Of a stretch of DNA of 38,553 nucleotides, positions 1-38,553 are shown piece by piece; positions within the stretch are counted from its first letter, which is position 1; each line of letters starts with the position of its first letter. Origin of the DNA: a virus. The notes beneath the pieces are model-generated. The model made no database searches. It was not told the origin of the DNA and saw nothing but the letters and a program-made list of their open reading frames with translations. The DNA lies in the IMG/VR virus record IMGVR_UViG_3300043409_001397, positions 1-38,553 of that record. One strand, written 5' to 3'. Made by a program: the position numbers and the translations under genes.

Positions 1-32
1 CCTGTTATAAATTGTTCAATTGATTTATTCAT
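1..32 (-). CDS. Start of a hypothetical gene cut by the window edge
   Basis: An ATG at 30-32 on the minus strand opens a frame (Met-Asn-Lys-Ser-Ile-Glu-Gln-Phe-Ile-Thr) that runs off the left edge without a stop. It overlaps the end of the preceding membrane-protein gene by 8 nt, which fits the tight packing elsewhere in the window. Only about ten codons are visible, so neither the product nor the reality of the gene can be judged beyond context. Confidence 0.35.
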   Translation of the reverse strand, partial: MNKSIEQFIT

Positions 33-210
33 TTGGAAGTAAATTTTCAAAGTTGTTAAGAATATATGTAATTAATATCACCAATGCAGTAAAACAAGAT
101 ATGAATACTAATTGATATTGTGGATATACTATGTATAACGTCAAAGATAAGACGTTTAAGATTGTTACTATAAAAAGTAACGTAAATAAATTTCTTAGTT
201 TATTTCGCAT
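25..210 (-). CDS. Small two-helix membrane protein (61 aa)
   Basis: The protein has a basic N-terminus (MRNKLRN) followed by two hydrophobic segments at about residues 8-29 and 33-51, ending in a short polar tail. It is probably an inner-membrane protein with both ends in the cytoplasm. It overlaps the start of the 75-aa gene upstream by 11 nt and the next downstream start by 8 nt. The size and topology resemble many unrelated small phage membrane proteins, holins included. Nothing specific supports a holin role and no endolysin gene is seen nearby. Confidence 0.65.
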   Translation of the reverse strand: MRNKLRNLFTLLFIVTILNVLSLTLYIVYPQYQLVFISCFTALVILITYILNNFENLLPNE

Positions 211-427
211 ATTTTCTTATTAGTTTAAAAATTTCGTTTAAGTCGGTAAATTCGATTCCTTTCTTAGTTTCAAAGGCTATGGTAAAACCATGATTAGCTT
301 CAAATCTTTCAGTAACTCTTTTACCATTGATTTTATTAATATAAATCCACGGAAAGTTACCTGCTAATTCCATGTTTATATTTATTTTTCTTAGCCTATC
401 CACAAAGATAGTCAATTTATCTTTCAT
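200..427 (-). CDS. Conserved-looking hypothetical protein (75 aa)
   Basis: This is a small soluble protein. Its centre (GNFPWIYINKINGKRV, then ANHGF) resembles a small protein I have seen in Bacteroidetes phages and mobile elements; its function is unknown. The N-terminal 18 residues are basic and helical-looking. An internal Met at residue 19 (ATG 371-373) is preceded by an A/T-rich leader (AAATATAAAC) identical to the one before the 104-aa gene, so a shorter product is possible. A possible promoter (403-433) also lies just inside the 5' end. The longer start at 427 is kept because it leaves the usual short gap to the gene upstream. Confidence 0.75.
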   Translation of the reverse strand: MKDKLTIFVDRLRKININMELAGNFPWIYINKINGKRVTERFEANHGFTIAFETKKGIEFTDLNEIFKLIRKYAK

Positions 428-438
428 TACAAAATTGT

Positions 439-753
439 TTAGGGTAAATAATATCTCATATACTGTTCATATTCTTTACGTTTATTACGATAATCCTCTT
501 TATCTTCAAAAGGGTCATAATTAGGTTGCAAGTTAAAAACTTTAATTAACCAATAGTTAAAAACTTCATCAATTTTAAAATATGTTTGACCTTTTGTTTC
601 AATTTGTTTACCTTCGTCATTATGTATAATATAATACTCAAAATCTGGTTGTTGAGCAACTACTCGTGGATATGAGCCTATTGTATCCTTTCTTTTAAAA
701 GGAGTGTCTCTCCATTTATTAAATTCTAAAATTACTTCTCTAAATGTTTTCAT
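439..753 (-). CDS. Hypothetical protein with MKTFREVILE N-terminus (104 aa)
   Basis: Function is not recognised. The protein is soluble, rich in aromatic and charged residues, and ends in a Lys/Glu/Tyr-rich helix. Its first ten residues, MKTFREVILE, resemble the N-terminal capsid-targeting peptide of T4 internal head proteins (MKTYQEFIAE-like). That peptide is cut by the phage prohead protease after a Leu/Ile-x-Glu site, and Ile-Leu-Glu is present here. The next gene upstream also begins MKTFR. The leader AAATATAAAC directly precedes the ATG, and the gap to the upstream gene is 8 nt. Confidence 0.75.
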   Translation of the reverse strand: MKTFREVILEFNKWRDTPFKRKDTIGSYPRVVAQQPDFEYYIIHNDEGKQIETKGQTYFKIDEVFNYWLIKVFNLQPNYDPFEDKEDYRNKRKEYEQYMRYYLP

Positions 754-761
754 GTTTATAT

Positions 762-1115
762 TTAAAATTTAAAAAATCCTTTTTGAAAAAATACATCACA
801 CTCTTCTTTATTACTAAAAAGTAAGTATTTAAACCCTTCGGTGCTTTCAACTTCAATCATTGTTTTATCTAAGCAATCGTCATCTTCGATATAAATCCTC
901 TCAAACACATCAGGAAATGATATACTAATATATCTAATATATTCTTCAACATCAAAATCACGAGCATAAGAAATTTGATAATCTTGAATAACCATCACTT
1001 TAAATTCTAAAAATTCTTTGAAATGATATTCGGGATTATATAATAGATAAAATTTTAGATTCTTGGAACTATTTGTTTCAAGTGTTTGATTGAATATATC
1101 TCTAAATGTTTTCAT
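762..1115 (-). CDS. Hypothetical acidic protein, MKTFRD start (117 aa)
   Basis: No family is recognised. The protein is acidic and aromatic-rich, with no membrane segment. Its first five residues (MKTFR) are the same as those of the downstream 104-aa protein, and the DNA around both starts (ctctaaatgttttcat on the plus strand) is identical over about 16 bases. That suggests either a shared N-terminal signal or a duplicated 5' end. The rest of the two proteins does not look alike. It starts 1 nt from the stop of the upstream gene. Confidence 0.75.
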   Translation of the reverse strand: MKTFRDIFNQTLETNSSKNLKFYLLYNPEYHFKEFLEFKVMVIQDYQISYARDFDVEEYIRYISISFPDVFERIYIEDDDCLDKTMIEVESTEGFKYLLFSNKEECDVFFQKGFFKF

Positions 1116-1116
1116 C

Positions 1117-1794
1117 TTATAATAAATTTATTGGTTTATTTTCATCCCATCCTACTTGTGTGTATAATTGAGATTTAACTTTGTTCATCCAATTTAACTT
1201 AACTTGATTTTGTTCTAATTGCTCTTTAGTTGCTTTTGGGTCTAATTCAAGTCTAACTTTATTTGCTTGGTAAAATGAATCAAAAATTCTATTATGAATA
1301 AAATCTTCTATTGAATCAAATGAATCAATTTGTTGCCAATCTAATATCCAACATGGATGTTCTAATTTTCTATTAGTCCAATGATGTCTTGTTTGATAGT
1401 AAACAAATTCTATTGCTATTTTATCAAATTTATTAATATAGATTTTATATTTATTAATTTTGAAAATAGTTGATAAATCTTGGGATAGATAATATTTATG
1501 GTCGGTATCATCTTTCCAAGAAATTCTTTTAGTATTATGAATTATTTTTGGTTTAACCTCAACAAAAGTTTCTACAATTGGTTTGGTCTTTCTAAAAACA
1601 TCCTTTATTCTATATTCGTTCAAGTTTAAATAAGAAAGTATTTTCCATAAACTATTATCAACATACTGTTGGTATCTTACTTCATGGGTGAATTTATCAT
1701 TATTATAAATTCTTGATATTTTTAGATTATATATATCTTCCCAATCCTTTCCATTAAATCTATAATATTTAATATTCGACATTACTCCAATCAT
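1117..1794 (-). CDS. Hypothetical protein (225 aa)
   Basis: No known family was recognised. The protein is soluble, basic and rich in Tyr, Trp, Lys and Ile, without obvious motifs; the C-terminal third is helical and charged. Two starts are possible. The first Met (1794) follows AAATTTT, a leader seen before several other genes here, and overlaps the upstream glycosyltransferase by 26 nt. The fifth residue is also Met (1782) and would cut the overlap to 14 nt. The first is kept because of its leader. Lying directly after a glycosyltransferase gene, it is probably co-translated with it. Confidence 0.75.
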   Translation of the reverse strand: MIGVMSNIKYYRFNGKDWEDIYNLKISRIYNNDKFTHEVRYQQYVDNSLWKILSYLNLNEYRIKDVFRKTKPIVETFVEVKPKIIHNTKRISWKDDTDHKYYLSQDLSTIFKINKYKIYINKFDKIAIEFVYYQTRHHWTNRKLEHPCWILDWQQIDSFDSIEDFIHNRIFDSFYQANKVRLELDPKATKEQLEQNQVKLNWMNKVKSQLYTQVGWDENKPINLL

Positions 1795-2533
1795 AAAATT
1801 TAGTTAGCCATTTACTTTCTCCATGTGTAGCAACTGGTTCTATTGGAGTTGCTAATGTTAATTGATTATTGATAGTTAGTTCTTTAAACATATCATAGTC
1901 TCGTGGATAAGTTCCTGTTGTATGTTTTCTAAAAACATTTTCGTATTGTTTTAAAGTTTTTACTTTACAAGCAAATGTCATTGTAGTAGAATCTGTTAGC
2001 ATCCAATGACCAAGTTCTCCTTGATAGATTTTAGTCATATATCCACCGTTAGTATCTACATTTGGATTACCGCCTTTTGATGGTGGTAGGAATTTATCAG
2101 GATGATTGTATAAAGATACAATATCAAAATTCATATTGTTTAATCCATCTAAAATCCATTTATAAGAGTTTGGTCTATGTAGATAATCATTTTCTACAAA
2201 ATAAACAATTTCTTCATCATCTTCAATTTTAAGAGCTAAGTCTAAAGCGTAATTGAAAGATTCCGCTCCGTTTCCAAAGTAAACATTTTCCAATACTACA
2301 CGATAAAAAAGTTCCGAATTTAACAATAAAGTTTGATATTTTTCAATCTCTTTATCAGTATATTCATTAATATCAAAATCTTTAATATCAGAGATTAAAG
2401 TAGTTTTTACATCTTCGTTATCATTAACAAAAATTTTCAAAAAATTATCCAAACAATTCTTATTATTGATATAATCAGGTTTATCCTTTTTATACCCTGC
2501 TTTACTTGGTGAAATTCTATAAAATATTTTCAT
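1769..2533 (-). CDS. GT-A-like glycosyltransferase (254 aa)
   Basis: This is probably a GT-A-fold glycosyltransferase. The N-terminus (MKIFYRIS then CLDNFLKIF) is followed by a nucleotide-sugar-binding-like region. An acidic ENDY motif at residues 114-117, in YFVENDYLHRPN, sits where a metal-binding DxD motif would be. It is followed by SLYNHPDK and, near residue 185, by TDSTTMTFA. This order resembles a glycosyltransferase family I recall from bacteria and phages; the donor and acceptor are unknown. There is no signal peptide or membrane segment, so it should act in the infected cell's cytoplasm. It is the third glycosyltransferase in the window, but in a different transcription unit from the other two. 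Confidence 0.7.
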   Translation of the reverse strand: MKIFYRISPSKAGYKKDKPDYINNKNCLDNFLKIFVNDNEDVKTTLISDIKDFDINEYTDKEIEKYQTLLLNSELFYRVVLENVYFGNGAESFNYALDLALKIEDDEEIVYFVENDYLHRPNSYKWILDGLNNMNFDIVSLYNHPDKFLPPSKGGNPNVDTNGGYMTKIYQGELGHWMLTDSTTMTFACKVKTLKQYENVFRKHTTGTYPRDYDMFKELTINNQLTLATPIEPVATHGESKWLTKFYDWSNVEY

Positions 2534-2756
2534 GTTCTAATGCTTCTTGTTTAGTTAAATAACATCTATCAATACTAATTTGTTTCTTAAAATCTTCTTC
2601 ATCTAAATCACTTTCAACTACTACTAAAAAATTTGAACTATGAGTTTTGTAATAAACATAGCCATGATTAATTTTGATGGGTTGTATTTCAAAAATGTCC
2701 ATGTTTCCATCATATCCTACACTATAAATTTCATTTGGATATTTGTATTTTTTCAT
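2517..2756 (-). CDS. Hypothetical protein (79 aa)
   Basis: This small soluble protein is not recognised. The N-terminal half looks like beta strands (Tyr/Ile/Val-rich with glycines) and the C-terminal half is acidic and helical. It overlaps the upstream 146-aa gene by 4 nt through an ATGA junction and the glycosyltransferase gene downstream by 17 nt, so translation is probably coupled. An opposite-strand reading frame covers part of it but shows no coding character. Confidence 0.7.
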   Translation of the reverse strand: MKKYKYPNEIYSVGYDGNMDIFEIQPIKINHGYVYYKTHSSNFLVVVESDLDEEDFKKQISIDRCYLTKQEALEHENIL

Positions 2757-3193
2757 ACAATAGTTGTTTTAGTTTTTAAAACTTTATTATCAATTATTTG
2801 TTTAATTTTATCTAAAGAGTAAGAATATTGGTGACAAGTATCATAATCAACATTCTTAATAACATCACTTACATCTACATACATAGGTTTTAGTTTAAGT
2901 GTTTCTACATAATAGTCATTATCCATTACTTTGATTACACGATGATTTTTATAAGAATATTTAAACTCAAAAAGTAAATAATCATGTATATATTGTTGAG
3001 CAATTTCTTTGGAAGAAAAATGTTTTACATTATTATTTATATAACATACACCCGAATATTTTAATATATGAGCATTTGGAATATTACAATCAAACCACCA
3101 AAATAGAAATCTTTTTTGAATGATATAAGAAGTTTTAACAACTTCACCTAAACCATTTGTTGTTTCTTGTTTTACTATTCTAAATTTTTTCAT
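2753..3193 (-). CDS. Hypothetical protein (146 aa)
   Basis: No family is recognised. The first third (MKKFRIVKQETT, then YIIQKRFLFWWFDC) reads as beta hairpins with a cluster of aromatics rather than a membrane helix. The rest alternates short strands and helices and contains several His, Cys and Tyr residues without a clear metal-binding spacing. It ends in an ATGA overlap with the following gene and is the second gene after the promoter at about 3.6 kb. Confidence 0.7.
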   Translation of the reverse strand: MKKFRIVKQETTNGLGEVVKTSYIIQKRFLFWWFDCNIPNAHILKYSGVCYINNNVKHFSSKEIAQQYIHDYLLFEFKYSYKNHRVIKVMDNDYYVETLKLKPMYVDVSDVIKNVDYDTCHQYSYSLDKIKQIIDNKVLKTKTTIV

Positions 3194-3208
3194 AAGATTT
3201 GTTTGAGG

Positions 3209-3562
3209 TTAATATTGCCAAATTTGACATTCGGTAATGTCATATCCTTTATAAAAACCGAGAGAGTCACTTATTCTAAGAATCAAGTTATCACTATAAT
3301 AACCATTGTTGTCGGCATAAGCAGGTATTCTAATAGGAAACCCATTAATAGGAATCAATTCAATTCCATAACCTTCTACTCTTTTAAAGAAGTTATCATT
3401 TGATAAATCAAATTCCAAACCTTCAAAATCTTCTAAGGTTAAATCATTAAACCATAAATAATGAGATTCACAACAGTCTTGGTCGTGGTAGGAATTTAAA
3501 ATAATTCCATTATCAAAAACAATTTGTTCACTTTCTAATTTTACTACTTTTAATTTGTTCAT
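3209..3562 (-). CDS. Hypothetical protein, first gene after the 3.6-kb promoter (117 aa)
   Basis: This soluble, acidic protein is not recognised. It contains an early HDQDCCESHYLWF cluster, which might bind metal but fits no motif I know. It is the first gene of the last transcription unit. The -7 element of the Bacteroidetes-type promoter lies 28 nt upstream of the ATG, giving a short A/T-rich 5' leader (AAATTTAAACATAAAACAAAT) without a Shine-Dalgarno sequence. An opposite-strand frame over the same DNA is treated as a shadow. Confidence 0.72.
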   Translation of the reverse strand: MNKLKVVKLESEQIVFDNGIILNSYHDQDCCESHYLWFNDLTLEDFEGLEFDLSNDNFFKRVEGYGIELIPINGFPIRIPAYADNNGYYSDNLILRISDSLGFYKGYDITECQIWQY

Positions 3563-3589
3563 ATTTGTTTTATGTTTAAATTTCTTCTA

Positions 3590-3621
3590 CAAAGTTAATT
3601 AATTAAAAGATATTATCCAAA
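3590..3621 (-). promoter_or_regulatory. Bacteroidetes-type promoter for the last small-gene unit
   Basis: Read on the minus strand, TTTG (3618-3621) is followed after exactly 20 nt by TAACTTTG (3590-3597). This matches the known Bacteroidetes vegetative promoter form TTTG / TAnnTTTG. It lies in the only real gap between 3562 and 3632, directly downstream of an intrinsic terminator and upstream of the 117-aa gene. The predicted transcription start is a few bases below 3590. Confidence 0.8.
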
Positions 3622-3648
3622 TAAAAAAGAATCAATTTCTTGATTCTT
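3622..3648 (-). terminator. Intrinsic terminator overlapping a stop codon
   Basis: On the minus strand AAGAATCAA - GAAA - TTGATTCTT forms a perfect 9-bp stem (3640-3648 paired with 3627-3635) with a GAAA tetraloop, followed by a run of T (six T from 3628 to 3623). The TGA stop of the 104-aa gene (3632-3634) lies inside the descending arm, so the terminator is built into the end of the coding sequence. Confidence 0.85.
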
Positions 3649-3946
3649 CAAAAATTTTTTGTTCTATTGTTATAACTCCATTTTCTCGTTTGATAACTCT
3701 AAACCAAAGGTCGGGATTTATTTCTTCTCTTGAAAGATAATAAAGCATCTCTCCGCTATAACAATGACTCCATATATAGAATTTATTATTCATAGCATCA
3801 TATCTTAAAAACTCTTGGTTATCAATAATATAATGAGTTGGAAATAATACATAATATATAAATTTAAGCCATTTAGGAGGAACTACACCTACTTCTATAT
3901 TAAAGAAGTCTCTAATGGCTCTTAAAAATTTTAATCTTCTATTCAT
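3632..3946 (-). CDS. Hypothetical protein (104 aa), last gene before a terminator
   Basis: This protein is not recognised. The N-terminus is basic (MNRRLKFLRAIRDFF), followed by a moderately hydrophobic stretch (about residues 24-40, WLKFIYYVLFPTHYII). That stretch may be a membrane-associated helix but is short and contains His and Tyr. Its stop codon sits within the stem of the intrinsic terminator that closes this transcription unit. The start overlaps the gene upstream by 8 nt. Confidence 0.7.
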   Translation of the reverse strand: MNRRLKFLRAIRDFFNIEVGVVPPKWLKFIYYVLFPTHYIIDNQEFLRYDAMNNKFYIWSHCYSGEMLYYLSREEINPDLWFRVIKRENGVITIEQKIFEESRN

Positions 3947-4235
3947 TTGGATAAAATTTATTCAAAAATTCTTGGTATGAAATAATTTGTTTTAGTTGAT
4001 ATTCTCTTTGCGAATCATTTAATTTTTCAAAATATTTGATTGCTCTTGACCTATCAAAATCGTTTCCATGATACAAAATATGTTTAAATACATCATAAAT
4101 CAATAAATTTTCATTTTTTAAGATTGGATGATTAGGAATATTGTTTCTATCTTGTTCAATCTTTTCTAATTTATCTTTTATTGAATTTATGTAATTATTA
4201 TATTCTTGTAGTCTGTCCATATCACTTAAAAGCAT
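3939..4235 (-). CDS. Hypothetical helical protein (98 aa)
   Basis: No family is recognised. The protein is strongly helical and charged (for example INSIKDKLEKIEQDRNN), has no membrane segment, and could form a short coiled coil in its first 35 residues. It overlaps the gene upstream by 14 nt and the gene downstream by 8 nt, consistent with coupled translation within the thyA-containing unit. Confidence 0.7.
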   Translation of the reverse strand: MLLSDMDRLQEYNNYINSIKDKLEKIEQDRNNIPNHPILKNENLLIYDVFKHILYHGNDFDRSRAIKYFEKLNDSQREYQLKQIISYQEFLNKFYPNE

Positions 4236-4473
4236 TTTGATGTTTCAATAATTTTAACAAGAATAAAACTCTTTTTAAACTCTTTTGTGATGAATTGACT
4301 AATAACGGTTGTATTATCTTGTTTATTTTACAATCGTATTCAAGTTCTATTTTTCTATTATGTTTAGAACTCTTCTCTAATAATTTGTATAAAGAAGGTC
4401 TTGTAACAAATTTAATTTTTTGATATAGATTATTTACAAGATATTGTCTATAAAGAGTTTTATTGAATTTCAT
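4222..4473 (-). CDS. Basic hypothetical protein (83 aa)
   Basis: The protein is highly basic (many Lys and Arg, few acidic residues) and helical, with segments such as KSSKHNRKIE and KSLKRVLFLLKLLKHQ. Such a composition could suit nucleic-acid binding, but no motif was recognised and this is inference. It follows thyA by 5 nt; its ATG is preceded by the A/T-rich leader TTAATAAAC. Confidence 0.65.
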   Translation of the reverse strand: MKFNKTLYRQYLVNNLYQKIKFVTRPSLYKLLEKSSKHNRKIELEYDCKINKIIQPLLVNSSQKSLKRVLFLLKLLKHQNAFK

Positions 4474-4478
4474 GTTTA

Positions 4479-5552
4479 TTAATTTGATAATGGAATATAC
4501 ATTTTAGGATGATGTTGATAATTACTTAGTGTAAAATCTTTCCATTCATACTCGGTAATATCATGTACTTGTCTATAATTTAATGATAGAGTTGGTAATT
4601 GATAAGGTTCTCTTGTTAATAATTCGTTAGCCATTGGAATTTGGTCTTTATAGATATGAATATCTCCAAATGAACCAATTATTTCTTCGGGAATCATATT
4701 TGTTACTTGACATAACATCATTAGTAACATTGAATAAGAAATAATATTAGTTGGAATACCTAATAATGTATCACCACTTCTTTGAATCCATTTTAAAGAC
4801 ATTGCTCGTTGTGGGATAAATAAATTAGTCATATTAATATAAAAATCTAAAGTGTCGTTTTCGTTAATATTCTTTACACCTTGATTAGTTAATTTATGAG
4901 TAATTTTGTACATTAAAAATTCATCTTTATGATTTTGTGGCAATAAATCAAATCTCTCTTGATATTTTAATTTTCTTGTATAGATTTGAAACATTACATG
5001 ACAAGGTGGAAGAAGAGTTTGTTCAACTAAACTTGGATTCCAAGCGGTCACTAATATTCTTCTTGAATCTGGATTTGAGAGGACATTGTTGACTAAGTTT
5101 TTTATTTGGTCTACTGGAAAATCCCCTCTTTCGTCACAAATACCATCGTTAAATCTTCTCCATTGGTCTCCGTACAAACCATCAGCATCTCCTGCTACAT
5201 CGCTAAAAGATTTATCAATTAAAATTTTATCACAAAATTCTTCTTTGGTTAACCCGTTTTGGGTAAATTTATCTTTGTAATCTTTATAAAAATCTCCAAC
5301 CCAAATCGTGCAATTATTTTCCAATAACCATTTTAAATCAGTTCTACCTAATAAAAACCATTTGAGTTCAGTAAAAGCAGTTTTTAAAGATATTTGTCTT
5401 GTAGTAAACAAAGGAAAACCATCTTTAAAATTATGTCTTAATTCTCTACCAAATAAAGACAAAGTACCAGTACCAGTTCTATCATCTTTATCATTACCAT
5501 TTTCTAAAATATCTTTAATTAAATCAAGATATTGTTGTTCTACTTTATTCAT
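4479..5552 (-). CDS. thyA: Thymidylate synthase (ThyA family) with large insertions
   Basis: It converts dUMP to dTMP using methylenetetrahydrofolate. ThyA landmarks are all present: DRTGTGTLS (Arg25), DSRRILVTAWNP (163-174), catalytic Cys184 in LPPCH, QRSGD (257-261), Asn269 in GIPTNI and the HIY pair (299-301). Asn269 is the residue that selects dUMP. The dCMP-hydroxymethylase branch carries Asp there, so this is not a T4 gp42-type enzyme by that criterion. At 357 aa it is far longer than the usual 264 or so. Extra sequence lies at about 88-122 and again at about 193-247, before QRSGD. A hydroxymethyl-dUMP synthase role cannot be excluded by eye. It sits between a 108-aa gene and a basic 83-aa gene. 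Confidence 0.95.
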   Translation of the reverse strand: MNKVEQQYLDLIKDILENGNDKDDRTGTGTLSLFGRELRHNFKDGFPLFTTRQISLKTAFTELKWFLLGRTDLKWLLENNCTIWVGDFYKDYKDKFTQNGLTKEEFCDKILIDKSFSDVAGDADGLYGDQWRRFNDGICDERGDFPVDQIKNLVNNVLSNPDSRRILVTAWNPSLVEQTLLPPCHVMFQIYTRKLKYQERFDLLPQNHKDEFLMYKITHKLTNQGVKNINENDTLDFYINMTNLFIPQRAMSLKWIQRSGDTLLGIPTNIISYSMLLMMLCQVTNMIPEEIIGSFGDIHIYKDQIPMANELLTREPYQLPTLSLNYRQVHDITEYEWKDFTLSNYQHHPKMYIPLSN

Positions 5553-5557
5553 AAAAT

Positions 5558-5884
5558 TTATTTATTTTTTTCTAAAAGGTAATCTCTATATTCTAAATCT
5601 TCAACATGAAACCAATCTTTTTCATCATACATCTCCTCCAATGTGGGAACACCTTTGGTAATCAATAATCTATCAATATCATCAAGAGTTTCGTAAATAT
5701 CACCATAACTCTTTGTTGTAAATTGAGTATTTTCATCAATATAACTTGCTAAAAGTCTATATGATAAATCAAAATAATCGTCAAAATGATATTCTAAATA
5801 TCTATGTCCATTATGTATGTGTATATTAACGTTTAATTTTGATAAAGATAATAATCTTTTACTAAGCGAATCTATATTAGTCAT
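5558..5884 (-). CDS. Hypothetical acidic protein (108 aa)
   Basis: No family is recognised. The protein is acidic and aromatic-rich, with a basic/hydrophobic N-terminus (MTNIDSLSKRLLSLSKLNVN) and a His-rich patch (NIHIHNGHRY). No membrane segment is seen. It overlaps the zinc-ribbon gene upstream by 8 nt and ends 5 nt before thyA, so it belongs to the same transcription unit. Confidence 0.72.
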   Translation of the reverse strand: MTNIDSLSKRLLSLSKLNVNIHIHNGHRYLEYHFDDYFDLSYRLLASYIDENTQFTTKSYGDIYETLDDIDRLLITKGVPTLEEMYDEKDWFHVEDLEYRDYLLEKNK

Positions 5885-6269
5885 TTTTGTCAGTTTCAGT
5901 TAAAATTTCATTAATTCTTAAATACAATCTACTAAAATCTTCAAATTTAAACTTTTCACTTGGAATAGTTTCTTTACCTAAATCACTTTTTTTAATAATT
6001 TGATAAATTGGTTCATCTTGGTCTTGATTTAAAAATACTAAATGAGTTCCTAAATCATTAAAATAAGGAATAAACAATTCTCCTTCATCGGTTTTTAGTG
6101 TTAAATCTTGATAGATATTTGGTAGTGATTCTAAATAATCAATAGCTTCTTGTTTACCATAAGCAAGAGTAGTATTTCCTCTACCACAAGTTAGACATTG
6201 TTGAAACTTTTCGATTGAAATAAAAGAGTTTGAAAGTCCACAAGGACACGAGTTTGTTAAATTATTCAT
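5877..6269 (-). CDS. Protein with an N-terminal zinc ribbon (130 aa)
   Basis: Four cysteines at residues 8, 10, 25 and 28 (CPC...CLTC, followed by GRG) form a zinc-ribbon-like knuckle pair at the N-terminus. The remainder is an alternating strand/helix domain with no recognised catalytic motif. Zinc ribbons of this kind usually bind nucleic acid or protein; the role here is unknown. It is the first gene after the long intergenic hairpin at 6296-6354 and heads the short group zinc ribbon - 108 aa - thyA. Its ATG is preceded by AACAATTAAATA, without a Shine-Dalgarno sequence. Confidence 0.75.
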   Translation of the reverse strand: MNNLTNSCPCGLSNSFISIEKFQQCLTCGRGNTTLAYGKQEAIDYLESLPNIYQDLTLKTDEGELFIPYFNDLGTHLVFLNQDQDEPIYQIIKKSDLGKETIPSEKFKFEDFSRLYLRINEILTETDKND

Positions 6270-6295
6270 TATTTAATTGTTGTTTATTTTGGTTC

Positions 6296-6354
6296 TAAGA
6301 CACTATCTTTATAAAGTAATAGTATTTATCATCTTTTATAAAAATAATGTCTTA
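6296..6354 (-). promoter_or_regulatory. Long imperfect inverted repeat (predicted mRNA stem-loop)
   Basis: In the 96-nt gap between a glycosyltransferase gene and the zinc-ribbon gene, arms 6296-6316 and 6333-6354 pair over about 20 bp around a 16-nt loop. The two imperfect positions are C/A mismatches in plus-strand RNA but U-G wobbles in the transcribed minus-strand RNA, with one bulged base at the loop end. The stem is followed by GAACCAAAAT, not a T-run, so it is not a standard terminator. It may be a processing, stability or regulatory structure. No TTTG/TAnnTTTG promoter is seen in this gap. Confidence 0.6.
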
Positions 6355-6365
6355 AAAATGATTTT

Positions 6366-7589
6366 TTATTTATTACGCAAGAAATCTGGAATTTTTAACT
6401 CTACTTTCTCTGGAACATAGTCTTTAAGAATTTGGTTCAATTTTAGTTTCATTTTTTCTTTGGAAAAATTTCTTTTAATAATATCACCTCCTACTTTAGA
6501 TTCTTTTAGATAAGTTTTATGATTTTTAAACATATCGTTTAATCTAAAACTAAATTCTTGATAGTTAGCTTCAAACCAATGCGATTCGGGAATCATTGCT
6601 TTCCAAGCAGTACTTGGGTGAATTTGTTGTAAACTACCGCCAATTAAAGTATAATATTTTTCATCTAAAAAATCCAAATATCCACTATGTTTTGGAGCAA
6701 TGATTGGTTTACCAGTAATAGAAAATTCTAATAAAGGTCTTCCAACAGATTCTCCTCTTGTCAAAGAAATCATAGCTTTAACTTTTGGATGATTATATAA
6801 TTGATTCATTTGTTCGTCACTTAGCTCACCGTGTAACAAATAAACATTTGGTAAATTTTTTGAATTAAAAGTCTTTTGAATAGATTTGATATATTCTTCG
6901 TAGCTATATTTATCTACTTTGGAATGATTACCCATATTAGACTTTAAGATTAAAGCAGGTTGATTTGGTTTGTTTTTAAATGTTTCATAAAACATTCTAA
7001 TCATATTACCAATATTCTTTCGGTCTTGTCCAAAGACTTGACCACCCGTAAATTGTCCAACGGATAAAAATGCAAATTGTTCTTTGATATTCGATAAATC
7101 AAATTCCGAAGTTACTTTATTATTAAAGATATTTTCATTATATCCTTCAAATAACACTTCAATTGGTTTTGTTGTTTTTAACTCTGCTCCTTGTGCATCG
7201 GTAAAGATAGTCTTTTCAAACACATCTTTATTAAATTTTGATGGAACAATGGTTAAATCAATCGTATTTACCTTTGAAATCCATTCGGAAGGAACTAAAG
7301 TTACTTCGGTACTTGAAGTAATTAAAATATTTTTTTCGGTTCCGTATAACTTCATTTCATCGGGCATACCAATATGAATGTAAATATCAGGAGCGTGAGT
7401 AATATTTTCAACAATATACTTATCTAATTTAGTATATTCTCTATCGGGATTATTTCCCCATTTAGTTTTAATTAATTGAATATTCCATTCGGGTTTTAAT
7501 TCAATAATAGATTCAACTAAATCTAATGACTTTAGTCCATATCCACTGATTGATTTAAACGGCGATGTAATCAGGACATTTGTACGCAT
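6366..7589 (-). CDS. GT4-type glycosyltransferase (GT-B fold, 407 aa)
   Basis: This is a predicted retaining GT-B glycosyltransferase of the glycosyltransferase-4 group. The C-terminal half carries the family's E-x7-E motif, Glu280 to Glu288 (ESVGRPLLE), followed by TGKPIIAPKHSG, which fits the sugar-nucleotide pocket. The N-terminal half begins with a strand-loop start (NVLITSPFKSISGYG) typical of GT-B enzymes. There is no signal or membrane anchor, so it is cytoplasmic. It overlaps the upstream glycosyltransferase gene by 19 nt and the two are probably co-translated. Substrate unknown: modified phage DNA, host surface sugars and a protein are all possible. Confidence 0.85.
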   Translation of the reverse strand: MRTNVLITSPFKSISGYGLKSLDLVESIIELKPEWNIQLIKTKWGNNPDREYTKLDKYIVENITHAPDIYIHIGMPDEMKLYGTEKNILITSSTEVTLVPSEWISKVNTIDLTIVPSKFNKDVFEKTIFTDAQGAELKTTKPIEVLFEGYNENIFNNKVTSEFDLSNIKEQFAFLSVGQFTGGQVFGQDRKNIGNMIRMFYETFKNKPNQPALILKSNMGNHSKVDKYSYEEYIKSIQKTFNSKNLPNVYLLHGELSDEQMNQLYNHPKVKAMISLTRGESVGRPLLEFSITGKPIIAPKHSGYLDFLDEKYYTLIGGSLQQIHPSTAWKAMIPESHWFEANYQEFSFRLNDMFKNHKTYLKESKVGGDIIKRNFSKEKMKLKLNQILKDYVPEKVELKIPDFLRNK

Positions 7590-8851
7590 GATAGAGTATA
7601 TTTTGGTTGTGGTTTAAATTTTTGGATAGTTTCTTCGATTGATTCTACAATAGATTTTACCATATTATTTGAATCATAATTATCTAAAGCGATTTGTCTA
7701 AATCTATCAGAATCATAAAAATACTCTCCTGAATGGAAATGAGAAAGTGTTGACGTTATGTCTCTTGCTTTTGTATAGTATTGATATATGTATGGGACTT
7801 CTATCGAACTTGTTAGCGTCTCTGCTCCGATACCAAGAGTCAAATCCCATGAGCCGCAATTTTCAAGTTGTTCAATCATTCCTCCATGATAAGGAGCAAT
7901 AAATGGTTTTCCACAAGCAACCGCTTCTGTTAAAGATAATCCCCAACCTTCGTTAAATGAGGTATTAATAATACAATCACTCAAATTGTATAAATATCTC
8001 ATTTGAGTTTCGTCGAATCGTTGATTGGTTAATAAAATCTTATTTTTATAATCCATTCCTTTGAATAACTCTTCGACTAACTTTGGAATATGAAATCCTC
8101 CTAATGGTTGTGTATGTAAAATCAAACAAATAGAATCATTCGGATATAGTTTGATAAAATCTCTATAACCTTCTAATAGAGTTCCAATATTTTTTCGGTG
8201 CATATTTACCGAATTGAACAAAAATACTGTTTCGGGAACTTTATTATTAAAAAGTGTATTTTGAAATAATTTAAAATCATTATATTCATCGCTATTAGAA
8301 TCAATAGGATAAAACTTATTAATATCTACTCCATGAGGGATATGTTTAATAACTTTTTGATTTACTTTATCTCCCAAAACTTCTCTTACCAAAGTATCAG
8401 TTAATTTAGAGATATTTAATAAAGCATCACAAGAATCATAATATGGTAAGTTAAAATGTGGAGCAGGTTCGGCATCCCAAATATTATACCAAATGATTGG
8501 ATATTTTTGTGAAATGACTCCTTGATAGTTAAAGAATTGAATATGATGTCTTGGGTCGGACATCAATAAAATAGCGTCTAAACCTTCTCTTTTGATAATT
8601 TCTTCAAATAATTCAATTGTCCCATACCCATTCCATTGAATTTCTTCTACCGAACACTTAACTCCTGTTTCTTTAGTGATTCTTTCACTATAATCAAACT
8701 TTTGACCATGATTAGGAGTTCTTTCAAAAGACCCTACAATAAGATAATCGTATTTATCAATTGATTTATATACAATTTCTTTAGCCATATTAGCAACTCC
8801 ACTTTGGGAATAAATGGAATCGGTAATTAATAATATTCTTCTTTTATTCAT
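7571..8851 (-). CDS. GT4-type glycosyltransferase (GT-B fold, 426 aa)
   Basis: The N-terminus RRILLITDSIYSQSGVA has the glycine-containing loop of GT-B enzymes. A middle segment WYNIWDAEPAPHF (121-133) and HIPHGVDINKF (170-180) mark the acceptor/linker region. The C-terminal domain has the E-x7-E motif, Glu301 to Glu309 (EGWGLSLTE), followed by ACGKPFIAPYHGG. It is a soluble cytoplasmic enzyme of unknown substrate. It is related in fold to the next gene but not a close copy. The ATG follows AATAAATAAAATTTA. The gene lies 21 nt after the DUF551-like gene and ends inside the second glycosyltransferase gene. Confidence 0.87.
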   Translation of the reverse strand: MNKRRILLITDSIYSQSGVANMAKEIVYKSIDKYDYLIVGSFERTPNHGQKFDYSERITKETGVKCSVEEIQWNGYGTIELFEEIIKREGLDAILLMSDPRHHIQFFNYQGVISQKYPIIWYNIWDAEPAPHFNLPYYDSCDALLNISKLTDTLVREVLGDKVNQKVIKHIPHGVDINKFYPIDSNSDEYNDFKLFQNTLFNNKVPETVFLFNSVNMHRKNIGTLLEGYRDFIKLYPNDSICLILHTQPLGGFHIPKLVEELFKGMDYKNKILLTNQRFDETQMRYLYNLSDCIINTSFNEGWGLSLTEAVACGKPFIAPYHGGMIEQLENCGSWDLTLGIGAETLTSSIEVPYIYQYYTKARDITSTLSHFHSGEYFYDSDRFRQIALDNYDSNNMVKSIVESIEETIQKFKPQPKYTLSCVQMS

Positions 8852-8872
8852 TAAATTTTATTTATTAAGTTC

Positions 8873-9046
8873 TTATACAGGATATTCAATATAACACCAA
8901 TGAGTTATAGAGTTCCAATCAGCAAATCTTTCCTCTTCATTCGACCAAATAGTTCCATATATTTGTTTAGATTCTATATCCCTATAAATTAATACAAGTT
9001 TACCAATATCAGGTTTACTATCTTTAGAATATTCTATCCAATTCAT
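8873..9046 (-). CDS. Small DUF551-like protein (57 aa)
   Basis: A 57-codon frame runs from an ATG at 9044-9046 to TAA at 8873-8875. The protein begins MNWIEYSKDSKPDIGKLVLI and ends ITHWCYIEYPV. The pattern W-I-x5-S-K-P-x2-G-K-x-V-L at the start with I-T-H-W near the end is that of DUF551, a small domain common in phages and prophages; its function is unknown. The start overlaps the upstream gene's TGA in an ATGA junction, supporting it as a real coupled gene. Confidence 0.75.
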   Translation of the reverse strand: MNWIEYSKDSKPDIGKLVLIYRDIESKQIYGTIWSNEEERFADWNSITHWCYIEYPV

Positions 9047-9276
9047 TGTTCTACGTTATATTTATTCAACATTTTAGTTAAACTTTTGTCAATAGTTTCG
9101 TCTTCTAAATCTTCTTCAATAAATATTCTATTAAATAAAGTTTGATTAGGGACTTTATCTTCAAATTTATCAAGAAATAGAAAAAAATCAGATGCTCCAT
9201 CAACTTGACAAAGTAATTTCTCATCAAGATAAACAAATCCTAATCCATCTTGAGATTCAATTATATCAAATTTCAT
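9043..9276 (-). CDS. Hypothetical acidic protein (77 aa)
   Basis: This small acidic protein is not recognised. A beta-rich first half (MKFDIIESQDGLGFVYLDEK) is followed by an acidic helical half. ATGA overlaps join it both to the gene upstream and to the DUF551-like gene downstream, so it lies in a chain of coupled small genes running from 10062 to 8873. Confidence 0.72.
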   Translation of the reverse strand: MKFDIIESQDGLGFVYLDEKLLCQVDGASDFFLFLDKFEDKVPNQTLFNRIFIEEDLEDETIDKSLTKMLNKYNVEQ

Positions 9277-9446
9277 AATTTATTATTTTTTGTATTATTC
9301 AATAATTTTTTCATATAGTCTTTTATTTCATGTGTATCTATCCCACTAACATCAATTTTGAAAATTCTTTTTTCCGATGAACTATCTTTAGAATTAATTA
9401 AAAGAGAAGCATCATCCATTAGTTTAAGTAACTTTTCATTTTTCAT
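9273..9446 (-). CDS. Hypothetical protein (57 aa)
   Basis: The frame runs from ATG 9444-9446 to TGA 9273-9275 and encodes a charged helical protein that begins MKNEKLLKLMDD and ends NTKNNKL. Both ends are ATGA overlaps with neighbouring genes. Its last codons (AAAAATAATAAATTATGA) double as the A/T-rich leader of the next gene, the same arrangement as in the 58-aa gene at 9886-10062, which ends LKNNKL. Function unknown. Confidence 0.7.
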   Translation of the reverse strand: MKNEKLLKLMDDASLLINSKDSSSEKRIFKIDVSGIDTHEIKDYMKKLLNNTKNNKL

Positions 9447-9889
9447 ATTTCAATAAAATTTTTACTTGGGTTTAAAGTTTCGAGCATATTAAAGTGCTGT
9501 TTCAACAGGTTTTGTTTATATTCTATCTCCAATATAAAATCTTTGATTTCTTCTAAGATACCTCTATTATACTCATTATCCTCGACAAAATTTGTACTAA
9601 GATTTGTTTTGTATTCTTGTCCCGTAGATTTATCTTTAAAATAGTAAATATTATCTTCTAATTTTAAATCTTCAACTTCAACGATGAAATCAATTTTTTC
9701 TTTAGACGTTGTATTAGGATTTCTAATATAACCAACCCAATAAAGGTAATTAACACCTTCTTTTGGTTCAATATTAAATTTCATGTTAATATCGTAATCT
9801 TGTTTCATCCCTATCGAAAGAGGTTTCTCTTCTACATAATAAGTAGTTCCATCTTCTTCTTGAATCATTAATTTCTTTTCTTCTTTCAT
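9443..9889 (-). CDS. Hypothetical acidic protein (148 aa)
   Basis: No family is recognised. The protein is acidic, with a beta-rich middle (EGVNYLYWVGYIRNP, then YYFKDKSTGQEYK) and a helical C-terminus that could form a short coiled coil. There is no signal peptide or membrane segment. ATGA junctions link it to the 58-aa gene before it and the 57-aa gene after it. Confidence 0.72.
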   Translation of the reverse strand: MKEEKKLMIQEEDGTTYYVEEKPLSIGMKQDYDINMKFNIEPKEGVNYLYWVGYIRNPNTTSKEKIDFIVEVEDLKLEDNIYYFKDKSTGQEYKTNLSTNFVEDNEYNRGILEEIKDFILEIEYKQNLLKQHFNMLETLNPSKNFIEI

Positions 9890-10062
9890 AATTTGTTATT
9901 TTTTAAATCGAATATAAATTCTTCTTTGGTTAATTGTTGATAAGTAAGTTCTTCAAAATCAATGTAATTCTTTTTTAAATTTAGAAAATCTTCATATTTA
10001 AGAACTACATATAAAACTTTTTCTTGATTATCGACAATTTCATAAACTGTTTCATCTTTCAT
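9886..10062 (-). CDS. Hypothetical protein (58 aa)
   Basis: The frame runs from ATG 10060-10062 to TGA 9886-9888. It starts MKDETVYEIVDNQEKVLYVV and ends FDLKNNKL. The N-terminal half looks like a beta hairpin and the C-terminal half is acidic and helical. The last codons supply the A/T-rich leader of the next gene through an ATGA overlap. It starts 3 nt after the gene upstream. No function can be assigned. Confidence 0.7.
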   Translation of the reverse strand: MKDETVYEIVDNQEKVLYVVLKYEDFLNLKKNYIDFEELTYQQLTKEEFIFDLKNNKL

Positions 10063-10065
10063 CTT

Positions 10066-10278
10066 TTAAAAAATTTTATGATAAGGAATTACCGATGTAC
10101 ATGATTTAATTTTTTCTTTAAATTCTTGGTCATTAAGATATAGCCATAAAGCTCTATTTAGTAGCTTCGCCATTGGTATTTTATCTTGGTATGGTAAATT
10201 AGTAAATTGGTCTTTCAAAGGAACTACTGTTTCGATTGAAGTAGTTTTTAACATTGGGTTCTCTACTTTTCTTGCCAT
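10066..10278 (-). CDS. Hypothetical protein, possibly ribbon-helix-helix-like (70 aa)
   Basis: The protein is small and basic. The segment KIPMAKLLNRALWLYLNDQ, following a Thr/Val-rich stretch (SIETVVPLKDQF), faintly resembles the two helices of a ribbon-helix-helix DNA-binding domain, but the fit is weak and may be coincidental. It begins 1 nt after the stop of the 344-aa gene; the next gene follows after 3 nt. Confidence 0.65.
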   Translation of the reverse strand: MARKVENPMLKTTSIETVVPLKDQFTNLPYQDKIPMAKLLNRALWLYLNDQEFKEKIKSCTSVIPYHKIF

Positions 10279-10279
10279 T

Positions 10280-11314
10280 TTATTTTTTATTATAGTTTTT
10301 GTAACGTTCTTCGTAATCTAATGCTTTTTTGATTTCTTTTGTAACATCTTCTGTTTTGTATCCTGCTCTCATTCTATATTTAAAGGCGTTTAATTTACAA
10401 AAGATTTTTACTTCTTCTATTCCAAAAAGATTTTCCATCATTTTGATTACTTCGGGAAATACTTCTTGGTTATAATGAGATTCTTTTTGGATTAATTGGT
10501 TATAAGATTTTTCATAATAATCTGCTTTTTGATTACAAGCATTAATCTCATTATGAATAAACTCAATATTTTCCTTTGATTTGATACTCATGGTATAATA
10601 ATACCATTTATGTAAATCGTCTAATGTTGAAAATCTTTTGTTAAGAGCGTCTTGAATTAATTGAACTGTAATTGAGAATCCATAACCGTTAGTTTCTACC
10701 CATTTAGTGATATATTCTTTATTCAATAAAATAATATTCTCTCCGTCATAGTTTCCCTCAAAAAAATAATCATAAAATCTAAACTCGTCATCTTTTATAA
10801 TGTCATAATGAGTTCCAATATATTCTTGTAGAAGTTCAAAGAGATTATCTTCTACATAATTTAATTTATCTTCATAAGAATATGCGGATAGTTCTTCCAA
10901 TTCATCTCCACACATCTCATTAATTACCCAATATTGAAACTCGTGAAAACTTTCAAAATTTTCATTGATATATTTTTCAACTTCTTGTTTGGTAATGTCT
11001 TTAGTTTCGTGCGTTGTATATAATTCACCTACAATATAAGCTCCTGTTGGAAATTCACATTCAAATATTGCATCAAAATAATTCTTTAATACATATTCCA
11101 AACTATAATTATTAAAAGTATTTTCATATCTTTTTTTAATATGGAATCTTATTACCTTTTCTATGATATTCTTATATTCTTCGTTACTCCTTTTCATAGA
11201 ATTTCTAATCTCTTCAATTTTATCTCTATTTTCTTCTTTTAGTAATAAACCTCCTTCGGTAGAGGTTGTTGTCCAATGTGGGATTTTTGTTTTTGTTACT
11301 TCTTTTTTGTCCAT
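10280..11314 (-). CDS. Large hypothetical protein (344 aa)
   Basis: This is the largest unrecognised protein in the window. It starts with a basic, disordered-looking stretch (MDKKEVTKTKIPHWTTTSTEGG), continues with a charged helical region, and has a very acidic, aromatic middle (about residues 85-195). It ends in Lys/Glu-rich helices (about 245-344) that could form coiled coils. No catalytic or nucleotide-binding motif was found. It overlaps the gene upstream by 19 nt. An opposite-strand hydrophobic frame at its 5' end is a shadow of the Lys/Glu-rich coding. Confidence 0.78.
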   Translation of the reverse strand: MDKKEVTKTKIPHWTTTSTEGGLLLKEENRDKIEEIRNSMKRSNEEYKNIIEKVIRFHIKKRYENTFNNYSLEYVLKNYFDAIFECEFPTGAYIVGELYTTHETKDITKQEVEKYINENFESFHEFQYWVINEMCGDELEELSAYSYEDKLNYVEDNLFELLQEYIGTHYDIIKDDEFRFYDYFFEGNYDGENIILLNKEYITKWVETNGYGFSITVQLIQDALNKRFSTLDDLHKWYYYTMSIKSKENIEFIHNEINACNQKADYYEKSYNQLIQKESHYNQEVFPEVIKMMENLFGIEEVKIFCKLNAFKYRMRAGYKTEDVTKEIKKALDYEERYKNYNKK

Positions 11315-11730
11315 TCTTTTATTTGTTTTTCGTCTATATGATAACCATTTAAAAGTCTAATTAGTTCATCTTTTGATAAACTATCTAAAAATATTTTAGC
11401 ATCTATTAAATTATTTTGTCTAAATTTAGAAACAAGTGATAATAGTTCTTTGGGATAATCATCTTCAATATTCTTTTTGATATATTTAGCAAATATTCTA
11501 TGATTAGGAAGTATCTCTAAATACATTTTGTAAATATTTTCTTTTGGTAATTGTTTTCCTTTTTGAATGATATTAATTTGTTTAACTAACTTTCTATGTT
11601 GAGCTAAAAATTTATTAACAATAAATGGTTGAAAATCATTTTGTTCATCTTTTGTTAAATCTTCCCATTTAACCTTTCTTTCTGTTAGATAATTAACAAA
11701 GACATAAGGAGGAGTTTCTTTTCTATCCAT
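11296..11730 (-). CDS. Hypothetical basic helical protein (144 aa)
   Basis: No family is recognised. The protein is Lys-rich and mainly helical. The C-terminal segment SLSKDELIRLLNGYHIDEKQIKEWTKKK looks like a small helical domain of the SAP/LEM size that could bind DNA; this is a guess from pattern only. It overlaps the upstream gene by 8 nt and the 344-aa gene by 19 nt. Confidence 0.72.
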   Translation of the reverse strand: MDRKETPPYVFVNYLTERKVKWEDLTKDEQNDFQPFIVNKFLAQHRKLVKQINIIQKGKQLPKENIYKMYLEILPNHRIFAKYIKKNIEDDYPKELLSLVSKFRQNNLIDAKIFLDSLSKDELIRLLNGYHIDEKQIKEWTKKK

Positions 11731-11935
11731 TGATAATTTCTTTTTTATTGATTGATTTAAGTGGAGTAAATCTAAAATCTTTTAAAAGAATTTCTCTCAA
11801 AACTCCTTGCTCATCTTCAATGATAGCTACTGTATTAATATCTCCATTAAATCCTGTCAATGAATATTGATGAAATACTCCTTTGTGCGGAGTTCTTTGG
11901 GAATCTGTGTCTAAGTAAAAAATTACTGGTCTCAT
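11723..11935 (-). CDS. Hypothetical protein (70 aa)
   Basis: The product begins MRPVIFYLDTDSQRTPHKG and reads as a small beta-barrel-like protein (strands around VIFYLDT, GVFHQYSL, NTVAIIED and EILLKDFRF), with no recognised family. The frame is open upstream to 11962. I place the start at the ATG 11933-11935 because it lies just after the upstream stop codon (TAA 11937-11939), the usual spacing here, whereas the longer version would overlap that gene by 26 nt. The longer start (79 aa) remains possible. Confidence 0.65.
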   Translation of the reverse strand: MRPVIFYLDTDSQRTPHKGVFHQYSLTGFNGDINTVAIIEDEQGVLREILLKDFRFTPLKSINKKEIING

Positions 11936-11936
11936 A

Positions 11937-12131
11937 TTAATCTTCATAAAAAAGTTCGGCAAATATAAAAGCGGAGTGGACAGTATTTGTCAATACACTT
12001 TGTAATTCACATTTATTTTCTACTTTATTGTAATATTCTTTTACAATAGGCTCTAATGCTTTCGTTATTTTCATGGATAGCTCTAACCCTTCTGTTGTGT
12101 ATTCTTTTTGGTTGTCTTTAAATAGTTTCAT
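11937..12131 (-). CDS. Hypothetical helical protein (64 aa)
   Basis: The protein is small and mainly helical, starting MKLFKDNQKEYTTEGLELSM and ending in a hydrophobic/acidic helix (SAFIFAELFYED). No motif was recognised. It follows the 101-aa gene by 7 nt; its ATG is preceded by the leader AATAAAAATAAT. Confidence 0.7.
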   Translation of the reverse strand: MKLFKDNQKEYTTEGLELSMKITKALEPIVKEYYNKVENKCELQSVLTNTVHSAFIFAELFYED

Positions 12132-12138
12132 ATTATTT

Positions 12139-12444
12139 TTATTTTAATAATCCTTTTCTTAATTCAAAATCTAAAAAGTCAAGAAATGTTTGCGAGTTTC
12201 CTCTAAACAACGTTTCTTTTAATTGATAAAAATGTTCGTTTATTTTTAAAATTTCTTCAATTGAAAATTGTGGTAAATCTTCTTTTAAAATATCTTTATA
12301 CCAATCATATCCATGTTTAAAAGATTCAAAATTTTCTCTTGTTATGTATCGCTTAATTCCATCTTTATCAATATATGTTCTATATTTATCAAATAATTCT
12401 TCTAAAGAATTAGTTTCATCAATTAGTTTTTGTGGGTAATACAT
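12139..12444 (-). CDS. Hypothetical protein after the clamp loader (101 aa)
   Basis: This is an all-helical, aromatic-rich acidic protein (for example NFESFKHGYDWYKDILKED). It directly follows the clamp-loader ATPase gene (5 nt gap), the position that a clamp-loader small subunit might occupy. However, it is only about half the length of T4 gp62 and shows no similarity I can see. It is listed as unknown, with that possibility noted. Confidence 0.7.
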   Translation of the reverse strand: MYYPQKLIDETNSLEELFDKYRTYIDKDGIKRYITRENFESFKHGYDWYKDILKEDLPQFSIEEILKINEHFYQLKETLFRGNSQTFLDFLDFELRKGLLK

Positions 12445-12449
12445 AATAT

Positions 12450-13388
12450 TTAGATTAAAAGTTCGGAAATAAATGCCATAAAGTTTAATTCTTTATCATG
12501 GGATGGTTTACTTTGATAAGAATAAGTATTTAATAAAATTGTAGTTGCACAATATTGACCTTCTTTTACCCATAAATCCAATTTTTCAAATAATTCAGAA
12601 TACAATCTTTCATAATTCTTAACATTAGAGTTTGCTAATAGTTGTTTTACTTGTTGATAAGTTATATCAGGATTATTATTTGCAGTTAATAAATTAATAA
12701 GCTCTTTGATTAAGAGTTTAAATTCATTTTCTTTATAAATAAACTCTCCTGTCAAACAACAATTTTGTAAATGGACAATTGATTGGCGAATGTCAAAATC
12801 AGCATCTTTAATAATTTTAGCAATATTGATTACATTTGGTTTATCGGGATATTTCTTAGATTTTGGTAACTCGATTTCTTCTTGATTTAAAATATCAACC
12901 AATCTTCTAATCAAAGAGTTCAATTCGGGTTTCTCAAATTTTAAAATATTACATCTACTAATAATACCATCTCCAATTTTTTCAATATGGTTGGTAGTAA
13001 AAATAAATCTAACACCACTTGATTGATATTTTTCAATAAATGCCTTTAAACCGTCTTGAGCCACTAAAGATAAACCATCTGCTTCGTCAAATATAACAAT
13101 TTTAATATTTTTTTGAGATTTTCTTGAACAAAAGTCCATTACTTTTTCTCTAATATTATCAATTGATGTATCAATAGAAGCATTGATATAAAACTCTTGA
13201 GCATTGAGTTTAGAGCAAAGTAATTTAGCTAAAGTAGTTTTACCTAAACCAAATGAACCTTCTAATAATAAATGAGGAATATCACCATTTGAAACGTAGT
13301 TCTCTAATGTTTCTTTGATAGAATCTTCAATGATATATTCTTGAAAAGATTTGGGTTGATATTTATCAACCCATAATACATTTGACAT
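12450..13388 (-). CDS. Sliding-clamp loader ATPase subunit (T4 gp44 / RFC-like)
   Basis: This is an AAA+ ATPase that opens the sliding clamp and loads it onto primed DNA at the replication fork. The N-terminal WVDKYQPKSFQEYI is the conserved RFC-type opening. Walker A is GSFGLGKT (44-51), Walker B is IVIFDEAD (97-104), and the SRC arginine-finger motif (Ser144-Arg145-Cys146) follows. The C-terminal part is a helical collar region. The length (312 aa) matches T4 gp44 (about 319). Together with polymerase and a probable clamp gene upstream it forms a T4-style replication set, but here a chaperonin pair lies between clamp and loader. No obvious gp62-like partner was identified. Confidence 0.92.
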   Translation of the reverse strand: MSNVLWVDKYQPKSFQEYIIEDSIKETLENYVSNGDIPHLLLEGSFGLGKTTLAKLLCSKLNAQEFYINASIDTSIDNIREKVMDFCSRKSQKNIKIVIFDEADGLSLVAQDGLKAFIEKYQSSGVRFIFTTNHIEKIGDGIISRCNILKFEKPELNSLIRRLVDILNQEEIELPKSKKYPDKPNVINIAKIIKDADFDIRQSIVHLQNCCLTGEFIYKENEFKLLIKELINLLTANNNPDITYQQVKQLLANSNVKNYERLYSELFEKLDLWVKEGQYCATTILLNTYSYQSKPSHDKELNFMAFISELLI

Positions 13389-13407
13389 AAAAATTTTTTG
13401 TTTAATG

Positions 13408-13713
13408 TTATTTCAATCTCGATTTAAACTCTTCTAAATATCCTTGTTGAATTGTTTGAAATCCAATCAAAGCATCTAAAATATCTTCTTTTGAAGCATC
13501 ATTTTCAATTAGTTCTTGAATTTTGTAAATTCTTGCTAAATCGGGAGTATTGATTCTACTAAGAAGTTCAAACATTTCTTGTTTATAGGATTCATTAGAT
13601 TCCTTTTCAAGAAATTTATCAAATTTAGTCGATACCTTTTCTACAATTGTTGGAGGAGTTTCTACAACCTCTTCTTTGTTGACCGTTGGTTTTGTTGTTT
13701 TTTTAGTTGCCAT
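13408..13713 (-). CDS. Hypothetical protein with disordered N-terminus (101 aa)
   Basis: The first 30 or so residues are low-complexity (Lys/Thr/Val/Glu/Pro: MATKKTTKPTVNKEEVVETP) and probably disordered. The remainder is a charged helical domain. The function is not recognised. It starts inside the 61-aa gene's end (11 nt overlap) and ends 19 nt before the clamp-loader gene. A plus-strand Phe/Leu-rich frame across it is a shadow. Confidence 0.7.
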   Translation of the reverse strand: MATKKTTKPTVNKEEVVETPPTIVEKVSTKFDKFLEKESNESYKQEMFELLSRINTPDLARIYKIQELIENDASKEDILDALIGFQTIQQGYLEEFKSRLK

Positions 13714-13888
13714 TTAATTTATTATCTTTATTTGATAAATTTAATTCCTCTACTTCTTTATTCAATTGACGAATTGTGGACATTAGTATTGTTTCAAATA
13801 TCTTATTAGTTTCTTCTACTTGAACATCTGTTACATTCACCCATGTGCCTTTTAATTTTGGTCTTTTTGATTGTTCTTTCTTAGACAT
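13703..13888 (-). CDS. Hypothetical protein (61 aa)
   Basis: The protein is small, with a basic N-terminus (MSKKEQSKRPKLKGTW) followed by an acidic helix. No motif was recognised. Its 5' end overlaps the preceding gene by 37 nt in another reading frame, one of the longer overlaps in the window, and its 3' end overlaps the next by 11 nt. Confidence 0.65.
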   Translation of the reverse strand: MSKKEQSKRPKLKGTWVNVTDVQVEETNKIFETILMSTIRQLNKEVEELNLSNKDNKLNGN

Positions 13889-14139
13889 TTTTTCTTTGTG
13901 TATATTTCACTTCTAATAAAATTTATTAATCTTGGTTTAATGTCTCCGTTTCTTTCATACATTTCTTTATATGGTGGTCTAAATGTTTCTAAGAATTGGG
14001 AGAATTTTTGATAATCATACTCTTCTCCCATTAATCCTAATAACATTTTCAAACTCATTAACATATCTTGTTCAATCGGATGTTTTCTTCTTGAAGAAAC
14101 CTTTTCAAGAATTTCTAATAATGAATTTTTATCAATCAT
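13852..14139 (-). CDS. Hypothetical helical protein (95 aa)
   Basis: The protein is helical with a basic C-terminal tail (KKKCLRKNNQKDQN) that overlaps the next gene. The centre has a hydrophobic helix (LMSLKMLLGLMGEEY) that looks like a protein core rather than a membrane span. No family is recognised. Like the preceding 61-aa gene it begins MIDK, and it overlaps that gene by 8 nt. Confidence 0.7.
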   Translation of the reverse strand: MIDKNSLLEILEKVSSRRKHPIEQDMLMSLKMLLGLMGEEYDYQKFSQFLETFRPPYKEMYERNGDIKPRLINFIRSEIYTKKKCLRKNNQKDQN

Positions 14140-14317
14140 AATTCCTTATATATGTTAAAAATTCTTCGATTGTCAAATCGGTTCCGTCTTTATTATAAAT
14201 AAACCAATCATTTTGTTGAATTTTACTAATTTCTTCTTCAAGAATTTTAGTTAATTCTTCTTCTATGTTAATTGGATTTTCTCGGAATACTCCAAAAATG
14301 TCATCTTTATCAATCAT
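14132..14317 (-). CDS. Hypothetical acidic protein (61 aa)
   Basis: The protein is small and acidic, with a Glu/Ile-rich helix (INIEEELTKILEEEISKI) and a C-terminal strand/helix segment. No family is recognised. It overlaps both neighbours by 8 nt and lies in the chain of five small genes that separates groEL from the clamp-loader gene. Confidence 0.68.
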   Translation of the reverse strand: MIDKDDIFGVFRENPINIEEELTKILEEEISKIQQNDWFIYNKDGTDLTIEEFLTYIRNYD

Positions 14318-14429
14318 TTTCTTTCAAATAGTTTATTATATTTTCTAATGATTTTCTTAAAGGTATCATTGTTCTTTTAGAATCTTTCCAATTTATATGT
14401 TCTATTAGAAATAAATTATATTTTTTCAT
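14310..14429 (-). CDS. Very small hypothetical protein (39 aa)
   Basis: A 39-codon frame runs from ATG 14427-14429 to TGA 14310-14312. The protein starts MKKYNLFLIEHINWKDSKRT and ends NYLKEND. It exactly fills the space between groEL, which ends 3 nt before it, and the 61-aa gene, which it overlaps by 8 nt. That filling supports it. No function can be inferred. Confidence 0.55.
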   Translation of the reverse strand: MKKYNLFLIEHINWKDSKRTMIPLRKSLENIINYLKEND

Positions 14430-14431
14430 AT

Positions 14432-16108
14432 CTAAGTTCTATCTACAACTTGTTCAAATTGTGTTCCAAATTCACTATCATCTCTTTTGGTGTAAATTAC
14501 ACCACCTGTTGTAATCAATGAGCCACAAACCGATACTGCGTTTTCCAAAGCACATCTTGTAACTTTATATGGGTCAATAATTCCTCCTTCTAAACCATCT
14601 ACAAAGATATTTTCTAAAGGATTATATACTAACCAATTGGTTGTATCATTTTTAATAATACCCATATTCATGTAAATATCATCCTTGTCAATGCCTGCAT
14701 TATCAAGAATTTTAAAGAATGGTTCTTTAATAGCCTTTCTTACAATTTCTGCTCCGATTAATTGATGTTTATTTGTAAAGATGGTTGTATCTTCAAAATT
14801 AACATTAGACGAAGCTCTTAATAAAGATGTTCCACCTCCTGCCAATACTCCTTCTTCCAAAGTACATTTACACGCTCTTAAAGCGTCATCTGCTCTATCG
14901 AATCTTTCTCCGATTTCAACATCGGTTAAACCTCCGATATTAATTAAATGAATACCACCTAAAAGATTTGATTTACGTTCTTGTAAGCGAGTTTTTTCAA
15001 AGATAGATTCTGCTTGTTGAATTTCATAATTAATCATCTTAATTCTATTATCAACAGCAGTTTTATCTCCTTTTGCATCAATAATGATTGTAGAAGATTT
15101 TTTAATAACTGCTTCACCTGCTCTTCCTAAAGAATCTAATGTAGCATTTGAAATAGAAGTTCCTGTTGTTGGGGAAATAAATGTTGCTCCTGTTAATACT
15201 GCAATATCTTGTAAGAATTTAGTCTTATTTTCACCATTCATAGGAGCATCTACAATACATACTTTGAATACTCCTTGCATTTTAGTTCTAATAATCTGTT
15301 GAAGAGCCAAATCAGATGTTGTATCAACAATAATTAGTAGAGACTTTCCTGTTTGAGCAACAGGATTCATAATATTGGTATATAGAGCTTTAATAGACTC
15401 AGGTGTATCAAAATTTGTATCAACTACTAAAATGTAAGGGTCGATTAATTTACAAATTCCGAGTTGTTCTTCGGTTACAAATAATTCAGATTGCAAACCT
15501 TTTTTAAACTCAACACCTTCTACAACTTCGATTCTATCTTCGGGATATTTTCCTTTAGTAATTTGAATAAGACCATCTTTTCCAGACTCCAATACGGCTG
15601 TTGAAATAAGATTTCCAATACTTACATCTCCATTAGCCGATAAAGTACCAACTTTTCTTAACATTTCTTTTGCAGTATCTTCTGTCAATTCAATTTTAAG
15701 AGTATTAAGATAGTTTAAAACTTGTTTAGAAGCCTTATCAATACCTTTTTTTAACTCAACTGCATTGATTTTATTGTCAGAATTAATATGAGTCAATGCT
15801 TCTTTCATCAAAGAGTAAGCAAGTAGGGTTGATGTAGTAGTTCCATCTCCCGCTTCTTCGGACGTACCGACAGATGCTTTTCTCAAAAGTCTTACTCCAT
15901 ACTCCTCAACAGGATTTTCTAAAAACATTATGTTTTTTGCAACAGTAACTCCATCTTTAGTTAGTCTTAATCTTCCTTGTAAATCCTCAAACATAATGTT
16001 TCTACCACCAACACCCATAGTAGCAGTAATCATTCTACTTGCATCTTCGATTCCTTTAAATAAAATACCTCTTGATTCTTCTCCTTTTAATAATTCTTTA
16101 ACTAACAT
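14432..16108 (-). CDS. groL: Chaperonin GroEL (Hsp60 family), phage-encoded
   Basis: This ATP-driven chaperonin subunit is expected to form a ring that encloses and folds client proteins in the cytoplasm. It is full length (558 aa; E. coli 548). Landmarks: GVGGRN and TKDGVTVAKNI in the first equatorial segment, the ATP-binding GDGTTT (87-92), and the ADDALRACKCTLEEG... AGGGTSLL block that carries the catalytic Asp near the start of the second equatorial segment. The first motif differs from the usual GPKGRN. The C-terminus (EQVVDRT) lacks the Gly-Gly-Met repeats common in bacterial GroEL. A GroES-like gene lies just upstream with one 67-aa gene between. The divergence argues against a recent capture from the host. 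Confidence 0.95.
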   Translation of the reverse strand: MLVKELLKGEESRGILFKGIEDASRMITATMGVGGRNIMFEDLQGRLRLTKDGVTVAKNIMFLENPVEEYGVRLLRKASVGTSEEAGDGTTTSTLLAYSLMKEALTHINSDNKINAVELKKGIDKASKQVLNYLNTLKIELTEDTAKEMLRKVGTLSANGDVSIGNLISTAVLESGKDGLIQITKGKYPEDRIEVVEGVEFKKGLQSELFVTEEQLGICKLIDPYILVVDTNFDTPESIKALYTNIMNPVAQTGKSLLIIVDTTSDLALQQIIRTKMQGVFKVCIVDAPMNGENKTKFLQDIAVLTGATFISPTTGTSISNATLDSLGRAGEAVIKKSSTIIIDAKGDKTAVDNRIKMINYEIQQAESIFEKTRLQERKSNLLGGIHLINIGGLTDVEIGERFDRADDALRACKCTLEEGVLAGGGTSLLRASSNVNFEDTTIFTNKHQLIGAEIVRKAIKEPFFKILDNAGIDKDDIYMNMGIIKNDTTNWLVYNPLENIFVDGLEGGIIDPYKVTRCALENAVSVCGSLITTGGVIYTKRDDSEFGTQFEQVVDRT

Positions 16109-16129
16109 AAGTTATATATTTATTTTTGT

Positions 16130-16333
16130 TTATTTATTGATTGTGATAAGATGATACTCTCCTTCTTTTGTAGTTCTTGTTTGTAAATAGACATTATCAG
16201 AAATCTTTTTAATATATCTTTTACAAAGTAAGTCGTCTAAATTAACAAATTCGGGAAAGTTATCTTGAGTACTTTCTAAATTTTCTTTAATTTCAACCGA
16301 ACCGTTAGGTCTTATCAAAATATTTGATTTCAT
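16130..16333 (-). CDS. Hypothetical protein between groES and groEL (67 aa)
   Basis: It begins MKSNILIRPNGSVEIKENL and ends GEYHLITINK. It is a small, probably beta-rich soluble protein with no recognised family. The frame is open to 16405, but that would overlap groES by 71 nt. The ATG at 16331-16333, 1 nt after the groES stop and preceded by AATAAC, is the better start. Its position inside the chaperonin pair suggests co-expression and perhaps a functional link to folding, which is inference. Confidence 0.68.
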   Translation of the reverse strand: MKSNILIRPNGSVEIKENLESTQDNFPEFVNLDDLLCKRYIKKISDNVYLQTRTTKEGEYHLITINK

Positions 16334-16334
16334 G

Positions 16335-16658
16335 TTATTGTACTTTTTCAAAAGTTGTTTCGTCAATATGACTTTCTTTAATTTTTGAAACAACATAATC
16401 TTCATTAGTTGTTAAAAACTCTACATTATCATAAGTAGTTCTTAAAGAACTCATCAATGGCATAATAATATAATCACCTACTTTAATTGATGTTACTTCT
16501 TCTCCAATATCTAATACTAAACCATAAGTAGTAGTATCTTCTTTAGTTTCGGTAACAATATCTAACATACCAATTTGTTTTTTACCCATTTTATTAACCC
16601 TTTTACAGATAATATTCTTTTTTAAGGCTTTTAATGGACAATCCTGTAATTCATTCAT
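16335..16658 (-). CDS. groS: Co-chaperonin GroES-like protein (107 aa)
   Basis: This is the predicted lid of the GroEL chamber. The order of elements fits GroES/gp31: a first strand LKALKKNIICKRV, a mobile-loop region with a short hydrophobic patch (IGMLDIV, about residues 29-35), then GLVLDIGEEVTSIKVGDYIIMP (47-68). The last matches the conserved G-x-V-x-x-(V/I)-G ... VKVGD-x-(V/I) signature. The C-terminal strand is EDYVVSKI. The N-terminus carries about ten extra residues. Sequence identity to bacterial GroES looks low, but a full-length groEL two genes downstream strongly supports the call. The leader AACAATAAATT precedes the ATG. Confidence 0.82.
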   Translation of the reverse strand: MNELQDCPLKALKKNIICKRVNKMGKKQIGMLDIVTETKEDTTTYGLVLDIGEEVTSIKVGDYIIMPLMSSLRTTYDNVEFLTTNEDYVVSKIKESHIDETTFEKVQ

Positions 16659-16661
16659 AAT

Positions 16662-16958
16662 TTATTGTTTGTTTTTGTTAAAATTAATTGAAATATTTAC
16701 TTTTTTTGGAGTTGTGATATGTACAGTTATTAAAATATCCGAATCGTTTTCTTTATCAAAATCTACCGTATAATAATCAAACTCTCCAATTTCTAAATTA
16801 TTTAATTTATAAAACTTCTCAAGACAACTATAAAAAATGCTATCTTCATGTATGTCTTTACAATAGAGTTTATCGGGAAATTGTATTGTATTTATTTTAC
16901 TCTGCCATTCTCTCAAATAGCGATAAGATATATTATTCATTTTATTTTCAATGTTCAT
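16662..16958 (-). CDS. Hypothetical protein between clamp and groES (98 aa)
   Basis: No family is recognised. The N-terminal half is helical and aromatic; the C-terminal half alternates strands (FDYYTVDFD, ILITVHITT, VNISINF). The first ATG (16958) overlaps the clamp gene by 11 nt. A second Met at residue 7 (16940), preceded by GAAAATAAA, would leave a short gap and is an equally good start. Confidence 0.68.
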   Translation of the reverse strand: MNIENKMNNISYRYLREWQSKINTIQFPDKLYCKDIHEDSIFYSCLEKFYKLNNLEIGEFDYYTVDFDKENDSDILITVHITTPKKVNISINFNKNKQ

Positions 16959-17679
16959 CGTTTTCGGGACAAATGTTATAAATTGCTTTAACGTCGTTAC
17001 TATTTGTAAATTCTAATCTAATAACTTCATGGCTTAAATGTAAATAAGATTCTTGACAATCTTTGTTGGCACTAAAGATATTTACAAAATCTTGAACCCT
17101 TAATATACTATCAACATTATTTTCATTTAGTTTAGTTCCCTCAACTTTAAATTTTACCTTAACTTTTTTTCCAAGATTGATAATAAAGTTATCTTTCTTT
17201 GGATTATACTTTAAAGTAAACGTATCTTGAAATTCATATTTTTCATTAGAAGCCATTGATAAAAAATCATCAATAAAATTCTTATCAAAAATGATAGTAG
17301 CATCCCATTGGTCATCATCAAATAAAAAACATTCTTCAAGAGAATTAACATGAAGGATAGTTGCTTCATCCATTAGATAATATTCTAATGTATATTTGTC
17401 GTCTTTAACAATTAATTTATCATCATCAATTGATAGTTTAATATCTTCGTTTAATTTTGATAAAGTTTTATTAAATAACTTAGCATCACTTACACAAACT
17501 TCACAATCTTCTAATTCAAAATTATTTGTTTTTACATATCCTTTTATTGATTCAGAACTATTAATAAAGGGAATAGTGATTTCATTAGATTCTACTACTA
17601 ATTTATAAGTTAATGGTTCATTAGCAGGTTCTATAACACCAATCTTTTTTACTAAATCTTGTAATAATGATTTTTTCAT
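16948..17679 (-). CDS. Probable DNA polymerase sliding clamp (T4 gp45 / PCNA-like)
   Basis: The role would be a ring-shaped processivity factor for the phage polymerase. The 243-aa length is close to T4 gp45 (228). The section around residues 61-107 (VCVSDAKLFNKTLSKLNEDI ... DKLIVKDDKYTLEYYLMDEA) has the helix-then-strands pattern of a clamp repeat. A second, similar strand-rich half begins with FDKNFIDDFLSMAS. Similarity is structural in feel rather than motif-based, so gene order matters. It lies in the replication cluster, one gene after the polymerase and upstream of the clamp-loader ATPase. The acidic composition is normal for clamps. Confidence 0.7.
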   Translation of the reverse strand: MKKSLLQDLVKKIGVIEPANEPLTYKLVVESNEITIPFINSSESIKGYVKTNNFELEDCEVCVSDAKLFNKTLSKLNEDIKLSIDDDKLIVKDDKYTLEYYLMDEATILHVNSLEECFLFDDDQWDATIIFDKNFIDDFLSMASNEKYEFQDTFTLKYNPKKDNFIINLGKKVKVKFKVEGTKLNENNVDSILRVQDFVNIFSANKDCQESYLHLSHEVIRLEFTNSNDVKAIYNICPENDEH

Positions 17680-17684
17680 ATTAT

Positions 17685-18140
17685 TTATAATAATGGTTTA
17701 GCAATTTCAATTAAATCTCTAAAGTCTTCTAAGAATTTGTCTCTAATTTCTTCTGTTCTGAATGATAAAACTTGCTGTGCATGAAAATACATAGAAGGGT
17801 TTATATTGTTTTTATGAATGTATAAGCAATATTTATCTTCTAAAGATTCCCAATCAGGTTTCCATCCTCGATTATATTTATCTCTCCATTGACATAATTG
17901 AGACAATGCTAAACAAGCCTTTGTTTCTTCTTCTGTTGGGAATACGTTTTCATTGTTTCTATTAGACTCTCCTGTATATTTGGCTATGTAAGAATCTTCT
18001 GTTATATAACATCCTTTAATCTCTCCAAAATCTTCCCATTGTGGAGATTTTTTCTTAGTAATTCCTAAAGATTTAATTTGTTCAACTTGTTGTTGAGTTA
18101 GTTCTATTTTAGAACCTTCTATTTGAATGTAATTTACCAT
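17685..18140 (-). CDS. Conserved-looking hypothetical protein (151 aa)
   Basis: The C-terminal two thirds (CLALSQLCQWRDKYNRGW ... QVLSFRTEEIRDKFLEDF) resembles a protein often seen in Bacteroidetes phages and prophages; its function is unknown. The N-terminal part (about 1-35) ends in a Lys-rich linker. It overlaps the polymerase gene's end by 7 nt and ends 5 nt before the clamp gene, so it is co-expressed with the replication proteins. There is no membrane or signal segment. Confidence 0.75.
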   Translation of the reverse strand: MVNYIQIEGSKIELTQQQVEQIKSLGITKKKSPQWEDFGEIKGCYITEDSYIAKYTGESNRNNENVFPTEEETKACLALSQLCQWRDKYNRGWKPDWESLEDKYCLYIHKNNINPSMYFHAQQVLSFRTEEIRDKFLEDFRDLIEIAKPLL

Positions 18141-20788
18141 ATTATTTTAATTTTAACTTTTCTATTCCAACCACTTGATAATTTCTTTGGGTTAAGATTA
18201 ACTGTTCCCCAATTTAATGTATCGTAGAATTTTTGAATTTTGGTCAATAACTGATTATCAAAGTTTTTGTTTTTATCTAAATATTTTTCAACTATTTGTT
18301 CAATTTCTATTGGATATTCTTCATTAGCAGGAAACCCAATAGAGTCTATTTTATAAGGATTTGGTTTTAAGTAACAATAAGCAACAGGGTCTCCAATCTT
18401 TAATTCACTATAATCTTGATTTTTTTTGTAAAATTTGATAAAATCATTATATCTAATACTTGCTTTGTACTGAGCAGGTGTTTTTGGCTGTGTTTTTGAG
18501 AATATTTGTCCCAATGGTGCTTCGTAAGAAACATATTTACTCAATTCTTCTCTTAAACCAACTGGTAAAGATAACTCTTTATAATCACAATTCAAAATAT
18601 AATTCTTAAAATCAACCACCATTTTATCTATTACTTCTTTTGTACCATTTAATAGAAGTGTATTAATCATTTTCATTGAAAAATCTCTAAATAATGGTGC
18701 AAAATTTGATTTCATTAAATCCAATCCTTTATAATCAAACTCACTTCCTTTTTTGATTGGCGAACCTTCTTTTCTTACTAAGTAACAAGCATATTTTTTC
18801 TTAGCCGACCAATAAGCTCTTTTGATTACATATTCTGGTTTGATGTAATAATCATGTTTATCTATATTAAAGGCTTCTTTGGTTAAATCATTGTAATAAG
18901 CATTTAATTTATCCATCATTTCTTGTGCAAAACTTTCAACAATTGGGATAATTCTTTCATCTTCAATAGTCAAAATATCTTGATTTAATCTATGAGAAAT
19001 AATTTTACTACATTTAACAAAGATTGAGTCTGTATCAGATGCAACAATAAAATCTTCATCTTTAGTTCCCAATTCTTGATTCATTTTATCATTAACATAA
19101 TTAATTGTTGATTTAATGATAACTTGACCAGTCATGGTAGTAGCTGAGGATAACCATTTTCTTCCATCACAATATCTAAAAGATGGTAAAATCAATACTC
19201 CATATAAAGAGTTACAAAAAGTCTTATAAACCGATTGATAAGTATCATAAAACTTAGCTTTATCAAAATCTAATTCATGTCTTGCTTTAAGCATGAGATT
19301 TTTATAATAAGCTCTTTTTTCAGTCCATTCTATCAATACTTCGTTTAAAATAGACTTTTTAGACATATCAAATATGATACCATTACCAGAGATAGACCAA
19401 TTTCTTTGATAAATTTGTTTTTTTAACTTAGATAGTTTAACTTTTTTACGAGTTCCATCTAATTTTTCAATAGAAATATCTTCACCAAGTATATCACAAT
19501 CTCTTAAATTCAAATAATCTAACCCAAAAGATTCATTGTAATCAACATTTTCAACCAAAATACGTCCAACAAGCGTTTCTAAACCACTATTTAAAGACAT
19601 AATGTTAGTTGGGTAGAGTTGTCTTAAATCTAAGTCGGTAAGCCAATCATGTAATCCAACTTGAACATCTTTTACATAAGCACCTTTAAAACTTGATTCT
19701 TCTTCCTCTTCTTTTGTTTTGACTTTTTGATAATTCTTTTTTAAAGATGGGTCATTTGTTTGTGGTTTATTTGGAGAAACAATTCCTTTTCTTTTTAAGA
19801 ATGTAAAGATTACTCCATCCAAAACTACACTTGAAAAATAAATAGACTCATATTCTACGTGTCCAAAGTGACAAATTGTGATAGCTAACTCTAAAAATCC
19901 TAATTTAGCATCAAGTTCTTCAAGTAAGGTAACGTCATTTAAGTTATATTCGATATATTTTTCAATATCTTCCTCATATAATTTATCTAAATTACCAGTT
20001 TCGATTTTTCCTTTACCAATCTCTTTTTTACAAATATAATCTAACTTATAACTTGGTTGAACCTTTGGTACAAACTTTTTATGAAGTAATAAATAGTCCA
20101 TACTTGCAATACCTGCTAACTTAATAGGTGTTGTATCAGAATTATCTTGTTCAAGTACTATTCCTAATGGAGATAAACGTTTTGCATTATCAATTGATAG
20201 TTTTTTGCTAATGCGATAATAGAGATATGGGACATCAAAAAATGATGAGTTATATCCTACTATCACCGTTGGGTCAATCTCTTCCCATAAGTCAAGAAAA
20301 GCCTTTAAAAGCAAGGTTTCTTTTTTATAAGGAATGACTATTTTATCGTCGGATTCGTATTTTGATATTTTTTGAGCTTCGTCTAAGATTAAAACATATT
20401 TTTTATTAGTAGTTTTATCCAAGATTGCAATTGAAGTGATTTTGTTTAATGCTTTTTTAATATTTGCTCTATTCAAAGTTCCTCCAATTTGAGTCTCAAT
20501 ATCAAAAAATACTAATCTATGATGAGATGGAGGAGAATCTTCGGATAAATATTTATCGGTTAATGTTCTAAGAACAGGTGAAATATCTTGTTCGTGAACA
20601 TCTAAATCCCCTTTTTGATAATTTTGTGGTTGGATTTTTCTAAAAGTATCTCCAAATAACCCTACATATTTTCCATTAGGGTCTTTTCTAAAAGCATAAT
20701 CTTTAAATTCTTCAATAATCCAACCTTCCTTATCATCTCTAATATAACTTACTTTGTTTCTTTTGTCAACGTGGACTGCTTGATACAT
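18134..20788 (-). CDS. Family B DNA polymerase with 3'-5' exonuclease (T4 gp43-like)
   Basis: This is the phage replicative polymerase. Exonuclease motifs: FDIET (95-99), GYNSSFFD (178-185) and YNLND (281-285), all with their acidic residues. Polymerase motifs: A, DLDLRQLYP (385-393); B, KTFCNSLYG (522-530); C, SDTDS (584-588), where both catalytic aspartates are kept although the usual Tyr-Gly before it is replaced by Ala-Ser. A KKKYACYL element follows, then the thumb region. Length 884 aa against about 898 for T4 gp43. The enzyme looks intact, with no intein or intron. It heads the replication cluster and ends in a 7-nt overlap with the 151-aa gene. Confidence 0.96.
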   Translation of the reverse strand: MYQAVHVDKRNKVSYIRDDKEGWIIEEFKDYAFRKDPNGKYVGLFGDTFRKIQPQNYQKGDLDVHEQDISPVLRTLTDKYLSEDSPPSHHRLVFFDIETQIGGTLNRANIKKALNKITSIAILDKTTNKKYVLILDEAQKISKYESDDKIVIPYKKETLLLKAFLDLWEEIDPTVIVGYNSSFFDVPYLYYRISKKLSIDNAKRLSPLGIVLEQDNSDTTPIKLAGIASMDYLLLHKKFVPKVQPSYKLDYICKKEIGKGKIETGNLDKLYEEDIEKYIEYNLNDVTLLEELDAKLGFLELAITICHFGHVEYESIYFSSVVLDGVIFTFLKRKGIVSPNKPQTNDPSLKKNYQKVKTKEEEEESSFKGAYVKDVQVGLHDWLTDLDLRQLYPTNIMSLNSGLETLVGRILVENVDYNESFGLDYLNLRDCDILGEDISIEKLDGTRKKVKLSKLKKQIYQRNWSISGNGIIFDMSKKSILNEVLIEWTEKRAYYKNLMLKARHELDFDKAKFYDTYQSVYKTFCNSLYGVLILPSFRYCDGRKWLSSATTMTGQVIIKSTINYVNDKMNQELGTKDEDFIVASDTDSIFVKCSKIISHRLNQDILTIEDERIIPIVESFAQEMMDKLNAYYNDLTKEAFNIDKHDYYIKPEYVIKRAYWSAKKKYACYLVRKEGSPIKKGSEFDYKGLDLMKSNFAPLFRDFSMKMINTLLLNGTKEVIDKMVVDFKNYILNCDYKELSLPVGLREELSKYVSYEAPLGQIFSKTQPKTPAQYKASIRYNDFIKFYKKNQDYSELKIGDPVAYCYLKPNPYKIDSIGFPANEEYPIEIEQIVEKYLDKNKNFDNQLLTKIQKFYDTLNWGTVNLNPKKLSSGWNRKVKIKIIW

Positions 20789-20791
20789 AAT

Positions 20792-21007
20792 TTACTTAAT
20801 GGATGAATTTTTATGATTTTGATAGAGTTCTTCTAACATTCTAAGTTTAATCACGTTGATTATTTGATTATACTCATTTTCAACTCTATCATGTTCTTCC
20901 CAATAGTCACTTCTATACCTTTTATAATGATGGTCTAATGTAACATTTTCATTTACATATTCAAAAATAGATATTTCTTCTACTAAATCAATTTTGTTTA
21001 TTTTCAT
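20792..21007 (-). CDS. Hypothetical helical protein (71 aa)
   Basis: The protein is small, charged and helical, with a His/Arg/Tyr-rich middle (LDHHYKRYRSDYWEEHDR). No motif was recognised. It sits 3 nt upstream of the polymerase gene and 1 nt after the 68-aa gene. Confidence 0.7.
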   Translation of the reverse strand: MKINKIDLVEEISIFEYVNENVTLDHHYKRYRSDYWEEHDRVENEYNQIINVIKLRMLEELYQNHKNSSIK

Positions 21008-21008
21008 A

Positions 21009-21215
21009 TTAGTAATTATTTTCCCATTTAACTTTTAATCCTTGATATAATCCTTCTAATTCTTTGATTTTAAATGGAAATGGGACTTCTTGCCATTCAT
21101 CAATGACTTCTTTAAACCAAATATCTCGTGTTAATCTAAAATATCTTTCGATAACTCCATTATCTTCAACAAGATGAATAGTTCCTCTTAATGGTTTTGA
21201 TTCAATTATTTTCAT
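21009..21215 (-). CDS. Hypothetical protein (68 aa)
   Basis: This small soluble protein (MKIIESKPLRGTIHLVEDNG ... LYQGLKVKWENNY) has beta-strand character in its first half and a helix near the end. No family was recognised. It overlaps the end of the first methyltransferase gene by 14 nt. Confidence 0.7.
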   Translation of the reverse strand: MKIIESKPLRGTIHLVEDNGVIERYFRLTRDIWFKEVIDEWQEVPFPFKIKELEGLYQGLKVKWENNY

Positions 21216-21954
21216 GTGTATATATTCTATTCTTTGCTATATCAAACATTTCAGTATCCTTTTCTATACCAGTAAAATTTCTATTTAGTATTTTACAAGC
21301 AACCCCAGTCGTTCCGCTACCCATTACATTATCTAAAATATAATCTCCTTCGTTAGAATATGTAAGTATTAATCTTTTCAACAATTCTAATGGCTTTTGA
21401 GTTGGATGTAATTTAGATTTCTGTTTATCTGTTTTTATTTTCCAAACACTCGTGGGAAATCTTTCAGTGGAATCATAATTTGGTACTTTTGTAATATCTT
21501 CATTATTATAGACTTTATCTCTATTAGAAGCTCTTTCAATTGATTTTATTCTTGAGTTAGCACTTGATACTTTTCTAACATGACCAGTTGTTTTTTGAGG
21601 ATTATATGTTGGTTGCTTTTTATAAAAGACTAAAATATCTTCATGGCTTCTCAATGGCATTTTCTTGGAGTTCAAATGACCAGTTGGGGTTGTTTTTTCA
21701 TAAATAATAGTATATTTATAATCTTTTTCATTAGAAAGTATAAGTTTTGCACTAAATATACCTTGTCCAAATAAAATTATACAACCATTATCTTTGATAA
21801 TTCTTTTATATTGTTCCCACAATGGTTCTAATGGTAACATAGTATCCCATTTACATTTAGTTACTTGATATGGTAAATCTGCAATAATGCAATCAAAATG
21901 TTTATCGGGAAATTCATCGAAAACATCAAAACAATCTTTATTAATCAATCTCAT
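21202..21954 (-). CDS. DNA amino-methyltransferase (N6_N4_Mtase type, 250 aa)
   Basis: This is a predicted AdoMet-dependent methyltransferase acting on an adenine or cytosine amino group in DNA. The catalytic motif IV is DLPY (26-29), the AdoMet-binding motif DNVMGSGTT (208-216) lies near the C-terminus, and HPTQKP (motif X) precedes it; this is the beta-class order. The region between is the likely target-recognition domain. No restriction enzyme gene is nearby, so it is an orphan that may protect phage DNA or mark it. It is clearly related to the methyltransferase at 23506-24264, sharing the KWD...PLWEQY/KEY and LFGxGxF segments. Target sequence unknown. Confidence 0.92.
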   Translation of the reverse strand: MRLINKDCFDVFDEFPDKHFDCIIADLPYQVTKCKWDTMLPLEPLWEQYKRIIKDNGCIILFGQGIFSAKLILSNEKDYKYTIIYEKTTPTGHLNSKKMPLRSHEDILVFYKKQPTYNPQKTTGHVRKVSSANSRIKSIERASNRDKVYNNEDITKVPNYDSTERFPTSVWKIKTDKQKSKLHPTQKPLELLKRLILTYSNEGDYILDNVMGSGTTGVACKILNRNFTGIEKDTEMFDIAKNRIYTHENN

Positions 21955-21955
21955 A

Positions 21956-22294
21956 TTATTTGTAAAAAATTAAATATTTGTCATTATGAACAAAATCTTG
22001 ATAAGGTATTAACTCAAATCCATCTAAATCTTCACTAACAATATTTAGTTCAATAGAAGATTTACTATTATCGAATTTTAACAAGTCCTTTAAGGTAATT
22101 GGAGTATCTAATTTATTGCATTCTATATTTAGAATTAATTTATTACCCCATGAATGAACATTACATATCTTTTTGAAATATTTTATCTCATTATTAGATA
22201 AACAATCATTTATATACTTTAAGTTCCTTCCTTTAAAAATTAATAAATCTTTTGAAAGGTCTTTAGTTTGTTGTTTGAATATTGAGAATTTCAT
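21956..22294 (-). CDS. Hypothetical protein (112 aa)
   Basis: No family is recognised. The protein is soluble, with a basic N-terminus (MKFSIFKQQTKDLSKD) and mixed strands and helices. It follows the 133-aa gene by 5 nt and ends 1 nt before the methyltransferase gene. Its start has the leader AACTTATAAATAAT. Confidence 0.7.
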   Translation of the reverse strand: MKFSIFKQQTKDLSKDLLIFKGRNLKYINDCLSNNEIKYFKKICNVHSWGNKLILNIECNKLDTPITLKDLLKFDNSKSSIELNIVSEDLDGFELIPYQDFVHNDKYLIFYK

Positions 22295-22299
22295 ATTAT

Positions 22300-22701
22300 T
22301 TATAAGTTATAATTTACTTCAATGAATTTGTCTAATGGTACTCCTAATGTTTCACATAAATCTTGAATTTGATTTATTTTTGAAGAAATTTTAGGAATAA
22401 TCTTACTTTTTAATACCATAGATTCAATTAACTGATAAAGATTTTCCTCAAATGTATCATAATTAGATTCTTCTTCGATGTTGAAAATATAATCTATTCC
22501 ACCTATTTTATCTAATGTGTTGAGATGGTATGTTATGGAATCTTCTGATAATATTTCTTCTATATAAATATCTCCCATTTGACTTCCCTTATAAATAGTA
22601 AATTCAAAATCGTTACCTGTGAAATCTGTTTCAAATTTTATACCATTTAGTGTTAGAAAATACTTTATTTTATTAATTACAATTTCTTCCTGTTGGGTCA
22701 T
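22300..22701 (-). CDS. Hypothetical acidic protein (133 aa)
   Basis: An alpha/beta protein: an N-terminal helix (EEIVINKIKYFLTLNGIKF) is followed by strands with acidic loops, then helices ending in LGVPLDKFIEVNYNL. No motif was recognised. It is joined to the 73-aa gene upstream by an ATGA overlap. Confidence 0.7.
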   Translation of the reverse strand: MTQQEEIVINKIKYFLTLNGIKFETDFTGNDFEFTIYKGSQMGDIYIEEILSEDSITYHLNTLDKIGGIDYIFNIEEESNYDTFEENLYQLIESMVLKSKIIPKISSKINQIQDLCETLGVPLDKFIEVNYNL

Positions 22702-22919
22702 AATTCATCAATATAAAGTTGTACTAAGTTTAAATCTCCTCCTGTTCTATATTCACTAAATAAGTCATCAAATTTTTCTGATAAATTATCATAATCATCA
22801 TCAAAATCATTATCATCTGAATATAATTCTTCTAATAAATCGTTAAATCGTTCTTCAAGTTCATTTGGAATTAAATACCAATGTCCATTATCATCCTGTA
22901 ATGCTTGTACTGCTTTCAT
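22698..22919 (-). CDS. Small very acidic protein (73 aa)
   Basis: The N-terminus (MKAVQALQDDNGHWYLIPNE) and C-terminus (YRTGGDLNLVQLYIDEL) resemble a small protein common in phages, with unknown function. The centre is an Asp/Glu-rich run. The strongly negative charge could suit DNA mimicry or protein binding, which is speculation. A plus-strand Cys/Phe-rich frame here is a shadow. It is joined to the 133-aa gene by ATGA and follows the membrane protein gene by 1 nt. Confidence 0.75.
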   Translation of the reverse strand: MKAVQALQDDNGHWYLIPNELEERFNDLLEELYSDDNDFDDDYDNLSEKFDDLFSEYRTGGDLNLVQLYIDEL

Positions 22920-22920
22920 G

Positions 22921-23487
22921 TTATTTTTGTTTTAATAGTTCTTGTTCGTATTTTCTTTGTTCCTTGCTGGGTTTTCCGACTGGTCTTTTGATTTTCTTTT
23001 TTCCATTTTCATCTGTAATTAATACTGGAATAGGTCTTTTTGGTTTAGCCTCTTCCTCTGGTTTGTGTGGAATATCAAACGGAAAATCAAGTACCTCTGG
23101 TTCTTGTGGGATAATTTCTTTAGTTTGTTCTAATTGTAACTCTTCATGGATAGTATCAGAATAAAACCAAATAGTAATTGGGACAATAGCAGAAATTACA
23201 ATCATTCCTAAGAATTGTTGTGTTAATCCTACTTGATAAAAATAGTATAATAAATTTACTAATACAGAAATGATTGCAAAGAAGGTTGCTACTTGCTTCT
23301 TTCCTTTCATAGTAAAGATATAAATTGACAATTCTAAAGAAATTGCAAAAATATACGAGAAAATTAAGTTTAAAATGTCATTTGATTCATGTGATACTTG
23401 ATAAAACAAGTAAGAAGCATGAGAAATTTGAGTAAGAAGAGCGGAAATGACCGCTACTTTGATAAGAGTATTTGTAGTGAGTTTCAT
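22921..23487 (-). CDS. Four-helix membrane protein with basic AT-hook-like tail (188 aa)
   Basis: Four hydrophobic segments at about residues 8-27, 40-60, 66-86 and 93-112 indicate an inner-membrane protein. They are followed by a cytoplasmic tail of about 75 residues. The tail is first acidic and Pro-rich, then basic, ending with KIKRPVGKPSKEQRK. That segment resembles an AT-hook (basic residues around a Pro/Gly core) that could contact A/T-rich DNA. By positive-inside reasoning both ends lie in the cytoplasm. It may tether DNA or a replication complex to the membrane, which is inference. It lies between the two methyltransferase genes. Confidence 0.78.
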   Translation of the reverse strand: MKLTTNTLIKVAVISALLTQISHASYLFYQVSHESNDILNLIFSYIFAISLELSIYIFTMKGKKQVATFFAIISVLVNLLYYFYQVGLTQQFLGMIVISAIVPITIWFYSDTIHEELQLEQTKEIIPQEPEVLDFPFDIPHKPEEEAKPKRPIPVLITDENGKKKIKRPVGKPSKEQRKYEQELLKQK

Positions 23488-23505
23488 AAAATTTGTTTAA
23501 GTTAA

Positions 23506-24264
23506 TTAGTTAAGTATTCTAAATACAGCTTCATTAAAAATTATTTCATCCTTTTCGATTCCTATACACCTTCTATTTTTGTTTATTGCACCAACAATAG
23601 TAGTACCACTTCCCATTGTATTATCCAAAACCATATCGCCTTCTTGTGAATATGAATCAATTAACCATTCTATTAATGCAATTGGTTTTTGAGTTGGGTG
23701 TAATTGGTCTTGTCTTCTCCATTTTTGAGGAAAATCTAATATAGTAATAGGATGTCTTGTTCCTTTATTATCAGTTTGAACTCCCTTTATACCAAACTCC
23801 ATATTATTTGTTTTATTTGGAGTAAAATTTCTTTTATATGGTGTTCCTTCGACCATTTGTGGATTATAATAACTTGCACTTTTACCAAAGACCAAAATCA
23901 TTTCATGTCTTTTCATTGGCATATACTTAGCAGTTAATGGTGAACCACATTTTGATTTTTTCCAAATTAAATCATATCTATAAAGTTTTTTATTACTTAA
24001 TGCTAATTCAAATGCAAATAAACCAGTACCAAATAATAAAATGTTACCTTTGGGTTTAATTATTCGTTCGTACTCTTTCCATAATGGGTCAAATGGTATT
24101 AATATATCCCATTTATTCTTTGTAGTTCCATAAGGCAAATCACAAAGAATTAAATCAATTGACTTGGATGGAATTTTTTGCATAACTTCTAAACAATCTC
24201 CATTTATCAAAGAATTTATGTTTATTTCATTTGGCAATTCATCAAATTTATGATATATTTTCAT
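23506..24264 (-). CDS. DNA amino-methyltransferase (N6_N4_Mtase type, 252 aa)
   Basis: This is the second orphan methyltransferase of the window. Motif IV is DLPY (42-45), motif X is HPTQKP, and the AdoMet motif is DNTMGSGTT (214-222), in the same beta-class order as the paralog at 21202-21954. It has about 16 extra N-terminal residues (MKIYHKFDELPNEINI). Shared segments include LFGTGLFAFELALSN and RRQDQLHPTQKP; the middle part (about residues 100-190), likely to recognise the target, differs more, so the two enzymes probably methylate different sequences. No partner endonuclease is seen. Confidence 0.92.
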   Translation of the reverse strand: MKIYHKFDELPNEININSLINGDCLEVMQKIPSKSIDLILCDLPYGTTKNKWDILIPFDPLWKEYERIIKPKGNILLFGTGLFAFELALSNKKLYRYDLIWKKSKCGSPLTAKYMPMKRHEMILVFGKSASYYNPQMVEGTPYKRNFTPNKTNNMEFGIKGVQTDNKGTRHPITILDFPQKWRRQDQLHPTQKPIALIEWLIDSYSQEGDMVLDNTMGSGTTIVGAINKNRRCIGIEKDEIIFNEAVFRILN

Positions 24265-24615
24265 TTAATTATCGGTTCTAAATTCATAAAATCCATTTGA
24301 AAATCTACTAAATAATTTCTTTCGATAAGTCAATGGAAAACAATCTTTAAAATGTAATGTATAATTTTGAATTGAAAACTTATCATCATAATATTCTTTA
24401 CATTTATGATAAGCGGTTGTCAATAAAGAATTTCCATCAATATTAATTGGAAATCCATTTGAATCAACAATATGACTATGATTAACAATATTATACAATC
24501 CTCTTAAATCAAAATTTTTATTGTTATCTTCTAAATAAGAATCAACTAAATTAAATATTAAGTTTGGATTTGTTCTAATATTATCAATAATGTTTAAATA
24601 AGATATTTTATCCAT
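24265..24615 (-). CDS. Hypothetical protein (116 aa)
   Basis: No family is recognised. The protein is mostly helical with several Tyr, Asn and His residues; the C-terminal stretch (FPLTYRKKLFSRFSNGFYEF) is basic and aromatic. It abuts the methyltransferase gene without a gap and follows the 81-aa gene by 2 nt. Confidence 0.7.
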   Translation of the reverse strand: MDKISYLNIIDNIRTNPNLIFNLVDSYLEDNNKNFDLRGLYNIVNHSHIVDSNGFPINIDGNSLLTTAYHKCKEYYDDKFSIQNYTLHFKDCFPLTYRKKLFSRFSNGFYEFRTDN

Positions 24616-24617
24616 TG

Positions 24618-24863
24618 TTATTCAAAAGTTACGTAGTTGTTACCATTATTTTCTACCATTTTCATTTTTTCAAAAGTGTTTGGTTTAACTGATTGGTAAG
24701 GAAATAGTTCATTTAAGGCTTCTTGTCTTGCTTTACATCCACAATCTTCTATTCCTAAACTGTTTGTAACAGTCTTTACTACTTTATCTATACCAGTAGC
24801 ATTAGTTATTTTGGCGATTGTATCGCCTAAACCTTTAGATGGTTTGTTAAGTACATTATTCAT
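24618..24863 (-). CDS. Conserved-looking small protein with CxC motif (81 aa)
   Basis: The product starts MNNVLNKPSKGLGDTIAKIT and carries GIEDCGCKARQEALNELFPY. This KGLGDT...CGC...R...LN..FPY pattern resembles a small protein I have seen in several Bacteroidetes phages; function unknown. The reading frame is open to an earlier ATG at 24905, but the recognisable part begins at the ATG 24861-24863, which has the usual A/T-rich leader (AAAAATAATATTTCT). A 57-nt non-coding gap then separates it from the gene upstream. Confidence 0.72.
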   Translation of the reverse strand: MNNVLNKPSKGLGDTIAKITNATGIDKVVKTVTNSLGIEDCGCKARQEALNELFPYQSVKPNTFEKMKMVENNGNNYVTFE

Positions 24864-24920
24864 AGAAATATTATTTTTATTTATAAATATGTAACAACAA
24901 ACCATCTAAATTAGTTCAAC

Positions 24921-25136
24921 TTACTTTGTTGGTTGAAGATAAACATCTCTAAACTTCACCTTTGTAATAGATTTTGTTTTCCATTCTACCATCAAACCCT
25001 TGTAGTTTTCGTTAATTTGATGTTGAACATCTACTACATCTTCGGCTTCGTAAATATCGGTAAAAGTTTCCCATTTAGCACCACCTTTTTTGTCTTCGCC
25101 GACAACTTCCTCCATTTGAACTTTGAAAAATTCCAT
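24921..25136 (-). CDS. Hypothetical protein (71 aa)
   Basis: The protein is small and soluble (MEFFKVQMEEVVGEDKKGGA ... VKFRDVYLQPTK). It looks like a compact alpha/beta fold: a first strand, a loop with Lys and Gly, a helix (DVVDVQHQINENY), then strands. No function is known to me. The leader AACAAACAATAATT precedes the ATG; the gap to the gene upstream is 5 nt. Confidence 0.72.
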   Translation of the reverse strand: MEFFKVQMEEVVGEDKKGGAKWETFTDIYEAEDVVDVQHQINENYKGLMVEWKTKSITKVKFRDVYLQPTK

Positions 25137-25141
25137 AATAA

Positions 25142-25330
25142 TTATTGTTTGTTAAAATTAAAAATTGATTTATTTGTTATGTTAAAATTATACTCTCTTA
25201 ATGATTGTGTTAATTTATCAAATGTTTCATCTGAACATTGTTCTATTTGTTTAACAAATTCTTCTCTTGAATAAGTTTCAAAATTATGAAACACTTGATA
25301 TTCTTTGTAAAATTTATACAATCTATCCAT
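25142..25330 (-). CDS. Hypothetical helical protein (62 aa)
   Basis: A small helical protein (MDRLYKFYKEYQVFHNFETY ... NKSIFNFNKQ) with no recognised motif. It lies directly downstream of the spanin-like gene (6 nt gap). An opposite-strand frame that covers the region lacks coding character. Confidence 0.68.
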   Translation of the reverse strand: MDRLYKFYKEYQVFHNFETYSREEFVKQIEQCSDETFDKLTQSLREYNFNITNKSIFNFNKQ

Positions 25331-25336
25331 GTATTG

Positions 25337-25837
25337 TTATTTAAAGATAAAAATTTTAAGTAGGATTCCAAATGCTGTTCCGAACGCTGTTCCTTTTAAG
25401 AATATGTCTTTGTCTCTTGAAAAGGTGTATTTAGATTTATATGTATCAATGATATATTTTTGATTTTGTGATACAAATGTAACGGAATCTTTTTGATTTG
25501 TTAAATTTTCATTCTTTAATAACAACATTTTTTCTCTAATAGAATCTTGCTTAATGATATTATTATTATGTTTAATAATATTTCTAAAAGTTATCTCTTG
25601 TAAAGAGTCTGTTCTAAACTTTTGGGTTAAAATATTATAATATGATTTGTTTTGTTCATCTAATAAATCATATCGAATAAAATAATTTCCCCAAACCCTA
25701 ATTGTATCAAATGGCACTCCTACAATTTTATTTTTGTTGTCTATTAGGTAAGGGTTTTTTTGTTGTAACCCTTGTGATTGAGCGTAACACGGAATCAATA
25801 GAAGAGTTATAATCAAAGTATTTAATATTTTTTTCAT
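25337..25837 (-). CDS. Secreted protein with C-terminal membrane segment, u-spanin-like (166 aa)
   Basis: The N-terminus is a signal peptide (MKKILNTLIITLLLIPCYAQ). Cys17 sits in a lipobox-like LLIPC, although Pro at -1 is unusual. The middle (about 20-140) is polar and helical with Asn/Gln/Lys and should be periplasmic. The C-terminus (GTAFGTAFGILLKIFIFK, about 149-166) is a Gly-containing membrane helix. A lipoprotein-type N-terminus plus a C-terminal membrane helix is the layout of unimolecular spanins such as T1 gp11, which span the periplasm and disrupt the outer membrane at lysis. The gene overlaps the upstream coiled-coil membrane protein gene by 110 nt in a different frame. No endolysin is visible in the window, so lysis is inferred from architecture only. 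Confidence 0.6.
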   Translation of the reverse strand: MKKILNTLIITLLLIPCYAQSQGLQQKNPYLIDNKNKIVGVPFDTIRVWGNYFIRYDLLDEQNKSYYNILTQKFRTDSLQEITFRNIIKHNNNIIKQDSIREKMLLLKNENLTNQKDSVTFVSQNQKYIIDTYKSKYTFSRDKDIFLKGTAFGTAFGILLKIFIFK

Positions 25838-26141
25838 CGTTCTTTGTCTTTTTAAATTGTGATTTTAGTTGGATATTTTCTAATTGATAAGTTTCAAGTT
25901 TCAAATTTAGTGATTTAATTTGACTTTTCAAACTTTTTACTTCATTTTGCGAAATAATATATTTGGTTAAATTAGTATCACTAACAATGTTTGAAATTGA
26001 TTCTGTTTTTGTTGGTGCGATTGGTGGTTCTACTTTCTTTTTAGGAGTGTGGATAAACCAAATTAAAAGTAGCAATACTGCTACTGCAAAGATAAGATAT
26101 TTTTTATACTTATCGTAAAATTGTGTTATTTTTTCTTTCAT
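25728..26141 (-). CDS. N-anchored coiled-coil membrane protein, i-spanin-like (137 aa)
   Basis: A basic N-terminus (MKEKITQFYDKYKK) is followed by one membrane helix (about 15-30, YLIFAVAVLLLLIWFI). A Pro-rich stretch and a coiled-coil region (about 62-95, with KSLKSQIKSLNLKLETYQLE) follow, probably in the periplasm. This is the usual layout of an inner-membrane spanin (Rz-type). The last 110 nt overlap the u-spanin-like gene in another frame, as spanin gene pairs often do. Alternative: an unrelated bitopic coiled-coil protein. The upstream gene ends 3 nt before its start. Confidence 0.62.
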   Translation of the reverse strand: MKEKITQFYDKYKKYLIFAVAVLLLLIWFIHTPKKKVEPPIAPTKTESISNIVSDTNLTKYIISQNEVKSLKSQIKSLNLKLETYQLENIQLKSQFKKTKNDEKNIKYFDYNSSIDSVLRSITRVTTKKPLPNRQQK

Positions 26142-26144
26142 TAT

Positions 26145-26342
26145 TTATTTTATTTTAACTGTTTTTGAATGTTTGTCATATTCTATACTGTCTATTGAAT
26201 AATACTGTTCATATCTATAATCAAATAATTCAATTGGGGTATTATCTGGAAATGATACATTTTCCATAAATAATGATTCTTTGATTTCTGTTAATTCGTC
26301 AATTAATTGACCTAAAGTTTGATATTTAATGTTTTTGTCCAT
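26145..26342 (-). CDS. Hypothetical acidic protein (65 aa)
   Basis: A small acidic protein: an N-terminal helix (TLGQLIDELTEIKESLFMEN), a linker with Pro, then strands ending HSKTVKIK. The overall shape recalls small phage proteins of unknown role. It is the first full gene after the predicted promoter at 26381-26412, whose -7 element lies 38 nt upstream of the ATG, and it leads into the spanin-like pair. Confidence 0.7.
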   Translation of the reverse strand: MDKNIKYQTLGQLIDELTEIKESLFMENVSFPDNTPIELFDYRYEQYYSIDSIEYDKHSKTVKIK

Positions 26343-26348
26343 ACTTTT

Positions 26349-26555
26349 TTATTTATCGTCCATTTGTTTAATTGTTGATACAAACTTAAAAAAGTTTTCT
26401 AACATATCCAAATTATAATTAGGATTATTTTTTGCTTTTTGAAGTTCTTCTTTAAAGAATTTAGAATCTTCTAAATTTTGTTCAACTAATCTTTCAAAAT
26501 TATTTTTAAAAAGTTGAGCTTGGTCGGTTAAATCATTTAGTTCTTGTTCCATCAT
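26349..26555 (-). CDS. Hypothetical helical protein (68 aa)
   Basis: A charged helical protein starting MMEQELNDLTDQAQLFKNNF and ending in KQMDDK; it may form a coiled coil. The frame extends up to a TTG at 26588, but the ATG at 26553-26555 (or the adjacent one at 26550-26552) is preferred because it keeps the overlap with the 54-aa gene short. A predicted promoter lies within its 3' half. Confidence 0.66.
   Translation of the reverse strand: MMEQELNDLTDQAQLFKNNFERLVEQNLEDSKFFKEELQKAKNNPNYNLDMLENFFKFVSTIKQMDDK
26381..26412 (-). promoter_or_regulatory. Probable internal promoter upstream of the spanin-like genes
   Basis: On the minus strand TTTG (26409-26412) is followed after exactly 20 nt by TAAGTTTG (26381-26388), the same spacing as in the two intergenic promoters of this window. 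It lies inside the 68-aa gene and 38 nt before the ATG of the 65-aa gene, so it could give separate transcription of the spanin-like group. Being inside coding sequence it is less certain. Confidence 0.5.
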
Positions 26556-26697
26556 TTGTGTCAAATAAATCCCAATAATTTTCTTCAATAATTTGTTGAA
26601 ATACTGGGTCTAATTTTATTGAATTTTGATTAATTGTGTTATATAGATTCTCAAGTTCATCTTGTAAATCCTTGAAATTTGATTGCGAGTCTTCCAT
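26533..26697 (-). CDS. Small acidic protein overlapping both neighbours (54 aa)
   Basis: A frame from ATG 26695-26697 to TGA 26533-26535 encodes MEDSQSNFKDLQDELENLYN through to NDGTRTK, an acidic helical protein. It overlaps the end of the MazG-like gene by 41 nt and the start of the 68-aa gene by 23 nt, long for this window, but no other reading frame fills the space. Function unknown. Confidence 0.5.
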   Translation of the reverse strand: MEDSQSNFKDLQDELENLYNTINQNSIKLDPVFQQIIEENYWDLFDTNDGTRTK

Positions 26698-27367
26698 TTT
26701 GATTAAGAGTTAATTTTTCTTTAATATTATCCCATTGTTTAGCTTGATGGACACCTAAAATAGACATGAGCATCGTTAAATTCGTTGTATCAAAATATCC
26801 TCTATTATCTCTTAAATTCTTTAAATAATACATACACTGTGATTTATCCTTTTCATTAGGTATTGTGTGAACAATTTTTTCTATTTCATCTAAAATTTGG
26901 TCTAACTCTTGGTCTAAATCATCAATTGTAAAATATTTTTCTAAAGAAACGGGTGTATATTTATGAGATTTCAAAATTTTATTATCTTCATTTCTTCTAA
27001 TAATAAATCTATCATCTTTAGCTTGAATATGAGTTTCGATTCCATCTTTAGAATATTTTTCTTTTGATAACACTGCATCATCTAATGTCTTATCGCTTTT
27101 TGATAAATTAGAATCACAAATTTCATCAAAGATTTTGTCAAAATATGGAATACCATGTTTATAAACTCCTCCTAATACTAAAAACATAATATCTCCATAA
27201 GCATCTGCTACTTCAACCATATCATTAGCTTCAAATGCTTGTTTTAACTCATTCAATTCTTCTTGAATAAGGTCTACTCTTAATTTCCAATTATCAAAAT
27301 TGGGTTTAGTTCCTACCGAATCAACTAATTCTTGAAACTTTTTAACTTTTTCTGTACTAATGTTCAT
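26657..27367 (-). CDS. MazG/HisE-like nucleotide pyrophosphohydrolase with C-terminal extension (236 aa)
   Basis: The N-terminal domain (about 1-145) belongs to the all-alpha NTP pyrophosphohydrolases. The metal-binding signature is EExxE (Glu36, Glu37, Glu40) and ExxD (Glu52, Asp55), followed by GDIMFLVLGGVYKHG and the SNLSK motif typical of the phosphoribosyl-ATP-pyrophosphohydrolase-like phage group. It probably hydrolyses nucleoside triphosphates to monophosphates and pyrophosphate, adjusting nucleotide or (p)ppGpp pools. Residues from about 145 to 236 form an extra helical domain I do not recognise. An ATGA overlap links it to the gene upstream. It complements ThyA and RNR in the nucleotide economy of the phage. 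Confidence 0.85.
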   Translation of the reverse strand: MNISTEKVKKFQELVDSVGTKPNFDNWKLRVDLIQEELNELKQAFEANDMVEVADAYGDIMFLVLGGVYKHGIPYFDKIFDEICDSNLSKSDKTLDDAVLSKEKYSKDGIETHIQAKDDRFIIRRNEDNKILKSHKYTPVSLEKYFTIDDLDQELDQILDEIEKIVHTIPNEKDKSQCMYYLKNLRDNRGYFDTTNLTMLMSILGVHQAKQWDNIKEKLTLNQNGRLAIKFQGFTR

Positions 27368-27735
27368 ATTTTACCTATTAATTTTACTTTTGTTTTTTGA
27401 TTCTTTATTGCGTTTACCATCCACGGTAATAATTCAAATTCTTGTTTCAAATCTTCAATATCACTTTCAAATAAAGTCCCTTCTGCTAAAGAATCAACCC
27501 ACATTTTAATGTGAAGATTTATTGATTTTTTACAATTTAATATTTCTTGTAATAAAAATGGTTCATTAGTTGGAATAATATTACCACTATTATCATAGAT
27601 ATAAAAACATTCTTTAGCAGATTTACCATTTTCTAAATCTATACTAAAATTATATATACTTCCACTAAAATCAAATATATTTTTATATTTTAAATACCAA
27701 TTATAATCTCTTTCAAAGTTTTTAGAATACTTCAT
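27364..27735 (-). CDS. Hypothetical protein (123 aa)
   Basis: The product starts MKYSKNFERDYNWYLKYKNI and is an acidic alpha/beta protein with no recognised motif. The frame begins at a TTG (27744), but the ATG at 27733-27735, 5 nt after the upstream stop, is the natural start. It is joined to the MazG-like gene by an ATGA overlap. Confidence 0.72.
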   Translation of the reverse strand: MKYSKNFERDYNWYLKYKNIFDFSGSIYNFSIDLENGKSAKECFYIYDNSGNIIPTNEPFLLQEILNCKKSINLHIKMWVDSLAEGTLFESDIEDLKQEFELLPWMVNAIKNQKTKVKLIGKI

Positions 27736-27740
27736 AATTA

Positions 27741-28016
27741 TCAATCAAATTCATAAATAGTTGGTTTTCTTTTATTAATAATACAATTTAAAGCGAGTTC
27801 TACATCATCTTTCCATGTGACCATTTCGTTATTAATTTCAATAACAGTTCTTACACCAAGTGCTTCTCCAAGTTGTTCTTTGGTTACATCGGGAAAATGT
27901 TTCAATAAATCAATCATTTCATCCGAAGTATACCCTTCTTTATTTTTTGTCTTATGATTATAGACAATATCTTGAATGAAATTTACTTTTTGATTCTTCT
28001 TTTTTTGAGATTTCAT
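27741..28016 (-). CDS. Hypothetical protein with basic N-terminus (91 aa)
   Basis: The N-terminal 14 residues are very basic (MKSQKKKNQKVNFI). The rest is a helical domain (SDEMIDLLKHFPDVTKEQLG, then LGVRTVIE) that could be a helix-turn-helix-like DNA-binding unit, though I cannot assign a family. ATGA overlap with the gene upstream. Confidence 0.7.
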   Translation of the reverse strand: MKSQKKKNQKVNFIQDIVYNHKTKNKEGYTSDEMIDLLKHFPDVTKEQLGEALGVRTVIEINNEMVTWKDDVELALNCIINKRKPTIYEFD

Positions 28017-28414
28017 TTTTGAATTAACTTTAAAATTTTTCTTAATTCGTTAATTGATGGACAAGAGCCTTGAAATAAGTATTCTTCATTACCATACTTA
28101 TCATATTTGTAAATAATAATATCATCGTGTTTAAAATAATCTATATAAACACCATCTTTTCGATAAACATGGTCAAAAACATTAGATAATTCAAATCCTA
28201 ATTTTAAAATATCATCTTTATCAAGATATTTTGTTCTATAATTAGTTTTAAACCAATCTTCATACAATTCACCCTCGGTGCATATTAAATTAAAATCCAT
28301 CGCATTTAATATTCTTTCTTCCCACTCGGAATTATATTGACGAACCTGCTCACATTCATATCCAATAAAAATGTCTTCTATATTTGGAGTATAATATTTT
28401 TTATCGTTTTTCAT
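28013..28414 (-). CDS. Hypothetical acidic protein (133 aa)
   Basis: The protein starts MKNDKKYYTPNIEDIFIGYE. The KYYTPxxEDxxxGYE opening with a later KYLDKDDILKLGFE resembles a family found in Bacteroidetes phages, whose role is unknown. The frame extends four codons further to a TTG (28426). The ATG at 28412-28414 is chosen, giving a 14-nt overlap with the NUMOD-type gene. Confidence 0.72.
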   Translation of the reverse strand: MKNDKKYYTPNIEDIFIGYECEQVRQYNSEWEERILNAMDFNLICTEGELYEDWFKTNYRTKYLDKDDILKLGFELSNVFDHVYRKDGVYIDYFKHDDIIIYKYDKYGNEEYLFQGSCPSINELRKILKLIQK

Positions 28415-29132
28415 AAGTAAATACAAATCCTTTTGTTGATTTTGATAAATGTTTACAGTTATTCATAATTGAGTTATAATCAATTTTTGTTTCTTTACAC
28501 GCTTGATTAACGTTTTCGTATTCTTTAATAAAATTACCTTGTTTATCGTATTGATATATTTTCTTATGTCTTACAATATTAAATTTAGAAATATCTAATT
28601 TATCAACTTTTTGTTTTGAAAAAATATAATCTAAATTTGGAGAAACTTTATTGGTTTTTAAACATAAACGAATTTTGTAATCCCAAATACCTGTTTCATT
28701 GGTCACTTCAAGAACATTTCTAAAGCTTTTGATATAGTTTCCATCTAAATCGTATTGATGAACATAGTAATCAGGGTCTCTTACTGCAATTGTTTCGGGA
28801 TATTTATCTGCTTTTGTGAAAGAAAGAACATATCTTTTATGAACTACTTTTTTATCTGAAATTTTTACTGATAAATTATTTGGTAAAATATTTAACTCTT
28901 TGGAAGCAATTTTAATGTTTGGAAACTCTTTTAGATATGCTAATGTAATAGAATCATAAAGATAAACTGGTTTACTGTTGTAATGTCTATTGCCGTCGGT
29001 GGAATTTACGCAGTAATCATAACAATCTAAAATTCTTTGATATTCTAATGGAAAAGTATCTTTTGGAATGATAAATCCATTTACTGTAACATAGTCACCT
29101 AAACAAGGTTTTACTGATTTGTTGTCTCTCAT
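28401..29132 (-). CDS. Protein of NUMOD1-like repeats without a nuclease domain (243 aa)
   Basis: Two clear NUMOD1-type units occur in the C-terminal two thirds, starting VHQYDLDGNYIKSFRNVLEV (about 127-146) and IYQYDKQGNFIKEYENVNQA (about 194-213). Each is followed by a short helix pair and the second by KGFVFTY. A more diverged unit begins PVYLYDSITLAYLKEF (about 54-69). NUMOD1 units are DNA-binding modules normally attached to HNH or GIY-YIG homing endonucleases; no catalytic motif of either type is present. It could be a remnant of a homing endonuclease or a free DNA-binding protein. Its first 50 residues are unrecognised. Confidence 0.72.
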   Translation of the reverse strand: MRDNKSVKPCLGDYVTVNGFIIPKDTFPLEYQRILDCYDYCVNSTDGNRHYNSKPVYLYDSITLAYLKEFPNIKIASKELNILPNNLSVKISDKKVVHKRYVLSFTKADKYPETIAVRDPDYYVHQYDLDGNYIKSFRNVLEVTNETGIWDYKIRLCLKTNKVSPNLDYIFSKQKVDKLDISKFNIVRHKKIYQYDKQGNFIKEYENVNQACKETKIDYNSIMNNCKHLSKSTKGFVFTYEKR

Positions 29133-29146
29133 AATAATTGTTTGTT

Positions 29147-29440
29147 TTAATTTTCTTTTGTTATACTTTCTAATTCTTCTAATGAAATTTTTTCTCCAAG
29201 TAATGTTGTAAATCTATTTGAATCCCAACTTGGTTCAATAAATATTACTCCTTTAATCAAAGATTTTATTGGTACTTCGGGATTATTTATCTCATTGAGC
29301 AATAATCCATGTTTACCCCTATCATAACGTATTTGTCTAATAGAATATACATTATTTTCCTTTGGGGTTACAATACCAAAAGTAGCATAAAAATCTAATT
29401 GGTCTTGTGAAAATTTACTATTTATACAAATTACATCCAT
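29147..29440 (-). CDS. Conserved-looking hypothetical protein (97 aa)
   Basis: A small beta-rich protein. The central VYSIRQIRYDRGKHGLLLNE followed by EVPIKS and FIEPSWDSNRFTTL resembles a protein found in many Bacteroidetes phages, probably an SH3-like barrel, with unknown function. It begins 2 nt after the membrane protein gene upstream. Confidence 0.75.
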   Translation of the reverse strand: MDVICINSKFSQDQLDFYATFGIVTPKENNVYSIRQIRYDRGKHGLLLNEINNPEVPIKSLIKGVIFIEPSWDSNRFTTLLGEKISLEELESITKEN

Positions 29441-29442
29441 AG

Positions 29443-29643
29443 TTATTTATATTTATGTATTGTTGGTTCAAGTATTTCTTTTAATAATACACATGGTATT
29501 TGTATAAAAGATAATTGAATAAAAAATGGTATCAAAGCTATTTCTTTAGAAACAAAAAATAATCCTGCTATAAGAAATGAAAGAGTTATTATAAAAGATA
29601 ATATTTGAATTACTGTTATATATTTTATCAAAGTTTTTTTCAT
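29443..29643 (-). CDS. Small two-helix membrane protein (66 aa)
   Basis: Two hydrophobic segments at about residues 9-31 and 36-55 with a basic N-terminus (MKKTLIKY) and basic C-terminus (HKYK) predict an inner-membrane hairpin. Function unknown. A second small two-helix protein of similar size sits at 25-210. It lies 22 nt downstream of the coiled-coil protein gene. Confidence 0.7.
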   Translation of the reverse strand: MKKTLIKYITVIQILSFIITLSFLIAGLFFVSKEIALIPFFIQLSFIQIPCVLLKEILEPTIHKYK

Positions 29644-29665
29644 AGTTAAATTAGGGTTTATTTAA

Positions 29666-30127
29666 TTAAAATATAGGTTTTCCGTACTTTTGTAACTCAT
29701 TCTGTAAAATACCCTTTTCTTGTAGTAATTGACCAATTTGTTTACAATTGTCGTTATTAACTTCTTTATATTCTTGCAATTCATTATACATAAGAGCATT
29801 ATTGCTTAATAACTCATCAATTTGATTCATATAAACTGTTTTAGTCTCTTTTGTTTTCTTCAATTCATCTTCGAGTTCAATAATCTTATTTTCAAGAGTA
29901 TCAATTTCTTGATTTAGTTCTTTAATAGACTCATGTATCTCAAAATTATTAATTTCATTTGCTCTATTAACATATACATTTTCAATAGATTGATTTTGAA
30001 ATGTCAAAAAATGAGCAATTGTGTCGAGTTTATAATAAAAATCACTTATAGAAATACTCGAAGGTAGTTCAAGTCTTAACTTGTCTCCGTAGTATTCAAC
30101 TTCTACACTAAATGTTTCTTTATTCAT
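29666..30127 (-). CDS. Coiled-coil protein (153 aa)
   Basis: The first 60 residues form a small alpha/beta region (SVEVEYYGDKLRLELPSSIS). Residues about 65-145 are a long heptad-patterned coiled coil (for example DTLENKIIELEDELKKTK), interrupted once near residue 110. There is no membrane segment. It is probably an oligomerising or scaffold-type protein; the role is unknown. Confidence 0.75.
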   Translation of the reverse strand: MNKETFSVEVEYYGDKLRLELPSSISISDFYYKLDTIAHFLTFQNQSIENVYVNRANEINNFEIHESIKELNQEIDTLENKIIELEDELKKTKETKTVYMNQIDELLSNNALMYNELQEYKEVNNDNCKQIGQLLQEKGILQNELQKYGKPIF

Positions 30128-30128
30128 A

Positions 30129-30314
30129 TTATTTTGTATTTTTAAGAATGTCTAAAATATGTTTTGTCGCTAAAATACTACCTAAACAAGAATTATATAA
30201 ATTGTTATATAGATAATTATTTTCTTCCGATTTTACTAAAATTGATAATCTAATAGATTCTTCATAATAATCTTCCAATAAAGATTCTATTTTGGTGATA
30301 TATTTATCATTCAT
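30129..30314 (-). CDS. Hypothetical helical protein (61 aa)
   Basis: A small helical protein (MNDKYITKIESLLEDYYEES ... TKHILDILKNTK) without recognisable motif. It overlaps the gene upstream by 8 nt. Confidence 0.68.
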   Translation of the reverse strand: MNDKYITKIESLLEDYYEESIRLSILVKSEENNYLYNNLYNSCLGSILATKHILDILKNTK

Positions 30315-30558
30315 TGTCTTCTTTGATTATGTCAATTATTCTTAATTTTTGTAAAGTTACTTTAGATTCTTCATTAAACAAATCTTTTATCAAAATATTT
30401 CCTTGATTAATTCTTTCTTCAATTTCATCCATTGAAACATTGACATCAAAATCAATTAGATTCAAATCATATAAACCTTGATGAAATCTCATATATGGAT
30501 TCTTTTCAAAATATTGTTTTAAGATTTCTAAAATTTGTAAGTTATATTCTTTTCTCAT
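30307..30558 (-). CDS. Conserved-looking hypothetical protein (83 aa)
   Basis: The opening (NLQILEILKQYFEKNPYMRF followed by HQGLYDLNLI) and closing (FNEESKVTLQKL) segments resemble a small protein recurrent in phage genomes; function unknown. It directly follows the tandem paralog array, joined by an ATGA overlap, but does not share that array's N-terminal signature. Confidence 0.75.
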   Translation of the reverse strand: MRKEYNLQILEILKQYFEKNPYMRFHQGLYDLNLIDFDVNVSMDEIEERINQGNILIKDLFNEESKVTLQKLRIIDIIKEDNE

Positions 30559-30800
30559 TTTGATAGTTGTTTAGCTATTTGTTCATATAAATAAGTTGTA
30601 TAACAAGAATTATATTCTTCAAGATAAACTAAAATATCTTTTTTAATTAAAGAATCTCTTGTTTTCAAAGAGCGACCTTTCATTAATTTATAAGCAATAT
30701 CATCTACATGAAGAGTTGGATATTCTTTTGAATGTTTACTGGTTAATAGAATATAGTCGAGTTCCTTTTTTGTTAGCTCTATTTCTATATTTAATTTCAT
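30555..30800 (-). CDS. Tandem paralog 3: small winged-helix-like protein (81 aa)
   Basis: It starts MKLNIEIELTKKELDYILLT and ends TTYLYEQIAKQLSK, matching the two genes upstream at both ends. In between, a charged segment with LIKKDILVYLEE and a Tyr/Thr-rich strand suggests a small winged helix-turn-helix, although this is a pattern guess. It is linked to both neighbours by 4-nt ATGA overlaps. The function of the family is unknown. Confidence 0.78.
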   Translation of the reverse strand: MKLNIEIELTKKELDYILLTSKHSKEYPTLHVDDIAYKLMKGRSLKTRDSLIKKDILVYLEEYNSCYTTYLYEQIAKQLSK

Positions 30801-31045
30801 CTTGATAATTGTTTTAAGATTTCATCGAATAAATAAGTTTTTACATATCCACAAGCAGGGTCATCCCAAATAATAATATCTTTTCTATAAAGTTCTGCAA
30901 TTGCTTCGGTAAGATTTCTATCGTTAAACATATAAAATGGAATATCTCCTAACTCTTGCAAGGGGTTTCTTGCTAAATACTCTTCGACAAATAATATAAA
31001 CTCGATTTCTTTGTCGGTTAATTCAAAGTTTACTTGTATATTCAT
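30797..31045 (-). CDS. Tandem paralog 2: small winged-helix-like protein (82 aa)
   Basis: It begins MNIQVNFELTDKEIEFILFV and ends KTYLFDEILKQLSR, sharing the ends of its neighbours but with a distinct centre (DIPFYMFNDRNLTEAIAELY, then KDIIIWDDPACGY). The order helix - helix - possible recognition helix - strand pair fits a small winged helix. ATGA overlaps on both sides imply coupled translation of the array. Confidence 0.78.
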   Translation of the reverse strand: MNIQVNFELTDKEIEFILFVEEYLARNPLQELGDIPFYMFNDRNLTEAIAELYRKDIIIWDDPACGYVKTYLFDEILKQLSR

Positions 31046-31281
31046 TTTGATAATTCTTTTAAGATTTCGTCGAATAAAAATGTTGTGTAATAATATTCAT
31101 TTTCAAAATGATATTCTACAATAGATTTACTTTCGAGAAATTGATGTTCATTTGAAAAGTTTCCTTTCTTCAATTGGTAATAATCCATGTTAAATGTACC
31201 AAATTCATCTCTAATACTATCTACATACTTGATGTATTCAATCTCTTTATCGGTTAGTTCTATTTCAATGTTTAATTTCAT
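31042..31281 (-). CDS. Tandem paralog 1: small winged-helix-like protein (79 aa)
   Basis: It begins MKLNIEIELTDKEIEYIKYV and ends YYTTFLFDEILKELSK. The first eight residues are the same as in paralog 3. The middle has EHQFLESKSIVEYHFEN, which looks like the end of a helix leading into a wing. Overlaps: 17 nt with the 75-aa gene upstream and 4 nt (ATGA) with paralog 2. Confidence 0.78.
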   Translation of the reverse strand: MKLNIEIELTDKEIEYIKYVDSIRDEFGTFNMDYYQLKKGNFSNEHQFLESKSIVEYHFENEYYYTTFLFDEILKELSK

Positions 31282-31492
31282 CTAAAATTTTATTTAAAGT
31301 TGTTTGATAATTTATTCCTTCTTGTATATATTTTCCTGTTATTTTAGACCATTGTAAAATCTGTTTTTCAATAAGAGATTCTATAACAAATCTATCATTG
31401 GGAGTTATTTGCCATAAAATAGGTTCTAAAAAAGAATTATCTATTCTATTATGAGTATAAAACAAGAAATCTTTTTCGTCTTGCGATAACAT
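31265..31492 (-). CDS. Diverged member of the tandem paralog family (75 aa)
   Basis: It begins MLSQDEKDFLFYTHNRIDNS and ends YQTTLNKILDEIKH. It lacks the MKLNIEIELT strand of its neighbours, but the DEKDFLFYTHN segment aligns with their DKEIEYIKYVD, and the C-terminal TTLNKILDEIK with their TTFLFDEILKEL. It shares a 1-nt junction with the first gene of the operon. Function unknown. Confidence 0.7.
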   Translation of the reverse strand: MLSQDEKDFLFYTHNRIDNSFLEPILWQITPNDRFVIESLIEKQILQWSKITGKYIQEGINYQTTLNKILDEIKH

Positions 31493-31749
31493 TAATTAAT
31501 AGGATATAATACAATTACTTTTTTATTTTTTGATTTATAATCTTCCCATTCTTCTTTTGATATACCTTGTTCTTGATATTCTATATCGAATGGTAGGAAA
31601 TCGCCTGAATAAGTGCTTTCTTCTTCATAAACTCCATCGACTATCTCAACGAGGGGACTGTATGAATTTCCTTCACTGTCTTTTGATAAAATAACTTCGT
31701 AATCTTGTGGATATTGTTGTAATTCTTTGATAAATTCTGATATTGTCAT
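31492..31749 (-). CDS. Conserved-looking hypothetical protein, first gene of its unit (85 aa)
   Basis: The opening MTISEFIKELQQYPQDYEVI followed by LSKDSEGNSYSPL is a pattern I recognise from many small phage proteins of unknown role; the end (KKVIVLYPIN) also fits. It is acidic and soluble. It is the first gene after the promoter at 31778-31809, with a 5' leader of about 20-25 nt. Confidence 0.78.
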   Translation of the reverse strand: MTISEFIKELQQYPQDYEVILSKDSEGNSYSPLVEIVDGVYEEESTYSGDFLPFDIEYQEQGISKEEWEDYKSKNKKVIVLYPIN

Positions 31750-31777
31750 TTTATTAAGCGGTTTTAAATTTACTCAA

Positions 31778-31809
31778 CAAATTTAATTGATAATTATTTA
31801 TAAAACAAA
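31778..31809 (-). promoter_or_regulatory. Bacteroidetes-type promoter after the nrdA terminator
   Basis: On the minus strand TTTG (31806-31809), a 20-nt spacer and TAAATTTG (31778-31785) match the Bacteroidetes promoter form exactly. It lies in the 145-nt gap between the nrdA terminator and the 85-aa gene, whose ATG is 28 nt downstream of the -7 element. Confidence 0.82.
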
Positions 31810-31831
31810 TGTTTTTGTAAAAAAGTTTAAT

Positions 31832-31862
31832 AAAAAAGACCAATCTAAAAGAAAGGTCTTTT
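31832..31862 (-). terminator. Intrinsic terminator after nrdA
   Basis: On the minus strand AAAAGACC (31855-31862) and GGTCTTTT (31834-31841) form an 8-bp stem around a 13-nt loop, and the descending arm continues into a T-rich tail (TTTTTTATTAAAC). It is 33 nt downstream of the nrdA stop codon, closing the helicase-nrdB-nrdA unit. Confidence 0.83.
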
Positions 31863-31894
31863 AAGTACTACTAATTTCAATGAAAAATAACTGT

Positions 31895-34270
31895 TTAAGC
31901 ACTGCACGCTATACAAGCTTCTGGGTTGTCTAAAGAACAAGATATACTGTCATTAGAATCGAAAACTTGTTCTTTGATTGAACTTAAATCAATCCCCAAT
32001 GATTTATTCGCACTGGCTTTTGTTTGTTGTCTAATGTAATATGAACCTGTTTTTAAACCTTTTAACCAACCATATAATAAAGAACTTGATATTTTTGCAT
32101 GGTTAATGTTTTCAAAAAATAAATTTAATGATTGTGTTTGGTCTATAAATGCTCCTCTGTCTGCTGACATATCTATTAAATCTTTTTGTTTTATCTCCCA
32201 AACTGTTTTATACAAACTCTTTAAATTTTGTGGGATACTGTCAATATTTTGAATAGAGCCTTCATTTGCAATTATCAGTTTCCTCATAGAATCATTCCAT
32301 AAACCAATTTCGATTAAATCTTTGATTAAATGTTTGTTAACTAAAGTAAATGTACCATGTAAAGTTCGTCTACTATAAATATTTGAAGTATATGGTTCAA
32401 AACATTCATTGTTACCTAATATTTGTGATGTTGACGCTGTTGGCATAGAAGCGGTTGTTAACGAATTTCTAACACCGTATTTCATAATATCTTCTCTAAG
32501 AGCATCCCAATCCCATAAGCCAGATAACTCTACGTTTGATGAAGATGAAATTTGCATACCGTCTTTAGTATTATTTACTACAACAGAATTCCACATATCA
32601 AATTGAAATATTCCCTTAGAAATAGGAGACCCTTTATAAGAAGAATATGCACCATCTTTTTTTGCTATATCACATGAAGCTTGCAATGCTCCATGATATA
32701 TTGTTTCAAAGATTTGTTTATTTAATATCTTTGCTTTATCACTATCAAAAGGCAGTTTAAGTAATGCAAATACATCGGCTAACCCTTGAACACCTACTGC
32801 AACAGGTCTATGTCTGAGATTGCTGTTTCTTGTTTCCTTCGTTGGGTAGAAATTAATATCAATTATTTGATTCAAATTTTTTACATTTTGATATGCTACT
32901 TTATGTAATAAATCAAAATCAAATTTATCATTGGTAACAAATTTAGGCAATGCAATTGAAGAAAGATTGCAAACAGCTTGTTCATCTTTAGATGTATATT
33001 CCACAATCTCATTACATAGGTTACTTGATTTTATAGTACCTAAATTTTTTTGATTAGATTTGTTATTAACAGCATCTTTAAATGATATATAAGGAGTACC
33101 TGTTTCAATTTGAGAATCAATAATCTTAGTGTATAGTTCTCTTGCCTTAATTTTTTTCTTATATATTCCTTTCTCTACATAATAATTATATAACGTATTA
33201 AATTCTTCTCCATACGCATCAACTAATCCTATTGATTCACTTGGACACATCAAATACCAATAGTCATCCTTTTGAACCTGTTCCATAAATAAATCAGGTA
33301 CCCATAATGCGTAGAACAAATCTCTTGCACGCATTTCTTCTTTACCATGTGTTTTCTTTAAGTCTAAGAACTCAAAAATATCTGCGTGCCACGGTTCTAT
33401 AAAAATTGCGAAACTACCTTTCCTTTTTCCAGACTGATTTACATAACAAGCAGTTTCATTATAAACTCTCAACATAGGAACAATTCCATCTGATATACCA
33501 TTTGTTCCTTTTATGATAGAATTTTTTGCTCTAACATTAGAAATACTAAGTCCAATTCCACCTGCTGATTGTGATATTTTCGCACAATCAGACAATACTT
33601 TATAAATGTCGTCGATAGAGTCGTCTACTGTTAATAAGAAACATGACGATAATTGCTCTCTTAATGTACCTGCGTTGAATAAAGTTGGTGTAGCATGAGT
33701 GAATAATTTATTTGACATCCAATCATAGCTACGCAAAACTTCTTCTATGTCATCTTTCCATAAAGAAACACACACACGCATAATCATATACTGAGGTCTT
33801 TCTAACAAAAATTTATTTGCGTCTCTTAATAAATAAGAAGCCATTAGTGTCTTTATACCAAAATAGTCATAAGAAAAATCTCTATCATGTATGATAGAAG
33901 AGTCTAATATGTCTTTATTACGACTTACACATTCATAAAAATCTTTATTGACAATTTTATCTTCATATAATTTTTTAACAGTTAGATAAAAAGATTTATT
34001 AGTTTCTTTATGTAGAGATGAAACAACAATTCGTGATGCTAATATACTATAATCAGGATGAATTGTTGATAATGAAGCAGATGCTTCTGCGATAAGTTCA
34101 TCTATTTCTTGAACACTTGCTCCATCATACAACCCATTAAATACAGTTAATGCTACTTGATTATGGTCTACGAAATTCAAATCTAATCCATAAGTTTGTT
34201 TTTCAATTCTTTTTACTATTTTGTCGAATTTTAGTGATTCGAGTTTACCGTTTCTTTTTTTGATGTTCAT
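31895..34270 (-). CDS. nrdA: Ribonucleotide reductase class Ia large subunit
   Basis: It reduces ribonucleoside diphosphates to deoxyribonucleotides together with NrdB. It has an N-terminal ATP-cone (MNIKKRNGKLESLKFDKIVK) and HATPTLFNAGT. Active-site Cys210 (LSSC), NLCNE (417-421, Cys419 and Glu421) and Cys434 (AVCNLSS) follow, with the radical-transfer tyrosines Tyr744-Tyr745 (GSYYIR). The C-terminal tail CSLDNPEACIACSA carries Cys786 and Cys789. That tail matches the CSL-x-N...C-x-x-C form of eukaryotic-type enzymes rather than the E. coli form. Full length (791 aa), no intein. It begins 1 nt after nrdB and ends before a terminator. Confidence 0.97.
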   Translation of the reverse strand: MNIKKRNGKLESLKFDKIVKRIEKQTYGLDLNFVDHNQVALTVFNGLYDGASVQEIDELIAEASASLSTIHPDYSILASRIVVSSLHKETNKSFYLTVKKLYEDKIVNKDFYECVSRNKDILDSSIIHDRDFSYDYFGIKTLMASYLLRDANKFLLERPQYMIMRVCVSLWKDDIEEVLRSYDWMSNKLFTHATPTLFNAGTLREQLSSCFLLTVDDSIDDIYKVLSDCAKISQSAGGIGLSISNVRAKNSIIKGTNGISDGIVPMLRVYNETACYVNQSGKRKGSFAIFIEPWHADIFEFLDLKKTHGKEEMRARDLFYALWVPDLFMEQVQKDDYWYLMCPSESIGLVDAYGEEFNTLYNYYVEKGIYKKKIKARELYTKIIDSQIETGTPYISFKDAVNNKSNQKNLGTIKSSNLCNEIVEYTSKDEQAVCNLSSIALPKFVTNDKFDFDLLHKVAYQNVKNLNQIIDINFYPTKETRNSNLRHRPVAVGVQGLADVFALLKLPFDSDKAKILNKQIFETIYHGALQASCDIAKKDGAYSSYKGSPISKGIFQFDMWNSVVVNNTKDGMQISSSSNVELSGLWDWDALREDIMKYGVRNSLTTASMPTASTSQILGNNECFEPYTSNIYSRRTLHGTFTLVNKHLIKDLIEIGLWNDSMRKLIIANEGSIQNIDSIPQNLKSLYKTVWEIKQKDLIDMSADRGAFIDQTQSLNLFFENINHAKISSSLLYGWLKGLKTGSYYIRQQTKASANKSLGIDLSSIKEQVFDSNDSISCSLDNPEACIACSA

Positions 34271-34271
34271 A

Positions 34272-36239
34272 TTAAAAATCCTCTGCTAAAAAATTATTGT
34301 TTGTTGTATTTAATTTACTTGTCACTGCGGATATTCCGTAATCACTAACTTTTTTTTCAAAGAAGTTAGTTTTTCCTTTTAGAGCCAAGTTTATCATAAA
34401 GTCAAAAGGGTTAGTAGAGTTAAAATGTTTTTCATAACCCAATTCATTTAATAAACCATCTGCTACATATTCTACATATTGACGCATTAAGTTACTATTC
34501 ATTCCAATTAACCCTACTGGTAATGAGTCTGTACAGAACTCTTTCTCTATATTAACTGCGTCCAAAATAATTTCTAATACTCTTTCTTTAGTTGGTTTAT
34601 TTTCAATGTGATTTCTGTAAAGTAAACAAGCGAATGATGTATGAGAAGCTTCGTCACGAGATATTAATTCATTTGAAAATGTTAATCCCTTCATTAAACC
34701 TCGTTTACCTAACCAATATATAGCACAAAAAGAGCTTGAAAAGAAAATTCCTTCTACTACCGCAAATGCAATCAACCTTTCTACAAATGAAGAACTGTTA
34801 ATCCAATTCAAAGCCCATTCTCCTTTCTTTTTAACCGATGGGATTGTTTCTAAAGCTCTAAATAAATTATACTTTTCCAGAGAGTCTTTGATATAGGTAT
34901 CGATTAATAATGAATACGTCTCGGATTGACCTGTTAATATACCATTGAAACAGCCCATATGATTTAATGGTTCATTGAAACAATAAGTCATTTCTTCTTT
35001 ATTCAAATCTTCGATAGAAATAACTTTGGTCAAACGTTTCTTTTCTTTTATTTTTGAATCATATTTCAACTTTAATCTATTTGGATGAAATCCAAGTTGT
35101 ATTAACTTATTTACATCAGTGATTGTAATATATAAGCAATACACAGCATTTGTGTTATACTCTTTCAAAATTCTATCTGAATCTGGTAACATGGAAACTC
35201 CTTCGTGTTTTGCTATCTTGATATTAGAATGTACTCCAAGTGTAGTAAGCATTAATTTAACTTGTTGTAAGAACTCAAGATTAATGTTAGTTATTTGGAT
35301 AGCAGTTCCAGTTTTTTTAGAATTATAAGAAATTGTACCGTCACTATCAGATAATCCTTCTAACCATCTCAATTTAGTATTTATCGAATAATTTATTGGG
35401 ACAAAAAATTTATCTTTATTGATATGGTCGGTTACATAGAATTTAAACTTATCAATTTTATTAGAGTTTTCTTTATGATTGAAATCTAACAGTAAGTGTA
35501 AGTTTTCTTTTTCGCCATATAATTTAATTAAAGGATATTTACCCCTAATAACAGTACCATCTCCGCAAAAGAAACCATGAATATACGGGTTCTTAAAATC
35601 ATCTGGGTCTGTATTGTCGATTATCGGTAATTTGAATTTAGAAATGACATCTCCAACTACCAAATCTTTAGTTTCGATTCTAATATCTTTACAAGATTCT
35701 GGGTGTTTTTGATTCCCTTTTCTAATCAACCATTTATGACCATCTGTACAATCTAAATGAGAACCATCGCTTAGATTAACTCGGTACAATTTTTGAACAC
35801 CTGTCTCTTTTACAACAACTTCACTAAATTCTTGACCATTCCAAACATTTACATTTTGATTGAGTAGATTGATGATAGGTATATTTCCTTTGTCTGTTAA
35901 AACTTGTGTATCAGACGAAACACAATGAATATTTTCAATCATAACTTGAAACCCATAATATGCCTTTGCTTCTGCATATTGTACTTCTTTAAGAAAATTA
36001 ACTGCTAAATTTTCATTAACTATTCCATCAGATGCACTAAAAAACCCAATTACATTTTTTATGAAATATCTTTCGTTTTCTGTTAATTTATGTTCCCAAT
36101 CATACAAATCACTCGATAAATCTATTTCCTCTGCTGTCCAAAATGTAGATTCTGCTTGTTTATATGCTTCCCAAATATCGGAATGTTCGATTGGAAACAT
36201 GGTAAATCTATGAGGGTTTTCTTTTAAAATTTTTTCCAT
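34272..36239 (-). CDS. nrdB: Ribonucleotide reductase small subunit precursor containing an intein
   Basis: The 655-aa precursor consists of N-extein 1-105, intein 106-438 and C-extein 439-655. After splicing the product would be 322 aa, normal for NrdB. Iron ligands visible in the exteins are Asp40 (EEID), Glu102 and His105 (ENIH), Glu496, Glu530 and His533 (DEASH). The radical Tyr is Tyr442, four residues after the splice junction. The C-terminal tail (NNNFLAEDF) fits the NrdA-binding peptide. The intein lies between His105 and Ser439, so unspliced protein cannot assemble the diiron-radical site. The gene starts 7 nt after a 60-aa gene and is followed at once by nrdA. Confidence 0.96.
34926..35924 (-). 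mobile_element. LAGLIDADG homing-endonuclease intein in NrdB (333 aa)
   Basis: Block A starts at Cys1 ([13 protein letters not shown]). Block B is [10 protein letters not shown], with Thr60 and His63. Two dodecapeptide endonuclease motifs, [10 protein letters not shown] (114-123) and [10 protein letters not shown] (187-196), both keep the catalytic Asp. Block F is [14 protein letters not shown], with His322. The C-terminus reads NGILTGQ, then Ser of the C-extein. The penultimate His and terminal Asn of standard inteins are replaced by Gly and Gln. A terminal Gln is known from the iridovirus (Chilo iridescent virus) ribonucleotide reductase intein, so splicing is plausible. Splicing and endonuclease parts both look intact, suggesting a mobile element. 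Confidence 0.93.
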
Positions 36240-36246
36240 ATATAAT

Positions 36247-36429
36247 TTAATTTTTATTTAATTTTTCAACTTGTTGATTAAACCATTCTTCGGTTTTTGA
36301 ATCCATTATCCCATTTAATAAACTTTTTTTATAAAACTTTCTTTGATTTTCAAAAAAAGCTCTTTCGTTATGGTCTTTTGGTCTTTCAAATTTATCCAAT
36401 AATCGTAGTTTTTCCAGAACGTCTTTCAT
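36247..36429 (-). CDS. Small basic protein upstream of nrdB (60 aa)
   Basis: A charged helical protein ([20 protein letters not shown] ... [12 protein letters not shown]) without recognised motif. It sits between the helicase gene and nrdB. The 25-nt gap on its 3'-to-helicase side contains only A/T-rich leader sequence. Confidence 0.7.
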
Positions 36430-36454
36430 ATTATGCTTTTATAAATATGTCAAT

Positions 36455-37798
36455 TTAAAATTTTCTTTGTTTAGCTTTATCTAAAATTGCATTAAGTTTT
36501 GCAGAAGTTTTTGTATTTTTTGAAGAACTTTCATCTTCAAAGTATTCATCAATTACCGAAAACTTGCCACAAGATGAATCATAATCCATTTCATAAGATT
36601 TCCCATTTCCTTTACCATTTTTATTTTTGATAATATGGGCAATATTATGAGAAGAAAAACTCATAATAAAATCAGTATCGTAAATAGCTTTGATTGCTCC
36701 ACCAATTTTATTTCCAGTGATAACTTTATCTCCAAAACCTTCTCTTCCGATAGGAGATGGTGAATAAACTACAAAATCGCCTGTTTTAGCTAAATCGGTT
36801 ACATCTTCCCAAGTTTTTTGTTGCCCTACTAATTCATCTTTGTTATTTTTATGTTTTAAGAGATTAACATAATCAATAATTACTAAATGAGGTTTAATAT
36901 TTCTTGTTTCTTTTAATCTTTCTAAATAAAGTTCAATATAATCAATTGTTTTTTGTTCTCTTTTTAAATCTGTAATGATGATTTCTCCTTCTAAAGAATT
37001 TAAAGATGATTCAATAGCTTCTCTATTATATAATACTTGGTCTAATGGAATTTCATTAATACAAGCATAAAATCTTCTTGCTACGTGAACAAATTCTGAT
37101 TCTAAGTTAAAATAAACTACATTATAACCTAATTTAGCTAAAAAAGTAGCCCAAGAAACTCCAAACCAAGATTTTCCTCCTGCTGGTTGTCCTAAATTGA
37201 TTACTACACTTCCTCCTGATATTCCTTTTTCTGCAAATAATTCATTAAATTCTTGGATATGCCACGGAATTATTGTTCTTAGGTCATCTCTAAACACTTC
37301 GTCAAATTGTTCTTTAAGAAAATGACCTTGTAAAGGTGGGATACCAATTTGAGATGCTTGTTGAAATTTTAAAACAATATCTTGGTATCTACCTGCTTCT
37401 ATTAGTTCAACTAAATTTTCGGTGACATTAACAAAAGCTTGTTTTTTACAAAACTCGGTATATTGGTCTTTTACATAGGGTAAATCTTCTTCATCAGACT
37501 CTTGATTATAGACATATTCTAACATTTCTTTGATTAAAGAAACGGTTGGTCTATTTTTTTCGTTAGCTTGTCTAAATTTCTTTAACTCTATTTGTAGATA
37601 ATCAACAGAAGGAATTGTTTTGTATTTTTGATAATATTGTTTAATCTTTTCGACTATCCATTGTTGGTCAGGAGAATGAAAATGTTCCAAAACTACTCCA
37701 CTTTCAATTTCGGTAAGATACTCTTTATTGGTAAGTAATACTTTGATAACTTTTTTGACAAAATTATCATCATATTCTTCTAAGGTATTTAATGACAT
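36455..37798 (-). CDS. Replicative DNA helicase, DnaB/T4 gp41 family (447 aa)
   Basis: This is a hexameric ATP-driven helicase unwinding the replication fork. The N-terminal helical domain (about 1-150) is followed by a RecA-like core. Walker A is GQPAGGKS (203-210), the YFNLESE segment (229-235) follows, and Walker B is HLVIIDY (304-310). Later comes NKIGGAIKAIYDTDFIMSF, matching the DnaB-family region that contacts DNA and nucleotide. The length is close to T4 gp41 (about 475). No primase domain or gene is seen in this window. It lies upstream of nrdB/nrdA in the same unit; its ATG follows CCAAAATTTTT, without a Shine-Dalgarno sequence. Confidence 0.9.
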   Translation of the reverse strand: MSLNTLEEYDDNFVKKVIKVLLTNKEYLTEIESGVVLEHFHSPDQQWIVEKIKQYYQKYKTIPSVDYLQIELKKFRQANEKNRPTVSLIKEMLEYVYNQESDEEDLPYVKDQYTEFCKKQAFVNVTENLVELIEAGRYQDIVLKFQQASQIGIPPLQGHFLKEQFDEVFRDDLRTIIPWHIQEFNELFAEKGISGGSVVINLGQPAGGKSWFGVSWATFLAKLGYNVVYFNLESEFVHVARRFYACINEIPLDQVLYNREAIESSLNSLEGEIIITDLKREQKTIDYIELYLERLKETRNIKPHLVIIDYVNLLKHKNNKDELVGQQKTWEDVTDLAKTGDFVVYSPSPIGREGFGDKVITGNKIGGAIKAIYDTDFIMSFSSHNIAHIIKNKNGKGNGKSYEMDYDSSCGKFSVIDEYFEDESSSKNTKTSAKLNAILDKAKQRKF

Positions 37799-37814
37799 AA
37801 AAATTTTGGGTTAA

Positions 37815-38183
37815 TTAATTATTAGAATTTAATCTTTGAATTTCTTTTTCAATTGATTCTCTTTGATTTTTGAGTCTTTCTAATTTATTTACATTACGAA
37901 CTCTAATCGCTTCTTGTACTTCATCTTTACTTGAGTATAAATCATATTCATCCAACATTTCATCAATAGTCATTCCTTTATCAATCACATAATAAATTTC
38001 GATACTTTTATAATCATCGTCGTTATCTTCATACCAAAAATATATTCTACCTTCATCTATTTGAAGAAAATCGCTATTACAAATATACAATTCTTCAATA
38101 GAACCATCAATTAATTCTCTATAAACTACTTTTGGTAAAGTCTCATAAATTTCTTGTCTAAATTTTTCAACTATTTCTTTCAT
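37815..38183 (-). CDS. Hypothetical acidic protein with C-terminal coiled coil (122 aa)
   Basis: Residues 1-60 look like an alpha/beta domain (VVYRELIDGSIEELYICNSD, RIYFWYEDNDDD). The C-terminal 40 residues (NVNKLERLKNQRESIEKEIQ) form a coiled coil. No family is recognised. An ATGA overlap connects it to the gene upstream; the helicase follows after 16 nt. Confidence 0.72.
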   Translation of the reverse strand: MKEIVEKFRQEIYETLPKVVYRELIDGSIEELYICNSDFLQIDEGRIYFWYEDNDDDYKSIEIYYVIDKGMTIDEMLDEYDLYSSKDEVQEAIRVRNVNKLERLKNQRESIEKEIQRLNSNN

Positions 38184-38539
38184 TTTTGTATTGATTTTAA
38201 ATATTTGATATTTTGTTCAATTTTTGTAATATCATTTTTAAAAGTTTCTATTTGTGCTTCTTTATAGTCTTTATCACTTAATTGCTTTAAATAAGCCTTT
38301 TCTTTAAGTTTTTCTAAATCAGGGTTGAATAAGTAATCATATTCAACATTCCATCCAAGTATAGGAATATAATAATATGAAATATAATAAATTTTATTTT
38401 TATCATCGACATATTCTACATTCTTCCATTTGTTAGTTATTTCACAATCTAATCTAACAAAATTTAAAGTATCTATATTTAATGTTTCTTGATTAAAATA
38501 ATAAATTATGTTAGGTATTTCAAAATCTCTATTAGTCAT
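38180..38539 (-). CDS. Hypothetical protein with C-terminal helix (119 aa)
   Basis: A Tyr/Asn-rich beta region (EIPNIIYYFNQETLNIDTLN ... VEYDYLFNP) is followed by Lys/Glu-rich helices. Like its downstream neighbour it has a strand-rich first half and a coiled-coil-like end, but the sequences do not look homologous. The ATG is 14 nt from the window edge, so its promoter cannot be seen. Confidence 0.72.
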   Translation of the reverse strand: MTNRDFEIPNIIYYFNQETLNIDTLNFVRLDCEITNKWKNVEYVDDKNKIYYISYYYIPILGWNVEYDYLFNPDLEKLKEKAYLKQLSDKDYKEAQIETFKNDITKIEQNIKYLKSIQK

Positions 38540-38553
38540 CGTATAAATTATTT

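Follow-up and report, generated by a model that had tools for sequence, protein, structure and literature searches.

Does a phage genome encode a complete chaperonin of its own, cage and lid together, and do the two halves still fit each other? This question is raised by a groES-like and a groEL gene lying close together in a viral contig of 38,553 nt from IMG/VR (hereafter called the window), which is probably a genome fragment. It comes from a T4-type lineage of uncultured phages, whose hosts are probably Bacteroidota.

On the minus strand (14432..16108) we found the full-length groEL gene that had been predicted, coding for a group I chaperonin of 558 aa. Profile searches assigned the protein to Pfam Cpn60_TCP1 (E = 1.9e-53) and to the PHROG GroEL family phrog_5725 (9.4e-117), and the full-length three-domain Cpn60 sequence and fold are present according to the profiles and the predicted model. 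It exceeds some of the NCBIfam GroEL subfamily cut-offs and lies under the TIGR02348 equivalog cut-off (430.8 of 582.1 bits). The predicted model (pLDDT 90.9) has its best matches in E. coli GroEL, with a TM of 0.89 to the GroEL-ADP state. The motifs GDGTTT, DDALRA and GVGGRN named in the original prediction are all present, and the Gly-Gly-Met tail is indeed absent. By alignment (E. coli numbering) the residues for ATP binding and hydrolysis are kept (D52, D87, T89-91, D398, G414, G415 and D495), and all checked catalytic residues are intact despite a divergence of about 60%; near the ATP site P33V and K34G are exceptions to this conservation. The window GroEL also differs at the inter-ring positions R452, S463 and V464, which vary among its relatives. 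As a separate observation, R452, E461, S463 and V464 are poorly conserved in viral GroELs (L018-L097) and conserved in cells, and for this reason ring pairing may differ across the whole phage group. Its fold and ATP site place the window GroEL within the Cpn60 family, where it is a variant at the apical site.

The second gene (16335..16658, minus strand) codes for the predicted GroES-like co-chaperonin of 107 aa. It scores 27.8 bits against Pfam Cpn10 (cut-off 21.1, E = 2.7e-6) and matches the PHROG GroES family phrog_3188 (5.5e-9), while it stays under the NCBIfam equivalog cut-off; a weak match to the head-morphogenesis family phrog_931 (9.4e-5) was observed as well. A search with the single GroES sequence gave no match in phages or viral contigs and noise only among solved structures. 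The protein is too divergent for such a search, and its detection needed family profiles together with the alignment of its relatives. The structure prediction proposed earlier for this protein gave a Cpn10 barrel (pLDDT 78.9) with a flexible mobile loop, of low confidence at residues 26-34. The best Foldseek matches of the model are all Cpn10 (best E = 1.2e-5), and its VIA Z values reach 10.7 for Cpn10, 8.6-8.8 for gp31 and 7.1 for the first non-Cpn10 chain. Both the GroES and the GroEL model were built with alignments of relatives, and because these alignments fed them, the models show fold compatibility more than independent proof. An alignment with the relatives revealed that the roof hairpin of GroES is gone: at its site (residues 52-62, GEEVTSIKVGD; 16473..16505, minus strand) the window protein has 9 residues, as against 18-21 in 61 of 61 relatives. 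T4 gp31 is likewise roofless, and the gp31 complex has a wider opening (PMC6318259).

The two genes share one minus-strand gene run. They had been described as two genes apart; we found that only one small gene separates them. The 91-aa open reading frame listed there overlaps groES by 71 nt and probably has a wrong start, the likely real one being the ATG at 16333, directly after the groES stop, which leaves a 67-aa gene without assigned function (16130..16333, minus strand). Its 91-aa reading belongs to no family in Pfam or PHROG, and a search of 95 phage loci gave no match to the gene. A small gene at this place is common to the window and Callevirus (L012:2199-2471), with no sequence match found between the two.

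All further genes of the neighbourhood lie on the minus strand as well. Upstream of groES follow a 98-aa protein with no family found in Pfam or PHROG (16662..16958), a 243-aa probable sliding clamp (16948..17679) and a family B DNA polymerase of the gp43 type identified by profile searches (PolB, 18134..20788). The name sliding clamp derives from the position after PolB; the product is homologous to the conserved gene after PolB in Microcystis phage Mel-JY01 (3e-7) and in the relatives. Downstream of groEL we found the large clamp loader subunit (gp44 type, 12450..13388; phrog_168, 7.5e-61), the small one (gp62 type, 11296..11730; phrog_225, 4.4e-13) and two glycosyltransferase genes (6366..8851), which are syntenic downstream in the relatives. 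T4-type replication genes of the gp43, gp44 and gp62 types are thus all present, and no structural genes were recognised in the 38.5-kb window. In the relatives the order is PolB, clamp-like gene, GroES, GroEL, clamp loader, small clamp-loader subunit and two glycosyltransferases; of 80 loci, 44 have PolB upstream of groEL and 62 have the clamp loader downstream, many of the loci being truncated by contig ends. A T4 Gp23-type capsid gene was found in two syntenic relatives, G001 (160.9 kb; gene at 111549-112877, 1.2e-75) and G004 (2.1e-64), both of which also have a contractile sheath. Among cultured phages Mel-JY01 gave the best PolB match, and it has Gp23 as well. In Mel-JY01 69 bases separate the clamp-like gene from the clamp loader behind it, the chaperonin cassette is absent there, and no match to GroEL or GroES was found anywhere in its 190 kb. 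From this empty site we infer an insertion of the cassette (or its loss in Mel-JY01) at a defined site of T4-type genomes.

Regarding the host, Shine-Dalgarno sequences were found at 3 of 47 starts in the window, where 0.9 were expected by shuffling, and at 8/19, 5/11, 10/18 and 6/6 starts in Vibrio phages; cultured Bacteroidota phages score low too. The low signal fits a Bacteroidota host rather than proving one. Elsewhere in the window (both minus strand) we recognised a ribonucleotide reductase small subunit split by an intein-like insert (34272-36239), with reductase matches at residues 24-115 and 439-647 and matches to intein splicing and LAGLIDADG endonuclease domains between them, and a 243-aa protein with repeats of NUMOD1 (28401-29132), which is typically found in the DNA-binding region of homing endonucleases.

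The original prediction had further assumed that phages are known with one half of the chaperonin only, GroES or GroEL. This is wrong, since cultured, published and contig examples of both exist. GroES and GroEL are annotated together in Cellulophaga phages phi38:1 and Calle_1 and in Flavobacterium phages immuto and elemo. Marine et al. are said to have described the viral GroES/GroEL gene order in 2017 (ISME J). We searched 15 GroEL-bearing records filed as phage over their whole length for Cpn10 and found it in 10 (immuto, SJC03, DAC16, elemoB, Calle_1, four Vibrio phages and one probably bacterial contig); this search did not find it in EL, Mx1, phi14:2, a TM7 phage and a 735-kb phage. In the Bacteroides phages SJC03 and DAC16 an unannotated GroES (L004:5724-5987 and L008:2224-2487) directly precedes an unannotated GroEL, and the GroES of SJC03 is roofless. 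The record 'Acinetobacter phage MD-2021a' (L007, CAKLQH020000021) was set aside: it looks like bacterial chromosome filed as phage, its GroEL being 96% identical to chromosomal Acinetobacter GroEL and its neighbours being bacterial housekeeping genes. Among the 80 viral contigs most similar in GroEL, 75 carry GroES, about 70 of them directly upstream; the contigs were chosen for this similarity and the fraction is no rate for all phages. That some phages have both GroES and GroEL was stated in print in 2020 (PMC7185714), and a Maribacter phage was reported with both (PMC11590407). A phage GroES-GroEL pair as such is therefore not new but known and common.

What sets this pair apart is the altered contact between lid and cage; neither this nor the loss of the roof hairpin had been noted in the original prediction. 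In the apical helices H and I of the window GroEL (residues 240-280; 15269..15391, minus strand) we observed the changes L234T, L237M, E238N, E257L, V264R (R274 of the window protein, codon 15287-15289), N265T and R268Q (E. coli numbering), to which Y199L and Y203L of the apical surface are added. The canonical site for GroES and substrate (L234, L237, V264, N265, Y199 and Y203) is thus not kept and reads T, M, R, T, L and L. Residues 234, 237 and 264 are known contacts holding the GroES IVL tripeptide (PMC3514286). N265 and E257 are unchanged in all 160 comparison GroELs (80 viral, 80 cellular), and position 264 is hydrophobic in all 160. A change at 264 alone had been considered as a unique feature and was dropped, as Calle_1, phi14:2 and elemoB differ there too. 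On the side of the lid, the mobile loop of the window GroES (residues 22-44; 16527..16595, minus strand) has a two-residue insertion and an acidic D33, it includes IGMLDIVTE where the consensus is GxIIxPD, and the protein has neither a hydrophobic IVL-like tripeptide nor a roof hairpin.

Of the 160 pairs compared, three have a charged residue at GroEL 264, and these three, and no others, are also charged in the GroES loop core. They are the pair of the window (R in GroEL, D in GroES) and those of two Callevirus phages (E in GroEL, R in GroES), so that the signs are opposite in the two lineages. Across 128 hydrophobic GroEL columns the window has 3 charged residues and Calle_1 has 2, and 264 is the only one shared. 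The chance of such a coincidence is about 8e-5 with Callevirus counted as one lineage, a value that rests on two lineages and was computed after the pattern had been noticed. For this reason, and because both partners evolve fast, we take the coincidence as a strong hint rather than proof. The exact counterpart of the acidic residue is uncertain because it sits in an insertion. The contact surface has thus been rebuilt in cage and lid alike, as if the two worked with each other only.

The same changes could also mean that binding was lost, since N265A in E. coli GroEL blocks GroES binding (PMC3514286) and alanine or a charged residue at position 25 or 27 of GroES abolishes it in the same species. 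According to this main rival explanation the phage GroEL functions alone, like that of EL, the GroES-like gene is decaying or has taken on another role, and the contact residues of both partners have drifted because binding has ceased to matter. L234T, V264R and N265T strike the GroES contact, and the GroES scores reach only 20-28 bits. However, GroES is an intact reading frame at the same operon position as in the relatives, with barrel and flexible loop kept; the charges gained are complementary and occur in the same pairs; and phage EL, in which no GroES is detectable, keeps N265. We therefore regard a loss of lid binding as unlikely. Still less probable in our view is a mixed use, in which the phage GroES would recruit the host GroEL like gp31 and the phage GroEL would be capped by host GroES or act alone. 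The missing roof and the weak head-morphogenesis match of the window GroES would suit such a role, but its loop is unlike any cellular GroES loop in the set, all of which are hydrophobic, whereas the window GroEL would offer them R264, T234 and T265.

Finally, we analyzed the origin of the pair. An exact-peptide search with the window GroEL alone found no relative, and among the GroELs examined its identity is at most 40% to viral and 37.7% to cellular ones. In a tree without other long branches it falls inside an all-virus clade with 100/100 support, and AU tests rejected a placement with Bacteroidota (P = 0.001), the comparison that had been proposed earlier, as well as with all cellular GroELs (P = 0.004). 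On this evidence the ancestry of GroEL is viral. With about 4 changes per column its branch is very long, which leaves the exact neighbour unsure, and long-branch effects are possible. The divergence of GroEL was faster than that of the genes beside it: identity among the relatives is 62% for GroEL, 49% for PolB and 46% for the clamp loader, and identity between the relatives and the window is 38%, 37% and 33%, respectively. A recent copy of the host groESL operon, although groES precedes groEL as in bacteria, is hardly credible given the low identity of the nearest cellular GroEL examined, the AU tests and the phage synteny shared with relatives together with the empty Mel-JY01 site.

Taken together, we consider it fairly probable that the window encodes both halves of a group I chaperonin belonging to the phage itself, which would serve as a private, co-evolved cage for the folding of phage proteins. 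The phage GroEL would assemble into ATP-driven rings, and the roofless phage GroES would cap them, so that the phage would have a folding cage that does not depend on the host; without the roof, its chamber is probably wider and open at the top. The likely main client would be the large Gp23-type capsid protein, besides other phage proteins, a suggestion drawn from the relatives since no structural gene was recognised in the window fragment. The full private pair would then do what T4 does with gp31 and host GroEL. Because the contact is rebuilt (V264R and the acidic loop insertion), the pair probably no longer swaps partners with host GroES and GroEL. The self-contained folding chamber of the original prediction is thus plausible: the window has both halves, structure prediction gives a GroES barrel for the 107-aa protein, and neither gene looks recently host-derived, GroEL having been tested for this. 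More tentatively, the pair may be an orthogonal chaperonin, in which a charged contact replaces the near-universal hydrophobic one, the partners recognise only each other and a dedicated open-topped cage acts beside the host system, Callevirus having possibly done the same independently with opposite charges.

What is new here is the rebuilt contact of this pair, a variant among known phage GroES-GroEL pairs, which are widespread yet little studied; the phage chaperonin structures that we found in the literature (EL, OBP and AR9) are of lidless types. T4 needs gp31 because its capsid protein is too big for the normal cage, and a T4-type phage that brings both cage and lid allows this need to be studied in a complete system. 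Should the coupled change in charge reflect a private contact, orthogonal GroE pairs would have arisen in nature on two or more occasions, a proposition open to direct testing and of use in work on GroEL specificity.

Compared with known systems, the window resembles phi38:1, Calle_1, immuto, elemo, SJC03 and DAC16 in having both genes together, and phi38:1 and Calle_1 share its order of groES, small gene and groEL. However, the GroELs of these cultured phages are only 31-38% identical to the window GroEL, immuto has a family A polymerase unlike the family B polymerase of the window, the Callevirus and elemo genomes measure 60-73 kb, and the examined stretches of the cultured pair-bearing phages did not show the T4-type polymerase neighbourhood. 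The IMG/VR T4-type contigs (L018, L028, L087, L093 and others) carry GroES-GroEL between PolB/clamp and clamp loader, followed by two glycosyltransferases, like the window. Unlike it, they have a GroES with roof and hydrophobic loop and a GroEL with a standard apical site, and their GroELs show among themselves the higher identity given above. T4 itself has no GroEL of its own, and gp31 uses that of the host. The T4-type replication genes are common to T4 and the window phage, and gp31 shares with the window GroES the fold, the missing roof hairpin and, in the solved gp31 structure, a chain of 107 residues. The chaperonins of EL (gp146), OBP and AR9 are phage-encoded GroEL homologues with the ATP site kept, like that of the window, and work without a co-chaperonin (PMC9598537). 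The EL genome gave no Cpn10 match, whereas the window carries Cpn10 and so differs from the lidless phiEL type, and its GroEL is far closer to group I GroEL than the EL, OBP and AR9 chaperonins are.
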